A stretch of 64,000 nt of DNA. Source: an uncultured Bacillota bacterium (lineage in GTDB: Bacteria; Bacillota_I; Bacilli_A; RFN20; CAG-288). The position numbers were made by a program, and so were the translations under genes. This document shows positions 1 through 64,000 of this stretch, piece by piece (the stretch's first letter is position 1; the number at the start of each line of letters is the position of its first letter). The DNA lies in contig CASESG010000001.1 of assembly GCA_949290645.1 (NCBI GenBank), positions 255,104 through 319,103 on the forward strand. Direction: 5' to 3'. Under the pieces are notes generated by a model. The model did not search any database. It was not told the DNA's origin and saw nothing but the letters and a program-made list of their open reading frames with translations.

Positions 1-941
1 ATTGCGTCGGAACCCGATTGCATCGGAAGGTGGAGACTGGGCATGATGTTGTCGTATTTGGCCATCACGTCGAAGACCTGGGCGTTGAAGTCGCTCGGAT
101 AGGGAGTGGTGAAGCGGATGCGGTCGATCCCGGTCTTGGCGACTTTCTCGAGGAGCTCGGCGAAGGCGTGCTTGTTGTCCTTGTCCAGGCCGTAGGAGTC
201 GACGTTCTGACCGAGCAGGGTCACCTGGCGATAGCCGTTGTCCTTGAGGCATTGGACTTCCGCGACGATGTCTTCCATCGCCCGTGAGCGCTCCCGGCCT
301 CTGGTGTAGGGGACGATGCAATAGGTGCAGAAGTTGTCGCAGCCATAGGTGATGTCGACAAAGGCGGAGTAGGGAGAAAGCCTTCCTTCCTTTCCCCGAG
401 AGGAGAGCTCGACAAGCGAGGAAGGCTGGCTCTGGATGTCGACATAGGTTCCTCTTCCCTTGAGGGCCCTTTCCAAAAGGTCATAGAAACGTTCGATGTT
501 GTTCGTCCCGAAGAGCAGGGACACGAAAGAGAAGTGCTCCAGAAGATACTGGACGGGCTTTTCCTCCTGCATCACGCAGCCGCAGACGGCGACGAAGGCC
601 TTGTTCTTGAGGACGGAGGCCTTGATGCGACCCAATTCCCCATAGAGGTGGTTCTCGGCGTTCTCGCGGATGGCGCAGGTGTTGAAGAGGATGAAATCGG
701 CATTTGAAACATCTTCCGTCTCCTTCATTCCCAGCTGAAGAAGGAACAGACGGAGAATCTCGGAATCGCGGACATTGGCCTGGCAGCCATAGGTTCTGAT
801 ACAAAAAAGCTTTTCCTGTCCCCAAGAGACAAGAAAAGCCGTAGGGCGAATTTCTGCCCTCTCTCGTGGAAGAACCGTATCCGGATTCCGCCTCGCTGCT
901 TCCCGCAAAGAGGGAAGCGAGACAAGACGGCTGTTCTTCAT
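1..941 (-). CDS. miaB: tRNA-2-methylthio-N6-dimethylallyladenosine synthase MiaB (3' part beyond window)
   Basis: Radical-SAM methylthiotransferase that adds the 2-methylthio group to i6A37 in tRNAs reading UNN codons. The minus-strand frame is open from an ATG at 941 to the window edge, so the C-terminal part (rest of the radical-SAM barrel and TRAM domain) is missing. Residues about 49-60 carry the MTTase start motif RTYGCQANVRDSE, and the radical-SAM cluster motif CDNFCTYC lies near base 330-345, followed by the VPYTRGRERSR segment. A roughly 45-residue N-terminal extension precedes the MTTase domain, as in Bacillus MiaB. The start lies 3 bases after the spoVS stop, with GAGGAA about 13 bases upstream, so it is probably translated from the spoVS transcript. 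Confidence 0.93.
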   Translation of the reverse strand, partial: MKNSRLVSLPSLREAARRNPDTVLPRERAEIRPTAFLVSWGQEKLFCIRTYGCQANVRDSEILRLFLLQLGMKETEDVSNADFILFNTCAIRENAENHLYGELGRIKASVLKNKAFVAVCGCVMQEEKPVQYLLEHFSFVSLLFGTNNIERFYDLLERALKGRGTYVDIQSQPSSLVELSSRGKEGRLSPYSAFVDITYGCDNFCTYCIVPYTRGRERSRAMEDIVAEVQCLKDNGYRQVTLLGQNVDSYGLDKDNKHAFAELLEKVAKTGIDRIRFTTPYPSDFNAQVFDVMAKYDNIMPSLHLPMQSGSDA

Positions 942-944
942 TCC

Positions 945-1286
945 TTAGAGAGTTTCCTCGTGATGAGGGACGTCGCTGGAGACTGCGTGTTCGGGATCGA
1001 AGTCGACCTTCTTGATGTGGAGCATGATGGTCGTGACTTCACGAGAATCCTCGCTGGAGGGCTCGGAGAAGTTCTGCATCAAGAACTCCGGCTGGACGGC
1101 GATGTCGCTGGGGGTCGGATCGTCCTTGAGGAATCTTCTGGCGACGATGCAAGCCTTGATGGCCTGGTTGAGGGCGCTGGCACCGACCAAGGAGATCTGG
1201 ACGGCTCCCTCCTGACGGATGTTACCGGCGATGGCACCGGCCAACTTCTGAATCTGAGTGTTTCCGCTAGCTTTTAATGTTGTCAT
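945..1286 (-). CDS. spoVS: SpoVS family protein
   Basis: Small Alba-like protein. In Bacillus SpoVS affects sporulation stage V and septation, but the family is also common in non-sporulating bacteria, so the gene does not prove sporulation. The 113-residue product matches the family along its first 90 residues: KASGNTQIQKLAGAIAGNIR, the GASALNQAIKACIVARRF core and a terminal TTIMLHIKKV strand. The last 20 residues are a variable acidic tail. The start at 1286 has AGAGG 10 bases upstream and its own sigma-A promoter. The position between ymdB and miaB is the Bacillus gene order. Confidence 0.93.
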   Translation of the reverse strand: MTTLKASGNTQIQKLAGAIAGNIRQEGAVQISLVGASALNQAIKACIVARRFLKDDPTPSDIAVQPEFLMQNFSEPSSEDSREVTTIMLHIKKVDFDPEHAVSSDVPHHEETL

Positions 1287-1312
1287 TTTGGATAAACCTC
1301 TTTCGTCTAATA

Positions 1313-1340
1313 ATTATATCCATTTTTTCCTGTCTATCAA
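1313..1340 (-). promoter_or_regulatory. sigma-A promoter of spoVS-miaB
   Basis: On the minus strand TTGATA (1340-1335), a 16-base spacer and a perfect TATAAT (1318-1313) lie 27 bases before the spoVS start. The ymdB terminator sits just upstream, so spoVS-miaB is a separate transcription unit. Confidence 0.75.
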
Positions 1341-1419
1341 GAAAATCTCATTCACAATCGCAATTTTTTCGATCCGAGGAGGATGAAGGAGCTTTTCCCC
1401 CCCATCTTTATCAAAGGAA

Positions 1420-1441
1420 AAGCCCCGCTTTTGCGAGGCTT
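1420..1441 (-). terminator. Rho-independent terminator of ymdB
   Basis: On the minus strand, 4 bases after the ymdB stop, AAGCCTCGC, an AAAA loop and GCGGGGCTT form a stem followed by TTTTCC. It closes the pgsA-to-ymdB direction of transcription. Confidence 0.75.
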
Positions 1442-1445
1442 GAAG

Positions 1446-2249
1446 TCAGGACCTGATCTCGTTGAGGAGCGTGAAGGAGTTGACTTTCTTCGTCTCTCTG
1501 TCAATCTCGAGAAGGACGGCGTTGAGGAGTTTCTTTCCCGTGCGGGGGACATCCATCGGCGTGGGCATTCCGGTTCTTGTGCGATAGATGGAGCTTGCCT
1601 TGATGTCGCCGAGGACGGAATCGTAGGCCCCGTTCATGCCGACGTCGGTCAGGAAGAAGGTTCCCTGCTCCAACAGCTTGGCGTCGTTTGTCTGGACGTG
1701 GGTGTGGGTGCCGATCACGGCCGTCACCTGTCCGTCGAAGTACTCGGACAGGCATCTCTTCTCGGCGGTCGCCTCGGCGTGGAAGTCGACGAGGTGGATG
1801 TCCGCCTTCTCTTCCTTGCCGAGGACTTCTTCCAAGGCGAGAAACGGGCTGGACTGGCAGAGGTTGATGAAGACTCTTCCTAAGAGATTTGAGATGCGGA
1901 CCCTCAAGCCCGAGACTTCCAGGAGGATCGTCCCCTTCAAAGGGCAGATGGGATCGAAGTTGAGGGGCCGGATCTCCTTGGAGAAATCGTAGCTCGGCTG
2001 GAAGATGTCCTTGCAGTTGAGGAAGTGGTTTCCGCTGGTGATGACGTCGATTCCGCTCTTCAGGAGCTCTTCGTAGTGGCTGTGGGAGAGACCGTGGCCG
2101 TGGGTGGTGTTCTCGCCGTTTGCGACGACGAGGTCGATCTTGTCTTTCGCCTTGTGCGCTTTGAGATATTCTGCGACGACCTCACGTCCCAGAGGACCGA
2201 CGATGTCGCCCAGAAACAGGAGGCGGAAGGGATTGGGATTACTTGGCAA
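1446..2249 (-). CDS. ymdB: YmdB family metallophosphoesterase
   Basis: Calcineurin-like phosphodiesterase. The Bacillus homologue hydrolyses 2',3'-cyclic nucleotides and shapes the choice between biofilm and motility. Metal-binding motifs are visible: GDIVG near the N-terminus, NGEN, SGNHFLN, DFHAEAT, GTHTHVQT and TDVGMNGAYDSVLG. I place the start at a TTG (2249) because GAGGG lies 9 bases upstream and the resulting 267 residues fit the family (about 264). No ATG fits between there and the conserved FRLLFLGDIVG. The gene overlaps the end of rny by 11 bases, so the two are translationally coupled, which is biologically sensible for RNA-turnover partners. Confidence 0.92.
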   Translation of the reverse strand: MPSNPNPFRLLFLGDIVGPLGREVVAEYLKAHKAKDKIDLVVANGENTTHGHGLSHSHYEELLKSGIDVITSGNHFLNCKDIFQPSYDFSKEIRPLNFDPICPLKGTILLEVSGLRVRISNLLGRVFINLCQSSPFLALEEVLGKEEKADIHLVDFHAEATAEKRCLSEYFDGQVTAVIGTHTHVQTNDAKLLEQGTFFLTDVGMNGAYDSVLGDIKASSIYRTRTGMPTPMDVPRTGKKLLNAVLLEIDRETKKVNSFTLLNEIRS

Positions 2250-3801
2250 TTTGGACGGCCCTCGTCTCGCGGATGACCGAGATCTTGATCTGTCCCGGGA
2301 ACTGCATCTCGTTCTCGATCTTGTCGCGGATCTGGATGGCCATGGCCTTGGCATCCTCGTCGGAGATCTTCTCGGGAACGACCATCACGCGCACGTCTCT
2401 TCCCGACTGCAGGGCATAGGTGGTCTGGACGCCGTCGAAGCCCTTGCAGATGGTCTCGATCTGCTCGAGGCGCTTGATGTAGGTCTCCAGGGTCTCGCTT
2501 CGGGCACCGGGGCGGGCGGCGGAGAGGGTATCGGCAGCCTGGACGAGCTCGGAGATGAGATACTTCTTGGGCACATCGCCGTGGTGGGACTCGATGGCGT
2601 TGATGACGGCATCGGGCTCGTTGAACTTCTTGGCGAGCTGGCTTCCGAGCTGGACGTGGCTTCCCTCCTGCTCGGCATCGATGGCCTTGCCGATATCATG
2701 AAGAAGGCCGGCTCTCTTGGCCATCACAGGATCGAGGTTGAGCTCGCTTGCCATGACCGAGGCCAGATAGGCGACCTGGATCGAATGGTCGAGGACGTTC
2801 TGTCCGTAGGAGGTACGATAGCGAAGGCGGCCGATGTAAGGCATCAGGCCGGCGGAGATTCTCGGCAGGCCGAGCTTGAAGATCGTCTGCTCGCCGATGC
2901 GGCGAAGGGACTCGTCGAACTCGCCGGAGATCTTCTTGTAGAGATCCTCGATGCGGCCGGGCTGGATCCTTCCGTCCTTGATGAGGGCTTCCAGGGTGAG
3001 CTTGGCCTTCTCGCGGCGAATCGGATCGAAGCAGGAGCAGGTGATGGTCTCCGGGGTGTCGTCGATGATGAGGGAGACGCCGAAGATCTGCTCCATGGAC
3101 TTGATGTTCCTTCCCTCGCGACCGATGATGCGACCCTTCATCTCATCGGAAGGAAGGGCGACGGTGGAAGTGGAGTGCTCGCTGGTGACGTCCTGAGCAT
3201 ATTTGTCCATCGCCATCGCAAGCATGGCCCTGGCCTTGTCCTGGACCTGGCTCTGCGCTTCTTCTTCCATCTGTTCCCGATAGAGGGCGATGCGCTTGGC
3301 TTCCTTCTCCTCGACTTTCGCCATGATCTCCTTGAGGGCTTCTTCCTGGGTCAGGCCGGCGACGCGCTGAAGTTCCTCTTCCGCCTTGTCGATCCGCTCC
3401 TGAATCTCCTTCTCCCTACCGGAGACCTTCTCTTCCCTCTGCTCGAGAGTCGCCTTCTTCTGGTCGAGGGATTCCTCTCTCTGGATCAGGACATCCTCGC
3501 GCTTGTCGAGAGCCGCCTCTCTCTGATCGAGCTTGTTCTCGTTCTGGAGGATCTGCTTCTTCCTCTCGCTGATGTCCTTCTCCGCCGTGCGCAGAAGCTC
3601 TTCCTTCTCCGCCTTGGCTTCCAGCTTCGCATGATCAAGCAGCTTCTCGGCCTTGTCCTTGGTCTGCTCCAAGAGCTTCTCGCTCTCGTTGAGGAGAGAG
3701 TTTTTCTTCTTCTTGAAGAAGAAAACCGTCAATCCGACCGAAAGCAAGGCCGCGAGCAAGGCGCAACCAACCCCAATGAGGGCAATTTCCCATGGTTCCA
3801 T
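2239..3801 (-). CDS. rny: Ribonuclease Y
   Basis: Membrane-anchored endoribonuclease that starts mRNA decay in Bacillota. The 520 residues equal the usual length. Residues about 5-27 form a transmembrane helix followed by a KKKK anchor, about 30-190 a long charged coiled coil, about 210-275 a KH domain with GRIIGREGRNIK, and about 335-430 an HD domain with the metal motif LLHDIGK. The C-terminal domain ends in RAVQIAK. The start at 3801 is chosen because AAAGGAA lies 8 bases upstream and the TM helix follows directly; the frame stays open further upstream but that part is unlike the family. ymdB overlaps its 3' end. Confidence 0.96.
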   Translation of the reverse strand: MEPWEIALIGVGCALLAALLSVGLTVFFFKKKKNSLLNESEKLLEQTKDKAEKLLDHAKLEAKAEKEELLRTAEKDISERKKQILQNENKLDQREAALDKREDVLIQREESLDQKKATLEQREEKVSGREKEIQERIDKAEEELQRVAGLTQEEALKEIMAKVEEKEAKRIALYREQMEEEAQSQVQDKARAMLAMAMDKYAQDVTSEHSTSTVALPSDEMKGRIIGREGRNIKSMEQIFGVSLIIDDTPETITCSCFDPIRREKAKLTLEALIKDGRIQPGRIEDLYKKISGEFDESLRRIGEQTIFKLGLPRISAGLMPYIGRLRYRTSYGQNVLDHSIQVAYLASVMASELNLDPVMAKRAGLLHDIGKAIDAEQEGSHVQLGSQLAKKFNEPDAVINAIESHHGDVPKKYLISELVQAADTLSAARPGARSETLETYIKRLEQIETICKGFDGVQTTYALQSGRDVRVMVVPEKISDEDAKAMAIQIRDKIENEMQFPGQIKISVIRETRAVQIAK

Positions 3802-3998
3802 GGTATCGTTCCTTTCTGAGCACACTAGAAAACGGATACGAGCGGTGGTTCCTGTGCCCTGAAACCGAATTTCTCTAAAGATTCCTTGACTTTTTCTATC
3901 GAAAAGGTAGTATTCTGTCCAAAATCTTTTTTTCAAAACGATATAAGTGAGAGGCTTATACCTCAAATATTATATAACGGGAAAAACGATGTGCATAG

Positions 3999-4028
3999 AA
4001 AAAAAGATCCCTCTTTCGAGAGAAGATC
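3999..4028 (-). terminator. Second hairpin plus T-run between recA and rny
   Basis: Minus strand: GATC..CTCT, a CGAA loop, AGAG..GATC, then seven T. It lies about 100 bases after the recA terminator and before the rny promoters. It may be a backup terminator or an attenuator of read-through into rny; the stem contains a bulge and two G-T pairs. Confidence 0.4.
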
Positions 4029-4035
4029 ATTACTC

Positions 4036-4065
4036 ATTCCGAAAGGAAAAGTTGCTTTTCGGAAT
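4036..4065. repeat. Inverted repeat upstream of rny
   Basis: ATTCCGAAA and TTTCGGAAT are perfect complements around a 12-base spacer. No T-run follows on either strand, so it is not an obvious terminator; it could be an operator or an RNA hairpin. Confidence 0.6.
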
Positions 4066-4120
4066 TTCCACTTTTGTCAAAGACAATCTACCTCTCTTTC
4101 CGGAAGAGAAGAAGGGAGAA

Positions 4121-4148
4121 AGGAAAAGGCCCGCCTTACAGACGGGCC
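4121..4148 (-). terminator. Rho-independent terminator of recA
   Basis: Minus strand: GGCCCG, a 9-base loop, CGGGCC and then TTTTCCTTTC, starting 6 bases after the recA stop. Confidence 0.8.
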
Positions 4149-4154
4149 ATGATC

Positions 4155-5189
4155 TCATTCGGCGCTCTTCTTCCCGGTGAGCTTCTCCATCACCAGGTTC
4201 TCGATCTCGCTCTTGCGCTCGGGATTGGTGCGGAAGAAGTCGTAGACGGAGGTGATTCCCTGACCGAGTCTCTCTCCCTGGTAGCTGAACCAGGAGCCGC
4301 TCTTCTCGATGATGCCGTAGTCGACGGAGAGCTGGGCGAGCTCGTTGTCCTTGTTGATGCCCTTTCCGAAGATGAGCGTGATCTTGCAGGAACGATACGG
4401 AGGGGCGACCTTGTTCTTGACGACCTTGACGTTGACGACGTTACCGATGTACTTGTCCCCTTCCTTGATCTGCTCTCCGCGGCGGATCTCCATGCGGATC
4501 GTGGCGTAGAACTTCAATGCCCTTCCGCCGGTGGTCGTCTCGGGATTGCCGTACATGACGCCGACCTTCTCGCGGAGCTGATTGATGAAGATGACGGTGC
4601 AGCCGGTCTTGGAGAGGATGCCGGCGAGCTTTCGCAAGGCCTTGCTCATGAGCCTGGCTTGGAGTCCGACCGAGGATTCCTCGAAGGTCCCTTCCAGTTC
4701 GGCCTTGGGGACGAGGGCGGCGACGGAGTCGACGACGATCAGGTCGATGGCGTTGCTCTTGGCCAGCATGTCGACGATCTCCAGGGCCTGCTCTCCGTAA
4801 TCGGGCTGGGAGAGGATGAGGCTGTCGACGTCGACGCCCAAGGTCTTGGCGTAGTCGGGATCGATGGCGTGCTCGGCATCGATGAAGGCGCAGCGCCCTC
4901 CCATCTCCTGGGCTTGGGCGATGGCTTCCAGGGCCAGGGTCGTCTTTCCGGAGGACTCGGGTCCGTAGATCTCGATGATGCGTCCCTTGGGATAGCCGCC
5001 GACTCCCAGGGCCGAGTCGATCAACAGGGAGCCGGAGGGGATGACCTTGACGTCCTTCTCCGGGCTCTCGCCCATCCGCATGATGATGCCCTTGTCGTTG
5101 TAGTAGTTTCGAATCTCCTTGATGGTGGCGTCGATGTCCTTGTCGACTTCCTTCTTGGCCTTCTCTTCTTCCTTGACTTTCTTGTCCAT
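4155..5189 (-). CDS. recA: Recombinase A
   Basis: ATP-dependent strand-exchange protein of homologous recombination and SOS signalling. The 344 residues contain the Walker A motif GPESSGKT at about 76-83, Walker [11 protein letters not shown], the MAW region, and the [11 protein letters not shown]2 DNA-binding loop followed by GGRALKFYA. The N-terminus is about 10 residues longer and more charged than in most RecA. I chose ATG 5189 because GAAGGAG lies 9 bases upstream; an ATG at 5216 lacks a ribosome site. No LexA box is apparent upstream, and the gene follows pncC by 47 bases, so it is probably cotranscribed with pgsA-pncC. Confidence 0.97.
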
Positions 5190-5236
5190 GGGGATATGCT
5201 CCTTCTCACTTATCATTGTCGGTCAATCGGACTTTT

Positions 5237-5704
5237 TTACAGCGATTGGGAAATCTTCTCGTAGAGGGTCGAAAAGGCGAAGTCGACCAGCTGGCGTCGA
5301 ATCGAGTCCCTCGTGCCGGAAAGCTCCAGCTTGTATGAGTACAGCTTGTCCTTGACCTTGATGGCGACATAGGCCAGGCCGACGGGCTTTCCTTCCTGGG
5401 CCTCGGGCCCGGCATTTCCGGTGAAGGAGACGCTGCAGTCGCTGTGGAAGTGCTCCGCTGCCACAAGGGCCATCTCCTTGGCGCACTCCGGGGAGATCGC
5501 GCCTTTCTCCTTGATGGTCTCTTCGCTGACGCCGAAGTGCTCCTTGCTGGAGATCGCGTAGCTGACGATTCCGCCCAGGAAGGCCTGGCTTGCTCCCGGA
5601 AGGGAGGTGAAGGTGCTGCTGAAGAGACCTCCCGTCAAGCTCTCCATGCTGGAGAGAGTCAGCTTGTTGCTGACCAAAAGGTCGAGAAGATTCTTTCTTT
5701 CCAT
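5237..5704 (-). CDS. pncC: Nicotinamide-nucleotide amidase domain protein (CinA C-terminal type)
   Basis: Deamidates nicotinamide mononucleotide in the pyridine nucleotide cycle. The 155-residue protein covers only the C-terminal domain of CinA: the catalytic SMESLTGGLFSSTFTSLPGA segment, GGIVSYA, and the SFTGNAGP glycine loop are all present. The N-terminal molybdopterin-binding-like half of full CinA is absent here and no remnant of it lies between this gene and pgsA. The start at 5704 has AAGGAGTG 8 bases upstream. The slot next to recA is where full-length cinA lies in Bacillus, so this looks like a domain-reduced orthologue. Confidence 0.9.
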   Translation of the reverse strand: MERKNLLDLLVSNKLTLSSMESLTGGLFSSTFTSLPGASQAFLGGIVSYAISSKEHFGVSEETIKEKGAISPECAKEMALVAAEHFHSDCSVSFTGNAGPEAQEGKPVGLAYVAIKVKDKLYSYKLELSGTRDSIRRQLVDFAFSTLYEKISQSL

Positions 5705-5711
5705 GGAAATA

Positions 5712-6353
5712 TCACTCCTTTTCCTGCTTGAGGACATCCTTGTTCTGAACGAAGTAGACGATGGCCGAGAAGAGAGAGGCAAGAAGGGCGATCGCGGCCA
5801 GGACATTGGTCACGACATTGGTATAGGCGAAGTCCCCTCTTCCCTGGAAGTCGAGGTAGTTGAAGGGGAAGCCGTTGAGATAGAGGATGGGGATGACGAT
5901 CATCTGAAGGACCGTCTTGAGCTTGCCGAACTTGTTGGCGGCCAGGACCTTTCCCTTGGTCGTGGCGACCATCCTTAGGCCGTCGACGGCGAGGTCCCTT
6001 CCGATGAAGAGGACGGTCAGGACCGGGAAGAGATAGAAGTTTCCGTAGCAGTCCAGGCGGGTGGAGAGCAAGATCAGGGAGGAGTCGACCAGGAACTTGT
6101 CCGCCAGGGGGTCGAGGAACTTTCCGAAGTCCGTCACGATGTTTCGCGAGCGGGCCATGTGCCCGTCGACGGAATCGGTGACGGCCGCGACGACGAAGAT
6201 CGTCGCACTGACCAGGTCGATCCAGCTGAAGCCGGTCGTCCCGAGCTCGGGCGCAAAAGAGGCGCTCTCGGGAAGGAAGGTGAGGGAGAAGAGAACGATC
6301 GTGACAAGAGCAAGGGCAAAACGGGCGAGAGTGATCTTGTTGGGTGTGTTCAT
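5712..6353 (-). CDS. pgsA: CDP-diacylglycerol--glycerol-3-phosphate 3-phosphatidyltransferase
   Basis: Integral membrane enzyme that makes phosphatidylglycerol phosphate, the first committed step to phosphatidylglycerol and cardiolipin. The CDP-alcohol phosphotransferase signature is complete at residues about 60-86: DSVDGHMAR, eight residues, G, three residues, D (in LDPLADK). Five or six hydrophobic helices are visible; the first is preceded by the typical NTPNKITLARF start. The 213-residue length is slightly above the family (about 190), mostly from an insertion near residue 28-45. It lies 7 bases upstream of pncC and heads the pgsA-pncC-recA set. Confidence 0.94.
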   Translation of the reverse strand: MNTPNKITLARFALALVTIVLFSLTFLPESASFAPELGTTGFSWIDLVSATIFVVAAVTDSVDGHMARSRNIVTDFGKFLDPLADKFLVDSSLILLSTRLDCYGNFYLFPVLTVLFIGRDLAVDGLRMVATTKGKVLAANKFGKLKTVLQMIVIPILYLNGFPFNYLDFQGRGDFAYTNVVTNVLAAIALLASLFSAIVYFVQNKDVLKQEKE

Positions 6354-6379
6354 TTCATCCTCCTAACATTCGAAGAGAT

Positions 6380-6722
6380 TGCTGACCCTGTAAGCCATGT
6401 TCTGTCGCGGATGGCAATTTATCTAGGCTTTCGCCTGCCTTTGTCGGTTGGATTCCCGACGCAGACTTCCCTTACCAAAATTTAGGTTTCTCGCTTGCGG
6501 GGCTTTCCTGTCGTTGCATTCCTTCGGTTTCCCGAAAGGTTCGTCACTGTGGAGCCTTAGGGAAGGGACATCGTGCCCGAAGGTTTAGATTCCCCTCCGC
6601 CGTCTTGGTTTCCCAAGCCCAAAGTTATCGTTTCCTTTGGCGCAGACACTGCTCCCATCGCAGGGGGCGCGAGCATGGACTTTCCTCAAGGGCTTTCGCC
6701 CCCGCAGCCATCCGGGTCAGCA
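6380..6722 (-). ncRNA. rnpB: RNase P RNA
   Basis: Catalytic RNA of RNase P, which matures tRNA 5' ends. On the minus strand the conserved P4 segment GAGGAAAGTCCATGCTCGC, the CACAGTGACGAA region, GCGAGAAACC, AAATTTTGGTA and ACAGAACATGGCTTACAG occur in the right order. The ends pair as P1: TGCTGACCC with GGGTCAGCA. The wording around GAAACC and AAATTTTGG resembles the Bacillus class B form, but I have not folded it. It lies directly downstream of gpsB, as in Bacillus. Mature ends may differ by a few bases. Confidence 0.95.
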
Positions 6723-6773
6723 TCTAGATTTTACTACACAATTCTTCTCTCGGACAGCCGAAAGGAGGAAAAA

Positions 6774-7136
6774 TCACGAAATGTCGTTGGGATTGATGCC
6801 GGCCTTGGAGAGGGCTTTCTCCAGAGCGGCAATCCTCTTGATGTATTCGAGGTTCGAAAGGGAGGCGTCTCCGGAGGTGGAGATGCCCTTGAGTCGGGCG
6901 TTGAGGGTGTTGTTCTCAAGGCGCAGCTGCTCGTTTTCCTTTCTCAGCCTCTTCTCCTGGTTGAGGAGCTCTTCTTTCTCCCTTGCGGCGGTGGAGAGGT
7001 AATTTTCCATCTTCTTGTAATCCTCGATGACGATGTCGAGGAAGGTGTCGACCTGCAAGGCATCGTAGCCGGGCTTGTTTCCGGTGAATTCCTTGTGAAG
7101 GATGCGGCTCGAGTCGAGCTTGAGTTTGATATCCAT
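6774..7136 (-). CDS. gpsB: GpsB/DivIVA family cell-cycle protein
   Basis: Adaptor that ties the division machinery to peptidoglycan synthesis enzymes at the septum. The 120 residues show the DivIVA/GpsB N-terminal membrane-targeting fold: RILHKEF, then GYDALQVDTFLDIVIEDYK, followed by a coiled coil (about residues 35-75, rich in E, K, L) and a short C-terminal multimerisation segment (SLSNLEYIKRIAALEKAL). Size and the adjacent rnpB favour GpsB over the longer DivIVA. GAGGA lies 12 bases before the ATG, and a perfect TATAAT is at 7171-7166 on the minus strand. Confidence 0.9.
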   Translation of the reverse strand: MDIKLKLDSSRILHKEFTGNKPGYDALQVDTFLDIVIEDYKKMENYLSTAAREKEELLNQEKRLRKENEQLRLENNTLNARLKGISTSGDASLSNLEYIKRIAALEKALSKAGINPNDIS

Positions 7137-7346
7137 GGCTGATTGAAATCCTCATTTCTTCTCTTATTATAGACGGATCGCTCCGGGGTTTGGAATGAGA
7201 TTGAGGAAGAAAGATGACTGATTGACAATGGAACCGAGTTGACAAGAATCTCTTGTGCCAAGAAGCCTTCTTCCTGGCAAAAAGTTGCGCAGTGAGCGCT
7301 TGTTTGGTCATGGATTTTGCAAGAAACGATCGCACTGTGTCTAACT

Positions 7347-7362
7347 TTGAAAGGCATTTCAA
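7347..7362. promoter_or_regulatory. Palindromic candidate operator
   Basis: TTGAAA and TTTCAA around a GGCA spacer, 70 bases upstream of the -35 of the alcohol dehydrogenase. The symmetry resembles a repressor site. It is similar to, but not a match for, the Rex consensus (TTGTGAA..TTCACAA), the NADH-sensing repressor that often controls such genes. Confidence 0.4.
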
Positions 7363-7432
7363 GAAATCGTCCCCGAATTTTGCCGAGATTATCAACAAAT
7401 ATGAAAAACTCGTAAAAACCGCAACTTGGAGA

Positions 7433-7462
7433 TTGAATTTGGAAGCCCTTACGCTCTATACT
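7433..7462 (+). promoter_or_regulatory. Promoter of the alcohol dehydrogenase
   Basis: TTGAAT, an 18-base spacer and TATACT, followed by AGGAGG 9 bases before the ATG at 7491. Confidence 0.7.
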
Positions 7463-7490
7463 TCGAACTGGTAATAGGAGGCATTAAGAA

Positions 7491-8681
7491 ATGAGATTCA
7501 CATTACCGAGAGACATCTACTTTGGAGAAGGCGCTCTTGCCGAACTGAAGAACTTGAAGGGCAAGAAGGCCATCATCGTCACGGGCGGACACGCCATGCA
7601 GAAATTCGGCTTCTTGGCCAAGACCGAGGAGTACCTGAAGGAAGCGGGCATGGAAGTTCGTACCTTCGAAGGCGTCGAGAACGACCCGAGCGTCCAGACC
7701 GTCATGAAGGGCGCTGCTGCCATGCGTGAATTCGAGCCGGACTGGATCGTCGCTTTGGGCGGCGGCTCCCCGATTGATGCCGCGAAGGCGATGTGGGTTT
7801 TCTATGAATATCCCAACGAGACTTTCGAGAACATCATCCAGCCGTATTCCTTCCCGACTCTGAGAAAGAAGGCTCACTTCGTCGCCATCGGTTCCACTTC
7901 CGGAACGGCGACTGAGGTCACGGCCTTTGCCGTCATCACCGATCCCGAGAAGGGAATCAAGTATCCTCTTGCGGACTTCAACATCACTCCGGATATCGCC
8001 ATCGTCGATCCGGATCTTCCTCAGACGATGCCCAAGAGCGTCACGGCCTTCACCGGCATGGATGCTCTCACCCATGCGACGGAAGCCTATGTCGCCAACT
8101 ATCTGACCAACGGCGACTTCACCGATCCTCTCTGCCTCCGCGCCATCGATTTGATCGTCAAGTATCTTGTCAAGTCCTATAACGGCGACAAGGAAGCCCG
8201 TGCCGAGATGCACTATGCTCAGTGCTTGGCTGGCATGGCCTTCTCCAACGCCCTTCTTGGCATCTGCCACTCCATGGCTCACAAGACCGGTGCGGCCTTC
8301 TCCACGGGACATGTTCCTCATGGTGAGGCCAACGCCATGTATCTGCCGCACGTCATCGAGTGGAACCGCAAGGATCCTCGCGCTCTCCGCAAGTATGCGG
8401 AGATCGCCGATCACATCCACATCACGGAAGCGGGCGACAGCGATGAGGTCAAGTGCCAGAAGTACATCAACCTCATCTACAAGCTCAACGAAGAGCTCAA
8501 CATTCCTCATGGCTTGAAGGAATTCGGCGTCAAGGAAGACGAGTTCAAGGAGAAGCTCCCTCAGATCGCCAAGAACGCGGTCCTGGATGCCTGCACCTTC
8601 GAGAATCCGCGCAAGACCGAAGCGGCGGACTTCGAGAAGATCCTGACGGCTTGCTACTACAACACCGTCATCGACTTCTAA
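7491..8681 (+). CDS. Iron-containing alcohol dehydrogenase
   Basis: NAD(P)-dependent group III alcohol dehydrogenase that interconverts a short-chain aldehyde and alcohol, a fermentation end step. The 396 residues include the nucleotide-binding GGGSPID (about 89-96), GSTSGTATEVT (about 139-149) and metal ligands in TGMDALTHATEAY and CHSMAHKTGAAF..GHVPHGEANA. Length and motifs match the family and the C-terminal half of AdhE. The gene is preceded by its own promoter and followed by a terminator. NfnAB lies next, which suggests a role in redox balance. Substrate cannot be assigned from sequence. Confidence 0.93.
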   Translation: MRFTLPRDIYFGEGALAELKNLKGKKAIIVTGGHAMQKFGFLAKTEEYLKEAGMEVRTFEGVENDPSVQTVMKGAAAMREFEPDWIVALGGGSPIDAAKAMWVFYEYPNETFENIIQPYSFPTLRKKAHFVAIGSTSGTATEVTAFAVITDPEKGIKYPLADFNITPDIAIVDPDLPQTMPKSVTAFTGMDALTHATEAYVANYLTNGDFTDPLCLRAIDLIVKYLVKSYNGDKEARAEMHYAQCLAGMAFSNALLGICHSMAHKTGAAFSTGHVPHGEANAMYLPHVIEWNRKDPRALRKYAEIADHIHITEAGDSDEVKCQKYINLIYKLNEELNIPHGLKEFGVKEDEFKEKLPQIAKNAVLDACTFENPRKTEAADFEKILTACYYNTVIDF

Positions 8682-8782
8682 GGAGAAGAGGATGCCAAAA
8701 GGCTTTCCGCCGCTCTTTCCGCACAAGGCCTTTCCTGGATCTTCCCCGAGAAGAGACTTCGACGTCAACGAATGAGTAGGAT

Positions 8783-8814
8783 GGAGGGACCGTGACTTCC
8801 ATGGTCCCTCCTTT
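8783..8814 (+). terminator. Terminator of the alcohol dehydrogenase
   Basis: GGAGGGACC and GGTCCCTCC pair perfectly around an 11-base loop and are followed by TTT. The short T-run could allow some read-through into nfnA, for which I see no strong separate promoter. Confidence 0.7.
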
Positions 8815-8839
8815 CGTGTTCCATAGGAGGATTGTCGAT

Positions 8840-9682
8840 ATGTATCGAATCGTGAAGAAGGAAGTCCTCAATCCGACGGTCAGCAGGATGTGGATCGATG
8901 CAAGGCCCATCGCCGAGAAGGCCAAGGCGGGTCAGTTCATCATTCTCCGCGTCGACAAGGACGGCGAGAGAATCCCTCTGACTGTCGCCGGCACGGACAA
9001 GGAGAAGGGTTTGGTCGAGATCATCTACCAGGTCGTCGGTGCGACGACCATGGAGCTCAACCAGAAGAAGGAAGGCGAATCCCTCGAGGATTTCGTCGGT
9101 CCTCTGGGAAAGCCGACCGAACTGGAAGGTTATCGGAACGTCTGCGTCATCGGCGGAGGCGCGGGCTGTGCCATCGCCCTTCCCGAGGCCAAGGAACTCC
9201 ACCAGCTGGGTGCGAGAGTGACTTCGATCGTCGGTTTCCGCAACAAGGACTTGGTCATCCTGGAGAAGGACTTCCAGCAGTGCTCGGACAACTTCGTCCG
9301 GATGTCCGATGACGGAAGCTGGGGCGAGAAGGGCCTTGTCACCAAGGCTTTGGAAGACTTGATCCAGAAGGGCGAGAAGTTCGATTGCGTGATCGCCATC
9401 GGACCTCTGGTGATGATGAAGTTCGTCTGCGAAGTCACCAAGAAGTACAACATCAAGACCATCTGCTCGATGAATCCCATCATGATCGACGGGACGGGCA
9501 TGTGCGGCTGCTGCCGTGTCATGGTCGGCGGGAAGATGCGCTTTGCCTGCGTCGACGGTCCGGACTTCGACGGTCACGAGATCGATTTCGACTCGGCCAT
9601 GATGCGCAACACCATGTATCGCCCGTGGGAGAGGAAGAAGTACGAGGAGACCTGCCATCTCTTCGAGAAGGAGGTTCACTGA
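8840..9682 (+). CDS. nfnA: NADH-dependent ferredoxin:NADP oxidoreductase small subunit (NfnA/NfnS type)
   Basis: FAD and [2Fe-2S] subunit of the electron-bifurcating transhydrogenase that couples NADH and reduced ferredoxin to NADP reduction. The 280-residue protein is a ferredoxin-NADP reductase fold: flavin-binding RIPLTVAG near residue 51, pyridine nucleotide-binding GGGAGCAIALPEAKEL, and a C-terminal cysteine set (MCGCC..FAC) for the iron-sulfur cluster. ATG 8840 has AGGAGG 9 bases upstream; the longer frame has no such site and would start within the preceding terminator. It is followed after one base by nfnB. Dihydroorotate dehydrogenase electron-transfer subunit PyrK is the main alternative, made unlikely by the neighbour. 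Confidence 0.9.
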   Translation: MYRIVKKEVLNPTVSRMWIDARPIAEKAKAGQFIILRVDKDGERIPLTVAGTDKEKGLVEIIYQVVGATTMELNQKKEGESLEDFVGPLGKPTELEGYRNVCVIGGGAGCAIALPEAKELHQLGARVTSIVGFRNKDLVILEKDFQQCSDNFVRMSDDGSWGEKGLVTKALEDLIQKGEKFDCVIAIGPLVMMKFVCEVTKKYNIKTICSMNPIMIDGTGMCGCCRVMVGGKMRFACVDGPDFDGHEIDFDSAMMRNTMYRPWERKKYEETCHLFEKEVH

Positions 9683-9683
9683 G

Positions 9684-11141
9684 ATGCCAATCAACATGAG
9701 ACCGACGAAGAATCCCATGCCGACTCAGGATCCGAAAGTCCGGGCCCACAACTTCGATGAGGTCGCCTTGGGCTATTCGGAAGAGACGGCAATCGACGAG
9801 GCCAAGCGCTGCCTCAACTGCCGCGTCCCGAGCTGCGTGGAAGGTTGCCCTGTCCGCATCGACATCCCGCACTTCATCCACGAGGTCAGCGAAGGCCATT
9901 TCGAGGAAGCCTATCAGATCATCAGCCAGTCCAGCGCCCTTCCGGCGGTCTGCGGCCGTGTCTGCCCTCAGGAAAACCAGTGCGAGGGAAAGTGCATCAA
10001 GAACCGCATCCCGGTGATGAAGGACGGAAAGCCGACTTCGGAGCGCATGGAGCCGGTCGGAATCGGAAGATTGGAGCGCTTTGTCGCCGACTATCACCGC
10101 ACGCATCACAAGGACGAGGAAATCCACATCGAGAAGAACGGCCACAAGGTCGCGGTCATCGGTTCGGGTCCTTCGGGCTTGACCTGCGCCGGAGATTTGG
10201 CTCGCAAGGGCTATGACGTGACGATCTATGAGGCTCTTCACGTCGCCGGTGGCGTCTTGATGTACGGCATTCCGGAATTCCGTCTTCCCAAGGCCATCGT
10301 CCAGAGCGAGATCGAGGGCCTGAAGAAGATGGGTGTCCACATCGAGACCAACATGGTCATCGGCCATGTCTATTCCATCGACGAACTCATGGAAAAGCAT
10401 GGCTTCGAGGCCGTCTTCGTCGGCTCGGGTGCGGGACTTCCGCGCTTCATGAACATCCCGGGCGAGAACGCCAAGGGCGTCTATTCCGCCAACGAGTTCC
10501 TCACCCGCATGAACTTGATGAAAGCCTATCGGGAGGACAGCAAGACCCCGATCGAGCACGCCAAGAGAGTCGCGGTCGTCGGTGGCGGAAACGTCGCCAT
10601 GGATGCCTGCCGTTCCGCTCTTCGTCTTGGTGCGGAGCACGTCTATTGCGTCTATCGCCGTGGCATGGAAGAGCTTCCTGCCCGTAAGGAAGAGGTCGAG
10701 CATGCCAAGGAGGAAGGCGTCGACTTCCAGCTTCTCTCCAACCCGGTCGAGATCATCGAGGACCTGGATGGAACGCCGAAGACGAATCCGAACTATGGAT
10801 GCGTCAAGAAGATCCGTTGCATCCGCATGAAGCTCGGAGAACCGGATGCTTCCGGAAGAAGACGTCCGGAACCCATTCCGGGAAGCGAGTTCGAGTTGGA
10901 TGTCGATTGTGTCATCATGTCCCTGGGAACGAGCCCGAACCCCTTGATCAAGAACACGACCCCGGGCATCCAGACAAACGCCCATGGCTGTCTCATCGTC
11001 AACGAAGAGACCAACGAGACGACCAAGGCTCATGTCTATGCCGGTGGCGATGCGGTCACGGGTGCGGCGACGGTCATTCTGGCCATGGGTGCCGGAAAGA
11101 AGGCCGCCAAGGCCATCGACGAATATCTCTCTTCCAAGTAG
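9684..11141 (+). CDS. nfnB: NADP-dependent transhydrogenase large subunit (NfnB/NfnL, GltD-like)
   Basis: FAD and [4Fe-4S] subunit of the NfnAB complex, related to the small subunit of glutamate synthase (often annotated gltA). Residues about 42-60 carry CLNCRVPSC..CPVRIDIP and about 88-105 CGRVCPQENQCEGKC, which bind two [4Fe-4S] clusters. Two dinucleotide folds follow: VIGSGPSGLTCAGDLA (about 156) and VVGGGNVAMDACRSALRLG (about 300), then a terminal YAGGDAVTGAATVILAMG. No GltB large subunit lies nearby, while nfnA does, which supports transhydrogenase rather than glutamate synthase. AAGGAGG lies 9 bases before the start, inside the end of nfnA. Confidence 0.92.
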   Translation: MPINMRPTKNPMPTQDPKVRAHNFDEVALGYSEETAIDEAKRCLNCRVPSCVEGCPVRIDIPHFIHEVSEGHFEEAYQIISQSSALPAVCGRVCPQENQCEGKCIKNRIPVMKDGKPTSERMEPVGIGRLERFVADYHRTHHKDEEIHIEKNGHKVAVIGSGPSGLTCAGDLARKGYDVTIYEALHVAGGVLMYGIPEFRLPKAIVQSEIEGLKKMGVHIETNMVIGHVYSIDELMEKHGFEAVFVGSGAGLPRFMNIPGENAKGVYSANEFLTRMNLMKAYREDSKTPIEHAKRVAVVGGGNVAMDACRSALRLGAEHVYCVYRRGMEELPARKEEVEHAKEEGVDFQLLSNPVEIIEDLDGTPKTNPNYGCVKKIRCIRMKLGEPDASGRRRPEPIPGSEFELDVDCVIMSLGTSPNPLIKNTTPGIQTNAHGCLIVNEETNETTKAHVYAGGDAVTGAATVILAMGAGKKAAKAIDEYLSSK

Positions 11142-11151
11142 CTTGAGAATC

Positions 11152-11186
11152 AGACTGCCGAGGTTTTCTTTTCGGCAGTCTTTTTA
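11152..11186 (+). terminator. Terminator of nfnAB
   Basis: GACTGCCGA and TCGGCAGTC form a perfect 9-bp stem with a 10-base loop, then TTTTT. Confidence 0.9.
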
Positions 11187-11188
11187 TA

Positions 11189-11212
11189 TTTCAAAACGAT
11201 TTATTTTTGAAA
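11189..11212. promoter_or_regulatory. Candidate MarR operator
   Basis: TTTCAAAA and TTTTGAAA form a perfect inverted repeat with an 8-base spacer. Its right arm contains the -35 TTGAAA of the promoter driving the MarR gene, a layout typical of autorepression. Confidence 0.55.
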
Positions 11213-11236
11213 CTGTTTTCTATTTTGTGATAAAAT
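11207..11236 (+). promoter_or_regulatory. Promoter of marR-exonuclease-recU
   Basis: TTGAAA, an 18-base spacer and TAAAAT with an upstream TGA that makes an extended -10. The expected start of transcription lies near 11243, which excludes an ATG at 11239 as translation start. Confidence 0.7.
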
Positions 11237-11256
11237 GAATGCGTGAGGTAAATTTT

Positions 11257-11745
11257 ATGTCAAAGCTTGATTTTCACAAGGCATTGTCGATCGATCCGAA
11301 GAGGCAGGAGCAGGTGGAACGTGTCCTTTCCTATCTGGACAAGGCTTTTTCAAGCGGCACTTTGAATCTCTTCTATCCCCTGGTCCAGACGGACTATCGG
11401 ATCTTGGTCTATCTCGAAAAGTGCCCAGGCGCCCAGCCTTCCTTCCTGGCGGATGCCCTCAATGTCACAAGGCCCAACATCGCGGCTAATCTCCGTCTTC
11501 TCGACGAGAAGAAATATGTCGTCCGTAAGCTGGACGAAAGCAACCATCGCCAGATCCACGTCTATCTGACCGAGGAGGGAAGAAGGCATCTGGAGAGAGT
11601 GAGAAGGAAGCTCAACTTCCTCTTTGCCTCCTGGCTTGAGATTCTGGGCGAGGAAGAGATCCAACATCTCCTCCGCATCCTTGAGGTCTCCGTCAATCCG
11701 GAGATCGTGGACGAGGATTTGAGGAAGTTCTCCCTGGATGACTGA
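11257..11745 (+). CDS. MarR family transcriptional regulator
   Basis: Winged-helix regulator of 162 residues. The DNA-binding core runs from about residue 45 to 110: QTDYRILVYLEKC, FLADALNVTRPNIAANLRLLDEKKYVVRKLDESNHRQIHVYLTEEG as overlapping segments, with the wing at DESNHRQIHVYLT. Flanking helices would form the dimer interface. ATG 11257 has GTGAGG 8 bases upstream; the ATG at 11239 lies upstream of the predicted transcription start. A palindrome over the -35 suggests it represses itself. Its stop overlaps the next gene by 8 bases, so the exonuclease and recU may respond to the same signal. The ligand is unknown. Confidence 0.85.
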   Translation: MSKLDFHKALSIDPKRQEQVERVLSYLDKAFSSGTLNLFYPLVQTDYRILVYLEKCPGAQPSFLADALNVTRPNIAANLRLLDEKKYVVRKLDESNHRQIHVYLTEEGRRHLERVRRKLNFLFASWLEILGEEEIQHLLRILEVSVNPEIVDEDLRKFSLDD

Positions 11746-12472
11746 GACCTTTCCCGAGCTTTCCAAGAAGGTCTGTGGAAGAGACCTTCTTGTCTTCTTC
11801 GACTTCGAGTCGACGGGCTTTTCCCATCAGGCCATCGCTCTGGGGACCATCGCCTATTCCCCTCTTTGTGAGGATTCCCTGTCCTTGGGAAAGAAGGCCT
11901 TTTCCTTTCGGCGTCTGATCCGTCCGAAGGAGAAGATCGGACCTGTCGTCGAGAGCCTGACCGGATTGAGCGATGAACTTGTCCAGAGGGAAGGCCTTCC
12001 CCTTGGGACGGTGCTCAAGGAGTGGATCGACCTCCTGCGCCCTTTTTCGAACAAGCTCTTCCTCTCCTATTCCGGAATGGATCTTGCCATCCTCAGCAAC
12101 AGCATCGGAGACAGTCTCATGGAAGAGCAGTTCTATGCGCATGTGAAGAACAACTATCTCGATTTCAAGAAGTATCTGGATCGTTTTCTCTGCGACGAAC
12201 ACGGCCAGTCTCTCTCCCTGTTGTCTCTTGCCAAGCGCTTCTCCGTGACCCTTGAGGGCACACCCCACGATCCCTTGACGGATAGCTTGACCTTGGCTGG
12301 GGTTTATGAAAACGTCGTCTCCGACGAAGAGCAATTCCTCAGGGAATGTCTGCTCGACTATCCCAACAACCGACATCTCTCCTTCCTCGAGAGGAAGCTG
12401 ATCCTGGAGGTCGCTAGGGGAAAGACTTTGACTTTCGAGCAGTTCAAGGAAAATCTGCGGAGGTGCTTCTGA
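11738..12472 (+). CDS. DEDD-type 3'-5' exonuclease domain protein
   Basis: RNase T/DnaQ-like exonuclease fold. Residues about 18-27 carry the first acidic motif VFFDFESTGF, a central block (SYSGMDLAIL) supplies a possible second aspartate, and PHDPLTDSLT near residue 178 fits the third DEDDh motif with His and Asp. The 244 residues end in a helical tail of about 45 residues with no recognised domain. The closest named relatives in Bacillota are KapD and DinG-type exonuclease domains, but I would not assign a symbol. It overlaps marR by 8 bases and recU by one base (TGATG), so the three are translated together. A role in repair or RNA trimming is inferred from recU only. Confidence 0.75.
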   Translation: MTETFPELSKKVCGRDLLVFFDFESTGFSHQAIALGTIAYSPLCEDSLSLGKKAFSFRRLIRPKEKIGPVVESLTGLSDELVQREGLPLGTVLKEWIDLLRPFSNKLFLSYSGMDLAILSNSIGDSLMEEQFYAHVKNNYLDFKKYLDRFLCDEHGQSLSLLSLAKRFSVTLEGTPHDPLTDSLTLAGVYENVVSDEEQFLRECLLDYPNNRHLSFLERKLILEVARGKTLTFEQFKENLRRCF

Positions 12473-13116
12473 TGATCAACTATCCCGATGGAAGGAAGGC
12501 TTCTTTCGCACCCAAGGAGAAGGGCAAGGATCGAAGGAAAAGCGAGAACCGGAGCGAGGAAGAAAAGGTCCGGGACAAGATGATCAAGTCCAACATGGGC
12601 ATGGCCTTCGAGGCCGATGTCTCAAGATCCTGCGACTATTATCGGGAGAAGGAGGTGGCCGACATCTACAAGAGGCCGACTCCGATCAAGGTCGTGAAGA
12701 TGAGCAAGACGAAGAAGGGAATGATCGAGGAAGCCTATTTCCAGGAGAAATCCACGACCGACTATGTCGGGATCTACGAGGGAAAGTACATCGACTTCGA
12801 GTGCAAGGAGACCATCCACGATGCCATTCCCTATCACATGATCCGGGAGCAGCAGTATCGCCATCTCGCCTTGATCTCGAAATTGGGAGGGATCGGTTTC
12901 TTCCTCGTCTCCTTCAAGAAATACCAAGAAGTCTATCTGATCGACTGCCGAAAGATCCTCGCCGTCGAGGAAGACGGGAAGCATCTCGGGCTGAAAAGGG
13001 AGTTCTTCCAGAAACAGGGAACTCTTGTCGAACGCTCCTATCTTCCTCCTTACCGCCTGATCGAGGCGATGGAAAAGGAATTTCCGGATTATTTCTTGGG
13101 GTTGAGGAGGAAGTAG
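12472..13116 (+). CDS. recU: Holliday junction resolvase RecU
   Basis: Resolves four-way junctions during recombination and chromosome segregation in Bacillota. In 214 residues the expected features follow in order: MINYPDGR start, NMGMAFEADVSRSCDYY, the nuclease core with KSTTDYVG and DFECKET (catalytic acidic residues and lysine), EQQYRHLALI, and the FFLVSFKKYQEVYLI strand pair. The ATG at 12472 has GGAGG 8 bases upstream and shares its A with the TGA of the preceding gene. The 3' end overlaps the convergent gene at 13089 by 28 bases; no terminator separates them. Bacillus has recU beside ponA, so the regulator and exonuclease context here is different. Confidence 0.94.
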   Translation: MINYPDGRKASFAPKEKGKDRRKSENRSEEEKVRDKMIKSNMGMAFEADVSRSCDYYREKEVADIYKRPTPIKVVKMSKTKKGMIEEAYFQEKSTTDYVGIYEGKYIDFECKETIHDAIPYHMIREQQYRHLALISKLGGIGFFLVSFKKYQEVYLIDCRKILAVEEDGKHLGLKREFFQKQGTLVERSYLPPYRLIEAMEKEFPDYFLGLRRK

Positions 13117-13508
13117 CGCTTGCGGCAGCGGACGACCTTCACTTCGATGACCTCTTCCGTCAGGTTCAGTTTCGTCGCGGGACGGACATAGCAAGTGTCC
13201 TTGTCGTCTTCCTTGAGGACGATGGAAATCTGGTCATCTTTCTCGTGACGGCAGGAGAGGACCTGATAGGGTTTGTCCTTACCGTCCATCACGATCGTCC
13301 CGACCGGATAGTCCTTGACGCCCAAGAGGGTGAGCGTGGTTCCCTCGAGGATTCCGTGTTCGACCTCTCCCTCCAGGATCTCGCTGGAAGAGGAGAGGGT
13401 GAAGGCGGGGTTCTGCTTGTCGAAGGCGAATTGGATCTTGGTCTCCAGGACCGTGTCGCTGAGATTCTTCTTCAGCTTCTGGAAGAAGCCTTTCTTTTCC
13501 TCGGCCAT
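13089..13508 (-). CDS. Protein of unknown function, partner of the surface nuclease gene
   Basis: I do not recognise this family. The 139-residue product is soluble, with no signal peptide or membrane segment. It begins with a short basic helix (EKKGFFQKLKKNLSDTV), continues as predicted beta-rich sequence, and ends in a basic strand (VKVVRCRKRYFLLNPKK). Its AGGAGG is inside the end of the upstream nuclease gene and its ATG lies one base before that stop ends, so the two genes are coupled. The last 28 bases overlap recU on the other strand, an unusual convergent arrangement. Function cannot be inferred beyond co-expression with the nuclease. Confidence 0.7.
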   Translation of the reverse strand: MAEEKKGFFQKLKKNLSDTVLETKIQFAFDKQNPAFTLSSSSEILEGEVEHGILEGTTLTLLGVKDYPVGTIVMDGKDKPYQVLSCRHEKDDQISIVLKEDDKDTCYVRPATKLNLTEEVIEVKVVRCRKRYFLLNPKK

Positions 13509-13509
13509 G

Positions 13510-15210
13510 TCATTTCCTCCTTTTTGTCAGTTGTTTCGCTTTGACTTTCTTTTTCTTCTTCCGCCCGAGAAAGAAGATCACGAGGAAGAAGAGAATCAAC
13601 AGAAGGACGCATCCGGCGATGATGAGGATGTAGGTCAAGGTGCTTCTCGGTTTGATGGAAAGGGAGAGAGAGGCGAGGACGACTTCGACGCCGTTGTTGA
13701 GGATCGAGATTTCGATCTGGCACTCTCCTTCTTTCTTGGCCACGATCGTGCCGTCTTCCTCACAGCCTGCGATCTCCTCATCTGTGGATCGGTAGCGGAG
13801 CGTCTCTCCTCTTCCTCCAACGAGGGAGAGGTTGAGCTTTTCTTTCTTTCCGGCTTCGATGGTGAAGAGATAGGAGTCGTTGTTTTCTGGCAAACCGGAA
13901 AGCTTGGGAAGCTCTGCCACTTCGATATTTGTCGTGAAAGTTTGTTCCTCTTCTTCATATTGGACGACATAGGTGACAGTCGCTGTTCCGGCCTTGAGGG
14001 GATGGATGGTCTTCTTGTCGGCGAGGACTTCGACGATTTCCGGGTCGGAAGATGTCGCTTGCACCGTCACTTTTTCCTCGAAGTTGATGTCGAGGCCGAA
14101 GTCGACTCCGACATAGGCCTCGTACTTGTCCTTGAGAGAGGAGAAGTCGAAGGGGAGGAGGGTGTCGGGAGCGTAGGCTTTCCTCGCCCATTCGGGATGG
14201 TCGACGAAGGGATTTCGGTTGTTCTGGACGTTCTTGTCGATGCGGTCGTTTCTCTGCCTTTCGTAGTCGTCGACCGGGTCGAGCTCGTTCCATTCGAGGA
14301 AGGTGGAAAGACCGTGCTGGACACCGAAGAAGATGTCGTTGTCGTCCTGGAGGGAGAAGTCGTCGGTAAGGACGAGGTGGGGTTCTTCCTTGGAGTTGTT
14401 CTCGTCGGAGGAATAGCGCACGCCCATGTAGAGGAGTGCGCGGGCGATGTCTCCCTTCCACTCATCCATCGGCTCGAAGACTTCGATTCCTTCTTCGTTC
14501 TCTCCTCGATAGCCGGAGATGTCCTTCGTGCCATCGGCGTTATAGGAGTAGAGGACCTTGCTGTTCTCCTTGTCCTTGACTTCCCCATAGTCGAGATTGT
14601 GGTGCCCGGCGGAATTGGTGTTGTGGTCGGCGGCGATCAGGTGATGAAGGTCCGTTCCGGCCCCCTTTGAGGGGTCGCCATCTCCTGGGGCGAAGCCGTG
14701 GCTTTTTGCCCAGACGTGTTCCTTGTCGATCTGGATGTTCCCGTTGTTCTTCCTCTTGCTCTCCCAGTCGATCGATGTCAGTGTCTCGTCCTTGGCCCAG
14801 CCGTTTCCGTTGACGTTGGTGTTGTAGGCCTTTGTGGGATCGTCGTTATGGGAGGAGTAGAGCTGGACGAGGAAGTAGTTCTCGTTCTTGTCGTCCTTAA
14901 ATTGATAGGTCGCGGGATCGATCTTCTGGGAGAGAGCGTCATTCCGGTCGGTGATCTTGTACCAATCGTTGACCTGGGTATAGCTGAGAAAGGAATTGTC
15001 GAGGGAGATGGTGTCGTAAAGGGAGGCGATGAAATCCTCTCCCTTGAGGGAGGTGTCGACGTCCTTGTAATAGAGGTCGATTTCCTCCTTTGTGGAAGGA
15101 GTGAGATCGAGCATCTGCGATTCATCGAAAAACTTGCCCTGGAAAGAAGTCTTCGGTGTCAGAGAGGGGGAGAGAAGGAAGGGGAGGACTAAAGCAAATA
15201 GCATTTTCAT
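13510..15210 (-). CDS. Secreted, membrane-anchored endonuclease I family protein
   Basis: Extracellular DNase/RNase of the EndA/NucM (endonuclease I) family. In 566 residues: a signal peptide (about 1-18), the nuclease domain with EHVWAKSHG (about 164-172) and DLHHLIAADHNTNS (about 187-200), which hold the catalytic His and metal-binding Asn, then a C-terminal part with a Big_2-like Ig stretch (VQATSSDPEIVEVLADKKTI, TATVTYVV) and a second Ig-like segment, and finally a transmembrane helix (about 535-555) followed by a lysine-rich cytoplasmic tail. So the nuclease would face outward from the membrane. Likely jobs are nucleotide scavenging or DNA uptake. GGAAG lies 12 bases before the start; a second Met is two codons later. 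Confidence 0.88.
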   Translation of the reverse strand: MKMLFALVLPFLLSPSLTPKTSFQGKFFDESQMLDLTPSTKEEIDLYYKDVDTSLKGEDFIASLYDTISLDNSFLSYTQVNDWYKITDRNDALSQKIDPATYQFKDDKNENYFLVQLYSSHNDDPTKAYNTNVNGNGWAKDETLTSIDWESKRKNNGNIQIDKEHVWAKSHGFAPGDGDPSKGAGTDLHHLIAADHNTNSAGHHNLDYGEVKDKENSKVLYSYNADGTKDISGYRGENEEGIEVFEPMDEWKGDIARALLYMGVRYSSDENNSKEEPHLVLTDDFSLQDDNDIFFGVQHGLSTFLEWNELDPVDDYERQRNDRIDKNVQNNRNPFVDHPEWARKAYAPDTLLPFDFSSLKDKYEAYVGVDFGLDINFEEKVTVQATSSDPEIVEVLADKKTIHPLKAGTATVTYVVQYEEEEQTFTTNIEVAELPKLSGLPENNDSYLFTIEAGKKEKLNLSLVGGRGETLRYRSTDEEIAGCEEDGTIVAKKEGECQIEISILNNGVEVVLASLSLSIKPRSTLTYILIIAGCVLLLILFFLVIFFLGRKKKKKVKAKQLTKRRK

Positions 15211-15420
15211 GTCTCTATTTTACTTCCTTCCTGAAAAAGAGGGTAGGAAGATTGAAGGATTCTTCGAATACGAATTCTTTCTTCCCGATGGAGTCTTGCC
15301 AAGGCTTCGATAAGGGAAAAGCGTTTCCGTTTTGTTCTTTCTCTTTTCCTCTGGAAGAGATTGAAATGATCGATTTGTTTTCCCAATGTGATGAAAAAAA
15401 CTGCCCGGCCGATTTTTGTG
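15211..15420. other. Intergenic region between the nuclease and lipoprotein genes
   Basis: About 210 bases, AT-rich and with many pyrimidine runs. No gene or tRNA is apparent and I see no convincing promoter for the minus-strand nuclease gene. Confidence 0.5.
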
Positions 15421-15448
15421 TTGACATTTTGAGTGGGGGGGGTAAAAA
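15421..15448 (+). promoter_or_regulatory. Candidate phase-variable promoter with a G8 spacer
   Basis: A perfect TTGACA (15421-15426), a 16-base spacer ending in eight G, and TAAAAA (15443-15448, 4 of 6 matches) stand directly before the lipoprotein operon. Spacer length sets sigma-A promoter strength, and a G run of this length is prone to slippage, so a gain of one G would give the optimal 17 bases. A caution is that the predicted transcript would start at or next to the AGGAGG ribosome site, leaving a very short leader. Confidence 0.55.
15435..15442 (+). repeat. Homopolymeric G8 tract
   Basis: Eight consecutive G followed by T and seven A, within the promoter spacer of the lipoprotein operon. 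It is the longest G run I found in the window. Confidence 0.9.
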
Positions 15449-15468
15449 AAGTCAAGGAGGTAAAGTTT

Positions 15469-16581
15469 ATGAGAGCAATGCGATGCAAGTGCCGTGTCTT
15501 GAAAGCGTCTTTCCTCTGTCTTTTCCTTCTTCTTTGTTCCTGTGGGGACAAAGAGAGCCGACGGAGTTATACCTACATTCCGGAAAAGACACAGCTGAGC
15601 AGTCCAGTGGCGATCAGTGTCGGAAGGTATCTCTATTGGGGTGAAGTGCAAGATGCGACGGAATACTCCGTTTTTCAAAATGGCGAACTGGTCTCTCAGA
15701 CGACAGAGCGCTTCTGTGTCCTGGAAGATTCATCACAGGATGAGATTTATACCATCGTCGCTCAGGGCGACCTCTATGAGGATTCCGAACCCGTGAATGT
15801 CACGGTTTGGAAATCGGAAGGATTCTCGGATGAGGAAATGTTGGATCTTTCGTCTGTGGATAATTTCCACGGCACGATTTCAAAGGAGATTCGGCTCGTC
15901 AAGCTCGGTGCGGACAAAACCATCGATTTGGAGGCAGTGGTCGAAGCTCGCATCTCGGACTTGTATCTTCAGATGGATTCCGTAGAGGTCCATGGCTCGA
16001 TTTCCTTGGAGGACGAGTCCCATTCCTATGCCATAAATCCGCATTCCTTGGTTTTGGACTGCATCGGCGAATGCTCATGGGTTGCGAAAGATGGCAAGAG
16101 CGGAATCGATTACGCCTCCGATCATGCCTATGACGACGAACAGCTCAACGGCGTTCCCGGTGAGGATGGCAAGGACGCCATTCGCTATTCCTCCGTGGTC
16201 CTTCGCTCCGATTCGAACCTGCTTTTGCAGGGAGGCAACGGCGGGAATGGTGGATCGGGGAGCTCTACCAAAGCTCAGTATATTGATGTGCCCTTTGTTC
16301 CGGACAGCCCTTATCCAGGCAAAGGAAGCAACGGCGGAAACGGCGGTTGTGGCCTCAACACGGATTTCCTTCGAATTCAGATTTCCAAGATGGATTCCTT
16401 CCTGACTTTGAGGGACGGCAATGGCGGAAAGAAAGGCTTGCCGGGCAACAACAACAATTACGGCACCGGAATCTGGGCAAGTCTGAATCGGGACAATTAT
16501 GATATCGGAAAGCCGGGAAAAGCAGGTCAGTCCAACCTGGGAACCATACTGGGAAACAGGGGGCAGATTCGTTATGAATAA
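15469..16581 (+). CDS. Glycine-rich lipoprotein of unknown function
   Basis: Predicted surface lipoprotein of 370 residues. The N-terminus has basic residues, a hydrophobic core and the lipobox LCSC with the modified cysteine at residue 25. An N-terminal part of about 60 residues (ISVGRYLYWGEVQDATEYSV..) reads like a fibronectin-type fold. The C-terminal half is a series of glycine- and asparagine-rich segments (GGNGGNGGSGSS, GKGSNGGNGGCG, GNGGKKGLPGNNNN) preceded by GVPGEDGKDA, which resembles collagen-like or PGRS-like low-complexity sequence. AGGAGG lies 8 bases before ATG 15469. Its stop overlaps the next lipoprotein start by 8 bases. No enzymatic motif is visible; adhesion or shielding is a guess. 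Confidence 0.8.
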   Translation: MRAMRCKCRVLKASFLCLFLLLCSCGDKESRRSYTYIPEKTQLSSPVAISVGRYLYWGEVQDATEYSVFQNGELVSQTTERFCVLEDSSQDEIYTIVAQGDLYEDSEPVNVTVWKSEGFSDEEMLDLSSVDNFHGTISKEIRLVKLGADKTIDLEAVVEARISDLYLQMDSVEVHGSISLEDESHSYAINPHSLVLDCIGECSWVAKDGKSGIDYASDHAYDDEQLNGVPGEDGKDAIRYSSVVLRSDSNLLLQGGNGGNGGSGSSTKAQYIDVPFVPDSPYPGKGSNGGNGGCGLNTDFLRIQISKMDSFLTLRDGNGGKKGLPGNNNNYGTGIWASLNRDNYDIGKPGKAGQSNLGTILGNRGQIRYE

Positions 16582-17833
16582 AAAGTGGGTTCTGGCCCTG
16601 ACTTTGCTTTTTCCGACCTTGGGATCGTGCAGCGCGCTGGACTTCACGACACACGAGATATCCACGGCCGAGGACTTTTTTGCGATGAAGGACGGAAGGA
16701 ATTATCAGCTGGTGGCGGACATTGACCTTCAGGGACAGGCATTTACGCCGGTGAAGGTCAAGTCCTTCGACGGAGGAGGATTCGCCATCCACAACTTTAC
16801 GATTCGGGAGTCTCCAAAGGATGAATACTACGGCCTGTTCAAGGAGGCCAAGACGGTTTCGAACCTCGAAATCTACGACTTTCAGCTCTCGATCTCCGCA
16901 AATGAGAGCTACATCACAGTGGGCGGAATTTGCGGAACCGTCCATGACAAGGCCGAGAATCTCTTTGTTCACGATGGAACGATCAACGTCAACAGCACAT
17001 ATCGATCGAACCTTGCGTCCCATGCCTATTGTGGAGGCGTCATCGGGGATCTGAGAGGCCCTGGGAATCATCTGCGTGCGGAGAATCTTCGAATCACCAT
17101 GAATTCGGTCACCGGTGGTTTTGTCGGAGGAATCCTCGGGACGGGCAATAACGTCGAGCTGGATGATTCCAGTTCGTCACGCAACTCGCTTGTTTGCAAT
17201 GCCTCTGGGGCAAGTGTTGCGGGAGTCAGCGGCTTCGGGCCAGGCGTTTCCTTATACCGGGTGACGAGCCAAGACAATACCTTGGTCGCAACTGACAAGG
17301 GAAAGAACGGTTCCTATGCCTACGGAGTGTCTTCTTCCTTGTCGAAAAGCAAGATAGTGGCCTCTCGTGGAAATTCCATGAAAGCAATGAATTGCTATGG
17401 TATAGCTGGAAGTGCTATCGATTCCAATGAAATTCTTTCCGCTGAAAACATCTTTCAAGGATCAAAAGAAAACAGTGGCTTGGCAGGAACGATGGGAGAA
17501 ATCCAGAATGCGATGTCCCTTTCCCATTCTTTTTCTGGCGCCGAAAGCGAGTACGGAATGTGCGAATCCGTCCAAAGCTATGTCCAGAAATTGGCGGTCG
17601 ATGATGTCGATGCGAGAACAGATGTCTTTTCGGCTGAAGCCAACGATCTTTATTTGGATCGATGCGTTTGCGGTTCGAATGTCGAAGGACCCAACTGCAA
17701 TCGGTTGGAGATTCTGTCCTATGTGGATTTCCTGTCCTTGATTGATTCTTTTGAGTTGGATCCGGAGGTTTGGGAGAAGGATGAAAATACCGGAAGCTAT
17801 CGCCTGGCAATCGAAATGGAGGAAAACAAATGA
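16574..17833 (+). CDS. GLUG-repeat-like lipoprotein, first paralogue
   Basis: Surface lipoprotein of 419 residues with signal peptide and a cysteine in TLGSCSA at about residue 19. The opening (STAEDFFAMKDGRNYQLVAD..IDLQG..FDGGGFAIHNFTI) is the pattern of right-handed beta-helix proteins with GLUG-type repeats, where turns such as GGICGTVHDKAENLFVHDG, GGVIGDLRG and GGFVGGILGTGN recur. The C-terminus ends with CNRLEILSYVDFLSL and a W-containing segment shared with the next gene. ATG 16574 lies inside the end of the preceding gene; the ribosome site is weak, so translation is probably coupled. The overall similarity to the downstream gene suggests tandem duplication followed by divergence. Confidence 0.8.
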   Translation: MNKKWVLALTLLFPTLGSCSALDFTTHEISTAEDFFAMKDGRNYQLVADIDLQGQAFTPVKVKSFDGGGFAIHNFTIRESPKDEYYGLFKEAKTVSNLEIYDFQLSISANESYITVGGICGTVHDKAENLFVHDGTINVNSTYRSNLASHAYCGGVIGDLRGPGNHLRAENLRITMNSVTGGFVGGILGTGNNVELDDSSSSRNSLVCNASGASVAGVSGFGPGVSLYRVTSQDNTLVATDKGKNGSYAYGVSSSLSKSKIVASRGNSMKAMNCYGIAGSAIDSNEILSAENIFQGSKENSGLAGTMGEIQNAMSLSHSFSGAESEYGMCESVQSYVQKLAVDDVDARTDVFSAEANDLYLDRCVCGSNVEGPNCNRLEILSYVDFLSLIDSFELDPEVWEKDENTGSYRLAIEMEENK

Positions 17834-19194
17834 AAAGGAATATCCTAGCCGTGCTTTGTGCCATGACTTTCTCATCATACGGTTTGACTTCCTGTGAGGG
17901 AATCTTCGACAACAAGGTAGACAGCGTTGATGATTTTGAGAAGGCCTTGTCCAAGCAAGGAACTCTGGTTCTCAACGTCGACATCGACGGAGGAGGAAGG
18001 GCCTGGCCAGGCTGTAAAGCGGATGTGATTCAGGGAAACGGGCATACGATTCGGGGATACAAATTACAGGATTCTTGTCTCTTCCCAAGCGCCGAGCAGG
18101 TCTCGAACCTCGTTTTGGAAGATATCACTGCGGTTCAGAAAGGATCTTTGCTCGGAATCGTCACCCAGTCGAATTCCTCGAAAGTCACTCTCGACAAGGT
18201 TTTTCTGAAAGAAAGCACCTTGGAAATCGACGAAGACTTTGACCGATATTATAAGCAGTTCAAAGTCGGGCTTTTGGGATCCTATGCCAATGCGACAGAC
18301 TGTGGCGTAGAGGGATGCATCTTGAAAACGGCAGAGGATTCTCTGCTGACTCTCTCCTACCGGGAAGGAGACATCGGGCTTCTGCTTGGAAGGAGCGATC
18401 ATGTCACGGGATGTTATGTGAAGGATTCCAACCTGGAAATCAAGAACAAGGAACTGTATGCGGATCTTTATGTCGGCGGACTTGTTGGCTATAGCGACGG
18501 CATCATCGAGAATTCCTATGCGGAAGGAAACACCCTCAAATTCCAATCCAGCTTTTACCACAAAGGAATGTTGGACGTAAAGAGCACCCAAGATGACAAT
18601 TTCGTCGGTGGATTGGCTGGAGGAACCGGAAAAGGGCAGATCGCAGCCTGTTATGGGGAGGACAACGACATCACGGTCTACTCGCTTGGCGGATTATCGG
18701 TCGGCGGTCTGATTGGAAAGGCGACGGACACCAGTCTGATGGAATGCTATGATGCCAACAGCTCCATCGCCAAGACAGGCGAAGCGCAGACAGACCGGAA
18801 GCGTTATGCCGGACAGGCGATTGGCTATGCCAAAAGCTGCTCGGTTTCCAACAGCTTCGCCTATTCGGAAGAGGCCATCCTCGAGGAAGGGGAAGGAGAA
18901 ATCGGCAGTTCCATCGCCTGCGGCTTCTCGGGAGGTAACGAAGACACGGTGTTCAGCTATTGTGCCAGCTATGCGACGACGTTGAGCTCGGCCATTCAAG
19001 ATAGCTTTACGACGGACGGGGCCATATTTACCGACTGCTATACGACTCCCGGAGACAATCCCAACGTGAATCGACTCGAGGTCTTGGAAAAAACGGATTG
19101 GATGGGAGATGGAATGATCCGTCGACTGATGCTGACAAATCCGGCGTGGGAAGCCGGCCTTTCTCATCCGACGTTAAATCTTTCCCAAAAATAG
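17830..19194 (+). CDS. GLUG-repeat-like lipoprotein, second paralogue
   Basis: Surface lipoprotein of 454 residues; lipobox GLTSC with the cysteine at residue 22. The mature part opens with DSVDDFEKALSKQGTLVLNV and VIQGNGHTIRGY, then shows repeated beta-helix turns: GGLVGYSDGIIENSYAEG, GGLAGGTGKGQIAACYGE, GGLIGKATDTSLMECYDA. These match GLUG motifs found in secreted adhesins and peptidases. It ends with PNVNRLEVLEKTDWMGDGM, parallel to the preceding protein. The start overlaps the preceding stop (ATGA), making a three-gene translationally coupled unit. A hairpin (CCCGCC/GGCGGG, about 19222-19238) follows 28 bases after the stop but has no T-run, so it is a doubtful terminator. Confidence 0.8.
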   Translation: MKRNILAVLCAMTFSSYGLTSCEGIFDNKVDSVDDFEKALSKQGTLVLNVDIDGGGRAWPGCKADVIQGNGHTIRGYKLQDSCLFPSAEQVSNLVLEDITAVQKGSLLGIVTQSNSSKVTLDKVFLKESTLEIDEDFDRYYKQFKVGLLGSYANATDCGVEGCILKTAEDSLLTLSYREGDIGLLLGRSDHVTGCYVKDSNLEIKNKELYADLYVGGLVGYSDGIIENSYAEGNTLKFQSSFYHKGMLDVKSTQDDNFVGGLAGGTGKGQIAACYGEDNDITVYSLGGLSVGGLIGKATDTSLMECYDANSSIAKTGEAQTDRKRYAGQAIGYAKSCSVSNSFAYSEEAILEEGEGEIGSSIACGFSGGNEDTVFSYCASYATTLSSAIQDSFTTDGAIFTDCYTTPGDNPNVNRLEVLEKTDWMGDGMIRRLMLTNPAWEAGLSHPTLNLSQK

Positions 19195-19319
19195 AAGAAC
19201 ATCATCGAAGAACGACTCTGCCCGCCAAAGGAAGGCGGGAAATCATGAAATGTCGACGGATCATGCCCTCGAAAGAAGGAACATTCCTTTGGTGCTCAGT
19301 TCTTTCGGCTCATTTGTAT

Positions 19320-19325
19320 TATAAT
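19320..19325 (+). promoter_or_regulatory. -10 box before the fourth lipoprotein
   Basis: Perfect TATAAT 25 bases before the ATG at 19351. I do not see a good -35, so this is weak evidence that the fourth gene has its own promoter. Confidence 0.35.
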
Positions 19326-19350
19326 CATAAGGAAAGGCAGGATTGAAATC

Positions 19351-20115
19351 ATGAACGGAATACGTATCCTCTTTTCTCTCTTCCTCCTTCCCTCCCTTCT
19401 CGTCCCGAATGCTTGTTCCTCAAAGGTTGAATACCGATTTGTTGTCGTCGATTCTCAGAATCTGCTTTTGAACGATGTCGAAGGCAGGTATCGGGAAGGG
19501 GAAAAGATCGAAATCCGTTTGGCTTTCCGTTCCGGACCGCGGGTTGGAGCCCTGATCGATGGGGAGTCCTACTACGGAGAGGCGACCTGCCAGGACGATT
19601 TCTGGTATGAATCGTTCGTCTATACCATGCCTGCTCGAGATGTCACCCTTTATACGACTCTCGACGGACGTACGGGACTGGAGAAGACCATGGATTTCAC
19701 TGTCTCCTACGACTATGGCCAATACGTCCAAGGAAAGGCCACGAAGCTCTTGAACCTCGCCCTTCTGGGATTGGATTCCAAGATCGTGACCGACTCGATT
19801 GCCGGTGATGTCCTTCGCATGTTCTATGACGGGGAAATTCAATTCCAGGAAACCCATCCCAGCAAAGCGGTTTTTGGCGATGACTTCCGCCTTGTCTCCA
19901 TGACCTATGCGGAAAAGGCCACCTTTTGCCAAGTCGATTTGGATTCGATCTCTTCCGAAGAGGATTCGTCATACGTCCTTCTGAATGCGGAAGGAAACTA
20001 TTTGACTCTCGACGAATATAAGGCGGATCATTCGGTTCTCTACGCTTCCGTCGATTCGAAGACCGGAAAGGTCTATGCCTATTACGGCTATGAAGCACGG
20101 TATGTCTATTTTTAG
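19351..20115 (+). CDS. Lipoprotein of unknown function
   Basis: Predicted lipoprotein of 254 residues, not recognised. The signal peptide is clear (RILFSLFLLPSLLVPNACSS) with the likely lipid-modified cysteine at residue 22; proline at the -3 position is unusual for a lipobox. The mature protein starts with a short beta domain containing two lysine/glutamate-rich strands (YREGEKIEIRLAF) and SFVYTMPARDVTLYTTLDG, a pattern seen in InlB/Flg_new-like B repeats. The rest has no known motif. It stands 156 bases after the three-gene lipoprotein unit and has its own -10 box and a CAGGA ribosome site, so it may be expressed independently of the G8 promoter. Confidence 0.72.
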   Translation: MNGIRILFSLFLLPSLLVPNACSSKVEYRFVVVDSQNLLLNDVEGRYREGEKIEIRLAFRSGPRVGALIDGESYYGEATCQDDFWYESFVYTMPARDVTLYTTLDGRTGLEKTMDFTVSYDYGQYVQGKATKLLNLALLGLDSKIVTDSIAGDVLRMFYDGEIQFQETHPSKAVFGDDFRLVSMTYAEKATFCQVDLDSISSEEDSSYVLLNAEGNYLTLDEYKADHSVLYASVDSKTGKVYAYYGYEARYVYF

Positions 20116-20406
20116 AATAATCGTTTGAATAAGCAAATTATTTGATGAATAGACATTCTCATACGAAATTTAGAAAACGGATAATAATATAAAGCGATCT
20201 TCCTTTTCTTTTTTTGCGAGATAGAGTTATTGAGTAAGGTTCTTTGATGATGGCGATTCAGCGAAGAAATCGGTCCGCCTTCCGCCTTTCCGAAGTTATC
20301 CTTCCTCTTTTGTCCTGATCGTTCTCTCTCGCACAATGAGAAGATTCGGAAAAGAAAGAGGACAGGAAGGGTCGCTTGGGTTACAATATTTTGCGGAGGA
20401 CTTGCC
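20116..20406. other. AT-rich intergenic region before the HAD phosphatase
   Basis: About 290 bases. Apart from the promoter at 20359-20387 I see no gene, tRNA or clear terminator for the lipoprotein gene. Confidence 0.5.
20359..20387 (+). promoter_or_regulatory. Promoter of the HAD phosphatase
   Basis: AGGACA, a 17-base spacer and TACAAT, 19 bases before the ATG. Confidence 0.5.
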
Positions 20407-21219
20407 ATGTTCCAAAATCAGAAATTCATGATCGTGCTCGACCTGGACGGGACGCTACTGACAAGCGAGAAGACGATTTCGAAAAAGACGAAGGACGTCC
20501 TGACAAGACTATCCCGGGAAGGACACATCGTCACCATGGCAAGCGGAAGGCCACCTCGGGCCATCCTTCCCTATTATGATTTCCTGGCTCTGGACGCACC
20601 CTTGATCGGTTATAACGGTTCGATCGTCCTCAATCCGTGCGAGCACAAGACCCTTTTCGAGCGCCGCTTCTCCTTGCCGAAGGTCCTTTCCTTTCTGGAT
20701 GCCTTTCCTTCTTCCCTCTTTCTCAACATCGAGGCGGAATACGGAGACGAGATGTTCTTCCTCCATCCCCAGGAGAAGTATGAGGATTACTTCCACAGGG
20801 AGGGGATGAAATGCCATTACGGGGAATTGAAGGACAGGCTCAAGGAAGACCTCAACGCCTTCCTGATCGAGGTGAAAGACCCAAAGGATAAGGTGATGAT
20901 GTCCCGTTTTGCCGAGCGCTATGACGACATCGGCCTGCGCTTCTGGTACGACAGCGACCATGTCGGTGAGTTCTATTTCTACGACGTCAACAAGGCGACG
21001 GCAATCCGAACCTTAGAGAAGATCTACGGCATCGACCGGGCGCACGTGATCTGCTTCGGGGATGCGGACAACGACATCGAGATGATCGGGACGGCCGGAA
21101 TCTCCTTTGCGATGAAGAACGGCTCTCCCGAGCTCAAGGAAGTCGCCGACTACGTCACTCCCGAGGACAACGATCACGACGGCATCGCCTTGGCCTTGAC
21201 GGAAGTCCTTGGATTGTAG
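20407..21219 (+). CDS. Cof-type HAD-IIB family phosphatase
   Basis: Haloacid dehalogenase superfamily phosphatase, probably acting on sugar phosphates or flavin/thiamine intermediates. In 270 residues: motif I DLDGTLL (nucleophile Asp at about 12), motif II ASGRPP (about 46), a IIB cap domain, motif III lysine in NKAT, and motif IV FGDADNDIEMI (about 218-228). The AxSG and GDxxNDxxM patterns define the Cof family. GGAGG lies 7 bases before the start. It ends at a terminator shared with the convergent phosphoglucomutase. Substrate cannot be assigned; such enzymes are promiscuous. Confidence 0.9.
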   Translation: MFQNQKFMIVLDLDGTLLTSEKTISKKTKDVLTRLSREGHIVTMASGRPPRAILPYYDFLALDAPLIGYNGSIVLNPCEHKTLFERRFSLPKVLSFLDAFPSSLFLNIEAEYGDEMFFLHPQEKYEDYFHREGMKCHYGELKDRLKEDLNAFLIEVKDPKDKVMMSRFAERYDDIGLRFWYDSDHVGEFYFYDVNKATAIRTLEKIYGIDRAHVICFGDADNDIEMIGTAGISFAMKNGSPELKEVADYVTPEDNDHDGIALALTEVLGL

Positions 21220-21224
21220 GCGCA

Positions 21225-21263
21225 AAGAAAAAGGCCGGAGGGAAGACTTCCGGCCGACTTTTT
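21225..21263. terminator. Bidirectional terminator
   Basis: GGCCGGA and TCCGGCC pair around a 9-base loop. It has ACTTTTTC on the plus side and CCTTTTTC on the minus side, so it ends both the HAD gene and the convergent phosphoglucomutase gene. Confidence 0.85.
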
Positions 21264-21273
21264 CGTTCAAGAA

Positions 21274-23022
21274 TCAAAGGCCCATGATCTTCTTGACGGC
21301 ATCGACTCGCGCCATCATGATCGCCCGGGCTTCCTCGTCCTTCTTGCCGCGGACTTCGACGTAGAACTTGACCTTCGGTTCGGTTCCGCTGGGACGGATG
21401 GCCATGAAGGAGTCGTCGGGGAAGACGAACTTGAGGCAGTCGTTGTAGTCGATGTCGTGATCGACAAGAGGCATCTTCGTCTTCTTCTCGAAGTCGGTCA
21501 CGAAGCGCTTTCCGTAATCGTAGAGGACCTTGACCTTCTCTCCCGCAATCTCGGAAGGAGGATTTTCGCGAAGCTTCTCGATTTCCTCTCCCATCTTCTT
21601 CTGGCTGTCGGCACCATAGAAGTAGACGCTGACCTGGTCGTTGAAGAAGAGGCCGGTGCGCTCCGAGAGCTCTTGGTAGGCGACGTCGAGGGTCTTTCCC
21701 TGACGGAGGTAGTATTCGGTCATGTCGGCGATGGCGAGGATGGACTGGAGGGAGTCCTTGTCGCGAACGAAGTCGACCAGCAGGTAGCCATAGGATTCCT
21801 CGTAGCCGAAGAGGTAGGTCTCTCCGTTCTTCTGAAGGAGGTCGGCCATCGTTCCGATGTACTTGAAGCCGGTGGCGGTCGTCCTCACCTTGACGCCATA
21901 GAGCTTTGCGACCATGGCGCCCTGGTTTCCGGTGACGAAGGTGTTGCAGACGACGCCAGAGGAATCCAATTCGTTTCTCTCCTTCTTGGTGCGGAGGACG
22001 AAGTCGATCAAGAGGGCTCCGGTCTGGTTTCCGGTCAGGCGCTCGATCTGGCCCTTGGAGTTGAGGAAGGCCAAGCCGCAGCGGTCGGCATCGGGATCGG
22101 TGACGAGGATCAGGTTGAACTTCCTTCCCTCGGCGTTGAGCTTCTCAATCGTCTGATAGGCTCCTTCATAGGCGCCGTCGGTCTCCGGATTGGGGTTCTT
22201 CGTCCCCTTGAAGTCGGGATCGAAGAAATCCTGGCCCGGGACGGTGACGACCTCGTATCCCGCTCCGCGGAGCGTCATCGGGCCGACGATGCAGTCGGCT
22301 CCGCACTCGGGGGAGAAGACGATCTTGGTCAGCCTCGGTCCCTGGAAGACATCCTTGTAGAGGGAGGTCTTCAGTTCGCGGTTGACGAAGGCGATGTCGT
22401 AGGAGGAATCCTTGTCGAGATAGGTGACCTTTCCTTGGAAGGCCTTGTCGACCTTCTCGTAGTCGACCGTGAGCTCGTCGGGAAGGGAGGTGATGACGGA
22501 GATGAGCTGGTCGACGATCTCATAGACGCCCTGGCAGCCCTTCTCGTCATAGAACTTGTAGCCGTTGTATTCCTTGGGATTGTGGCTGGCGGTGATCATG
22601 ACGCCGCCGACGCAGTGGAAGTGGCGGACGGTATAGCTGAGCTCCGGTGTCGGATGGGGATTGAGGAAGGTGTAGACGTCAAAGCCCATCTCGGTGAGGA
22701 CCTTGCAGCAGATGTCGCGGAATTCCTTGGACATGTGGCGGTTGTCGAAGGAGATGGCAAAGCCTCTCTTCTTGCAGGCATCGGGTCCGTATTTGGAGAG
22801 GAGGAACTTTCCGACTCCGATCGTCGCCCTTCTTACGGTCAGGAGGTTGAGCCGAGCCGAGCCAGGGCCGAGAAGGGCTCTCATGCCGCCGGTTCCGAAG
22901 GCGAGGTTCGTCGAGAACATCTCGCGCAGGGTGTTGTCGTCGCTTTTCCGAATCCACTCCTTCTCGCTTTCGCTGACTTTGTCGCTGTTGAGCCAGGCGT
23001 CTTTTCTGGAAAGATAATTCAT
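21274..23022 (-). CDS. pgcA: Phosphoglucomutase/phosphomannomutase (alpha)
   Basis: Interconverts glucose 1-phosphate and glucose 6-phosphate, feeding UDP-glucose and envelope glycan synthesis. The 582-residue length equals PgcA of Bacillus. Phosphoserine loop TASHNPKEYNGYK (about 145), metal loop DPDADR (about 310), sugar-binding GYEESYGY (about 410) and phosphate loop RPSGTEPKVKFY (about 545) are all intact. ATG 23022 has GGAGGAGGA 7 bases upstream; a longer frame includes the promoter and is rejected. The gene has its own promoter that overlaps the stop of the upstream gene. Confidence 0.95.
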   Translation of the reverse strand: MNYLSRKDAWLNSDKVSESEKEWIRKSDDNTLREMFSTNLAFGTGGMRALLGPGSARLNLLTVRRATIGVGKFLLSKYGPDACKKRGFAISFDNRHMSKEFRDICCKVLTEMGFDVYTFLNPHPTPELSYTVRHFHCVGGVMITASHNPKEYNGYKFYDEKGCQGVYEIVDQLISVITSLPDELTVDYEKVDKAFQGKVTYLDKDSSYDIAFVNRELKTSLYKDVFQGPRLTKIVFSPECGADCIVGPMTLRGAGYEVVTVPGQDFFDPDFKGTKNPNPETDGAYEGAYQTIEKLNAEGRKFNLILVTDPDADRCGLAFLNSKGQIERLTGNQTGALLIDFVLRTKKERNELDSSGVVCNTFVTGNQGAMVAKLYGVKVRTTATGFKYIGTMADLLQKNGETYLFGYEESYGYLLVDFVRDKDSLQSILAIADMTEYYLRQGKTLDVAYQELSERTGLFFNDQVSVYFYGADSQKKMGEEIEKLRENPPSEIAGEKVKVLYDYGKRFVTDFEKKTKMPLVDHDIDYNDCLKFVFPDDSFMAIRPSGTEPKVKFYVEVRGKKDEEARAIMMARVDAVKKIMGL

Positions 23023-23080
23023 GTTCGATTCCTCCTCCGAAAGGTCTTCTTGGGGTTTTGAAAAAACCGAATACGTCCCT

Positions 23081-23108
23081 ATTATAAAGCAAATCAAGAG
23101 ACTTACAA
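23081..23108 (-). promoter_or_regulatory. Promoter of pgcA
   Basis: Minus strand TTGTAA (23108-23103), 16 bases, and perfect TATAAT (23086-23081). Confidence 0.65.
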
Positions 23109-23840
23109 AAGAGAAGAATCGCCTTTCCTCCTTCTTTCCAGGAAGCTTGAAAGCGCCCTTTCCTCCCTCTCCAGGCTCTCTACGAGATGGAGGAATGTCT
23201 CGATGGCCTTCCCCTCCTTCGAATATTCCTTGTAGGCGGCAAGAAGAGGGGAGCTTCCGAGGTAATTTCCGAGGTCGGAGAGGTCCTTTTCGGACTTGGA
23301 GAGGTAGTAGGTCAGATTGAAGAGGTCCTTGTACTCCACGCCCTTGTAGAGGATGGCGGTCTTCTTGGAGAGCTCATAGGCCAGAAGGAAATAGGCCTTC
23401 TCGTGATCGGTGGAACCGATGCGCTCGATCTCGACGATCCTCTTGTAGCTCTCGGGATGGATCTTGTCCTCGCCGGTGAAGTGCATGTGGCGGGAGAGCA
23501 GGGAGTTGGTGACGATGGGAAGAAGGAGGGCGTCGATGTTGGGAGAGGAAAAGAGCATCTTCTCTCCCAGCTCCGCATAGGTCTTGTAGACATTGTCGCG
23601 GAAGATGAACTCCAGGTGGGGATTGAGGATGTAGGTGCAGAAGAAGAGAAAGACGTCGCTGGGATAGGAGAGGGGGAGGATGCGCTGGATCTTGTCGGCC
23701 TTGCCCTTGTCCTTCTCCTCGAGGAAAGAGGAAAGCTTTCCGTCCTTGAGCTCCCGGTAGAAGAAGGAACGGTCCTTGTGGAAGAGGAAGGCCAGCTCCT
23801 CCAGGCTCTTGATGTCCTTTCCGTGGTAAAGATATGGCAT
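23103..23840 (-). CDS. Protein of unknown function, last gene of the rluC operon
   Basis: Not recognised. A soluble-looking, charged 245-residue protein. Two segments resemble each other: residues about 5-18 (YHGKDIKSLEELAF) and about 80-95 (FRDNVYKTYAELGEKM), each reading aromatic, basic, hydrophobic, K, S/T and E-L, which hints at a duplicated small domain; the second follows YILNPHLEFI. The C-terminal 40 residues are a probable coiled coil (ETFLHLVESLEREERALSSF). It starts 8 bases after the membrane-protein gene upstream and is the last of four genes read from rluC. Its stop carries the -35 of the pgcA promoter. Confidence 0.75.
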   Translation of the reverse strand: MPYLYHGKDIKSLEELAFLFHKDRSFFYRELKDGKLSSFLEEKDKGKADKIQRILPLSYPSDVFLFFCTYILNPHLEFIFRDNVYKTYAELGEKMLFSSPNIDALLLPIVTNSLLSRHMHFTGEDKIHPESYKRIVEIERIGSTDHEKAYFLLAYELSKKTAILYKGVEYKDLFNLTYYLSKSEKDLSDLGNYLGSSPLLAAYKEYSKEGKAIETFLHLVESLEREERALSSFLERRRKGDSSLL

Positions 23841-23848
23841 GTTCCCTC

Positions 23849-24919
23849 CTAGATGGCGACCTGGAGGATGAGCCCCAGGAGATAGATGGTCAGGGAGAAG
23901 AGGAAGAAAAGGGCCATCAACGTGGACAGGGTGAGGAGAAAGGAGCGCAATAGGCGATAGGTCTTCCTCTTCTTGAACTCCTCCGAGAGAAGGACCGAGC
24001 GGAAGTCGACATAGGCATCCTTGAGGCGGGAGAAGTCCTTGATGTCTCCCTTGAGCTCGATGCGGTTGTTGATAGCTCCTAGGAGATAGTCATAGAGGTT
24101 CTCCTTGGTCTCCCGGATGCTCTCGAAGACGCTTTCGGAAGAGCGGGAGAGGAAGCGGACGGCATATTCATAGGGTTCCCGGACACGGGCGTGATAGCTG
24201 TGGAAGAGGACGAAGGCGAGGTCGTAGAGAAGAAGGAGGATCGGATAGCCATAGGCGACGTAGGACATCACTCTCGTCCAGGTGGGATGAGTGACATAGG
24301 AGAAGAAGATCTCGAACGGGACGCTGAAAAGGACGAGGAAGAAGACCTGGGCCAGGATGAAGAAGACGATTTCCATGACCTTCAGGAAGGCCCTCAGGGA
24401 GGAGGCCTTGTTGATGGAGCGGTTCTTCTCGATGGCTTTGAGGCTGTCTTCCACGATGCGTTCCATGTCCCTCAAGTCCTCGTCTAGCTTCCTTTCGATG
24501 CTCTCCTTCTTGACGGGCGTGGGAATGGTCTCGTCGAGGATGATCTCGTTGACGGACATCTCCTTGCCCTCGACGTCCACAATCAGTTCCCCGATCGTGT
24601 CCAAGGGACAATCGCCTTCGGGATCGACGGCGAAGGGATTGATGTAGTACTCCGGGAAGGAATGGAGGGCGAGGTAGTCCAAGGTTGTCTCCAGGACGAA
24701 GGACTGATAGAGGGATTTGGGGTCGATCGAAAGCTTCTCGAAAGAGCGGCAGACTTCCTTGGCTCTTCCGGAGAAGTGCTTCTTCGCTTCCTGGACGTTC
24801 TCCTTCAGAATCTGGTAGGTCGGGCTTTTGAGCAGTCTCTCCCTCTCGTCCTTGAGCTCGGGAGTGACGTTCCATCCGACCATCTCCGATAGGAGGAAGA
24901 ACTTCATGCGCGCATCCAT
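23849..24919 (-). CDS. Membrane protein of unknown function
   Basis: I recognise no family. The 356-residue protein has a soluble N-terminal part (about 1-165) with charged helices, two hydrophobic helices at about 175-200 (VMEIVFFILAQVFFLVLFSV) and 215-240 (VMSYVAYGYPILLLLYDLAF), a second soluble part of about 75 residues, and one or two C-terminal helices (FLLTLSTLMALFFLFSLTIY). The N-terminal segment KESIERKLDEDLRDMERIVE looks like a coiled coil. It begins 3 bases after the stop of the small membrane protein upstream and ends 8 bases before the last gene, so all are probably one operon. A multi-subunit membrane complex is plausible but only inferred. Confidence 0.78.
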   Translation of the reverse strand: MDARMKFFLLSEMVGWNVTPELKDERERLLKSPTYQILKENVQEAKKHFSGRAKEVCRSFEKLSIDPKSLYQSFVLETTLDYLALHSFPEYYINPFAVDPEGDCPLDTIGELIVDVEGKEMSVNEIILDETIPTPVKKESIERKLDEDLRDMERIVEDSLKAIEKNRSINKASSLRAFLKVMEIVFFILAQVFFLVLFSVPFEIFFSYVTHPTWTRVMSYVAYGYPILLLLYDLAFVLFHSYHARVREPYEYAVRFLSRSSESVFESIRETKENLYDYLLGAINNRIELKGDIKDFSRLKDAYVDFRSVLLSEEFKKRKTYRLLRSFLLTLSTLMALFFLFSLTIYLLGLILQVAI

Positions 24920-24922
24920 GTC

Positions 24923-25432
24923 CTAGGCCTCCAAGGGATAGAAGAACTGGAAGAGCGAGGAAAAGATTCCGTCCGGAAAGGGAAGGAGGATCCGGATGTT
25001 GAGGAAGAAGAGGACAAGGGGGACGAAGGTGAAGAGAAGGAACAGGATCGAGTATCCGACATGGCGCAGGACCTTTCCCGACCAGTGGATGGTCATGTTC
25101 TGGCCCAAGAAGAGCAGCTTTTGGAGAGCATAGGAGAGAAGGTAGAGCAAGAAGTAGAGGAGCAGGAGAAAGAAAGCGGAGGCGATCCGGCACTGCTCAA
25201 GGAAGGTCTGCTCGCTGCTGAGAAGAAAGAAAAAGAGTTGCAGAAAAGGCTGTCCCAAAAGGACAACAATCTGAACATCCGGAAAGAAGATGTCCACAAA
25301 AGAGATCAACAGGGCCGCCATTCCACCCAAAAGGGAGGAGCGGACGTAGACCTTTAGGCGATGGCTGGGAAGGAAGATCGAAGAAAGCAGGAAGAGCGGG
25401 GCGATGAGAAGAAAGAGGAGGGAGAGAGTCAT
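24923..25432 (-). CDS. Small polytopic membrane protein of unknown function
   Basis: Not recognised. In 169 residues about five hydrophobic segments are seen: residues 2-22, 35-50, 55-72, 84-105 and 125-150. The sequence is leucine- and phenylalanine-rich and has few charged residues, with no known motif. It overlaps the end of rluC by 4 bases and is followed 3 bases later by the larger membrane protein, so it is coupled to both. Confidence 0.75.
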   Translation of the reverse strand: MTLSLLFLLIAPLFLLSSIFLPSHRLKVYVRSSLLGGMAALLISFVDIFFPDVQIVVLLGQPFLQLFFFLLSSEQTFLEQCRIASAFFLLLLYFLLYLLSYALQKLLFLGQNMTIHWSGKVLRHVGYSILFLLFTFVPLVLFFLNIRILLPFPDGIFSSLFQFFYPLEA

Positions 25433-26409
25433 CCATTGATCCTCTTGAGGGAATCGATGATGTTCTTCTCCTTCTCCGGAAGTGGAGAGACAAACTCCTT
25501 TCCCTGGAGATAGGACAAGGGGCCAGCGACAGTCTCCTTGAAGCGGAAATAGGAGGCGTGGAGGAATTGGTTTCGATAGGAATACATCCTCTTGAAGAAG
25601 TCGTTGACCTCGAAGTCTCCGTATTTGGCATCCCCGACGATGGGGTTTCCGATGGCGGCGAAGTGAACCCGCAGCTGATGGGTCCTCCCGGTGAGAAGCT
25701 CCGCCTCGACTAGGGAATAGCCGGCGTTGTAGGCCTTCAGCCGATGATAGACAGTATGGGCTTCCTTTCCACCGGCCTTGATCGTGGCGACATGGACCTT
25801 GTGCGTCTTGGAATCCTTCAGAAGCGGGAAGTCGATCTGTCCGTCCCTCTTGATCCGTCCGCAGACAAGGAGGGTGTATTTCTTCTCGATGTCCTTCCTC
25901 TCCCGGAAGAGGCGGATCAGCTCGTTGAGGGCCAGGAGATTCTTTCCGAAGAGGACGATTCCGCTCGTGTTGCGGTCCAGGCGATGAGCCGGGGAGGGGA
26001 CAAAGCCCGTCGGATCGTTGATGTCGAACTCACCCTTGGCGCTGAGGTAGTTGAGAACCATGTTCTGGAGGGTGATGTCCTTCTCTCCTTCCTCGGAATG
26101 GACAAGGAGGCCTTTCTTCTTGTCGATGACCAGGATGTTCTCGTCCTCGTAGAGGATCGTGAAATCGGGCTTGACTGGGCGCAGGACCTGTTCCTTCCGG
26201 AACTTCTCCAGAAGGTCTTCCTTGAGGTAGACGTCGACTTCGTCTCCCTCGCTTAGAAGGTAGTCGATGGCAACCCTCTTTCCGTTGACCTTGACGTCCT
26301 TCTGACGGAACATCTTGTACAGGAAAGAGACCGGGGCGTCCTTCAGGGCGCGCTTGAGGAATTTGTCGATGCGCTGATGGGCATCCGTGTCTTTGATCGT
26401 GAATTTCAT
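25429..26409 (-). CDS. rluC: RluA family 23S rRNA pseudouridine synthase (RluC-like)
   Basis: Converts uridines of large-subunit rRNA to pseudouridine. The 326 residues comprise an N-terminal S4 RNA-binding domain (about 10-75, with HQRIDKFLKRAL and DVKVNGKRV), then the catalytic core with HRLDRNTSG (about 145-153; the Asp is the nucleophile), KKYTLLVCG, and GRTHQLRVHFA. The S4 domain plus motif order favours RluC/RluD over RluA. No ribosome site precedes ATG 26409; instead an extended -10 TGCTATAAT ends 7 bases upstream, suggesting a leaderless mRNA. It heads the four-gene operon down to 23103. Confidence 0.92.
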   Translation of the reverse strand: MKFTIKDTDAHQRIDKFLKRALKDAPVSFLYKMFRQKDVKVNGKRVAIDYLLSEGDEVDVYLKEDLLEKFRKEQVLRPVKPDFTILYEDENILVIDKKKGLLVHSEEGEKDITLQNMVLNYLSAKGEFDINDPTGFVPSPAHRLDRNTSGIVLFGKNLLALNELIRLFRERKDIEKKYTLLVCGRIKRDGQIDFPLLKDSKTHKVHVATIKAGGKEAHTVYHRLKAYNAGYSLVEAELLTGRTHQLRVHFAAIGNPIVGDAKYGDFEVNDFFKRMYSYRNQFLHASYFRFKETVAGPLSYLQGKEFVSPLPEKEKNIIDSLKRING

Positions 26410-26416
26410 ACTTTAG

Positions 26417-26425
26417 ATTATAGCA
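26417..26425 (-). promoter_or_regulatory. Extended -10 promoter of rluC
   Basis: Minus strand TGC followed by a perfect TATAAT (26422-26417). The expected transcript start falls on or one base from the ATG. I see no good -35, which an extended -10 can replace. Confidence 0.55.
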
Positions 26426-26453
26426 TCTCGCCTTTTCCCATTTCCGAAAAACC

Positions 26454-26481
26454 TTGACAAGAACGGCCCAAGCCTTAAAAT
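26454..26481 (+). promoter_or_regulatory. Promoter of tRNA-Ser
   Basis: TTGACA, 16 bases and TAAAAT, 32 bases before the tRNA. Confidence 0.7.
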
Positions 26482-26513
26482 AATGTATGCTGCATTTGTG
26501 GCAACCATCCACT

Positions 26514-26604
26514 GGAGCGATACCCAAGAGGCTGAAGGGGTGGGCTTGGAAAGCTCATAGACAGGTAAAACTGTGCGAGAGTTCAAATCTCTCTCGCTCC
26601 GCCA
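26514..26604 (+). tRNA. tRNA-Ser(GGA)
   Basis: GGAGCGA pairs with TCGCTCC; G discriminator and encoded CCA. The anticodon loop TTGGAAA gives GGA, reading UCC/UCU. A long variable arm is present (TAGACAGGTAAAACTGTGC), as expected for a class II tRNA. Length 91 including CCA. Confidence 0.95.
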
Positions 26605-26618
26605 TTCTCGATTCGCGC

Positions 26619-26652
26619 GAACTCTGTGCCCTTGTGCGCAGGGTTCTTTTTT
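26619..26652 (+). terminator. Terminator of tRNA-Ser
   Basis: GAACTCTGTGC, a short loop and GCGCAGGGTTC form the stem, followed by TTTTTT. Confidence 0.8.
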
Positions 26653-26653
26653 G

Positions 26654-27691
26654 TTTCATTGGTGTCAATATTTTTGTAGATTGGGATTTAATCCAAGCGA
26701 TTATTATCTTCAAAGCATTGTTGATCTTGTGAAAATTGAGAAAGACAACAATAAAGTTATTTTTCCCAGAGATGTTGATTTAGTTACTGGGGGATTTCCT
26801 TGTCAGGATTTTTCTCTTGCCGGAAAAAGATTGGGCTTTAATTCTTCCGTTGGCCATGATGGAAAAACGAGAGATTTTGGTGAACCAACGATTGAAAGCA
26901 GAGGATCGTTGTATATTTGGATGAGGGAAGTGATTTCTATTGTCAAGCCAAAGCTTTTTATAGCCGAAAATGTTAAAGGGTTGACCAATCTTAAGGATGC
27001 AAAAGAAATCATTGAACAAGATTTTTCTTCCATCGATAATTCTGGATATTTGGTTATCCCTGCCAGAGTAATCTTAGCTTCAAATTATGGCGTCCCTCAG
27101 CATCGAGAACGTGTGATATTCTTTGGATTTAATAAAAGCTACCTGAAACCAGAAGCACTAAAGAATCTTTCTGCTGATAATATTTCTTCAGAATACGACC
27201 CTTATCCGCCTATTACACATTCACTAAATTCTTCTAACAACCTTCTACCGTTTGTACCAACAGCCAAATATCTAAATGATTTACCTGAGCCCCAGGACTC
27301 TAAGGACATAGACCAACAACATTATTCAAAGGCTCGGTTTCAATCTAACAGAAGCCAAGGACAAACGGAAGTCGATTTATCATCTGTTGGGCCAACGATT
27401 CGTTCTGAGCACCACGGAAACATTGAATTTAGACGTCTAAGTTCTGCCCATGGAGGGAAACATTATGATGAGCTAAAAAAGGGACTCATAGAACGACGAT
27501 TAACAATCAGGGAATGTGCTAGAATTCAAACATTTCCAGATGATTATCATTTTATTTCGAAAGAGTTGTCTTTTGGTAAAAACGTTACTGAATCGGATGC
27601 ATATAAGCTTATTGGAAATGCAGTACCGCCCTTGCTTGCATTTCATATTGCAATGAATATTCAAGAAAAGTGGAACAAATATTTTGGATAA
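26654..27691 (+). pseudogene. DNA (cytosine-5-)-methyltransferase, 5'-truncated
   Basis: Remnant of a C5-cytosine DNA methyltransferase. The reading frame retains motif IV GGFPCQDFSLAGKR (catalytic Cys), motif VI ENVKG, motif VIII PQHRERVIFFGF, a target-recognition region, motif IX TIRECARIQTFPDDY and motif X GNAVPPLLAFHIAMNI up to a normal stop. Motif I (the FxGxG SAM-binding loop) and the start are absent; homology begins immediately after the terminator of tRNA-Ser. Any start in frame upstream would lie within the tRNA. The DNA is far more AT-rich than its surroundings and uses A/T-ending codons, so it was probably acquired and then cut by a deletion. No restriction enzyme gene is left. 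A frame of about 345 codons survives. Confidence 0.85.
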
Positions 27692-27773
27692 TAACGCCCA
27701 GATAGAAACACGGGTTTTGAGTTGATGCTACGAATACTTTTTTGATCCACTGTCGAATACTAGTTTGCGGAGT

Positions 27774-27779
27774 TATAAT
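27774..27779 (+). promoter_or_regulatory. -10 box of the serine dehydratase gene
   Basis: Perfect TATAAT ending 6 bases before ATG 27786. The transcript would begin at the ATG itself. No clear -35 is visible. Confidence 0.45.
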
Positions 27780-27785
27780 GTCACC

Positions 27786-29000
27786 ATGAAATCTCTCAGA
27801 GAGCTTCTGCTTCTCGGCCCAGGACCTTCATCCAGTCACACGATTGCTCCTTATCGCATCGCCAAGGACTTTCTTTTCCGTCATGAAAGAGAAGGTCTTT
27901 CGGATATCGTTGTCGTTTTGAGAGGCTCCCTTTCCCTGACGGGGAAGGGACATCGGACAGATCAAGTCCTGAAAAATGCCTTCCAAGACTATTCGATCGA
28001 GGTGGTCTTCGACCAAGGGACAGAGCATCTCAAGCATCCCAACACGCTTGTTTTGAAGGCGAAGACGAAAAGCGGGAAGGAATTGGAGGAGACCTACTAT
28101 TCCCTCGGAGGGGGTGCCTTCCGACGGGTCGGGGACAGGAAGAAGACGAAGGATTGCTATCCCTTCTCGACCTTTGACGGGATGAAGGAATACATGAGGA
28201 AGGAGAATATCGAAGACCCAACTATTGTCATCGAGCGCTTCGAAGGGAAGGGAATCTGGGATTTCTCCAAGAATCTGCTCAAGCATTCCTTCGCCACCAT
28301 CGAGAGGGGACTCCAGGATTCTTCTCTCCTTCCGGGGCCGCTCAAGGTCCAACCGGTCAGCGCCAAGATCTTCAAGCAAGCACAAAAGTTTCCCGAGGAA
28401 GGGGAAAGGCTGCTTCTCCTGCTCTCTTCCTACGCCTATGCGACAAGCGAGGAAAACGCCCGTGGAAGGGAGGTTGTCACCGCCCCGACCTGTGGTTCCA
28501 GCGGTGTCGTCCCGGCCCTTCTCTATTACGGGATGCAGAGAGAAAAGAGAGACATCGACTCTCTGTCCAAGGCCTATCTCGTCGGTGCGATGATGGCGAA
28601 CTTCATCAAGGAGAACGCATCTCTGTCGGGAGCCGTCCTAGGCTGTCAGGCAGAAATCGGTTCAGCCTGTTCCTTTGCCGCAGCCAGCTATTCCTCCTTG
28701 ATGGGGCTTTGTCTTCACCAGATCGAATATGCCAGCGAAGTCGCCATGGAGCATTTCCTTGGCTTGACCTGCGATCCGGTAGATGGCTATGTCCAGGTCC
28801 CCTGCATCGAGAGAAATGCGATGGCCGCCGTCCACGCCTATACGTCCTATCTCTTTGCCAAGGACATCGCACCCTGCCGAAGCAATCTCGTCAGCTTCGA
28901 CAACGTCGTCCGTGCGATGAAACTGACGGGAAAGGAACTGCCCTCGAGTCTGAAGGAGACGTCCTTGGGTGGCCTTGCCAAGGTGATTCACATCTGCTGA
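27786..29000 (+). CDS. sdaA: L-serine ammonia-lyase (single-chain, iron-sulfur)
   Basis: Deaminates L-serine to pyruvate and ammonia using a [4Fe-4S] cluster. The 404 residues fuse the beta domain (LLLGPGPSSSHTIAPYRIA at about 8-26) to the alpha domain with TAPTCGSSGVVPALLYY (about 235), GCQAEIGSACSFAAA (about 285) and GLTCDPVDGYVQVPCIERNA as segments near 320-340, the latter containing the conserved cysteines. Bacillus splits this enzyme into SdaAA and SdaAB, so a fused form is notable but common elsewhere. GGAG lies 13 bases upstream, too far for an efficient site; a TATAAT 6 bases before the ATG suggests a leaderless mRNA. A bidirectional terminator follows. Confidence 0.92.
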   Translation: MKSLRELLLLGPGPSSSHTIAPYRIAKDFLFRHEREGLSDIVVVLRGSLSLTGKGHRTDQVLKNAFQDYSIEVVFDQGTEHLKHPNTLVLKAKTKSGKELEETYYSLGGGAFRRVGDRKKTKDCYPFSTFDGMKEYMRKENIEDPTIVIERFEGKGIWDFSKNLLKHSFATIERGLQDSSLLPGPLKVQPVSAKIFKQAQKFPEEGERLLLLLSSYAYATSEENARGREVVTAPTCGSSGVVPALLYYGMQREKRDIDSLSKAYLVGAMMANFIKENASLSGAVLGCQAEIGSACSFAAASYSSLMGLCLHQIEYASEVAMEHFLGLTCDPVDGYVQVPCIERNAMAAVHAYTSYLFAKDIAPCRSNLVSFDNVVRAMKLTGKELPSSLKETSLGGLAKVIHIC

Positions 29001-29055
29001 GAAATCCTGTTTAGTTCGGTTTTGCTCATTCTCTCTTGCTCTCAAACAAAGAAAA

Positions 29056-29080
29056 TGCCCGATTTATCGGGCAGTGTTTT
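29056..29080. terminator. Bidirectional terminator of sdaA and tRNA-Leu
   Basis: TGCCCGA and TCGGGCA around a TTTA loop, with GTGTTTT on the plus side and TTTTC on the minus side. Confidence 0.8.
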
Positions 29081-29084
29081 CAAG

Positions 29085-29167
29085 TGGTGGGGCCGGGGGA
29101 ACTCGAATCCCCACGATTGCTCACTAGAACCTGAATCTAGCGCGTCTACCATTTCCGCCACGGCCCC
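29085..29167 (-). tRNA. tRNA-Leu(CAG)
   Basis: Minus strand: GGGGCCG pairs with CGGCCCC, then A and an encoded CCA. The anticodon stem CTAGA/TCTAG holds the loop TTCAGGT, anticodon CAG, reading CUG. A class II variable arm is present. Confidence 0.95.
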
Positions 29168-29178
29168 AGCAGATGAAT

Positions 29179-29207
29179 ACTATAACCGATTCGGGACTCG
29201 AGTTCAA
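29179..29207 (-). promoter_or_regulatory. Promoter of tRNA-Leu(CAG)
   Basis: Minus strand TTGAAC (29207-29202), 17 bases, TATAGT (29184-29179). The -35 overlaps the stop of the upstream secreted-protein gene. Confidence 0.65.
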
Positions 29208-31039
29208 TGTTTTCCTGTGAAAAAGGTGACGATCTTGTTCCAGAGGTCGATCCAGAACTGACAGAAGCGTGCCCAGAAGGTGAGCTTTTCGATTGAGCTG
29301 TCGCTGAGCTTCTCCTTGGCGACGACCTCGATGGTGAGGTGGACGTACTTCTCCTCCCCGTCCTCCGAGACCAGGCGCAAAGTGACCTGATGCCTTCCCA
29401 GAGACAGGTTGTTGTCGATCTCTTCTCCTTGGATGACTTCCGCGACGGGATAGTTCTTGTTTTCGATCACTCCTTGCCGGATCAGGGAATGGAGAATCTC
29501 CTCCAGAGGTGGGATTTCCCCTTGGATGACCTGGAGGAAGGATTCCTTGACGTAGAAGGCCGGGCCCTCGCTGTCCTGGACGATGACGGTGATGCTCTTA
29601 CGGGCGACGTTTCCGGAAGAGTCTTCGGCCTTGACGCTGAAGAGATAGCTTCCGATGGTCTGCTCGTTTCCGATGTATTCGTCCTCTTCGACAAGGAGGT
29701 CGCATTCGCCATCGATCTCGTCATTGGCCACAAACAGGGAGAGCAGCTTCTCGCGGCTGTATTTCGTCCCTTGAGGCAGGATCACCTCGTTGGCCTCGCA
29801 TTCGATGACGGGTGGGATATCGTCAAAGAGCTCCAGGGTGAATGGATACTTGCTCTCGTTTCCGTTTTCGTCCTTGGCGCAGAGCGCGGCGGAGAAGGTT
29901 CCGATCTCGAACTCAGGGATTGGTTGACCGTTCTCCTGTTCGATGCGTACATCGAGGTCTTCGCTGAGATTGTCACTAATCAGGAAGTACTCGCCATAAA
30001 ACTCTTTGGACTGGAAATCGGTCGCATAAGAAGTTCTTATGACCTCACTGTTCAAGGAAGTGATGCTCGGGGCCCTCTTGTCGACGACGGTGATGTCCAG
30101 GGTGATGATCGACTTGTTCCCATAGTCGTCCGTCGCTGTCAGGTAGACCTTGTATTTCCTTCCGACTGGGGCCGTCCTTCCTTCGGAGAAGTAGTTCTGG
30201 GGATCCTCGATTGTCGGATGGCAGTCCTCCATGTTCTTGTCCCGAGCGAGGAAGGAGTTGATGAGATAATCCTTGGAGAAGACCGTTCCGTATTGGCTCT
30301 CCATCTGATAGACGGGGTTGCTCCCGACGTTCTTGACATAGTCCCCTTGGCAGGAAGGGCCGGAATAGATCGCATCGGCAATCACTCCGGGATCGGAATA
30401 TTCGGTGTAGAGGGAGACGTTAACGATTTTGGACGGAACATCGGAATAGTAGAGGCGGAACCTCTTCAGCTTCCATTCGGTCTTGTAGTTGAAGGTGATC
30501 GTGAAGGCATGGTACTTGGGGAAGTAGATGACAACCGTATCCATGTTCTTTCCTCTTTCGGGAGCGGTGTAGGTGTCCACGTTGCTGGCATTCTTGAAGA
30601 AGTGCTCCAGACGAGTGGTCTTCGTCGTGGAGCGGACATCGTCGATCAAAGGCCCGTCTGGAGTCTCCATCTCCATCACGAATCCCAGACGGCTGAGATA
30701 GTTCGCATCGGCAAATTCCCGGATCCCATCCTCGAAGCGAAGCAGCATCATGTAGCGCTGGCTGCTGCTCATGGACATCGGTGGAACTTCTTTTCCATAG
30801 GGATCACCGGCCGTCCCTCCGACTTCCAGGATTCCCAGATCCGGGTGGTTGCCATAGAAACCTGGCGGAAGCAAATTCCGGGTGGAGGGGATAAAGGAAT
30901 TGAGGTTTCCAGTCTCACAGACTCCATAGCTTGCCTGCTTGATGGTCGGCTCTTCCACGACTTTCGTCTCTTCTTTGGGAATCTCTCCGAGCGTCAGGAC
31001 GGAAAGCATTCCGAGGACAAGGCACTTTTTCTTTTTCAT
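29204..31039 (-). CDS. Secreted protein with repeated Ig/HYR-like domains
   Basis: Extracellular protein of 611 residues, function unknown. An N-terminal signal-like segment (KKKKCLVLGMLSVLTLG) is followed by a unique region of about 270 residues. Then three or four Ig-like repeats occur, each ending in a pattern like TATDDYGNKSIITLDITVVD, CAKDENGNESKYPFTLELFD, KAEDSSGNVARKSITVIVQD, and finally TLRLVSEDGEEKYVHLTIEV. The C-terminus ends in an aromatic amphipathic stretch (FWARFCQFWIDLWNKIVTFF) rather than an LPXTG or clear TM anchor. GGGAG lies 6 bases before the start. Such proteins often bind host glycans or proteins, but nothing here identifies a ligand. Confidence 0.8.
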   Translation of the reverse strand: MKKKKCLVLGMLSVLTLGEIPKEETKVVEEPTIKQASYGVCETGNLNSFIPSTRNLLPPGFYGNHPDLGILEVGGTAGDPYGKEVPPMSMSSSQRYMMLLRFEDGIREFADANYLSRLGFVMEMETPDGPLIDDVRSTTKTTRLEHFFKNASNVDTYTAPERGKNMDTVVIYFPKYHAFTITFNYKTEWKLKRFRLYYSDVPSKIVNVSLYTEYSDPGVIADAIYSGPSCQGDYVKNVGSNPVYQMESQYGTVFSKDYLINSFLARDKNMEDCHPTIEDPQNYFSEGRTAPVGRKYKVYLTATDDYGNKSIITLDITVVDKRAPSITSLNSEVIRTSYATDFQSKEFYGEYFLISDNLSEDLDVRIEQENGQPIPEFEIGTFSAALCAKDENGNESKYPFTLELFDDIPPVIECEANEVILPQGTKYSREKLLSLFVANDEIDGECDLLVEEDEYIGNEQTIGSYLFSVKAEDSSGNVARKSITVIVQDSEGPAFYVKESFLQVIQGEIPPLEEILHSLIRQGVIENKNYPVAEVIQGEEIDNNLSLGRHQVTLRLVSEDGEEKYVHLTIEVVAKEKLSDSSIEKLTFWARFCQFWIDLWNKIVTFFTGKH

Positions 31040-31111
31040 GTTTCTCTCCCTTCACTACTATTGTCTGCGAGAAGCACTTTTTTTCATTTGTTTCTCCGAC
31101 AGCGGAATTTC

Positions 31112-31140
31112 AAGACATGTCCTCTTCGTTGTGCTATAAT
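31112..31140 (+). promoter_or_regulatory. Promoter of the tRNA-Arg/Leu cluster
   Basis: AAGACA, 17 bases, then TGC and a perfect TATAAT (extended -10), 9 bases before the first tRNA. Confidence 0.7.
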
Positions 31141-31149
31141 CCCTCTGCT

Positions 31150-31227
31150 GCTCCCATAGCTCAGTCTGGATAGAGCGACCGCCTCCTAAGCGGTAGGCCG
31201 CAAGTTCAAATCTTGCTGGGAGCGCCA
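31150..31227 (+). tRNA. tRNA-Arg(CCT)
   Basis: GCTCCCA pairs with TGGGAGC; G discriminator and encoded CCA. Anticodon stem ACCGC/GCGGT with loop CTCCTAA gives CCT, reading AGG. Confidence 0.95.
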
Positions 31228-31230
31228 TGT

Positions 31231-31309
31231 GCGCCCGTAGCTCAGCCCGGATTAGAGCACAGGCCTCCGAAGCCTGGGGCCAAGGGTTCGAATCCCTTCG
31301 GGCGCACCA
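31231..31309 (+). tRNA. tRNA-Arg(CCG)
   Basis: GCGCCCG pairs with CGGGCGC; A discriminator and encoded CCA. Anticodon stem CAGGC/GCCTG with loop CTCCGAA gives CCG, reading CGG. It follows tRNA-Arg(CCT) by 3 bases. Confidence 0.95.
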
Positions 31310-31324
31310 CTTTCCCAGAGAACC

Positions 31325-31615
31325 ATGATCAAGAGATTCCTTCGATGGATTGCGGGAATGTCCCGCCGTGCCAGCGTCATCTATTCCATCGTCCTGACAT
31401 TGATCTTTTTGCTTGGAATCAGCCTGTTCCTGGCCGGGATTCTCTACATCCTTCCGGATGTCACACCTCCGGATTTCGCCATCCCTTGCCTTGCCGTCGG
31501 AAGCCTTGTCATCGCCCTTGTCCTCTCCTCGGTCGCAATCACGGCCATGGCCTCCAACTTCGCTTCCAAGGACGAGGAAGGAACGGAGGGCTCCAAAGAA
31601 GATCCTTCTCGTTGA
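31325..31615 (+). CDS. Small two-helix membrane protein of unknown function
   Basis: Not recognised. A 96-residue protein with a basic N-terminus (IKRFLRWIAGMSRRAS), two hydrophobic helices (about 18-42 and 52-76) and an acidic, probably cytoplasmic tail (SKDEEGTEGSKEDPS). The ribosome site is weak. The gene sits between tRNA-Arg and tRNA-Leu, and its TGA (31613-31615) shares two bases with the first two of tRNA-Leu, so tRNA processing would cut the message at its stop. Base composition is that of the core genome, which supports a real gene. Confidence 0.6.
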   Translation: MIKRFLRWIAGMSRRASVIYSIVLTLIFLLGISLFLAGILYILPDVTPPDFAIPCLAVGSLVIALVLSSVAITAMASNFASKDEEGTEGSKEDPSR

Positions 31616-31697
31616 CGCTGTGGTGGAATTGGTAGACACGCAGGACTTAGAATCCTGTGGCTCGTCCGTGAGAGTTCAAGTCTCTCCAGCGTCACCA
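31614..31697 (+). tRNA. tRNA-Leu(TAG)
   Basis: GACGCTG pairs with CAGCGTC; A discriminator and encoded CCA. Anticodon stem CAGGA/TCCTG with loop CTTAGAA gives TAG, reading CUA and probably other CUN codons. A class II variable arm (TGGCTCGTCCGTGA) is present. Confidence 0.95.
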
Positions 31698-31921
31698 CTT
31701 GGTTTCTCTGCGACGGGGAGTTCAGGCAAGGCCATTTCCAAAAAACAGGCCATGAAGATTCAAGCGATTTTATTCAAGAAGGATTGGATAGGACCTCCCC
31801 ATCGCTTTCGAAGCAAACATGTCGTTAGAAAACACGTGAAAATAGAGGCAGTTCATTTTCCATCCTTGATTTCGTGCATCACACTCTATTTTTATGGGCT
31901 TCGACGAGAAAAAGACAGAGC
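31698..31921. other. Gene-free stretch after tRNA-Leu(TAG)
   Basis: About 220 bases, becoming AT-rich to the right. No convincing terminator or gene is visible. Confidence 0.45.
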
Positions 31922-32134
31922 CTAAAGGGTTATCGAAATATACCCTTCATCGGGAGAACGAACCTCAAGGAAGACAAAATTCGGATGTGTCTTCTTAAAA
32001 GCCTTCAGTGTCTTGTAAAGGCGATTAAATTCATCTTTCGAAAGATTCCACTCATCGGTATGCTTCAGAAATCGGAAGAACCAAAACGGCAGATGAATCA
32101 CGTTGTTTCTTTTGTCAATCAGCTTTATCTTCAT
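31922..32134 (-). CDS. Small SHOCT-like domain protein
   Basis: A 70-residue protein. It opens with beta strands (KIKLIDKRNNVIHLPFWFF), then a helical part and ends with the strand pair FVFLEVRSPDEGYISITL. The end resembles the C-terminus of the adjacent upstream regulator (ILEVHSADGDHVTIFV), so both probably carry one domain of the small SHOCT/YvlB-associated type. The ATG at 32134 lies 20 bases inside the end of the regulator gene, and translation is probably coupled; no separate ribosome site is visible. Function is unknown. The name is by resemblance only. Confidence 0.65.
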   Translation of the reverse strand: MKIKLIDKRNNVIHLPFWFFRFLKHTDEWNLSKDEFNRLYKTLKAFKKTHPNFVFLEVRSPDEGYISITL

Positions 32135-32618
32135 CTTGATAATCCACGAAAATGGTGACGTGATCCCCGTCCGCCGAATGGACTTCCAGGATCTGGCCGA
32201 CCGTTCCGTTTCGGATCAGTTCGAAAATTTGGGCGAAATGGATTTGGTCCAGGATTTCCTTGTCCTCGATGGCCGATTGGCAAACCTTGCCAATCAGTGC
32301 CTCGCCAAGGGCAATCGGGAAGTTGATTCGGACGTTGTCGCCATCCGAATCATCGACGACAATTCTCAGTATCGCCTTCCTGTCGTCGAAATTGTTCTTG
32401 ACTATGGTCACCTTGTGGCTTTCTCTGCCCAAGAGCTCTTCGACGCTCACGCCCAAAATGTCCGCCAATTCGAGAAGGATGTTGATATCCGGGGCGCTCA
32501 AATCGTTTTCCCACTTGGACACGCTCTGTGCGGTGATGCCAATCTTGGAGGCGATGTCCTCTTGAGTTAGGTTCTTTGCCTTTCTCAATCTTTGAAATCT
32601 TTGCCCAAACGTTTCCAT
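32115..32618 (-). CDS. XRE family transcriptional regulator with C-terminal SHOCT-like domain
   Basis: A 167-residue regulator. Residues about 1-62 form the helix-turn-helix: FGQRFQRLRKAKNLTQEDIA, SKIGITAQSVSKWEND, APDINILLELADILGVSVEELLG. After a short linker, residues about 85-160 form a small alpha/beta domain ending in ILEVHSADGDHVTIFVDY. In other bacteria such domains sit on small regulators of unknown ligand. ATG 32618 has AAAGGAG 9 bases upstream and a promoter nearby. The 70-residue gene at the 3' end shares the C-terminal domain. The DNA to the right is AT-rich, which may indicate a recently acquired region. Confidence 0.83.
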   Translation of the reverse strand: METFGQRFQRLRKAKNLTQEDIASKIGITAQSVSKWENDLSAPDINILLELADILGVSVEELLGRESHKVTIVKNNFDDRKAILRIVVDDSDGDNVRINFPIALGEALIGKVCQSAIEDKEILDQIHFAQIFELIRNGTVGQILEVHSADGDHVTIFVDYQDEDKAD

Positions 32619-32639
32619 AATGTTGTTCTCCTTTCGAAT

Positions 32640-32669
32640 ATAGTAGGAGCAAATGCTCTGATTTGCTAA
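32640..32669 (-). promoter_or_regulatory. Promoter of the XRE regulator
   Basis: Minus strand TTAGCA (32669-32664), 18 bases, TACTAT (32645-32640), 21 bases before the ATG. Confidence 0.5.
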
Positions 32670-33178
32670 CACGTATTTGGCGATATCAGGGGAGAATTCA
32701 CAACCGCTGGTTGGATTTTGTCTATCCCTTTGGTTGAATCGCTTCCTCATTCTTGGTGTCATTTTGGCCAAAAATATGATTGATTGTAGTGCAATTTTCT
32801 TCATAAATGAAAAGGTGTTTTATTAACTTAAATTCTGTACAAACAAATACTAATTGTACACTATTTCGTATCATTTGTTTTTTGACCAACATAGTGAGGG
32901 TGACAAAGAATGGAGACAATAGCAGGGATGTGACTGAGTTTAGTAGCGAATATAAACTCTCTTCAAAGCTGTTCGTGCCAGAAATGTAAATTCCAATACA
33001 CTTTTTCATGTGAATTATGTGTTATTGCTTGTCTTTTTTGGCAGTAGCCTAAGACAATGTGTATCTCGGTAACTATTTTTTTGGTCGAGTACGCACGCAA
33101 GAACGGTATCGGACACGCAAAGGGTAGCCAAGGAGAATCAGTGACACGGATGATCAAGACGAGAGAAGCGACCGATTG
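32670..33178. other. AT-rich gene-free region
   Basis: About 500 bases with low GC compared with the flanks. Short frames exist on both strands but have no ribosome site or recognisable sequence. Two TGTACA palindromes lie about 17 bases apart near 32837-32860, a possible binding site. I see no tRNA, hairpin terminator or insertion sequence. Confidence 0.45.
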
Positions 33179-33808
33179 TTACCACCTCCTGTTCTTCTCA
33201 TGATTTCCCATCCTTGTGTGGTTGGCAAAGCATTTCATGAATGCGCAGTAGCAAAAGAACAGATAGGCCAGAAAGAGGGGGAGGAAGATCAGAAAGTAGT
33301 ACCATGGCGTGAACTTGACCAAAAAAGAAGAATCCGGATAAGAAATGAAATGTGCAGTGAAGATGGCGGCGATGGAAAAGGCAATCGCCAACACGAGGAA
33401 GGGAATCGGAATGAAGAAGAGGAGCTTCCTGTTCCGGAAGACGTGATAGCGAAGGTCGAGCTTGAGGAATCGCACGGAGAAATAGAGAAGCCAGAAATGG
33501 TAAAACATTTCGAAACAGAACATCGATATCGCATAAGGATTTTCGAAATTGTAGCCGGTGAAGGTGGGAAAAGTCGCACAGCAGAGGCAAAAGATAGAGA
33601 TGGAAAAGGGATACGTCCAATAACGTTCTCGATTCTTGGCATCGCTGATCTCTTTCAGCTTCTCCTCATCGAGGAAACGGTCATAAAAGCGCTCTGGTTT
33701 CAACGATCTCCATTTCATATACTTTGACCAAGAACGACCAATCAATTCTCATCGGTGAAGAGGTTGAGAGACATGATCGACCTTCGACAACAGCTTGCAT
33801 CGTGACAT
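33179..33808 (-). pseudogene. Four-helix membrane protein gene with an in-frame TGA at codon 20
   Basis: Not recognised. A strong promoter and the ribosome site GAGGAGGGG lead to ATG 33808. After 19 codons (MSRCKLLSKVDHVSQPLHR) an in-frame TGA (33751-33749) interrupts the frame, which then continues open for 190 codons to 33179. The downstream part has a charged start (RFLDEEKLKEISDAKNRERY) and four hydrophobic helices (about 45-65, 78-95, 108-130, 145-170 counted from the TTG at 33745). Translation could restart at that TTG or at ATG 33718, but neither has a ribosome site. Either a nonsense mutation has inactivated the gene, or a short upstream peptide controls re-initiation. Confidence 0.6.
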
Positions 33809-33830
33809 CAATTCCCCTCCTCTTTCCTCT

Positions 33831-33859
33831 AGTATAGTGCAATCGAAAAGACGTTGCAA
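33831..33859 (-). promoter_or_regulatory. Promoter of the interrupted membrane protein gene
   Basis: Minus strand TTGCAA (33859-33854), 17 bases, TATACT (33836-33831), 23 bases before ATG 33808. Confidence 0.65.
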
Positions 33860-34170
33860 AAATACCAGAATACTTGTTTTGCTTCTTTTCTTTTGAGGGC
33901 TTCTGTCGTCTGTGAAAAGAGAAGAAATCGAGTGCGATTCTTTCTATCTCAGGCAGAAAATTGAGGTAGAGGGACGAGAGCTTATGATTTGTGTAATGTA
34001 TAAATATCTGCTCAATAGTTTACTTTGAAATTTATAAAGAGGCTCAAATTATAAAAAGAAAGTAATGCAAATAAGATTGATAAAGATGTTTTATTATCAT
34101 CAATATGCTTCTTCTATTTCCGGATGCCCCATTCTATTCTTGGAATGCTCTGTGTGAGACGGCAAAAACG
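33860..34170. other. AT-rich gene-free region
   Basis: About 310 bases, the most AT-rich part of the window. It holds an imperfect inverted repeat near 34073-34102 (ATTGAT..ATCAAT) and no recognisable gene. Confidence 0.45.
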
Positions 34171-34198
34171 TTGATTTTTCCTGAGGATGGTCTATGAT
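34171..34198 (+). promoter_or_regulatory. Promoter of the TIGR04076-like gene and hslO
   Basis: TTGATT, 16 bases, TATGAT. Confidence 0.45.
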
Positions 34199-34256
34199 TT
34201 CGTAAGAGAAATCCATGTTCTTTTGAAAGAGGGAAGAAACGGAGGAGAAAAGAAGA

Positions 34257-34568
34257 ATGGAAGGATTGTTCCGCATCACGGCCGTACGTCAGTCGACCTA
34301 TCCGGATCTGATGGAGAAGTACGAGAACGTCCTTGCCGTTGCTTGCCCGCTTCAAGTCGGGCAGGTCTTCCTCTCGGATGGATTGATAAAGCCAGATGGT
34401 CTCTGCGACAGCTTCTGGGAGACGCTCCTTCCCTTCTTGAAGAAGTGGAGAGAGGGAATCGAAGAGCCCATTCAGGGATGGATGAAGGATTCCAGGGCTC
34501 TCCTTCTCTCCTGCAACGATGGCTTCCGTCCGATGAGTTTCCTGATAGAAAGGTTGGAGGAAAAATAG
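34257..34568 (+). CDS. TIGR04076-like small protein
   Basis: A 103-residue protein resembling the TIGR04076 family of unknown function, by the general layout: a short N-terminal beta strand (LFRITAVRQS), CPLQVGQVF, W-containing helix (CDSFWETLLPFL) and the ending CNDGFRPMSFLIERLE that matches the family's DG-RPVxFxIER strand. GGAGG lies about 11 bases before the ATG. The gene ends exactly where hslO begins, so both are cotranscribed. The assignment rests on pattern memory; a profile search would settle it. Confidence 0.65.
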   Translation: MEGLFRITAVRQSTYPDLMEKYENVLAVACPLQVGQVFLSDGLIKPDGLCDSFWETLLPFLKKWREGIEEPIQGWMKDSRALLLSCNDGFRPMSFLIERLEEK

Positions 34569-35474
34569 ATGAACGATTACCTAGTTCGTGCCTTGACGGA
34601 GAATGAAGAGATCCGTGCCTTTGCCGTGACGGCAAGGAACCTGGTCGAGGAGGCGAGGAAGATCCACGACAATTCCCCGATTGCGATCGCCGCCTTGGGA
34701 AGGACGCTCTCTGCGGCCTTGATCATGGGAGACATGCTCAAGAGCGAGAAGGACCTGATCACGATCCACATCCAGGGCGACGGCCCGCTCAAGCAAGTCT
34801 TGGCCACGGCCAACAGCAAGGGAGAGGTCAAGGGATATGTCAGCAATCCCGAAGTCATCCTTCCTCCCAATGCGGCAGGCCATCTCAATGTCGGAGGGGC
34901 GATCGGAAAGGGTGTCCTGACCGTGATCAAGGACTATGGCCTGAAGGAACCCTATGTCTCTCAAGTCCGCCTCGTCACGGGAGAGATCGCCGAAGACCTG
35001 ACGTACTATTTTGCCCAGTCGGAACAGACACCAACGGCAATCGGCCTTGGTGTCCTTCTCAACAAGGACGTGATGATCAACCAAGCCGGAGGCTTCCTGA
35101 TCCAGCTGATGCCGCACGCCTCGGAGAAGACGGTCTCGACCCTTGAGGATAACCTCAAGAAGTTCCATTCGGTCACGGATGTCTATCGCCAGGGCAAGAC
35201 TCCGGAAGACCTGCTTTCGATTCTCCTTTCTGGGCTTGGCGTTCAATTCCTAGAACGGAAAGAAGTTCGTTTCGCTTGTCATTGCTCCAAGGAAAAGGGA
35301 TTGCAGGCCTTGGCCACTCTTGGAACACAAACGCTCAAAGAAATTGTCGAAGAAGGGAAGGAGCAGGAGGTTTCCTGCGAGTTCTGCGGCAAGAAATACG
35401 TCTATGGAAAGGATGACATCCAGTCCGTTCTCTCCGCACTGGAAAAGAACCAGAAAGAGAAGGGGGAGAAGTGA
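34569..35474 (+). CDS. hslO: Redox-regulated chaperone Hsp33
   Basis: Holdase chaperone that is activated when oxidative stress releases its zinc. In 301 residues: an N-terminal domain with DYLVRALTENEEIRAFAVTA, AALGRTLSAALIMG, a GDGPLK loop and VKGYV, and a C-terminal zinc switch CHC (about 238-240) and CEFC (about 274-277), which is complete. The acidic and lysine-rich last 20 residues are variable. It starts directly at the stop of the preceding gene. Two hairpins follow the stop. Confidence 0.95.
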   Translation: MNDYLVRALTENEEIRAFAVTARNLVEEARKIHDNSPIAIAALGRTLSAALIMGDMLKSEKDLITIHIQGDGPLKQVLATANSKGEVKGYVSNPEVILPPNAAGHLNVGGAIGKGVLTVIKDYGLKEPYVSQVRLVTGEIAEDLTYYFAQSEQTPTAIGLGVLLNKDVMINQAGGFLIQLMPHASEKTVSTLEDNLKKFHSVTDVYRQGKTPEDLLSILLSGLGVQFLERKEVRFACHCSKEKGLQALATLGTQTLKEIVEEGKEQEVSCEFCGKKYVYGKDDIQSVLSALEKNQKEKGEK

Positions 35475-35508
35475 TTTTCTCCTCGTTGCGTTCTTTTGAA
35501 AAAGAGGG

Positions 35509-35567
35509 GTGCTTTTCCTGCCGCGGAAAGCACTTCCAAAGCGAGGACGGAATGATTTCCCGCTTGG
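35509..35567. repeat. Two hairpins after hslO
   Basis: GTGCTTTTCC pairs with GGAAAGCAC (35509-35533), and CCAAAGCG pairs with CGCTTGG (35536-35567). No T-run follows on the plus strand, so they are not typical terminators; they may stabilise the hslO mRNA end. Confidence 0.5.
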
Positions 35568-35595
35568 AAAAAAGCGCTAACTCTGCGATATTTTC

Positions 35596-35624
35596 TTGAC
35601 AATACTCTTCTATCTTGGATAATT
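35596..35624 (+). promoter_or_regulatory. Promoter of the zinc-ribbon membrane protein
   Basis: Perfect TTGACA, 17 bases, ATAATT. Confidence 0.6.
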
Positions 35625-35630
35625 TAATAT

Positions 35631-35750
35631 TTAGTAGTGAGACGGATTCTCCCGTCTGATTTGTAAGGGCTTATCTCGCCCTGGGAATTCGTTCACTTTC
35701 GTCGATATGCCCCTCAGGAGGGTTCGTGCATCATCGGGAAAGGAGGAGTG
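35631..35750 (+). promoter_or_regulatory. Structured 5' leader of unknown type
   Basis: The predicted transcript has a leader of about 120 bases. It contains AGACGG/CCGTCT (35640-35657), AGGGC/GCCCT (35666-35682) and CCCTC/GAGGG near 35711-35722 as potential stems, followed by the ribosome site AGGAGG. It matches no riboswitch consensus I know. It may be a small RNA, a regulatory leader or simple structure. Confidence 0.45.
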
Positions 35751-35752
35751 CC

Positions 35753-36643
35753 ATGAAGTGCCCACGATGCCAGAAAGACTTTTACGGGACGCCAGAGCGT
35801 TGCCCTCATTGCCATGCCAAGTTCGTCTGGGTTCCAGCCGATGAATATGAGAATTATCTGAAGTCGATGAAAGAAGTCGCCAAGCCCTCTCCCCTTTTCG
35901 AAGAGAAGAAGGAAGAGGTTGTCCAAAGCGCCAAACCCGTCGCTCCTGCGGTGAAGCCGAAGGAGGAGATGTCGGCGGAGGAGAGAGTCTTCGCTCTCTA
36001 CGATGCCCACAAGGGCTTGTTCAACGGAGACCTTGCCCTGCGCTTCTTTGCGACTTTCTTCGCTCTCTGCGCCCTTGCTGCCTTGGCTTTCCTTCCGGTC
36101 GTGACGGTCGATTCTTCTTTGCCGACGGGTGACTTCTCCTTGCTCAAGACCAAGGATTCCTCCGTCCTCACCTATGTCTTCGCCTTCCTTTCTCCTTATG
36201 TGGCGAAACTGCCCAATCCGGATCTCTGGCATAAGATCCTCATCTATGTCTACTATGCGACTCTCTCCGTTCCGGCTCTCGGCATCCTGATCGTCCTTCT
36301 CGTCCGCTTCTTCCGCTGGGTCGTTCCTTCCCTGCGCCGGAATTACATCCGCAAGCACGGAGAGCTCGCCCTCAAGGACAAGGGCGTCTATCATTCCCGT
36401 CGTCTCGGCGGCAACATCTTCGGCTGCATCGTCGCCTGCTTGATCACTCCGATCCTCTTCTCTGTCTTCTTCCTCCTCCTTCCTTGGAAGCTTCCGGAAT
36501 ACTTCGATGTCATTGCCACTCCGTCCATGATGCAGATCATCCTGCTCTCGGCCGTCTGCGTCGTCCTCATCCTGGAGCCGATCTTCACCGTCATCGCCCG
36601 CTCTCTCCGGAGTCAGATCGGAAAGCTTGGCTTGAAGGCCTGA
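35753..36643 (+). CDS. Zinc-ribbon membrane protein of unknown function
   Basis: A 296-residue protein. Residues 3-21 form a zinc ribbon: CPRC and CPHC in MKCPRCQKDFYGTPERCPHC. A linker rich in K, E, P and V follows (about 45-80). Four transmembrane helices lie at about 98-120, 165-185, 215-240 and 255-280, with a long loop after the first. The DNA- or RNA-binding role of the ribbon is unproven; in Bacillota such zinc-ribbon membrane proteins are common and mostly uncharacterised. AGGAGG precedes ATG 35753 at a distance of about 5 bases, and a terminator follows. The structured leader upstream makes specific regulation likely. Confidence 0.75.
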   Translation: MKCPRCQKDFYGTPERCPHCHAKFVWVPADEYENYLKSMKEVAKPSPLFEEKKEEVVQSAKPVAPAVKPKEEMSAEERVFALYDAHKGLFNGDLALRFFATFFALCALAALAFLPVVTVDSSLPTGDFSLLKTKDSSVLTYVFAFLSPYVAKLPNPDLWHKILIYVYYATLSVPALGILIVLLVRFFRWVVPSLRRNYIRKHGELALKDKGVYHSRRLGGNIFGCIVACLITPILFSVFFLLLPWKLPEYFDVIATPSMMQIILLSAVCVVLILEPIFTVIARSLRSQIGKLGLKA

Positions 36644-36662
36644 GATTCAAGAAACGTCACCG

Positions 36663-36691
36663 ACTGCCATGGGAAACCATGGCAGTTTTTG
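36663..36691 (+). terminator. Terminator of the zinc-ribbon protein gene
   Basis: ACTGCCATGG, a GAAA tetraloop and CCATGGCAGT, then TTTT. The stem is perfect. Confidence 0.85.
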
Positions 36692-36771
36692 TTTTCACTC
36701 TTTTTGGGACAAGGAGGACAGAAAAAAGCCCATCCTTTCGGATGGACGGGAAGTGCGAATCTCTTTTTGGG

Positions 36772-37875
36772 TCAACCGTTCTCGCAGTTGAGGAGCAATT
36801 CCTGAAGCAAGGAATCGGAGAGAAGAAGGTCGACCTCTTCGGCGGATGTGAGGACTCGGTCTTGGAGGTTTTTCCGCATGCAAAGGAAGAGGTTCTGTTC
36901 TTCTTTTGTTCCCTCGGGAACGGTGGAATCCTTCTCCAGCTCCATCTCCAGGAGAAGGAGGACGAGCTGGCGGAGGAAGGAGAGGGTCGAGCTCTCAATC
37001 CAGAAGGAGACGTTCCCCGTTCTCTTTCTTTCCTTCAGGGCGAGGAGGTAGCTTTCCAAGCTGTCCTCTGCGGTGGAGTGGATGTCGAAAAAGGTCGTGT
37101 CGAAGGTTGTGTTCTTCTTTTCGAGATAGTCCTTTGCGTCCGCATGGATCAAGGTGATCTTCTTCCTCGGGAACTGGGGAAGGATCTCCTTTTCGAAGAG
37201 GGAGAGGACGTCCTTGTCCTTCTCCACGACCACGACTTCCTCCACTTCCTTCTTCTCCAAGGCCATGAAGGGGTAATAGCCAAGGCCGAGTCCCAGGGCG
37301 AGGACCTTTCCCGTAGCCTTCTTCAGCGGCTCTTTCATCGTCTCGATCTCATAGGGAGTGACGCTCATCCAGACGTGATCCTTCTCCAGGACGACCGGAT
37401 AGTCGACCTTCTCCGGGAAGAAGGCGATGGCGTCCTTGAGGGCATAGTCTTTTTCCTTCCCTTTGCTCTCCGTCGCCTTCAAAAGGAATCCCTCGTAAGG
37501 AAGGAAGTAGTTCCAGGAGAGAGACCACTTTCCGCTTCTCTTCTCCTTGAGGCGGATCTTCTTGAGGTAGGGATTTCCAAGGAAGTCCTTGGCGGAGAGA
37601 AGACAGACGTCGGAGAGGAAACCGCACTCCAGAAGCTTCTTGAGCTCTTCTTCGTCCGGATCGATGTCCAAGGTCGAGAGGATCGCCTGGGAATAGCTCT
37701 TCTCGATGGGAAGGGAGAGGGCCTTGTGGATCGTCGACAGGAGCTGGCTGTCGATCTCGTCAAAGTGATGGTCGAGGAAGTCGGAGAGCAAGGAGCTTTC
37801 CTCGCGATTGATCTCGTCCTGTCGGATCAGCTGCTCCAGCCTTTTTGCGGCTGGGGAATTCTCTGTGATTTTCAT
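36772..37875 (-). CDS. SAM-dependent methyltransferase-like protein
   Basis: Class I methyltransferase fold, probably spermidine synthase-like. In 367 residues the N-terminal half (about 1-205) is an extra domain of unknown type with several charged helices. The Rossmann part begins at GKVLALGLGLGYYPFMAL (SAM motif I), EEVVVVEKDKDVL (acidic end of strand 2), ITLIHADAKDYL and TTFDTTFFDI (motif IV), followed by a helical C-terminus. A substrate cannot be named. ATG 37875 has no ribosome site; TGCTATGAT ends 6 bases upstream, so the transcript is probably leaderless. The frame continues upstream without support. Confidence 0.8.
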   Translation of the reverse strand: MKITENSPAAKRLEQLIRQDEINREESSLLSDFLDHHFDEIDSQLLSTIHKALSLPIEKSYSQAILSTLDIDPDEEELKKLLECGFLSDVCLLSAKDFLGNPYLKKIRLKEKRSGKWSLSWNYFLPYEGFLLKATESKGKEKDYALKDAIAFFPEKVDYPVVLEKDHVWMSVTPYEIETMKEPLKKATGKVLALGLGLGYYPFMALEKKEVEEVVVVEKDKDVLSLFEKEILPQFPRKKITLIHADAKDYLEKKNTTFDTTFFDIHSTAEDSLESYLLALKERKRTGNVSFWIESSTLSFLRQLVLLLLEMELEKDSTVPEGTKEEQNLFLCMRKNLQDRVLTSAEEVDLLLSDSLLQELLLNCENG

Positions 37876-37881
37876 AGGGAC

Positions 37882-37890
37882 ATCATAGCA
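37882..37890 (-). promoter_or_regulatory. Extended -10 promoter of the SAM methyltransferase gene
   Basis: Minus strand TGC followed by TATGAT (37887-37882), ending 6 bases before the ATG. Confidence 0.45.
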
Positions 37891-38006
37891 TAGATGGAGA
37901 GGGAAAGAAGGCGAGAAACACCCTAAAGGGTTGCTATCGGAAGAGGAGCATCTAATCCTTATATATAGCGGGCAAAACAAAAGATTGAAAAGATGAACGA
38001 AATTTG

Positions 38007-38035
38007 TTGACGCTGATTGCCCTTTGCGATAGAAT
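38007..38035 (+). promoter_or_regulatory. Promoter of the S10 operon
   Basis: TTGACG, 17 bases, TAGAAT. Confidence 0.6.
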
Positions 38036-38041
38036 GGACAA

Positions 38042-38172
38042 CGCTGAACGCCATTTCAGCCCGTATTGACGTGTGAAGTTGCCGAAACGCGGACAGCGGT
38101 TGTCAACGTATTCGGGTAATTCATACCGAACGGATGCCTAAACAGAGATCTTAGGCAAGGAAGGAAAGAAAC
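38042..38172 (+). promoter_or_regulatory. Structured leader of the S10 operon
   Basis: About 130 bases between the predicted transcript start and rpsJ. Stems include TTCGG/CCGAA (38111-38130) and a perfect TGCCTAA/TTAGGCA (38135-38157) just before the ribosome site. The last stem has no T-run. Ribosomal protein leaders often bind one of the operon's products; the binding partner is not evident here. Confidence 0.5.
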
Positions 38173-38484
38173 ATGGCAGAAAACAAATCCATCCGTGTTC
38201 GTCTCAAGGGCTATGACCACAAAGTCCTTGACCAGGCGGTCGCAAAGATCGTCGAAGCCGCCAAGAAGACCGGCGCTCAGGTCGTGGGACCGATTCCGCT
38301 CCCGACCGAAAAACAGATCTTCACCATTCTTCGTTCGCCCTTCGTCGACAAGGACTCCCGTGAGCAGTTCGAAATCCGCACTCACAAGAGACTGATCGAC
38401 ATCAACCGCCCGACCAAGCAGACCATCGACGTTCTCAAGAACCTCGATCTTCCTGCCGGTGTCGATGTTGAAATCAAACTTTAA
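38173..38484 (+). CDS. rpsJ: 30S ribosomal protein S10
   Basis: Small-subunit protein at the head domain and, as NusE, a transcription antitermination factor. The 103 residues match the family throughout: [34 protein letters not shown]. It is the first gene of the S10-spc-alpha superoperon, preceded by a structured leader and a AAGGAAGG-type ribosome site. Confidence 0.97.
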
Positions 38485-38505
38485 ACCTAAAGGAGGAGAG
38501 GATTT

Positions 38506-39291
38506 ATGAAATCCATCATCGGAAGAAAGATCGGAATGACTTCCGTCTTCACCGAGGACGGCCACACCTACCCCGTGACCGTCGTCGAAGTCCTGCCGAA
38601 CGTCGTTCTCCAGAAGAAGACCAAGGAGAAGGACGGCTACGAAGCCCTGCAGGTCGGCTATGAAGACAAGAAGGAAAGCCGCGCCAACAAGTGCGAGCTC
38701 GGCATTGCCAAGAAGGCCAACACGTCTCCCAAGTACGTCATCCGCGAGATCGAAGGCGATGAGATCTATCCCAGCCACGAGGTCGGACAGGCCATCGATT
38801 GCTCAATCTTCCAGGCCGGCGACATGGTCGACGTCACGGCCAAGAGCAAGGGCCACGGATACACGGGCACGATCAAGAGATATCACGGCCACATCGGACC
38901 CAAGGGACACGGCTCTGGCTATCACCGCCAGATCGGTTCCCTTGCCACCAACGGACGCTGCAACAACCGCGTCCACGCCGGAAAGAAGATGTCCGGACAC
39001 TGGAGACCGCAGACGACCACCATCCTCGACCTCCCCATCGTCAAGGTCGATCCGTCCATGAACTGCATCCTCATCCGCGGTTCGGTCCCCGGACCCAAGC
39101 TCGCCGTCCTGAAGATCCGCACGGCCATCAAGAGAACTTGCAAGCCGTTTGCGGTCGGAACGATCGTCGACTACACCACCGAATCGATCGCAGATATCGA
39201 GCGGAAGAACGCTGAGGCCTTAGCCAAGATGGAAGTCAAGAAGGAAAAGGCCGGCCAGAAGAAGCAGACCACCAACAAGAAGGTCCGCTAA
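38506..39291 (+). CDS. rplC: 50S ribosomal protein L3
   Basis: Binds 23S rRNA near the peptidyl transferase centre and is essential in early assembly. The 261 residues show IGRKIGMTSVFTEDG, GTIKRYHGHIGPKGHGSGY as a key loop and GKKMSGHW. The last 40 residues are a lysine/glutamate-rich extension (KNAEALAKMEVKKEKAGQKK..) beyond the usual about 210. The spacing to rpsJ is 21 bases with AGGAGG. Confidence 0.96.
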   Translation: MKSIIGRKIGMTSVFTEDGHTYPVTVVEVLPNVVLQKKTKEKDGYEALQVGYEDKKESRANKCELGIAKKANTSPKYVIREIEGDEIYPSHEVGQAIDCSIFQAGDMVDVTAKSKGHGYTGTIKRYHGHIGPKGHGSGYHRQIGSLATNGRCNNRVHAGKKMSGHWRPQTTTILDLPIVKVDPSMNCILIRGSVPGPKLAVLKIRTAIKRTCKPFAVGTIVDYTTESIADIERKNAEALAKMEVKKEKAGQKKQTTNKKVR

Positions 39292-39312
39292 TCTCGGCAA
39301 GGAGTAATGGAA

Positions 39313-39969
39313 ATGGCTAACGAAAAGAACTACCTGACCCAGCCGGTTCTCGACTACAAGGGCGAGAAGGTCGGCGAAGTCACTCTTCCCGAGGAACTCT
39401 TCGGGACGGAAATCAACGAAGTCGTCGTCCAGCGCGCCGTCCGCGTCGACCTCTCCAATCGGAGACTCGGCACGGCCAAGACGCTTGACCGCAGCGAAGT
39501 CCACGGCAGCAACCGCAAGCCTTACGGACAGAAGCACACCGGCCGCGCCAGAGCCGGTACGACAAACTCCCCGATCTGGAGACACGGCGGCGTCGTCCAC
39601 GGCCCCAACGGAGAGCAGAGCTACAAGCTCAAGATGAACAAGAAGGAACACTTCGTCGCCTTCACTTCCGCCCTCACGGACAAGGCCCAGGGTGGAAACG
39701 TCATCGTCCTGACGGACGAGGCTTGCCCCTCCGCCAAGACGAAGGACTTCGTCCAGACGCTCAAGAGCATCCATGCGGACGAGAAGAAAAACCTCTTGGT
39801 TGTCTACGGCTTGGATGAGAACCTCATCCGCGCCAGCAGCAACATCCCGAGCATCACCTTGACCACGGCGGACAACGTCTCGGTCTATGATGTCCTCAAC
39901 GCCAACAAGCTGATCCTTGTCAAGGGCGTCATTCCTACCCAAGAGGCAGAAACGGAGGAACAGAACTAA
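39313..39969 (+). CDS. rplD: 50S ribosomal protein L4
   Basis: Lines the exit tunnel; in E. coli it also represses its own operon. The 218-residue product has VVQRAVRVDLSNRRLGTAKT, the GSNRKPYGQKHTGRARAG loop that reaches the tunnel, and SYKLKMNKKE. ATG 39313 rather than 39307 is used because AAGGAG is 8 bases before it. The last TAA base begins the rplW start codon. Confidence 0.95.
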   Translation: MANEKNYLTQPVLDYKGEKVGEVTLPEELFGTEINEVVVQRAVRVDLSNRRLGTAKTLDRSEVHGSNRKPYGQKHTGRARAGTTNSPIWRHGGVVHGPNGEQSYKLKMNKKEHFVAFTSALTDKAQGGNVIVLTDEACPSAKTKDFVQTLKSIHADEKKNLLVVYGLDENLIRASSNIPSITLTTADNVSVYDVLNANKLILVKGVIPTQEAETEEQN

Positions 39970-40445
39970 TGGCTGAAGAAAACAAGAAGGTCGAAGAGAC
40001 CGTCCCGGCCGAGGAAAAGGCTCCTGCGAAGAAGACTCGCAAGGCCGCCAAGAAGGTCGAGGAGAAGAAGGTCGAAGAAACGAATCCGGAGTTCCAGTTC
40101 CGCCCGGCCATCATCAAGGACTTCGAAATCCTCAAGCACATGATCGTCACGGAAGAGACCCAGCGTCTCCGCGACGAGGAGAACGCCCTGGTCTTTGCGG
40201 TCTCTCCGAAGGCGACCAAGACCGAGATCAAGAGAGCGGTCCAGGCGGTCTTCGGTGCGAAGGTCAGCGCGGTCAACACCATCAACGTTCGCCGCAAGCC
40301 TAAGAGAGTCGGCCGCTACTCCGGTTATCTCCCGGCCTACAAGAAGGCCATCGTCCGCTTCGATTCTTCCTTCGATCTCGGAAAGATCCAGGAAGCCGTC
40401 GCCACCGAGGAGATGAAGGCGACGAAGGATGCGGAAGAGAAGTAA
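39969..40445 (+). CDS. rplW: 50S ribosomal protein L23 with N-terminal extension
   Basis: Forms the docking site for trigger factor and SRP at the tunnel exit. The L23 core starts at about residue 45 (FRPAIIKDFEILKHMIVTEE) and includes VNTINVRRKPKRVGRYSGY. Before it lies a roughly 44-residue K/E/A/P-rich extension (EENKKVEETVPAEEKAPAKK..), and an acidic tail follows, so the protein is 158 residues compared with about 95 normally. The start overlaps the rplD stop by one base. Confidence 0.95.
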   Translation: MAEENKKVEETVPAEEKAPAKKTRKAAKKVEEKKVEETNPEFQFRPAIIKDFEILKHMIVTEETQRLRDEENALVFAVSPKATKTEIKRAVQAVFGAKVSAVNTINVRRKPKRVGRYSGYLPAYKKAIVRFDSSFDLGKIQEAVATEEMKATKDAEEK

Positions 40446-40478
40446 GAATAAGGAAAAAGCAAATTAGAGGAGAAAGAT

Positions 40479-41309
40479 ATGGCAATCAAGCAATATAACC
40501 CGATCACTCCGGGCATGAGACACCTCTCCACGCTTGCCACCGGAGACATCACGAAGAAGACTCCTGAAAAAGCTTTGATCGTCCCCCTGAAGAAGACGGG
40601 CGGAAGAAATTCCCAAGGTTACATCACCTGCCGTCACATCGGCGGCGGTCACAAGAAGATGTATCGCCTGATCGACTTTCGTCGCTCCGGCGAAGAGGAG
40701 AGCACGGTCCTGGCCATCGAATATGACCCCAACCGCAACTGCCGCATCGCCCTTGTCATCAACAAGAAGGGCAAGAAGCGCTACATCCTCTGCCCGAAGG
40801 GACTGACGGTCGGAATGAAGGTCACCGACGGCAAGGCCGGCGAGATCAACGTCGGAAACTGCATGGAACTGGGTTCCATCCCCGAAGGTATCGTCGTCCA
40901 CAACATCGAGCTCGAGCCGGGCAAGGGCGGCCAGGTCTGCCGCGCTGCCGGTACGGGTGCTCAGATCCTCGGCAAGGAAGGCAAGTATGCCACTCTGAGA
41001 CTGGCCTCCGGCGAAGTCCGCAAGTTCCTTCTGACCTGCCGCGCCACGATCGGCAACGTCGGAAACGAAGACTACAACCTTGTCCACAAGGGCAAGGCCG
41101 GAAGAACCCGCTGGCTTGGGGAAAGGCCGACGGTCCGCGGCTCGGTCATGAACCCGAACGACCATCCCCACGGTGGTGGTGAGGGCAAGTGCCCGATCGG
41201 CCACGATGCGCCTCGCTCCCCTTGGGGCAGACGTCTCATGGGCGTCAAGACGCGCTCTCGCAAGGCCCGCAGCAACCATCTCATCGTCCGTCGGCGCAAC
41301 GCCAAGTAA
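40479..41309 (+). CDS. rplB: 50S ribosomal protein L2
   Basis: Core large-subunit protein needed for subunit association and peptidyl transfer. Its 276 residues carry [28 protein letters not shown], the [19 protein letters not shown] segment and [13 protein letters not shown], the last two close to the active centre. Length and motifs are normal. Confidence 0.97.
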
Positions 41310-41328
41310 TCCAGGAGGAGAATGACAC

Positions 41329-41616
41329 ATGTCTAGAAGTCTCAAGAAAGGTCCGTATTGCGATCCTCGCCTTCTCAAGAGGGTCCAAGAGCAGAACCAG
41401 AGCGGAAAGAAGGAAGTCATCAAGACCTGGTCTCGCGCTTCCACCATCTTCCCCGACTTCATCCAGCACACCATCTCTGTCCACAACGGACGCGCCTTCG
41501 TCCCGGTCTACATCACCGAGGATATGGTCGGTCATAAGCTCGGCGAGTTCGTCTTCACCCGTACCTTCACCCATCACCGCTCGGGTGCCGACAGCACGAC
41601 CGAAGCCAAGAAGTAA
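41329..41616 (+). CDS. rpsS: 30S ribosomal protein S19
   Basis: Head-domain protein in complex with S13. 95 residues: [52 protein letters not shown] and TFTHHRSG are all typical. AGGAGG precedes the ATG. Confidence 0.97.
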
Positions 41617-41631
41617 GGAGTTCACTAGAAA

Positions 41632-42024
41632 ATGGCCAAAGAAAAGAACACCGTTCAGCCGGAAGAGAACAAGCCTCTTCGCAATGAGGCCAAGGCTGAG
41701 CTCAACAACTACGGCGTCACTCCGAGAAAGGTCCGCCTGGTCATCGACTTGGTCCGTGGCAAGGACATCGACACGGCCTATGACATCCTGGAGAACACAG
41801 AGAAGCTCTGCGCCCGGGACATCAAGAAGCTGATCAAGTCCGCCGAAGCCAACGCCGTCAACAACTTCCACATGGATCGCGACACCCTCTACGTCGCTTC
41901 GATCACCGCCAACGATTCCCTCAAGCTCAAGCGCATCCTGCCCAGGGCCAAGGGAGCCGCCAGCGGCCTTGTCAAGAGATGGTCGAACGTCTATGTCACG
42001 CTGAAGAATCGGGAGGCCAAGTAA
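41632..42024 (+). CDS. rplV: 50S ribosomal protein L22
   Basis: Tunnel-lining protein. The 130-residue product has an additional N-terminal segment of about 18 residues before the usual start of the fold (LNNYGVTPRKVRLVIDLVRG), followed by ANAVNNFHMD and LPRAKGAASGLVKRWSNV. Macrolide-site residues in the loop cannot be judged from sequence alone. Confidence 0.96.
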   Translation: MAKEKNTVQPEENKPLRNEAKAELNNYGVTPRKVRLVIDLVRGKDIDTAYDILENTEKLCARDIKKLIKSAEANAVNNFHMDRDTLYVASITANDSLKLKRILPRAKGAASGLVKRWSNVYVTLKNREAK

Positions 42025-42027
42025 ACC

Positions 42028-42822
42028 ATGGGACAGAAAGTCAATCCGAACGGCCTGAGACTGGGCATCAACCGTGAGTGGTCCAGCCACTGGTACGCCG
42101 ACAAGAAACACTTCGCCTCTTATCTGCAAGAGGACATCAAGATCCGCAAGTACCTGGAGCCGAAGCTCGACAAGCAGGATGCGGGACTCAGCCACATCGA
42201 CATCGAGCGCATCAAGAACGACATCACCATCTCCATCCACGTCAGCCATCCCGCTGTCGTCATCGGGCAGGATTCCGCCAACATCAAGCAGATCCGCGGC
42301 GATCTGGCCAAAATCCTCAACCGCAAGGCCGACAGCGTCAAGGTCAGCATCGTCGAGGTCAAGAACCCCGATCTCGATGCCGTCTTGGTCGCTAAGGACA
42401 TCGCCAAGCAGATCGAGCAGCGCGCCTCCTTCCGCGTCGTCCAGAAGAAGGCCATCCAGCGCGTCATGCGCGCCGGTGCCAAGGGTTGCAAGACCATGGC
42501 CAAGGGCCGTCTCGGCGGTGCCGAAATCGCCCGTTATGAAGAGTATCGCGACGGCGTCCTCTCCCTCCACACCCTCCGTCAGCCGATCGATTATGCTCAC
42601 GTCGATGCCCATACCACCTATGGCGTCATCGGCATCAAGGTCTGGATCGCCCTTCCGGAGAATTACAAGGAACTCCGCGACAAGCGCCCCGAGACCAGTC
42701 GCTTCGGACGCGGCCGCTTCAATCGCGACAACCGCCGTCCCAACAACGGCCACCAGAACGGACCCCACGCCGGAGCGGAGACCAAAGCCGCCCCGAAGGC
42801 TGAGGTTCAAAAAGGAGAATAA
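42028..42822 (+). CDS. rpsC: 30S ribosomal protein S3 with a low-complexity C-terminal tail
   Basis: Forms the mRNA entry channel. The KH domain (about 40-105) and C-terminal core with GRLGGAEIARYEEYRDG and GVKVWIALPE-like segment are present. The last 45 residues (RFGRGRFNRDNRRPNNGHQN..) are rich in R, N, H and A, giving 264 residues instead of about 218. The start is 3 bases after rplV. Confidence 0.95.
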   Translation: MGQKVNPNGLRLGINREWSSHWYADKKHFASYLQEDIKIRKYLEPKLDKQDAGLSHIDIERIKNDITISIHVSHPAVVIGQDSANIKQIRGDLAKILNRKADSVKVSIVEVKNPDLDAVLVAKDIAKQIEQRASFRVVQKKAIQRVMRAGAKGCKTMAKGRLGGAEIARYEEYRDGVLSLHTLRQPIDYAHVDAHTTYGVIGIKVWIALPENYKELRDKRPETSRFGRGRFNRDNRRPNNGHQNGPHAGAETKAAPKAEVQKGE

Positions 42823-42824
42823 GG

Positions 42825-43244
42825 ATGCTACAGCCTAAAAGAACCAAGTGGCGCCGTTCCCATCTCGTGCGCCCCAAGAAACAGGCTTCCCGCGGCAACA
42901 CGGTCGCCTTCGGAAGCTATGGCCTTGCCGCGACGGAAGGTGGATACATCACCAACCGCCAGATCGAGGCCGCCCGTGTCGTCCTCTCGAAGTTCACCAA
43001 GAAGACCGGCAAGCTCTACATCCGCGTCTTCCCCTACCTGGGCATCACCAAGAAGCCTCTCCAGGTCCGTATGGGTAACGGAAAGGGCCAGGTCGAGACC
43101 TGGGCTGCCGTCATCGAGAAGGGCACGGTCATGTTCGAGGTCGCGGGCCTTGCCGATGCGGATTGCAAGGAAGCCCTCCGTCAGGCGGGCTACAAGCTCT
43201 CCGTCAAGTCCCGTGTCGTTCAGAAAGGCGAGGTATTGAAATGA
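42825..43244 (+). CDS. rplP: 50S ribosomal protein L16
   Basis: Organises the A-site region of 23S rRNA. The 139 residues fit: LQPKRTKWRRSHLVRPKKQA, GNTVAFGSYGLAATEGGYI, GKGQVETWAAVIEKGTVMFE. Starts 2 bases after rpsC and overlaps rpmC (ATGA). Confidence 0.97.
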   Translation: MLQPKRTKWRRSHLVRPKKQASRGNTVAFGSYGLAATEGGYITNRQIEAARVVLSKFTKKTGKLYIRVFPYLGITKKPLQVRMGNGKGQVETWAAVIEKGTVMFEVAGLADADCKEALRQAGYKLSVKSRVVQKGEVLK

Positions 43245-43453
43245 CAATCGAAGATGTGAGAAAGCTTTCCGACCAGGATCTTCGCAAGAAGGTCTACGAG
43301 CTCAAGGGAAACCTTCTGACCCTGCGCTTCCAGGCCAAGGCCGGTCAGCTCGACAACGGAAACAAGATCAACCAGTGCCGCAAGGACATCGCCAAGTGCC
43401 TCACCGTCGAGAACGAACGGAAGAAGGCCAAGGCTGAGGAAGCGGCGAAGTAA
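43241..43453 (+). CDS. rpmC: 50S ribosomal protein L29
   Basis: Small helical protein at the tunnel exit. 70 residues beginning TIEDVRKLSDQDLRKKVYEL and including LLTLRFQAKAGQL and the CRKDIAK helix. ATG 43241 overlaps the rplP stop by four bases; a longer frame starting upstream would lie inside rplP and is rejected. Confidence 0.96.
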   Translation: MTIEDVRKLSDQDLRKKVYELKGNLLTLRFQAKAGQLDNGNKINQCRKDIAKCLTVENERKKAKAEEAAK

Positions 43454-43470
43454 GGAGGTCAGAGGACACT

Positions 43471-43743
43471 ATGGAAAACGAACAGGTCACCAAGACCTCA
43501 AACCGCAGACGCCTCCAGGGCAAGGTCGTCAGCCACAACATGCAGAAGACCATCGTCGTCGAGACGGAGGTCAAGAAGGCCCATCCGATCTACAAGAAGA
43601 GAGTCACGGCCCGCAAGAAGTACAAGGTCGACGATCGCAAGGACGAAGCTCAGGTTGGCGATATCGTGGTGTTCGAGGAATGCCGTCCGATCAGCCATGA
43701 CAAGCGCTTCCGCCTGGTGAAGATCGTCAAGAAGGGAGAGTAG
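43471..43743 (+). CDS. rpsQ: 30S ribosomal protein S17
   Basis: Primary 16S rRNA binder. 90 residues: RRRLQGKVVSHNMQKTIVVE, AHPIYKKRVTARKKYKV, GDIVVFEECRPISHDKRFRL. AAGGAGG lies 17 bases before the ATG, so spacing is somewhat long. Confidence 0.97.
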   Translation: MENEQVTKTSNRRRLQGKVVSHNMQKTIVVETEVKKAHPIYKKRVTARKKYKVDDRKDEAQVGDIVVFEECRPISHDKRFRLVKIVKKGE

Positions 43744-43746
43744 TCC

Positions 43747-44121
43747 ATGGTTCAGAACGAAACGAATCTGGTCGTCGCCGACAATTCCGGCGCCCGTTCG
43801 GTGAGAGTCTTCCGCATGCTTCGCGGCAGCTTCCGCCGCAGCGCCTCGGTCGGAGACGTCGTCATCTGCGCCGTCAAGGATGCCATCCCCAACGGCAAGG
43901 TCAAGAAGTCCGAAGTCGTCAAGGGCGTCATCGTCCGCGTCAAGAAGGCGTATCAGAGAAAGGATGGCTCGACCGTCCGCTTCGACGACAACGCCGTCGT
44001 CCTGATCAACGATGACGGAACCCCGAAGGGCACCCGTGTCTTCGGGCCGGTGGCCCGCGAGCTCCGCGACAGGGGCGATATGTTCATGAAGATCGTCTCC
44101 TTGGCGGTCGAAGTTCTCTAA
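43747..44121 (+). CDS. rplN: 50S ribosomal protein L14
   Basis: Part of bridge B8 between subunits and the site bound by ribosome silencing factor. The 124 residues contain [56 protein letters not shown] and the end [10 protein letters not shown]-type strand ([11 protein letters not shown]). Confidence 0.97.
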
Positions 44122-44134
44122 GGAGGAAGGAATC

Positions 44135-44443
44135 ATGAAAATCAAGACTGGCGACATGGTCGTCGTCATCGCCGGTGCGTACAAGGGCGCCAAGGGCAAG
44201 GTCCTCAAGGCCATGCCCAAGACCAATCAGGTCGTCGTCGAAGGCGTCAACGCCCGCAAGAAACACGTCAAGCCCACCCAGGGCAATGCCGAGGGCAAGA
44301 TCGTCGACTTCAACGCTCCCATCGATGTCTCCAACGTCGCTCTCGTCGATCCCAAGACCGACAAGAGGACGAAGGTCGGATACAAGCTCCAGGACGGCAA
44401 GAAGGTTCGCTACGCCAAGGCGAGCGGAACCATCCTCAACTAA
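44135..44443 (+). CDS. rplX: 50S ribosomal protein L24
   Basis: Assembly initiator with a KOW motif. 102 residues: MKIKTGDMVVVIAGAYKGAK (KOW), VVVEGVNARKKHVKP, and KVGYKLQDGKKVRYAKASG, all typical. AAGGAGG before the ATG. Confidence 0.97.
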   Translation: MKIKTGDMVVVIAGAYKGAKGKVLKAMPKTNQVVVEGVNARKKHVKPTQGNAEGKIVDFNAPIDVSNVALVDPKTDKRTKVGYKLQDGKKVRYAKASGTILN

Positions 44444-44457
44444 GGAGAGAATGAACA

Positions 44458-45069
44458 ATGGCTGAAGAAAAGAAGAACGGCGTCTCCGTTCGCAAGAACC
44501 ATTCCGAAGGCGCCCTGAAGGCCAAGGTCGTCTCTCGGCTGGAGACCTTCTACAAGGAAAAGATCGTTCCGGAACTGATGGAAGAGTTCCACTACTCCTC
44601 CATCATGGAGTGCCCCAAGCTTGTCAAGATCGTCCTCAACATGCGTCTTGGCGAGTTCGGCTCCAACGAGAAGAACGTCGAAGAGGCGGTCAAGGAGATG
44701 AGCACCATCGCCGGACAGAAGCCGGTCGTCACCAAGGCGAAGAAGTCCATTGCGAACTTCAAGCTCCGCGAAGGCGTCCCCGTCGGCGTCAAGGTCACTC
44801 TGCGCCGCATCCGGATGTATGACTTCCTCGACAAGTTCATCAACATCGACCTTCCTCGCGTCCGCGACTTCCGCGGCGTCAGCAAGGATTCCTTCGATGG
44901 CCGTGGCAACTATTCCACGGGCGTCAAGGAACAGCTCATCTTCCCCGAGATCCAGTATGACAAGGTCACCAGGACCCAGGGAATGGACGTCGTCATCGTC
45001 ACGACGGCCAAGACTGACAAGGAATGCCACGCTCTGCTCGAGAAGTTCGGCATGCCCTTTGCGAAATAG
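44458..45069 (+). CDS. rplE: 50S ribosomal protein L5
   Basis: Binds 5S rRNA and contacts P-site tRNA. The 203-residue protein has an extra N-terminal segment of about 20 residues before [20 protein letters not shown]. The family motifs [39 protein letters not shown] and [16 protein letters not shown] follow. Confidence 0.96.
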
Positions 45070-45083
45070 GAGGTCGAGAGAAT

Positions 45084-45269
45084 ATGGCTCGTAAAGCATT
45101 GATCATCAAGTGCAGCAAGCCGGCGAAGTTCTCCACGAGAAACTATCGTCGCTGCAGCCGCTGCGGACGTGTCCACGGAATCATCCGTCAATTCGGCGTC
45201 TGCCGCATCTGCCTCAGGGAGATGGCCTACAACGGCGAGATCCCCGGCATGCACAAGTCGAGCTGGTAA
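45084..45269 (+). CDS. rpsZ: 30S ribosomal protein S14, zinc type
   Basis: Head-domain protein. The 61-residue form carries the zinc ribbon C-X2-C (CSRC) and C-X2-C (CRIC), so it is the zinc-dependent type Z rather than the longer zinc-free form. It starts at ATG 45084 with TAGGAGG 14 bases upstream; a longer frame would overlap rplE. The sequence ends [11 protein letters not shown]. Confidence 0.97.
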
Positions 45270-45287
45270 GGAAAGGAGGAAGAGAAA

Positions 45288-45689
45288 ATGGTCAACGATA
45301 CCATCGCGGACATGCTCACCCGCATCCGCAACGCCAACCTTATGCACAACAAGACGGTCTTTCTCCCCACCACCAAGATGAACGAAAAGATCTGCGAGAT
45401 CCTCAAGAAGGAAGGCTTCATCGCGGATTACGCCGTCGCCCAGGAAGAGAAGAAGCCCTACAAGACGCTGACGATCACCCTCAAGTATACCGCCCACGGC
45501 GAAAGGGTTCTCTCCGGACTCAAGCGCATCTCGAAGCCGGGTCTTCGGATCACCGTTCCCGTCAGCAAGCTCCCCAAGGTCCTCAACGGCCTTGGCATCG
45601 CAATCATCTCCACTTCCAAGGGCGTCATGACGGACAAGGAAGCCCGCAAGAACAACATGGGAGGCGAGGTTCTCGCCTACGTGTGGTAA
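45288..45689 (+). CDS. rpsH: 30S ribosomal protein S8
   Basis: 16S rRNA binder that in E. coli also represses the spc operon. 133 residues: [40 protein letters not shown], and the ending GGEVLAYVW are canonical. A AAGGAGG site lies 9 bases before the ATG. Confidence 0.97.
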
Positions 45690-45701
45690 GGAGAAACACC
45701 A

Positions 45702-46253
45702 ATGTCAAGAATCGGAAGGAAACCGATTGTTATCCCGGCCGGAGTGAAGATCTCCGTCGAGGGTAGCAAGGTAACAGTCAAGGGACCCAAGGGAGAGCTC
45801 TCCCAGACCTTCAATCCGCACATGACCTTCGAGGAGAAGGACAACGAATTCCTGGTCAAGCGTCCGAACGACTCCATTTCTATGAGGATGTTCCACGGCA
45901 CGACCCGCGCCCTCATCCAGACCATGGTCGAAGGCGTCACCAACGGCTACACCAAGGTCCTCGAGATCAAGGGCGTCGGCTACCGCGGCGAGATGCGTGG
46001 CAAGGACCTCGTCCTCCACGTCGGCCACTCCCATGAGGATGTCGTCCATCCCATCGACGGGGTCGAAGTCTCCATCAAGCAGGCCGAGATCACCGTCACT
46101 GGCATCGACAAGCAGAAGGTCGGACAGATGGCGGCCTTGATCCGCGCCGTCCGCAAGCCCGAGTGCTATCACGGCAAGGGCATTCGCTACAAGGGTGAGG
46201 TCATCACCCTGCGTCAGCCCGCTTCGGCCAAGAAGCAGGCCGGCAGTAAGTAA
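45702..46253 (+). CDS. rplF: 50S ribosomal protein L6
   Basis: Two-domain protein near the factor-binding site. 183 residues with [46 protein letters not shown] and the conserved [16 protein letters not shown] block. Length is normal. Confidence 0.97.
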
Positions 46254-46267
46254 AGGAGGAAGAGACC

Positions 46268-46624
46268 ATGTACACGACATTCGATCGCAACGCTCAGAGA
46301 AAGCATCGTCATCTTCGCATCCGCGGCAAGATCAAGGGAACGACCGCTCGTCCTCGCATCTCCATCTACCGCTCCAACAAGTACATCTATGCTGCCTTGA
46401 TCGACGACAGCTGCCACAAGACCCTCTGCTCCTCCTCTTCGGCCAAGCTCGGCTTGGAGAATCCCTCCAACTGCGCCGCCGCTGCCGAGGTCGGCAAGGA
46501 TCTTGCCAAGAAGGCCCTCGACCTCAAGGTCAAGGAAGTCGTCTTCGATCGTTCGGGCTATCTCTATCACGGACAGGTCCAGGCTCTCGCCGAGGCTTGC
46601 CGCGAAGCGGGATTGGTCTTCTAG
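46268..46624 (+). CDS. rplR: 50S ribosomal protein L18
   Basis: 5S rRNA-binding protein. The 118 residues carry [20 protein letters not shown], the strand [17 protein letters not shown], and [26 protein letters not shown] precedes the ATG by 8 bases. Confidence 0.97.
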
Positions 46625-46637
46625 GAGAACAGGCAAC

Positions 46638-47282
46638 ATGGAAGAGAACAACAAGAACACCGCTGTCAGCCAGGGCGTTCCGGCCAAGGCAGAGCACAGC
46701 GAGAAAGACAATCGCAGAGGCCCCAACGCTTCCGGAAACAAGAGCCGGGGCGGCTTCAAGGGCAACAACCGCCGTGGCGGACGCGGCTTCCGTCCCGAGG
46801 AAAAGCTCTACGACGAGAGGGTCGTCAAGATCTCCCGCGTCAGCAAGACCGTCAAGGGCGGAAAGAGGATGCGCTTCACGGCCTTGGTCGTCATCGGTGA
46901 CGGCAAGGGCAAGTACGGCTATGGACTTGGCAAGTCCATCGAAGTCCCCGAGGCCATCAAGAAGGCGATCGCCGCTGCCCGGAAGAACCTCTTCAAGATC
47001 CAGATCACCAAGAACGATTCCATCACCCATCCGGTCATGGGACGCTTTGGTGCCACCAAGGTCTTCCTCAAGCCCGCTCCGGAAGGTACGGGATTGATCG
47101 CCGGCGGTGCCGTCCGCGCCATCCTGGAACTGGCTGGCGTCAAGAACGTCTATTCCAAGATCTACGGCTCGAGGACCCAGACCAACGCCGTCAAGGCCAC
47201 GGTCGACGGACTCCAGCAGCTCAAGACGTATGACGAAGTCCTCACCAAGCGCTACGGAAAGACGCTTGCGGAGAAGAAGTAA
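46638..47282 (+). CDS. rpsE: 30S ribosomal protein S5 with N-terminal extension
   Basis: Accuracy and mRNA helicase-site protein. The core begins at about residue 55 (YDERVVKISRVSKTVKGGKR) and shows GKGKYGYGLGKS, VFLKPAPEGTGLIAGG and the C-terminal GSRTQTNAVKATVDGL. A roughly 50-residue N-terminal tail rich in N, G and R (NRRGGRGFRPEE) precedes it, so the protein is 214 residues rather than about 165. ATG 46638 has AGGAGA 12 bases upstream. Confidence 0.96.
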   Translation: MEENNKNTAVSQGVPAKAEHSEKDNRRGPNASGNKSRGGFKGNNRRGGRGFRPEEKLYDERVVKISRVSKTVKGGKRMRFTALVVIGDGKGKYGYGLGKSIEVPEAIKKAIAAARKNLFKIQITKNDSITHPVMGRFGATKVFLKPAPEGTGLIAGGAVRAILELAGVKNVYSKIYGSRTQTNAVKATVDGLQQLKTYDEVLTKRYGKTLAEKK

Positions 47283-47294
47283 GGAGGAATGACC

Positions 47295-47804
47295 ATGGAT
47301 TTGAGCAATCTCAAGATCGCCAAGGGTTCCCGCCATCTCCCCAAGAGAGTCGGTCAGGGTATCGGCTCGGGTCTCGGAAAGACCTCGGCCAGAGGACAGA
47401 AGGGTCAAGGCGCCCGTCAGGGCCCGAAGGTCCCGGTCGGCTTCGAAGGCGGACAGCTTCCTCTGTTCCGTCGCGTCCCGAAGCACGGCTTTGTCAACCA
47501 CGGCCGTGTCGAGTACGTCGCGGTCAATCTCCGCGACCTCGCTCGCTATGACTTCGAGGACGGAACCAAGATCGACAACACTCTTCTCATCGAGATCGGA
47601 CTCATCAAGAACCTCAACAAGCCCGTCAAGCTTCTGGGCAAGGGGGAGATCTCCAAGAAGTTGGACATCGCCCTCCAGGCTTTCTCGGCCAAGGCCAAGG
47701 AAGCTGTCGAGAAGGCTGGCGGAAGCTGCACCGTCGTGTCCTTGAAGGATGCCAGGGTCGCATTCAAGGCCCACGTCCACGAGGAAGAAACTGAGGTCGA
47801 CTGA
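47295..47804 (+). CDS. rplO: 50S ribosomal protein L15
   Basis: Late assembly protein. Its 169 residues show the glycine/arginine-rich start GQGIGSGLGKTSARGQKGQG, GFEGGQLPLFRRVPKHGF and a C-terminal L18e-like domain. ATG 47295 is favoured because AAGGAGG lies 8 bases upstream; an ATG at 47289 is too close. rpsE ends 12 bases earlier, so rpmD (L30), normally found between them, is not here. The last base begins secY. Confidence 0.96.
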   Translation: MDLSNLKIAKGSRHLPKRVGQGIGSGLGKTSARGQKGQGARQGPKVPVGFEGGQLPLFRRVPKHGFVNHGRVEYVAVNLRDLARYDFEDGTKIDNTLLIEIGLIKNLNKPVKLLGKGEISKKLDIALQAFSAKAKEAVEKAGGSCTVVSLKDARVAFKAHVHEEETEVD

Positions 47805-49150
47805 TGAAAAAGGTAGCCGCGTTTTTCCACAACAAGGAGGTTCTCAACCGCATTCTCTTCACCCTCGCTATCTTCTTTGTGTTCCGGATCGGTTCGGCTA
47901 TCGTCGTTCCGGGGGTCACGCCGGATGAATCCTTCTTCGCCGACACCACCAATGCCTTCTCCCTCCTCAACATGATGGGCGGCGGAGCGCTTCAGAACTT
48001 CTCCCTCTTCGCCCTCGGCGTCTCTCCCTACATCACCTCATCGATCATCATCCAGCTGCTTTCGATGGACGTCCTTCCCGCCCTCACCCAGATGACCAAG
48101 GAAGGCGAGTCCGGAAGGAAGAGGCTCAACGTCGTCACCAGGATCCTCTCCGTGGTCTTGGCGGCGGTCCAGGCGTACGGCATCATCGTCGCCCTCTCCA
48201 ACTCGGGCGAGGGAATCTCCCTTGACGACGACACGGCCTGGGGCTATACGAAGGTCATCATCTTCCTGGTCGCCGGTTCGATGATGCTCAACTGGCTCGG
48301 CGACCAGATCACGGACAAGGGCATCGGAAACGGAATCTCCATGCTCATCTTCGCCGGCATCATCTCGAGTCTTCCCAGCCAGATCACGGGTGCCTTCGAG
48401 AGCTTCCTTGGCGATTCGATCGCCTCGGGCACTCCCGACCTCATCCTGCAGGGCTCGGTCCAGATTGCACTCTATCTCCTGGCCTTCCTTGCCATCATCG
48501 TCTTCGTCACCTTCATCGAGCGCAGCGTCCGAAAGCTCCCGGTGAGCCACTCCAACACCAGCGCCAGCAACGAACTGGCCAGCCAGCAGTCCTCCTTCCT
48601 CCCCATCAAGGTCAACGCCAGCTCGGTCATGCCGGTCATCTTCGCTTCCTCCATCATGGTCGCCCCGTCGATCATCATCTCCCTCTTCAACACCGCGGAG
48701 ACGACTCCGCACTGGATGGAAATCGTCATGGACGTCTTCAACTACCAGGCGATGACACCTCTGACGGACAGCTTCTCCTTCCCCTTCGGGCCGATCATCT
48801 ATGCGATCCTCATCATCCTCTTCTCCTACTTCTATGCGCAGCTTCAGATCAATCCGGAGCGGATCGCGGAGAACTTCCAGACATCCGGAACCTACATCAC
48901 GGGGATCAAGCCCGGCGTCGAGACGGAGCACTACATCAGCAAGACTCTCTCCCGCATGACGTTCATGGGCTCGATGGCCCTGTGCTTCATCGCCCTGCTT
49001 CCCGTCATCCTCTCCATGTCCGGGGCAGTCGATGCGTCCTTGTCGCTGGGAGGCACGGGTCTCATCATCGTCGTCGGCGTCGCCCTGGAAGTCTCCAATC
49101 AGATCGCCGGCATCCTGGCCGGCCATGGCTATGCGGAGAGTGAACTGTAA
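47804..49150 (+). CDS. secY: Preprotein translocase subunit SecY
   Basis: Channel-forming subunit of the Sec translocon. The 448 residues hold ten hydrophobic helices; the signature GISPYITSSI-type motif reads GVSPYITSSIIIQLL, and TFIERSVRKLPV (loop 6/7) and LPVSHSN are present, with the C-terminal RMTFMGSMALCFIALLPVIL helix. The start overlaps the rplO stop (TGATG). A short second-plug variation cannot be judged from sequence. Confidence 0.96.
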   Translation: MKKVAAFFHNKEVLNRILFTLAIFFVFRIGSAIVVPGVTPDESFFADTTNAFSLLNMMGGGALQNFSLFALGVSPYITSSIIIQLLSMDVLPALTQMTKEGESGRKRLNVVTRILSVVLAAVQAYGIIVALSNSGEGISLDDDTAWGYTKVIIFLVAGSMMLNWLGDQITDKGIGNGISMLIFAGIISSLPSQITGAFESFLGDSIASGTPDLILQGSVQIALYLLAFLAIIVFVTFIERSVRKLPVSHSNTSASNELASQQSSFLPIKVNASSVMPVIFASSIMVAPSIIISLFNTAETTPHWMEIVMDVFNYQAMTPLTDSFSFPFGPIIYAILIILFSYFYAQLQINPERIAENFQTSGTYITGIKPGVETEHYISKTLSRMTFMGSMALCFIALLPVILSMSGAVDASLSLGGTGLIIVVGVALEVSNQIAGILAGHGYAESEL

Positions 49151-49151
49151 T

Positions 49152-49808
49152 ATGGCACAAAACGAAGAGAAGAACATCATCATCATGGGCCCTCCCGCCG
49201 CGGGAAAGGGCACGCAATCCGAGAAGATCGTCGAGACGTACAAGATCCCTCACATCTCCACCGGCGACATGTTCCGTGCCGCCATCAAGGAAGGGACGAA
49301 GTTGGGACTCGAGGCCAACCGTTACATCGAGAAGGGACAGCTCGTCCCGGACGAGGTCACGATCGGCCTTGTCGAGGAGCGCCTGAAGAAAGATGATTGC
49401 AAGAAGGGCTTCCTCCTGGACGGCTTCCCCAGGACGATTGCCCAGGCCGAGGCCTTGGAGAAGATCCTCGCAAAGCTCGGGAAGAAGATCACGGCGGTCC
49501 TTCTTCTTGTCGCCGATGACAAGGAGCTGATCGACCGCATCGCTTCCCGTCGGGTCTGCCCCAGCTGCGGCGCTTCCTACAACCTCAAGACGAAGAAGCC
49601 GAAGGTCGAGGGAATCTGCGACCATTGCGGGGAGAAGATCATCCTTCGCAACGACGACCGTCCCGAGTCCTTCCAGGTCCGCCTGGACGATTACAAGAGC
49701 AAGACCATGCCTCTTGTGGAGTACTACAAGGGCAAGGGATTGGTCCGGGAGATCGATGCCCTCGAGAGCATCGACACGGTCTTCGGACACATCCAGGAAG
49801 TTCTCTGA
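49152..49808 (+). CDS. adk: Adenylate kinase
   Basis: Equilibrates ATP, ADP and AMP. The 218 residues contain the P-loop GPPAAGKGTQ (about 12-21), TGDMFRAAI, DGFPRT, and a long LID with zinc-binding CPSC and CDHC, so it is the zinc-stabilised Gram-positive form. ATG 49152 lies 1 base after the secY stop; a longer frame would be inside secY. Confidence 0.96.
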   Translation: MAQNEEKNIIIMGPPAAGKGTQSEKIVETYKIPHISTGDMFRAAIKEGTKLGLEANRYIEKGQLVPDEVTIGLVEERLKKDDCKKGFLLDGFPRTIAQAEALEKILAKLGKKITAVLLLVADDKELIDRIASRRVCPSCGASYNLKTKKPKVEGICDHCGEKIILRNDDRPESFQVRLDDYKSKTMPLVEYYKGKGLVREIDALESIDTVFGHIQEVL

Positions 49809-49813
49809 GTCGA

Positions 49814-50617
49814 ATGGCCATCATCATCAAGTCCAAGAAGGAGATGGACGACTTGATCGAAGTCGGACAGAAACTGGGGAGAGTCTTCGACAGGCTCTCC
49901 CTGGAGATCCGACCGGGTCGCTCCACCTTCGAGATCAGCCATCTGGCCGAGAAATTCCTTCGGGAGGAAGGCTGCAAGCCGACCTTCAAGGGGTATGACG
50001 GATTCCCCGGTGCCGTCTGCACCTCCGTCAACGAAACCCTGATCCACGGCATTCCCCACAAGGATCACATCCTCAAGGAGGGAGACATCCTCTCCGTCGA
50101 CATGGGGAACGTCGATGATACGTCCATGCAAGGCGATGCCTGCCGGACGTTCGCCGTCGGAAACATCTCCGCTGAAGCGCAAGAGCTCATCCGCTGCAGT
50201 GAAGAATGTTTCTATGAAGCCTACAAGATCCTTCGTCCGGGCATCCATCTCAACGAGATCTCCATGGCCATCCAGAGAGTCGCCGACCGCTATCACTTCT
50301 CCCTCGTCAAGGAATACGGCGGTCACGGCTTGGGCCGGGAGATGCACGAAGATCCCTTCATCTACAACTACTACGACTCGACTCTGGGCCTTGGCCCCTT
50401 CCTGAGAGAAGGGATGTGTCTGGCAATCGAGCCGATGGTCCTGGCGGGGTCGAACAAGGTCGTGACGCTCAAGGACGGTTGGACCGTCCAAAGCGCCGAC
50501 AGGAGGCTGACCGCCCACTACGAAAACGACGTCCTCATCACCAAGACGGGAGCCTTGATCACATCGGTCGACTCCAACGTGAGAAGACATCTAAGCGAAT
50601 TGGAGAATCAAAAATGA
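49814..50617 (+). CDS. map: Methionine aminopeptidase, type I
   Basis: Removes N-terminal methionine from new proteins. In 267 residues the metal ligands are visible: [20 protein letters not shown] (two aspartates), [17 protein letters not shown] (His), EPMV (Glu) and YENDVLIT near the end. It starts 5 bases after adk, a typical position in the spc operon. A 10-residue [13 protein letters not shown] start matches the family. Confidence 0.95.
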
Positions 50618-50832
50618 GCAGAGAAGATTTCATCAAGATGGAGGGCACCGTTCTCGAAACCCTCCCCGCCGAGAAGTATTCGGTCAAGCTCGACGGAGGC
50701 GCCATGATCCGAGCCAGGATCTCCGGAAAGATGCGCATGAACAAGATTCGCATCCTCCCCGGGGACCGGGTCACGGTGGAAATCTCCCCATATGATGTCA
50801 CCAATGGCTGCATCGTGTACCGATACAAGTAA
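50614..50832 (+). CDS. infA: Translation initiation factor IF-1
   Basis: Occupies the A site during initiation. 72 residues, OB fold: [40 protein letters not shown] and VEISPYD, ending CIVYRYK. Its start overlaps the map stop (ATGA). Confidence 0.97.
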
Positions 50833-50849
50833 GTAAGGAGGAACTGAAC

Positions 50850-50963
50850 ATGAAAGTTCGAGCTTCAGTCAAGCCGATTTGCGACAAGTGCCGTGTCATC
50901 AAGCGCAAGGGAAGAGTGATGGTCATCTGCTCCAACCCCAAGCACAAGCAGAGACAGGGCTAA
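50850..50963 (+). CDS. rpmJ: 50S ribosomal protein L36
   Basis: Smallest large-subunit protein, 37 residues. Zinc-binding set CDKC..C..H is present: [20 protein letters not shown], then [15 protein letters not shown]. It is a zinc-containing copy. AGGAGG lies 9 bases before the ATG. Confidence 0.96.
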
Positions 50964-50982
50964 GGAGGAAAGAAAAAAGATT

Positions 50983-51360
50983 ATGGCAAGAATTGCAGGT
51001 GTGGATATTCCCAACGACAAGCAGCTGGCGTATTCGCTTCGCTACATCTACGGCATCGGAATGACGAGAGCCCTCAAGATTTGTGCGGATGCCAAGGTCG
51101 ATCCGACCAAGCGCGTCAAGGATTGCACGGAAGAGGAGCTCACCGCCGTCCGCAACCAGGTCTCCCACTATGTCGTCGAAGGTGACCTCCGCCGTGAAGT
51201 CGCCCTCAACATCAAGAGACTTGAGGAAATCGGAACCTATCGGGGCAACCGCCACAAGAGGAGCTTGCCCTGCCGTGGACAGAGGGACAAGACCAATGCC
51301 CGTACATGCAAGGGTCCCAGAAAGACGGTCGCCAACCACAAGAAGGCCACCATCGGCTAA
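50983..51360 (+). CDS. rpsM: 30S ribosomal protein S13
   Basis: Head-domain protein that contacts P-site tRNA and bridges the subunits. 125 residues: [47 protein letters not shown] (residues within this block bind rRNA) and [17 protein letters not shown] precedes the start. Confidence 0.97.
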
Positions 51361-51375
51361 AGAGAGGTAACGAAA

Positions 51376-51822
51376 ATGGCTGAAATCAACAACAAGCCCA
51401 AGGCCGCCGCGACAGCGAAGGCTGCTCCCGCCAAGGGCAAGAAGACGACGATCCGCAAGAAGAAGACCAAGCTCGGCTTCACCAAGGGCGTCGCTCATAT
51501 CCATGCTTCCTACTCCAACACGATTGTTTCGATCTCCGACGAACAGGGTCGGGTCATCGCCTGGTCCAGCGCTGGAACCTGCGGCATGTCGGGAACCCGC
51601 AAGTCGACTCCCTTTGCGGCCCAGGTCGCCGCTTCCACCGTCGCCAAGACCTGCTTCGAGCGCGGTCTGAGGACCGTCGACGTCGAAGTCAAGGGACCTG
51701 GCCCGGGCCGTGAGACGGCTGTCCGTGCCCTCGAGGCGAGCGGACTCAAGGTTCTCTCCATCGCCGATGTCACGCCGATCCCGCACAATGGCTGCCGTCC
51801 TCCCAAGCGTCCTCGTGGCTAA
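51376..51822 (+). CDS. rpsK: 30S ribosomal protein S11
   Basis: Platform protein at the E site. The 148 residues include a 32-residue K/A-rich N-terminal extension, then [57 protein letters not shown] and [14 protein letters not shown]. Usual length is about 129. Confidence 0.97.
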
Positions 51823-51840
51823 AGAAAAAGGAGGAAAGCA

Positions 51841-52806
51841 ATGAAAGAATTCGAAAAGCCCTCGTTCGACATCGATCGGGATGCCATCACTCCGACTCAG
51901 GGTCGTTTCGTGATCTCCCCTCTGGAGAGCGGCTACGGCATCACCATCGGGAACGCTCTCCGTCGCGTCTTGCTCTCTTCCCTTCCGGGCCTTGCGGTCT
52001 ACGCCGTCGAGGTCGAGGGTGCCCAGCACGAATATTCCCAGCTTCCCGGCGTCCTGGAGGATCTTGTCCAGATCATCCTCAACGTCAAGCAGATCGTCCT
52101 CGCCGATGAGTTGGAGGACGACAAGGCCGACCACGTCCTCAAGCTCGACGTCCATGGCGAGAAGGAAGTCAAAGCTGGCTTCATCGTCTGCCCCGACATG
52201 GTCTCGGTCGTCAACAAGGACCTGACCCTGTGCCATCTTGCCAGCGACGGCCACATCAAGATGACTCTCCATGCCCGGCGCGGCAGAGGACTCGTCCTTG
52301 CCGAGGACAACAAGGATTCCAACTGGCCGATTGGCTGGATCGCGGTCGACAGCAACTACTCCCCGATTCTCAAGGTCAAGACCACGATCGATCCCGACCG
52401 TGTCGGACACGATGCCAGCTACGAGAAGCTGACGATTGAGGTCACCACGGACGGCTCGACGACGCCTCAGGCGGCGATCGCCCTCTCCAGCAAGATTCTC
52501 GAGGAGCACTTCAAGCTCTTCGAAGACCTCGACGATCGCGTCAAGAACGCCACCATCATGACGACCAAGCAGGAGACGACCGAGAAGAACTTCGCCACCA
52601 TCTCCCTGGAGGACCTCGATCTTTCCGTCCGCTCCTACAACTGCCTCAAGCGCAACGGCTTGAAGACGGTCCAGGACCTCTGCAACATGAAGGAGAGCGA
52701 GCTGATGACGGTTCGCAACCTTGGCAAGAAGTCCTACAAGGAGATTCTCGACAAGCTCCAGGCCATCGGTCTCTCCCTGCAGCACGACGACAATACGAAA
52801 AAGTGA
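51841..52806 (+). CDS. rpoA: DNA-directed RNA polymerase subunit alpha
   Basis: Scaffold of RNA polymerase assembly. The 321 residues have the N-terminal dimerisation domain (SGYGITIGNALRRVLLSSLP, AVEVEGAQHEYSQLPGVLED) and a C-terminal domain with LSVRSYNCLKRNGLKTVQDL and NLGKKSYKEILDKL, which contacts UP elements and activators. Linker is of normal length. Between S11 and L17 as in all Bacillota. Confidence 0.97.
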   Translation: MKEFEKPSFDIDRDAITPTQGRFVISPLESGYGITIGNALRRVLLSSLPGLAVYAVEVEGAQHEYSQLPGVLEDLVQIILNVKQIVLADELEDDKADHVLKLDVHGEKEVKAGFIVCPDMVSVVNKDLTLCHLASDGHIKMTLHARRGRGLVLAEDNKDSNWPIGWIAVDSNYSPILKVKTTIDPDRVGHDASYEKLTIEVTTDGSTTPQAAIALSSKILEEHFKLFEDLDDRVKNATIMTTKQETTEKNFATISLEDLDLSVRSYNCLKRNGLKTVQDLCNMKESELMTVRNLGKKSYKEILDKLQAIGLSLQHDDNTKK

Positions 52807-52817
52807 GGTAAACGAAC

Positions 52818-53225
52818 ATGGCTACAATCGGAAGAAAGAACGTCCACGGAAAAGGTGGCGTCCGCTTCAAGGCGGGATATACCTCCGACAAGCAGAAGAA
52901 CATGCTGAGGAACATCGTTTCCCAGCTCATCGTCTCCGGCAAGGTCGAGGTCACCCTGGAATTCGCCAAGAGAGCCCAGAAGAAGGCCGAGCGCATGGTC
53001 ACCTTCGCCAAGAAGGGCGACTTGGCCTCTCGCCGTCAGGCGGCCCGCTTCGTCCGCGAAGAAGGCTTCATCGAGGAGAAGACGAAGAAGAATGCCCTCC
53101 AGTATCTCTTCGACGTCCTCGGCCCCCGCTACAAGGATCGTAACGGTGGCTACACCCGCATCCTGAAGACGGACAACCGTCGGGGCGACAATGCCCAGAT
53201 GGCGATCCTCGCCTTCGTCGACTAA
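52818..53225 (+). CDS. rplQ: 50S ribosomal protein L17
   Basis: Late gene of the alpha operon, at the tunnel exit. 135 residues: GGVRFKAGYTSDKQKNMLRN, KKAERMVTFAKKGDLASRRQ and RNGGYTRILKTDNRRGDNAQ, ending MAILAFVD. The sequence starts TIGRKNVHGKGG, slightly different from the usual start, and the rest is canonical. A terminator follows 8 bases after its stop, ending the superoperon. Confidence 0.96.
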   Translation: MATIGRKNVHGKGGVRFKAGYTSDKQKNMLRNIVSQLIVSGKVEVTLEFAKRAQKKAERMVTFAKKGDLASRRQAARFVREEGFIEEKTKKNALQYLFDVLGPRYKDRNGGYTRILKTDNRRGDNAQMAILAFVD

Positions 53226-53233
53226 GAGAAAGA

Positions 53234-53256
53234 AAGGAGCCTTCGGGCTCCTTTTT
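53234..53256 (+). terminator. Terminator of the ribosomal protein superoperon
   Basis: AGGAGCC, a short loop and GGGCTCCT followed by TTTT. Confidence 0.85.
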
Positions 53257-53265
53257 CTTCTCCGA

Positions 53266-53289
53266 CAAAAAAACCTCGCCGCAGCGAGG
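53266..53289 (-). terminator. Terminator of tRNA-Thr
   Basis: Minus strand CCTCGC, a TGCG loop, GCGAGG, then seven T. Confidence 0.85.
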
Positions 53290-53299
53290 GGATATGCGA

Positions 53300-53375
<76 letters not shown>

Positions 53376-53385
53376 AGCGAAAAAT

Positions 53386-53414
53386 ATTTTATCGCAGCGA
53401 ATTGCGGATTTCAA
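53386..53414 (-). promoter_or_regulatory. Promoter of tRNA-Thr
   Basis: Minus strand TTGAAA (53414-53409), 17 bases, TAAAAT (53391-53386), 10 bases before the tRNA. Its -35 abuts the ribosome site of the divergent Nudix gene. Confidence 0.65.
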
Positions 53415-53426
53415 GGAGGAAAAGAC

Positions 53427-54032
53427 ATGGAAAGAAGGGACATGACCGATTTCCTGCTCAAGGTCGAGGAGATGACCCGCTCGGGATTGAAGTATACCAA
53501 GGACGAGTACGCTAGGGACAACTACAGGCAGCTTCAGAAGCTCGTCAAGGACTTCCTGCTTCTGGACGATATCACGATCAACGGGGAGAATCTCTTCCAC
53601 CGCAACGTCTATCCGACGCCCAATGTCTCGGTGCGGGCGATCGTCCTCTCTCAAGACCGGAAGGAGGTCTTGATGGTGCAGGAGAAGCTTGACTCCCTCT
53701 GGTCTTTTCCGGGCGGCTGGTGCGAGCTTTCCCTCTCCCCATCCGAGTCCTGCCTCAAGGAGCTGAGGGAGGAGGGCGGATACGAAGGGAAGATCCTTCG
53801 CCTTGTCGCCTGTCTCGACCGCTACCGCGGCATTCCGACGCGCGGGATTCCGGAGTATGTCCTGGCCTTCGAGGTGGTGCCAGTCGTCGATCTCGAGAAG
53901 ATCTGCTTCGAGGTTTTGGGAAGAAAGTTCTTCCCCGTCGACAACCTTCCCCCTTTCTCCCGCAAGAACGACGAGAAGGGGATGCGAAGGATCCTTCAGG
54001 CCGCTTTGGAACAAAAGACAATCTTTGATTAA
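53427..54032 (+). CDS. Nudix hydrolase with N-terminal helical domain
   Basis: Probably hydrolyses a nucleoside diphosphate linked to another group. Residues about 1-60 (FLLKVEEMTRSGLKYTKDEY, ARDNYRQLQKLV) match the N-terminal domain common to a Nudix subgroup that includes ADP-ribose-type enzymes (Pfam PF12535). The Nudix box at about 110-132 reads GGWCELSLSPSESCLKELRE, EGG: two canonical positions differ, the first glutamate (L) and the arginine (K), while the metal-binding RE-EEG end looks like LREEGG. So activity is uncertain. ATG 53427 has AAGGAGG 7 bases upstream. Confidence 0.82.
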   Translation: MERRDMTDFLLKVEEMTRSGLKYTKDEYARDNYRQLQKLVKDFLLLDDITINGENLFHRNVYPTPNVSVRAIVLSQDRKEVLMVQEKLDSLWSFPGGWCELSLSPSESCLKELREEGGYEGKILRLVACLDRYRGIPTRGIPEYVLAFEVVPVVDLEKICFEVLGRKFFPVDNLPPFSRKNDEKGMRRILQAALEQKTIFD

Positions 54033-54057
54033 AAAATGCCTTTCTTCCCTCTATAAT
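54029..54057 (+). promoter_or_regulatory. Promoter of the cmk operon
   Basis: TTAAAA, 17 bases and a perfect TATAAT, 17 bases before ATG 54075. The -35 overlaps the stop of the Nudix gene. Confidence 0.5.
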
Positions 54058-54074
54058 GGTAGGTGGAGAATGCG

Positions 54075-54380
54075 ATGGAAAAGAAGACACGGGTGCAGCG
54101 CTACCAAGAGCTGAGACAAAACATCGAGGAGATGACGGATTATCCTTTCCAGAAGGGGGACAAATCCCTTTCCGATGGCCTCGACGACCTTCTCATGGAC
54201 AGTCAGGAGAGGAAGGATAAGATCGTCATGCGCCATCAGAAGAAGGAGAGCAAGCTCATCCGTTTCCAGGCATGCGAGAAAGGAAAGCTCATCAAGTTGG
54301 CGACGATCGTCCTTGTCCTTGTCCTGCTCTTCGTCCTGATTCTCGTCCTTCTCCTCTATGCCACGGGAGTCCTCTCATGA
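54075..54380 (+). CDS. Single-pass membrane protein of unknown function
   Basis: A 101-residue protein, not recognised. The first about 75 residues are charged and helical (RVQRYQELRQNIEEMTDYPF, DKIVMRHQKKESKLIRF), then one transmembrane helix (LATIVLVLVLLFVLILVLLLY) ends the protein. So it is a tail-anchored topology. GGTGGAG precedes ATG 54075 by 6 bases. The stop overlaps the cmk start (ATGA). A role coupled to cmk or der is unknown. Confidence 0.72.
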   Translation: MEKKTRVQRYQELRQNIEEMTDYPFQKGDKSLSDGLDDLLMDSQERKDKIVMRHQKKESKLIRFQACEKGKLIKLATIVLVLVLLFVLILVLLLYATGVLS

Positions 54381-55072
54381 AAAGAAATTACAGCATCGCC
54401 ATCGACGGTCCCGCAGCCTCGGGCAAGTCCACCGCCGCCAAGATCGTCGCCAAGAAGCTCTCGTTCCTCTATGTGGACACGGGAGCGATGTATCGCGCCT
54501 TCACCCTCTTCCTGATCGAGAACGGGAAGAATCCCTGCTCGGAAGAAGAGGCCCTCTCCCTTCTTCCCCTCTTCGAGATGAAAGAGGACAAGGAGGGGCA
54601 TGTCTATCTCAAGGGCAGGGATGTCACTTCTCGGGTGCGGGAGAACGACGTCTCCAACGAGGTCTCCTACGCCTGCGCCTACAAAGCGGTGCGGGAGAAG
54701 ATGGTCGAACTCCAGCGCAAGATGGCCGAGGATGAAAGCGTCGTCATGGACGGGAGGGACATCGGGACGGTCGTCCTTCCTCATGCGGACTTGAAGATCT
54801 ACCAGATCGCAAGCGTCGAGGCAAGGGCCCAGAGACGGTATCTCGAGAACCAGAAGAAAGGCATTCCCGGGACGCTGGAAGAAATCGCCAAGGATATCGA
54901 AAGACGGGACTACATCGATTCCCACCGGGAACACTCCCCGCTGAGAATGGCGGAGGATGCCATCGTCCTGGATACTTCGAACATGACGATCGAGGAGGAG
55001 GTCGAAGAGATCCTCTCCCTCTTTTCCAAGAAAGCAGGTGTGAAATGGAACGATACGGAACAGTCGCTTTGA
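54377..55072 (+). CDS. cmk: Cytidylate kinase
   Basis: Phosphorylates CMP and dCMP. The 231 residues have P-loop GPAASGKSTAAK (about 11-22), DTGAMYRAF (about 36), a substrate-binding MDGRDIGTVVLP block, and RRDYIDSHREHSPLRMAEDA near the end. A GGGAG lies 7 bases before the ATG, and the gene starts at the preceding stop. It overlaps der by 28 bases. This order cmk-der-gpsA-hup is as in Bacillus. Confidence 0.95.
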   Translation: MKRNYSIAIDGPAASGKSTAAKIVAKKLSFLYVDTGAMYRAFTLFLIENGKNPCSEEEALSLLPLFEMKEDKEGHVYLKGRDVTSRVRENDVSNEVSYACAYKAVREKMVELQRKMAEDESVVMDGRDIGTVVLPHADLKIYQIASVEARAQRRYLENQKKGIPGTLEEIAKDIERRDYIDSHREHSPLRMAEDAIVLDTSNMTIEEEVEEILSLFSKKAGVKWNDTEQSL

Positions 55073-56385
55073 TCGGCGCTCCCTCGACGGGAAAGTCGAC
55101 TCTCTTCAATCGCTTGACGGACACGAGAAGGGAGATCACCGGAAAGCAGTACGGCATCACCCGCGACCGCAATTACGGCACGGGGCATTGGCTCGACAAG
55201 ACCTTCACCTTGATCGACACGGGCGGAATCACCGGAGAGAACATCCCCTTCCAGAAGGAAGTCCAGAACCAGGTCGAGCTTGGCATCCAGGAAGCGGACG
55301 TCATCCTCTTTGTCGTGGACGGAAGGGCGGGGGTGACCAACAACGACCTCTTCGTCGCCAAGAAGCTTCGCCCCTACAAGGACAAGGTCTTCCTCGTCGT
55401 CAACAAGATTGACGACAAGACGTTGATGGGTGACAGCTATGAGTTCTTCCGCCTCGGCTTCGGACAGCCCTATCCCATCTCCAGCGAGCACGGCTTAGGC
55501 TTAGGAGACCTGCTGGACGAGATCATGAAGGTCCTTCCCAGAGAAGAAGTGAATCCCTACGAGGGAGCCTTGACCTTCACCCTTCTGGGACGGCCGAATG
55601 TCGGAAAGTCCTCCTTGGCCAACAAGATCCTCGGACAGGAAAGAGTCATCGTCTCTCCGGTCTCCGGAACGACGAGGGACAGCGTCGACATCCGCTTCGA
55701 AAGAGACGGAAGGAAATACGTCATGGTCGACACCGCCGGCATCAAGAGGCCGGGAAAGGTCGCCGAGGACCTCGACAAGTATGCCGTCATCCGTTCGGCC
55801 GATGCGGCCCGAAGGGCGGACATCTGTCTGCTTCTGATCGACGCGGAGGAGGGGCTCGTCAGCCAGGACATCCACGTCTCCTCCTATGCGATGGACGAGA
55901 ACAAGCCAATCATCATCGTCGTCAACAAATGGGACCTCCACTCCCACGGCATGGACGACCAGCAGAAGTTCGCCAAGGAGATCCAGGCCTACTTCAAGTT
56001 CGCGAGCTACGCCCCGATCGTCTTCTGCTCCGCCAAGACCGGAAGCAACATCAAGGCCATCTTCCAGGCCCTCCACCATGTCGACGAGACTCTGCACCGC
56101 AAGGTTCCCTCCTCCCTTCTCAACTCCCTGATCAGCAGGGCTCAGCTCGACAACGAGGCTCCCGACTTCAACGGCGGAAGACTTCGCATCAGCTACTGCA
56201 CGCAGAGCGAGGGAGTCCCTCCGACCTTCGTCCTCTTCGTCAACAATCCCAATTATTTCCATTTTTCCTACAAGAGGTATCTCGAGAACGCCATCCGCAA
56301 GGAATTCGGCTTCGACTGCTGCCCCATCGTGCTTCACGTCCGCTCCAAGCGCTCCTATGACCTGCTCCAGGAGAAGAAGAGATGA
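55045..56385 (+). CDS. der: Ribosome biogenesis GTPase Der (EngA)
   Basis: Double-GTPase protein for 50S assembly. Of 446 residues, GTPase 1 begins at GAPSTGKSTLFNRLTDTRRE with DTGG and NKID, GTPase 2 at GRPNVGKSSLANKILGQERV with DTAGIKRPGK and NKWD; a KH-like C-terminal domain follows (LRISYCTQSEGVPPTFVLFV). In the first G1 loop the usual residue after GxP is N (GRPNVGKS); here it reads GAPSTGKS, still a valid P-loop. Overlaps cmk and gpsA. Confidence 0.95.
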   Translation: MERYGTVALIGAPSTGKSTLFNRLTDTRREITGKQYGITRDRNYGTGHWLDKTFTLIDTGGITGENIPFQKEVQNQVELGIQEADVILFVVDGRAGVTNNDLFVAKKLRPYKDKVFLVVNKIDDKTLMGDSYEFFRLGFGQPYPISSEHGLGLGDLLDEIMKVLPREEVNPYEGALTFTLLGRPNVGKSSLANKILGQERVIVSPVSGTTRDSVDIRFERDGRKYVMVDTAGIKRPGKVAEDLDKYAVIRSADAARRADICLLLIDAEEGLVSQDIHVSSYAMDENKPIIIVVNKWDLHSHGMDDQQKFAKEIQAYFKFASYAPIVFCSAKTGSNIKAIFQALHHVDETLHRKVPSSLLNSLISRAQLDNEAPDFNGGRLRISYCTQSEGVPPTFVLFVNNPNYFHFSYKRYLENAIRKEFGFDCCPIVLHVRSKRSYDLLQEKKR

Positions 56386-57383
56386 AAGCCGTCGTCTTGG
56401 GAGCGGGTGCCTGGGGAACGGCTTTGAGCCATGTCCTCTCGAGGAAAGTGGAAGAGGTCGTCCTCTACGATCTCGACAAGACCTATCTCTCGCTCAACAG
56501 AGAGCATCGCAATCCGCGTTTCTATCCGGATGTCCTGCTCTCGAAGAGAATCTCCTTCACCGACAATCTGGACAAGGCTCTTGACGAGGCGGAAATCGTC
56601 GTCTTCGCCATCCCTTCCAAGGCCTATCGGTTCCTGGCGAGGGAACTGAACGCCAAGCTGAAGCAGAAGGTCCACATCCTCTCCTTGGCCAAGGGCTTTG
56701 ATTCCGAGACCCACGAAAGGCTCAGCGTCGTCCTCCGCAAGGAAATCCAAGAGGAGAAGAGATATCCGATCGTCTCCCTCCTTGGCCCTTCCTATGCCGA
56801 GGAAGTCATCCGCGACCATCTGACCTGCCTTTCGGCCATCTCCTTGGACGAGGAGGAGGCGAAGAGGTTCCAGATGCTTCTCTCCGGGGAGAACTTCCGC
56901 GTCTACACCAATACGGACGAGGTCGGCTCCGAGATCGCCGCGGCGCTCAAGAACGTCTTGGCCATCGCTTCCGGAATCCTGGCTGGCTTGGGAGAAGGGG
57001 AGAACGCAAGGGCGGCCCTCATCACGCGCGGCAATGCGGAAATCATGCGCTTCGGTATGGCTCATGGTGCGAAGATGGAGACCTTCCTCGGCCTTTCCGG
57101 AATCGGGGATTTAATGTTGACATGCAACTCGATGAAGTCAAGAAACTTTTCCTTGGGTTATGAAATCGGAAGAGAGGATGACGCTTCGAGGATCTTGGCC
57201 GAGAACACCAAGACCGTCGAAGGTGTCTTCACTTCGAAATACGTGACGGAAATCGCCAGCAAGGAAGGAATCGAGCTTCCGATCGCCCGTGCCGTCTTCG
57301 AGGTTCTCTTCCAGGGCAAGCATCCTTCCGAGCAGCTCTCGTCCCTGATGCAAAGGGAGCTCAAGAGCGAAGAGGTTCGTTAG
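56382..57383 (+). CDS. gpsA: Glycerol-3-phosphate dehydrogenase [NAD(P)+]
   Basis: Makes glycerol 3-phosphate for phospholipid synthesis, linking to pgsA earlier in the window. The 333 residues show GAGAWGTALSHVL (about 7-19), AIPSKAYR, LSLAKGFDSETHERL, LGPSYAEEV, and the catalytic lysine in ALKNVLAIASGI with TRGNAEIMRFGMAHGA and GLSGIGDLMLTC. Start overlaps der (ATGA). Confidence 0.96.
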   Translation: MKAVVLGAGAWGTALSHVLSRKVEEVVLYDLDKTYLSLNREHRNPRFYPDVLLSKRISFTDNLDKALDEAEIVVFAIPSKAYRFLARELNAKLKQKVHILSLAKGFDSETHERLSVVLRKEIQEEKRYPIVSLLGPSYAEEVIRDHLTCLSAISLDEEEAKRFQMLLSGENFRVYTNTDEVGSEIAAALKNVLAIASGILAGLGEGENARAALITRGNAEIMRFGMAHGAKMETFLGLSGIGDLMLTCNSMKSRNFSLGYEIGREDDASRILAENTKTVEGVFTSKYVTEIASKEGIELPIARAVFEVLFQGKHPSEQLSSLMQRELKSEEVR

Positions 57384-57451
57384 CTGGTTTCGTAAGCGCT
57401 TTCGTCTTGTTCCCAACTGAAAAAATCTCCAACATTACTTTGGCAAAAGTA

Positions 57452-57480
57452 TTGATTTCATCGGAATTTTCTGATATAAA
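57452..57480 (+). promoter_or_regulatory. Promoter of hup
   Basis: TTGATT, 17 bases, TATAAA with an upstream TGA (extended -10). Confidence 0.65.
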
Positions 57481-57505
57481 AGCCAATAGAAAGGCAGGTA
57501 ATCAC

Positions 57506-57811
57506 ATGGCAGACAAAAAACCGATTACGAAAGAAGATTTGGCGGAACAGCTCGCCAAGGACGGCCGGATGCAGAAGGGCGAAGCTCTTCGTGCGGTCGA
57601 GCTGATCTTTGCGGCAATCGCCAAGGGCCTCATCGATCCGGATTTCGGCTCGGTGAAGGTCGCGGGATTTGGCACCTTCACGCTTGTCGACCGTCCGGGG
57701 CGCACGGGCGTCAATCCTTCGGACACGACGCAGAAGATTCAGATTCCCCCCAGCAAGGCGGTCAAGTTCAAGCCCTCCAAGACGCTGAAGGACCTCCTCA
57801 ACGATCGTTAA
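57506..57811 (+). CDS. hup: HU family DNA-binding protein
   Basis: Small histone-like dimer that compacts and bends DNA. 101 residues: helical N-part KEDLAEQLAKDGRMQKGEAL, then AIAKGLIDPDFGSVKVAGFG as core, and the DNA-binding arm DRPGRTGVNPSDTTQKIQIP. The GRTGVNPSD form differs slightly from RKGRNPQTG, but prolines at the arm's tip are kept. AAGGCAGG lies 7 bases upstream. Promoter and terminator make it a single-gene unit. Confidence 0.93.
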   Translation: MADKKPITKEDLAEQLAKDGRMQKGEALRAVELIFAAIAKGLIDPDFGSVKVAGFGTFTLVDRPGRTGVNPSDTTQKIQIPPSKAVKFKPSKTLKDLLNDR

Positions 57812-57820
57812 AGATCTGTT

Positions 57821-57847
57821 GGCTGCCTCGTCAGAGGCGGCCTTTTT
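57821..57847 (+). terminator. Terminator of hup
   Basis: GGCTGCCTC, loop GTCA, GAGGCGGCC, then TTTTT. Confidence 0.85.
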
Positions 57848-57880
57848 CCTTTCATGAACATCACCTTGAAGGACGGACAG

Positions 57881-58558
57881 ATGCAAGTCTTTTCCTTGCT
57901 CTGCCAGAAGCTCGGAAATGACAATGTCTTCCTGGTCGGCGGTTGCCTCCGGGACGCCCTGCTGGACAGGGAGAGTTTTGACATGGACTTTGCGGTGAGA
58001 AACGACCCGGGTCAGATCGCCAAACTCTTTCCCTACGCCCTCTATTATGAGAAGTTCGGGACGATCTCCTTCAAGCTTCTTCCGTATCACGTGACGATCG
58101 CTTCCTTCCGGGAAGAGAAGAAGTATTCCGACTTCCGGCATCCGCAGGAGGTGCACTTCGTCAACTCCCTCTATCGGGATTACAAGAGAAGGGACTTCAC
58201 GATCAACTGTCTCTATCTGGACTATCTCGGAAACCTGATCGACCCCACCCGGAAAGGAATGAAAGACATCGAGAACCACCGCATCCGCACGGTCGGAAAT
58301 CCCTATCGAAGGCTCCAGGAGGATCCTCTGAGGATCTTGCGTGCGGTTCGCTTCTCTCTCTGCCTTGGCTTTTCCTTGTCTCCGATGCTGGAAAAGGGGA
58401 TTCTCCGCCTCCGTCCTCTTGTGGACCATCTCAATCCGGACAAGATCCGTCAGGAGATCGACAAGTGCGAGGAGAGGTTTCGCAAGGAGATGGTCTTGCG
58501 ATTGAATCTGGAAGAATATTTGGAAAAGAAGGAGGAAAAAGTAGATGAACATCACTGA
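57881..58558 (+). CDS. cca: Short tRNA nucleotidyltransferase/poly(A) polymerase family protein
   Basis: Adds or repairs the CCA end of tRNAs. The head domain is intact: FLVGGCLRDALLD (about 16-28), FDMDFAV (catalytic aspartates at about 30-35), RRDFTINCLYLD and EDPLRILRAVRF. The protein ends after the neck region at 225 residues, so the body and tail domains usually present (total about 380-400) are missing. All tRNAs in this window encode CCA, which makes a reduced repair role plausible. ATG 57881 is chosen because AAGGA lies 7 bases upstream; ATG 57854 directly follows the hup terminator with no site. No promoter is visible. Confidence 0.82.
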   Translation: MQVFSLLCQKLGNDNVFLVGGCLRDALLDRESFDMDFAVRNDPGQIAKLFPYALYYEKFGTISFKLLPYHVTIASFREEKKYSDFRHPQEVHFVNSLYRDYKRRDFTINCLYLDYLGNLIDPTRKGMKDIENHRIRTVGNPYRRLQEDPLRILRAVRFSLCLGFSLSPMLEKGILRLRPLVDHLNPDKIRQEIDKCEERFRKEMVLRLNLEEYLEKKEEKVDEHH

Positions 58559-59192
58559 GAAGGACATTCCCTTTGCGACCTTGTTGATCAAGCGCTATCC
58601 GCTCTATGACCTCTCCGAGCTGGATGCGATGGTGCTCTTGGTCTCGGACAAGGTCCTGGAGATCGAGGATACGCTTCTGACCTGCGACATCCTCTCTTCC
58701 TACATGAAGGCATCCAGGGAGGACATCGACCTCTCCCTGTCGAAGCTCCTCTCCAAGAACTTCGTCGAAGTCGTCGACGTTCCGCAAAAAGGCTTGCGGA
58801 GCACCTTGGATTCCTTCAAGAAGCGCCTCTTTGCCGATTGGGTCAGGGACATCACCCTGGAGAAGAAAGTCGCCCATTCCAAGGACGGTGCGGAGAACCT
58901 CTATGAGGAACTCGAGAGGATCGGGGGAAGGACTCTTTCTCCCATCGAGAGGGACATGGTGACCAAGTGGCTCCAGTCGGGAGCGACCAAGGACATGGTT
59001 CTGGAGGCGACCAAGAGAACCCTGACCAAAAGCGGAGATCTCTCCTTCAAACGGGCGGACAAGATGATCCTGGAGCTGGAACGCTCGGAGGGACGGAAGA
59101 AGATCGGGGTCTCCACCGTGGATGAGGACTTGAAGAAGAAGCAGGAGATTCAGGACATCATCCGCAACACCCATTGGACCATCGATGACTAG
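58545..59192 (+). CDS. dnaD: DnaD domain protein
   Basis: Primosomal protein that helps load the replicative helicase. In 215 residues, an N-terminal winged-helix-like region (about 1-75), then a DnaD/DnaB_2 domain at about 118-185 (LYEELERIGGRTLSPIERDM, VTKWLQSGATKDMVLEATKR), ending in an acidic/basic tail. The overlap with cca (14 bases) and nth (8 bases) makes the three translationally coupled. The dnaD-nth order is the Bacillus one. Confidence 0.85.
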   Translation: MNITEKDIPFATLLIKRYPLYDLSELDAMVLLVSDKVLEIEDTLLTCDILSSYMKASREDIDLSLSKLLSKNFVEVVDVPQKGLRSTLDSFKKRLFADWVRDITLEKKVAHSKDGAENLYEELERIGGRTLSPIERDMVTKWLQSGATKDMVLEATKRTLTKSGDLSFKRADKMILELERSEGRKKIGVSTVDEDLKKKQEIQDIIRNTHWTIDD

Positions 59193-59823
59193 GGTCGAAA
59201 TTCAGGAATTCCTCAAGAGATTGGAGGAATGCTTTCCTCACACCGAATGCTTTCTCCATCACGAGAATGACTGGCAGCTCTTGATTGCCATCCTTCTTTC
59301 GGCCCAGGCGACGGACAAGAGCGTCAACGAGGCGACGAAAGTCCTCTTCTTTCACTTTCCTACGCTGGAGAGCCTTGCCAAGGCCGAGGAAGAGGAAATC
59401 GAGAAGGACATCCACAAGGTCGGCCTTTCCCGAAGCAAGGCCAAGAACGTCAAGAAGACTGCCCAGATCCTGCTGGAGAAGTATGGCGCAGAAGTCCCGA
59501 AGGACAGGGTGGAGCTAGAGAAGCTTCCCGGAATCGGGCACAAGACCTCCGGTGTCTTCCTGGCCGAGGAATATCAGTATCCCTATCTTCCCGTGGACAC
59601 CCATGTCCATCGGGTCACAGAAAGGCTGGGACTTGTCCCGAAAGGCTTGACTCCGGATGAGGTCGAGGAGATTCTCGAGAGAAAGCTCAAGGCTTCCGTT
59701 CCCATCGAAACGCATCGAAGATTGATCCTTCTGGGAAGGAATTATTGCTTGGCTCGAAATCCACATTGTCTGGATTGCCCTGTTCGGGAATTCTGCAAGG
59801 AAGGGAAGAAGAAAAATCGATAA
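59185..59823 (+). CDS. nth: Endonuclease III
   Basis: Base-excision repair glycosylase/AP lyase for oxidised pyrimidines. The 212 residues contain LLSAQATDKSVNEAT, the helix-hairpin-helix LPGIGHKTSGVFLAE (catalytic Lys in HKT), VDTHVHRVTERLG (catalytic Asp), and the [4Fe-4S] loop C-X6-C-X2-C-X5-C in CLARNPHCLDCPVREFC. Starts inside the end of dnaD. Confidence 0.96.
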   Translation: MTRVEIQEFLKRLEECFPHTECFLHHENDWQLLIAILLSAQATDKSVNEATKVLFFHFPTLESLAKAEEEEIEKDIHKVGLSRSKAKNVKKTAQILLEKYGAEVPKDRVELEKLPGIGHKTSGVFLAEEYQYPYLPVDTHVHRVTERLGLVPKGLTPDEVEEILERKLKASVPIETHRRLILLGRNYCLARNPHCLDCPVREFCKEGKKKNR

Positions 59824-59945
59824 TTCTCCTCGATGTGGGAAGCGGGGCGAGGATTCCGGCTGGGATGAAATGAGAAAGGGGGAGAAGCTTATCCTCCCTT
59901 CTTTTGGGAAGGAAATCCCTTCCGGAAACGAAGAATAGCCGGAAT

Positions 59946-59960
59946 GCAACGAATCGTTGC
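59946..59960. promoter_or_regulatory. Palindromic candidate operator of the XRE gene
   Basis: GCAACGA and TCGTTGC around one A form a 15-base palindrome near where the -35 would lie, 23 bases before the -10 box TATACT (59983-59988). It is a good candidate for autoregulation. Confidence 0.4.
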
Positions 59961-60013
59961 TTCCCTATCGCTTTCCTCGATCTATACTTTTCTTGTCGAT
60001 AAGGAGGCCAAAC

Positions 60014-60787
60014 ATGGAATTCAAAGATCGGCTGATCGAGCTGAGAAAGGAAAAGGGAATGAGCCAGGAAAAGCTGGCTAACGTCCTAGGCTTGACCCAT
60101 CAAGCCCTTTCGAAGTATGAACTGGGGCTTTCGGAGCCCGACATTGCGACGCTCAAGAGGATGGCTGCCGTCTTTGACGTCACCATCGACTATCTGGTTG
60201 GGAAAAGCCCGAGACGAAAGGAGAAAGCTTCCTCTCCTCTGGAATTCTTCAAGTTTTTGCCGAAGAAGAGATATGCCTATCTGCTCCTCTCTTTCTTGAT
60301 GCTCATCGTCTTGTCGCTCTATTCTCTTCCGGCAACGGGAACTTCGATTTCTCTCTCCACAATCAACGTGAATGTCAATCTGGAGACGGCACAGACCTTC
60401 TTTGGCCTCTTGGAAGGGTCGGAGTGGTATTCCACAAACTCCCTCTATTGTTCTGGCGTGGCCCTGAATATCGTTGCTGTCGTTCTGGTCAGTGCCTTGT
60501 TCCTCTTGGGCTTTGCTGGTTTCCTCTATCCTTTTCGCAAGAGGAAGTTCTTCTTTTGGATGGTCGCTCTGTCTCTTGTCGCTTGCGTTTTCGCAATCAC
60601 CGGTTCTGTCCTGTGGTGGATTGGCTTCTTCCGTCATATCGAAAGCCTTCCCACTTTCTTCTTTGGCCACATCTATGCCGGGATACTGATCGCTCCGATT
60701 GGAATCCTTGTTTCCTCCCTGGCCTTCTCCATCCTCTATGCTGTCCTGGAAAGGAAAGAGAGGAGCGGGATGAAGGCCGTGAAATAG
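60014..60787 (+). CDS. XRE-family regulator with transmembrane C-terminus
   Basis: A membrane-bound helix-turn-helix protein of 257 residues. Residues about 2-65 carry the HTH (FKDRLIELRKEKGMSQEKLA, NVLGLTHQALSKYELG, IATLKRMAAVFDVTIDYLVG), then come four to five transmembrane helices at about 85-105, 150-175, 180-200 and 215-245. Such one-component membrane regulators may sense membrane or peptide signals; none is identified. AGGAGG lies 6 bases before ATG 60014, with TATACT at 59983-59988. Another XRE gene at 32115 is unrelated beyond the HTH. Confidence 0.8.
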   Translation: MEFKDRLIELRKEKGMSQEKLANVLGLTHQALSKYELGLSEPDIATLKRMAAVFDVTIDYLVGKSPRRKEKASSPLEFFKFLPKKRYAYLLLSFLMLIVLSLYSLPATGTSISLSTINVNVNLETAQTFFGLLEGSEWYSTNSLYCSGVALNIVAVVLVSALFLLGFAGFLYPFRKRKFFFWMVALSLVACVFAITGSVLWWIGFFRHIESLPTFFFGHIYAGILIAPIGILVSSLAFSILYAVLERKERSGMKAVK

Positions 60788-60886
60788 TTCTTTTGCCTTT
60801 GTGATAGCTTATGAGATTGGTTGAGAGGAAAAGAAAGTAATTTTTCAAATATTTGTTACTTTGCTGATAGCATTTCTTTCTTCAAA

Positions 60887-60919
60887 AACAAAAAGCCGCC
60901 TTCCTTTCGGAAGACGGCT
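60887..60919 (-). terminator. Terminator of clpB
   Basis: Minus strand: AGCCGTCTTCC, a GAAA loop and GGAAGGCGGCT, then TTTTTG. One mismatch lies in the stem. Confidence 0.85.
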
Positions 60920-60924
60920 GAGAC

Positions 60925-63486
60925 TCATTCCTTGAAGCAGAGCTGATTCTTGTTCAGGTCGAGGGTGACGTGATCGATGACCTTGCCTTTGAGGATTTCC
61001 TCGGCAAGAGGAGTCTCGACGTTGTTCTGGATGTAACGGCGCAACGGCCTTGCTCCGTAGACGGAATCGAAGCCTTCCTGATGGATCTTGTGGACGGCCT
61101 CTTTGGTGTAGGTGAAGGCGACGTTCTTGGTGGCAAGACGTCTCTGGAGCTCGTTGAGGAACTTCTCGACAATCTTATCGACGACCGCGTCGGTGAGGGA
61201 GTGGAAGAGGACAATCTCGTCGATTCGGTTGAGAAATTCCGGGCGGAAGGACTTCTTGAGCAGGCCCATGACTTTCTTCTTGCTCTGTTCATTCTCCCCT
61301 TCCAGGAGATACTCGGAACCGAGGTTGCTGGTCATGATGATGATCGTGTTGGTGAAGTCGACCGTCCGTCCCTGCCCATCGGTGAGCCTTCCGTCATCGA
61401 GAACCTGAAGAAGGACGTTGAAGACGTCGGGATGGGCCTTTTCGATCTCGTCGAAGAGAATGATGGAATAGGGCTTCCTGCGGACGGCTTCGGTCAGCTG
61501 ACCGCCTTCCTCATATCCGACATAGCCCGGAGCGGCGCCGATGAGACGGCTGACCGACTCCTTCTCCATGTATTCGGACATGTCGATCCGGACGATCTGT
61601 TTCTCGGAATCGAAGAGCTGTTCCGCAAGGGCCTTGGCGACTTCCGTCTTTCCGACACCTGTGGGTCCCAGGAAGAGGAAGCTACCGATCGGACGGTTCT
61701 CGTCGGAAAGACCGGCACGGCTTCTCAGGATGGCGGAGGAGATCTGGGTCAGGGCTTCGTCCTGGCCGATGACGCGCTTCTCGAGCTCCGCCTTGAGGGA
61801 GAGGAGCTTGTTGGACTCGCTCTGGGTCAACTTGCTGACCGGGATTTCCGTCCAGCCGGAGACGACCTGGGCGACTTCCTCGTCGCTGACGACATCGGAG
61901 AGCAGGCGGCCCTCCTTGCTCTGCTCGGAGTTGTACTTCTTCAGCTCCTCCTGAAGCTTTGGAATCTCTTCGTTCTGGAGACGGGCGGCAGTCAGATAGT
62001 CGGCATCGGACATGGCCTTCTCCAAATTGAGCTTGGCGAGGTCGAGTTTCTTCTTGCTCTCCTTCTGACGTTCGCTTTCTTCCTTCTCCGCAGCCCATTT
62101 GGCCTGCAGCCCGTCCTTCTTGGACGTGAGTTCGGCGATTTCCTTATCCATCTCTTCCTTTCTCTTGAGCGCCGACGGGGAATCGTCGTTCTTGAGGGAG
62201 ACTTTCTCGATCTGGAGCTGCATCAGCTTGCGGCTGGCTTCGTCCAGCTCTTCCGGCATCGTGTCGATCTGCATCCTCACTTTCGCACAGGCCTCGTCGA
62301 TCAGGTCGATGGCCTTGTCCGGAAGAAAACGATCGGTGATGTAGCGCTTGGAGAGGGTGACGGCGGCGATGATGGCGTCATCCGTGATCTCGACTCCGTG
62401 ATGCTGCTCGTAGCGGTCCTTGATGCCGCGGAGGATGGCGATCGTGTCGCTGATCGTCGGCTCGTCGATGAGAACCTTCTGCATACGACGGGCAAAGGCC
62501 TGATCCTTCTCGATGTACTTCCGGTACTCATCCAAGGTCGTCGCACCGATGCAGTGGAGCTCGCCACGGGCGAGAAGGGGCTTGAGGATGTTGGCCGCAT
62601 CCAGACCGTTTTCTCCGATGGCCCCGGCACCGATCAAGGTGTGGATCTCATCGATGAAGAGGATGATCCTTCCTTCGCTCTTTTGGACTTCCTTCATCAC
62701 GGCCTTGAGCCGTTCCTCGAACTCGCCGCGGTATTTCGCACCGGCGATAAGGGAGCCGACATCCAGCTCGTAGATGGTCTTGTCTTTCAGGCTCTCGGGG
62801 ACATCGCCCTTGAATATACGCCAGGCAAGGCCTTCGACGACCGCGGTCTTGCCGACACCCGGATCGCCGATCAGGACGGGGTTGTTCTTGCTCTTCCGAG
62901 AGAGAATCTCCATCACCCGACGGATTTCGTTGTCTCTTCCGATGACCGGGTCGATCTTGCCCATCGCGACTTCGTCGACGAGATCTCTTCCGTATTTCTT
63001 CAGGGCCTCGTATTGGCTCTCCGGGGCATCGGTCGTGACGTGGTTTCCGCCACGGATCTGATCGATGACCTTGGTGAAACTCTTCTCGTCATAACCTTCG
63101 ATTTGCTCCAATTCCCTCAAGATGGAATGACGGGATTGGAATTGGGCAAGCAAAAGATGCTCGACGGAAAGAAAGTCGTCTTGCATCTTCTTCTGAATCT
63201 TGCTTGCGACGTAGAGGATGTTCTTGACATCCGCCGAAGGCTCGGGGTCGCTTGTCGACGTCGTCTTTGCGGTCTCCGCAATGAAACGATCGATGATCTG
63301 GGAGACTTTCTTCGGATCGATGGAAAGCTTTCTCAAGACGTTGAAGTAGAAGGAATCCTCTTGGTCGAAAAGCGTGCGGAGCAATTCCGGGACGTCGAAG
63401 GAGGGCAAGGATTTCTCCTTCGTCAAAGCCAAGCCGTCATTGATGGCCTGGATGACTTTCTGCGTATATCGCTGTTCTTCTGCCAT
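60925..63486 (-). CDS. clpB: ATP-dependent chaperone ClpB
   Basis: Disaggregase working with DnaK. In 853 residues: N-domain (about 1-145), first AAA with Walker A GDPGVGKT (about 207-214) and [14 protein letters not shown], a long coiled-coil middle domain (about 395-515), second AAA with GPTGVGKT and [20 protein letters not shown], and ending in the C-domain. The middle domain places it with ClpB, not ClpC. ATG 63486 has AAAGGAGG 9 bases upstream. A CIRCE element and promoter lie upstream, so HrcA heat-shock control is expected although hrcA is outside the window. Confidence 0.96.
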
Positions 63487-63517
63487 ATTCAAGTCCTCCT
63501 TTCGTGAAGACGACTTT

Positions 63518-63545
63518 ATTATAGGCCGAAACTTAGCACTTTCAA
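63518..63545 (-). promoter_or_regulatory. Promoter of clpB
   Basis: Minus strand TTGAAA (63545-63540), 16 bases, perfect TATAAT (63523-63518). The -35 is inside the CIRCE element. Confidence 0.75.
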
Positions 63546-63559
63546 GCATAGAGTGCTAA
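63533..63559. promoter_or_regulatory. CIRCE operator (HrcA-binding site)
   Basis: Reads TTAGCACTT, nine bases, GAGTGCTAA: the CIRCE consensus with a single mismatch. It overlaps the clpB -35, so bound HrcA would block transcription. Confidence 0.92.
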
Positions 63560-63672
63560 ATTTTGATAAGAGACCCTTCGGGAGCCTCATCTTTTGCCGG
63601 AGAAACTTTTCTTCTTTTCCGTTGTTTTGGCTTCTTTCTCCTTCTTCCCTTTTTTCGGACGGTTCAGGAAAC

Positions 63673-63678
63673 TATAAT
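63673..63678 (+). promoter_or_regulatory. -10 box before the partial hydrolase gene
   Basis: Perfect TATAAT 21 bases before the ATG; no good -35. Confidence 0.35.
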
Positions 63679-63699
63679 CAAGGCAAGGAGATTTGATTC

Positions 63700-64000
63700 A
63701 TGAACCCAGTCCTTATCGCGATCCTTGTCGTGCTCCTCATCCTTTTCCTCTATGTCCTTGTGATGATGCTTCTCTATGCCTTTGTCATGAAGAAGATGAT
63801 GTGGGTTCGAGGAAAGGATCCCGACAATCCCTGCTACCTTCGCTTCGAGGATTACGAGATGGAGCTCGAGAGGAAGACCTATGTCTGCGGGTATTACGGA
63901 AAGGGAATCCGAGGTTACATCTACAAAGAAAAGGGAAGGAGAGCCTTCCAAGGCTTTGTCGTCCTCTCCCACGGTCTTTTCGGGACGCACGTCCAGTACC
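63700..64000 (+). CDS. Alpha/beta-hydrolase-like membrane-anchored protein (partial)
   Basis: The first 100 codons of a gene that runs off the window. Residues 3-30 are a hydrophobic membrane anchor (VLIAILVVLLILFLYVLVMM). Then YEMELERKTYVCGYYG-like charged sequence leads to VVLSHGLFGTHVQY, where LSHGLFG matches the oxyanion-strand HG motif of alpha/beta hydrolases; the nucleophile serine would lie downstream. AAGGAG lies 9 bases before ATG 63700. Substrate unknown. Confidence 0.7.
   Translation, partial: MNPVLIAILVVLLILFLYVLVMMLLYAFVMKKMMWVRGKDPDNPCYLRFEDYEMELERKTYVCGYYGKGIRGYIYKEKGRRAFQGFVVLSHGLFGTHVQY

Follow-up and report, generated by a model that had tools for sequence, protein, structure and literature searches.

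The window is the whole stretch of DNA analysed here, 64 kb from the 1.2-Mb genome of an uncultured gut member of the Bacilli (G000). Within it, an endonuclease I gene and an operon of lipoprotein genes diverge from an intergenic region that contains a promoter-like site with a run of eight guanines (Table 1). The original prediction had described TTGACA, a 16-base spacer ending in G8, TAAAAA, AGGAGG and a lipoprotein start, and every one of these elements is present in the sequence as stated. The full spacer, G8 included, reads TTTTGAGTGGGGGGGG, and the G8 is followed by a run of seven adenines in the -10 region. The distance from the -10 hexamer to the ATG of lipoprotein gene 1 (15469) is 20 nt.

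Table 1. Features at the lipoprotein operon, and tracts of at least eight G (or C) in the genome of the window
Feature	Position	Strand	Basis or remark
Endonuclease I gene, secreted, apparently membrane-anchored	13510–15210	-	Pfam PF04231 (9e-30), weak Ig-like domain match; divergent from lipoprotein operon
-35 hexamer TTGACA, 6/6	15421–15426	+	sequence
16-bp spacer, TTTTGAGT then G8	15427–15442	+	sequence
G8 homopolymer, putative slippage site	15435–15442	+	sequence
-10-like hexamer TAAAAA, 4/6 to TATAAT, abutting the G tract	15443–15448	+	sequence; same geometry in relatives
Shine-Dalgarno AGGAGG	15455–15460	+	sequence
Weak promoter-like match TTGACT-18-CAAAAT, same tract as spacer, facing endonuclease I gene	15426–15455	-	promoter scan; near chance level
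Lipoprotein gene 1, 370 aa, lipobox LLCSC, glycine-rich repeats	15469–16581	+	ORF
Lipoprotein gene 2, 419 aa, ATG at 16574	16574–17833	+	ORF
Lipoprotein gene 3, 454 aa, GLUG motifs (PF07581, 6.6e-7)	17830–19194	+	ORF, profile match
Fourth lipoprotein-like gene, 254 aa, 156 bp past gene 3; operon membership uncertain	19351–20115	+	ORF
G000 tract: window lipoprotein operon, G8 promoter spacer			
G000 tract: BspA-type LRR lipoprotein, TTGACA-N8-G9-CG-TAGGAT			
G000 tract: secreted protein with GAGFATWYW signal sequence, promoter TTGACA-N10-G8-TATAAA			
G000 tract: secreted family-2 glycoside hydrolase, promoter TTGACA-N5-G9			
G000 tract: G8 in leader of secreted protein, by sequence probably another family-2 hydrolase			
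G000 tract: G9 in leader of a secreted protein			
G000 tract: C8 in divergent promoter-like site of a secreted protein			
G000 tracts: two inside 5' coding part of secreted proteins			
G000 tracts: two without clear target			

The first three lipoprotein genes overlap by 8 bases (genes 1 and 2) and 4 bases (genes 2 and 3), as expected from the translational coupling that had been proposed for them, and these overlaps make coupling plausible. All three encode signal peptides with a lipobox, and surface exposure of their products is predicted. Lipoprotein 1 had no match in Pfam or NCBIfam, no confident family was found for lipoprotein 2, and neither 2 nor 3 had a match in sequence searches of the PDB. 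Orthologs of lipoproteins 1 and 3 were sought in 23 genomes of the family and none was found.

From the position of the -10 hexamer, transcription of the operon would start at about 15455. Such a start would just keep the whole AGGAGG, giving a leader of about 14 nt that begins at the ribosome site. A simple promoter scan of the window did not list the TTGACA-G8-TAAAAA site on the forward strand because TAAAAA lacks the final T; the same scan found no better forward-strand promoter-like site in the intergenic region. The reverse-strand match that shares the G tract possibly points to bidirectional control, though it lies near chance level. A short leader had been named at the outset as a weak point of the promoter, and this objection is partly relieved and partly upheld. 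Promoters of the poly-G class described below have short leaders as a whole, with a distance from the -10 to the start codon of 23 nt at the 5th percentile, 33 nt at the 25th and 46 nt at the median. The 20 nt in the window is below the 5th percentile, and the very short leader remains the weakest point of the promoter reading here.

A run of eight guanines is not rare by itself. Under a dinucleotide model, 3.5 G8 runs are expected on both strands of 64 kb, and under higher-order models 0.2–0.4 G8/C8 runs; the G8 of the promoter is the only G run of six or more in the window. An argument from depletion of G8 in the genome was considered and dropped, since the expected number varies with Markov order. 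The dinucleotide expectation, the poor -10 hexamer and the very short leader all fit an explanation in which G8 stands beside TTGACA by coincidence, the transcript of the operon begins elsewhere and the G tract is simply neutral sequence. Against this explanation, the control patterns were nearly empty. The pattern TTGACA-G6+-TAAAA had 7 matches in 39 genomes of relatives and its reversed control had none. A looser pattern had 29 matches in the 23 family genomes (25 distinct sites once overlaps were merged), compared to two for reversed G and one for poly-C; the sole poly-C match itself precedes a secreted gene of G000. With a stricter pattern, 18 of the 296 genomes searched in the class had 45 matches between them, and the control had none. 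A phylum-level sample consists of the class of the window alone and adds no outgroup. The exact promoter of the window was also sought in viral contigs, where it was not found. It is the combined architecture, rather than the G8 by itself, that exceeds chance.

Genes behind such promoters are of a particular type. A scan of named genomes by DNA pattern only found at least 118 stretches, and the taxa among the matches listed include gut Clostridia, Bacilli, Lachnospiraceae, Treponema, Streptococcus and Streptobacillus, among others. Also among the matches listed, outside the family of the window, 44 of the 60 callable genes directly behind a poly-G promoter look secreted, compared to 79 of 380 other genes on the same contigs, as judged by a crude predictor used in the same way on both gene sets. 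The enrichment is strong (odds ratio 10.5, Fisher p = 2.7e-15), with a p value that is optimistic, as neither paralogs nor related species count as independent.

The same association is found within the genome of the window. Pattern searches, the source of all genome-wide tract counts given here, found 11 tracts of G8 or longer in G000, and nine of these lie where a gene for a secreted or surface protein has its 5' end (Table 1). As a background, 9 of the 57 genes in the window look secreted by a crude signal-peptide count. The lipoprotein operon is a single locus in its genome, and the other G tracts there serve unrelated secreted genes. Sister genome G001 has seven tracts of G8 or longer, six of which are upstream of secreted genes; the seventh is in the start of a DNA methyltransferase gene. 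With nine of 11 tracts at secreted genes, control patterns nearly empty and no better promoter-like site on the forward strand of the intergenic region, a coincidental tract is very unlikely.

Several of the tracts in the genus are within coding regions. In G000, a G10 falls within the start of a gene for a secreted protein (L162, G000:C4:44274, reverse strand). Every start codon there that has a ribosome site is out of frame with the long reading frame of the secreted protein, apparently a typical OFF state as judged from the reading frames. A relative of this gene in G007 (L218), with a G8, is also in an apparent OFF frame. As for the other coding-region tracts of the genus, a lipoprotein gene in G004 (G8) appears to be OFF and five others appear to be ON. 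Homopolymer tracts in G000 and G001 are concentrated at surface genes (9/11 and 6/7), in promoters and in coding regions, and the window tract is a putative member of a small genome-wide poly-G contingency set, or phasome, that includes the coding-region tracts.

Other features accompany some of these tracts. The methyltransferase tract of G001 (L170, G001:C17:1170) is a G8 that falls among the first 50 codons of a gene for an N6/N4 DNA methyltransferase, a candidate for phase variation; its 57%-identical ortholog in G013 is not among the G8+ tracts listed for that genome. At the secreted-protein genes L164 (G000) and L167 (G001), the G tract is separated from the start codon by a catabolite-repression-like site (GAAATCGCTTTCA), which suggests that poly-G control may be combined with sugar control at these genes. 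An intergenic element is common to L199 (G004), L188 (G005) and L210 (G015), surrounding tracts of G8, G18 and G11. AATACCTTGCCTCTCTC precedes the tract in this element, and in L199 and L210 ATCCTCAGATGGATCTAGGTGAAAGAAACTAGGTC is also present after it. Searches of these loci and of the window locus against Rfam gave no match.

The spacer lengths of poly-G promoters differ from those of ordinary ones. Ordinary promoters on the same contigs (TTGACA + TAWAAW, without a G run) have a spacer peak at 17 bp. Poly-G promoters were compared in three sets, drawn from loci L037–L154 (among the matches listed) and from genomes of the class, and 17-bp spacers make up 6/125, 1/91 and 6/45 of these. Their modes are 18–19 bp, and in the mixed set also 15–16 bp. 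Within the family of the window the spacers spread over 13–19 bp, and the overall range is 13 to 21 bp. The original prediction that one added G would bring the window promoter to an optimal 17-base spacing finds no support here, as poly-G promoters cluster at 18–19 and avoid 17. The assembled genomes may mostly record weak states of these promoters, or the DNA of the G tract may move the optimum.

Tract length differs between close relatives. G012 and G004, both in the genus of the window, have one poly-G promoter in orthologous position; together with the start of its gene it is ca. 97% identical over 300 bp, and the sole internal indel of that stretch is in the tract, G9 in G012 and G8 in G004. 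Between G000 and G001, the promoter of a secreted protein has G8 vs G10 and the leader of a hydrolase-like gene has G8 vs G9. A lipoprotein promoter has G9 in both of these genomes, with a conserved core of TTGAC, G tract and TAGGATACT.

In more distant uncultured Bacilli, there are up to 20 poly-G promoters per genome. Five genomes of uncultured Bacilli or Bacillota, G041 (L062/L088), G042 (L085), G046 (L101), G047 (L110) and G050 (L067), have 7 to 20 closely similar copies each, and the multi-copy promoters that were sampled drive families of paralogous secreted proteins. Six of the copies in G047 are in tandem, ca. 3.8 kb apart. Among groups of at least three promoters with an identical flank, most vary in tract length, with 8–12 Gs; in one example, 10, 11 and 12 Gs are found behind TTGACAAAATTGTA. 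Some contigs of the multi-copy genomes end at poly-G promoters, as expected of repeats. One of these genomes is labelled Anaeroplasmataceae and recurs, at identical coordinates, in the sample of the class of the window, so that the window falls in that class.

Length differences of this type might be thought to arise in sequencing or assembly rather than in the organisms. Most of the genomes involved are metagenome assemblies, and errors in homopolymer length are known for some long-read platforms. An error of this sort would neither place G tracts in spacers ahead of secreted genes nor leave the controls nearly empty, and the pattern recurs over many independent projects and in named strains of Streptococcus, Schaedlerella and Streptobacillus. 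It is extremely improbable that the variation in tract length is an artefact.

The G8 could also be a fixed spacer element of a real promoter, either structural or bound by a regulator or by a sigma factor with a preference for G beside the -10, with no switching. Most copies have the tract directly next to the -10, the orthologous lipoprotein promoters of G000 and G001 have an unchanged G9, and the spacer distribution is shifted to 18–19 bp rather than random, all of which fit a fixed element. Such an element would not be expected to differ in length between orthologs with near-identical flanks, or between paralogs with identical flanks in the same genome, nor to allow spacers from 13 to 21 bp. 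The coding-region G tracts of the same genera, some in ON frames and some in OFF frames, would also be left unexplained by a binding site. A fixed element is considered unlikely.

What is left as the likely reading, held with fair assurance, is a phase-variable promoter: the G8 of the window would be a contingency locus in the spacer of a sigma-70-type promoter, of the kind known from porA and tp0126. The original prediction of a candidate phase-variable promoter is backed by the enrichment over controls, the association with secreted genes, the tract-length differences in relatives, and the ON and OFF coding tracts. Strand slippage in replication would add Gs to the G8 tract or remove them, changing the distance between the -35 and -10 hexamers and with it how strongly at least three co-translated surface lipoproteins are transcribed. 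Three lipoproteins, perhaps four, would switch together. This reading supposes a tract that differs from cell to cell, use of the TTGACA at 15421 by RNA polymerase, and an output that follows tract length. With G8, a 16-bp spacer and a 4/6 -10 hexamer, the assembled genome probably holds the promoter in a weak state. Several observations count against this reading: TAAAAA lacks the near-obligatory final T, the predicted leader is very short, eight Gs are at the low end of slippery lengths, and the lipoprotein orthologs of G000 and G001 have G9 in both species.

In gut commensals, the phase variation known so far is mainly by DNA inversion, and poly-G promoter switching is known mainly from Gram-negative and spirochaete pathogens. 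A search of the literature, limited to open-licence papers, turned up neither phase variation by poly-G promoters nor such a phasome in uncultured gut Bacilli. The mechanism is already known from porA and tp0126, and its broader distribution is the more interesting part. Poly-G spacer promoters may amount to a phase-variation system that is widespread in uncultured gut Bacilli and other gut bacteria and has not been described before. It would comprise genome-wide phasomes, large secreted families in which each gene is under its own slippery promoter, and a preferred spacing of 18–19 (avoiding 17) that reflects a shift of the optimum by the G tract or a majority of cells held in a weak state. 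This wider proposal is a serious possibility that stops a little short of being probable. A whole poly-G contingency set in uncultured Bacilli would mean that simple slippage alters the surface of a large share of the gut microbiota that has been little studied. Such a set is directly testable by counting Gs in existing metagenomic reads.

Known systems share different parts of this arrangement. The vlp system of Mycoplasma hyorhinis has poly-A tracts. In this multigene family with one promoter per gene, the homopolymers are near the promoters of surface lipoproteins (cited in PMC3899988). The multi-copy poly-G families of other Bacilli resemble vlp in that every paralog has a variable promoter to itself. 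The window differs: its tract is G8, not poly-A, and it is a single-copy operon with several genes behind one promoter rather than a set of paralogs with a variable promoter each. The PhasomeIt-type simple-sequence-repeat (SSR) phasomes of Neisseria and Campylobacter have G/C tracts at surface genes, in promoters and coding regions, and include phase-variable methyltransferases. G000 and G001 are similar in having genome-wide sets of tracts at surface genes, but those phasomes were described in Gram-negative pathogens, whereas the host of the window is one of the uncultured gut Bacilli.

The closest parallels are two promoters with poly-G between the -35 and -10 boxes. In Neisseria meningitidis porA, a poly-G tract lies in the -35/-10 spacer of a surface-protein promoter, with a change of one base per G (PMC7864442, PMC3899988). 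In Treponema pallidum tp0126, which encodes an OmpW homolog, transcription depends on the length of a poly-G tract between the -35 and -10, and the reported optimum spacing is 17 nt (PMC7864442). The window also has a homopolymer between recognisable -35 and -10 boxes, the latter just 4/6. It is like porA in having poly-G within the spacer of a surface-protein promoter, and unlike it in that porA encodes a Gram-negative porin with experimentally shown switching, while the window holds a Bacilli-class lipoprotein operon for which switching is inferred. Compared to porA, the Bacilli have a modal poly-G spacing of 18–19; compared to tp0126, the window belongs to another phylum and has another gene behind the tract.
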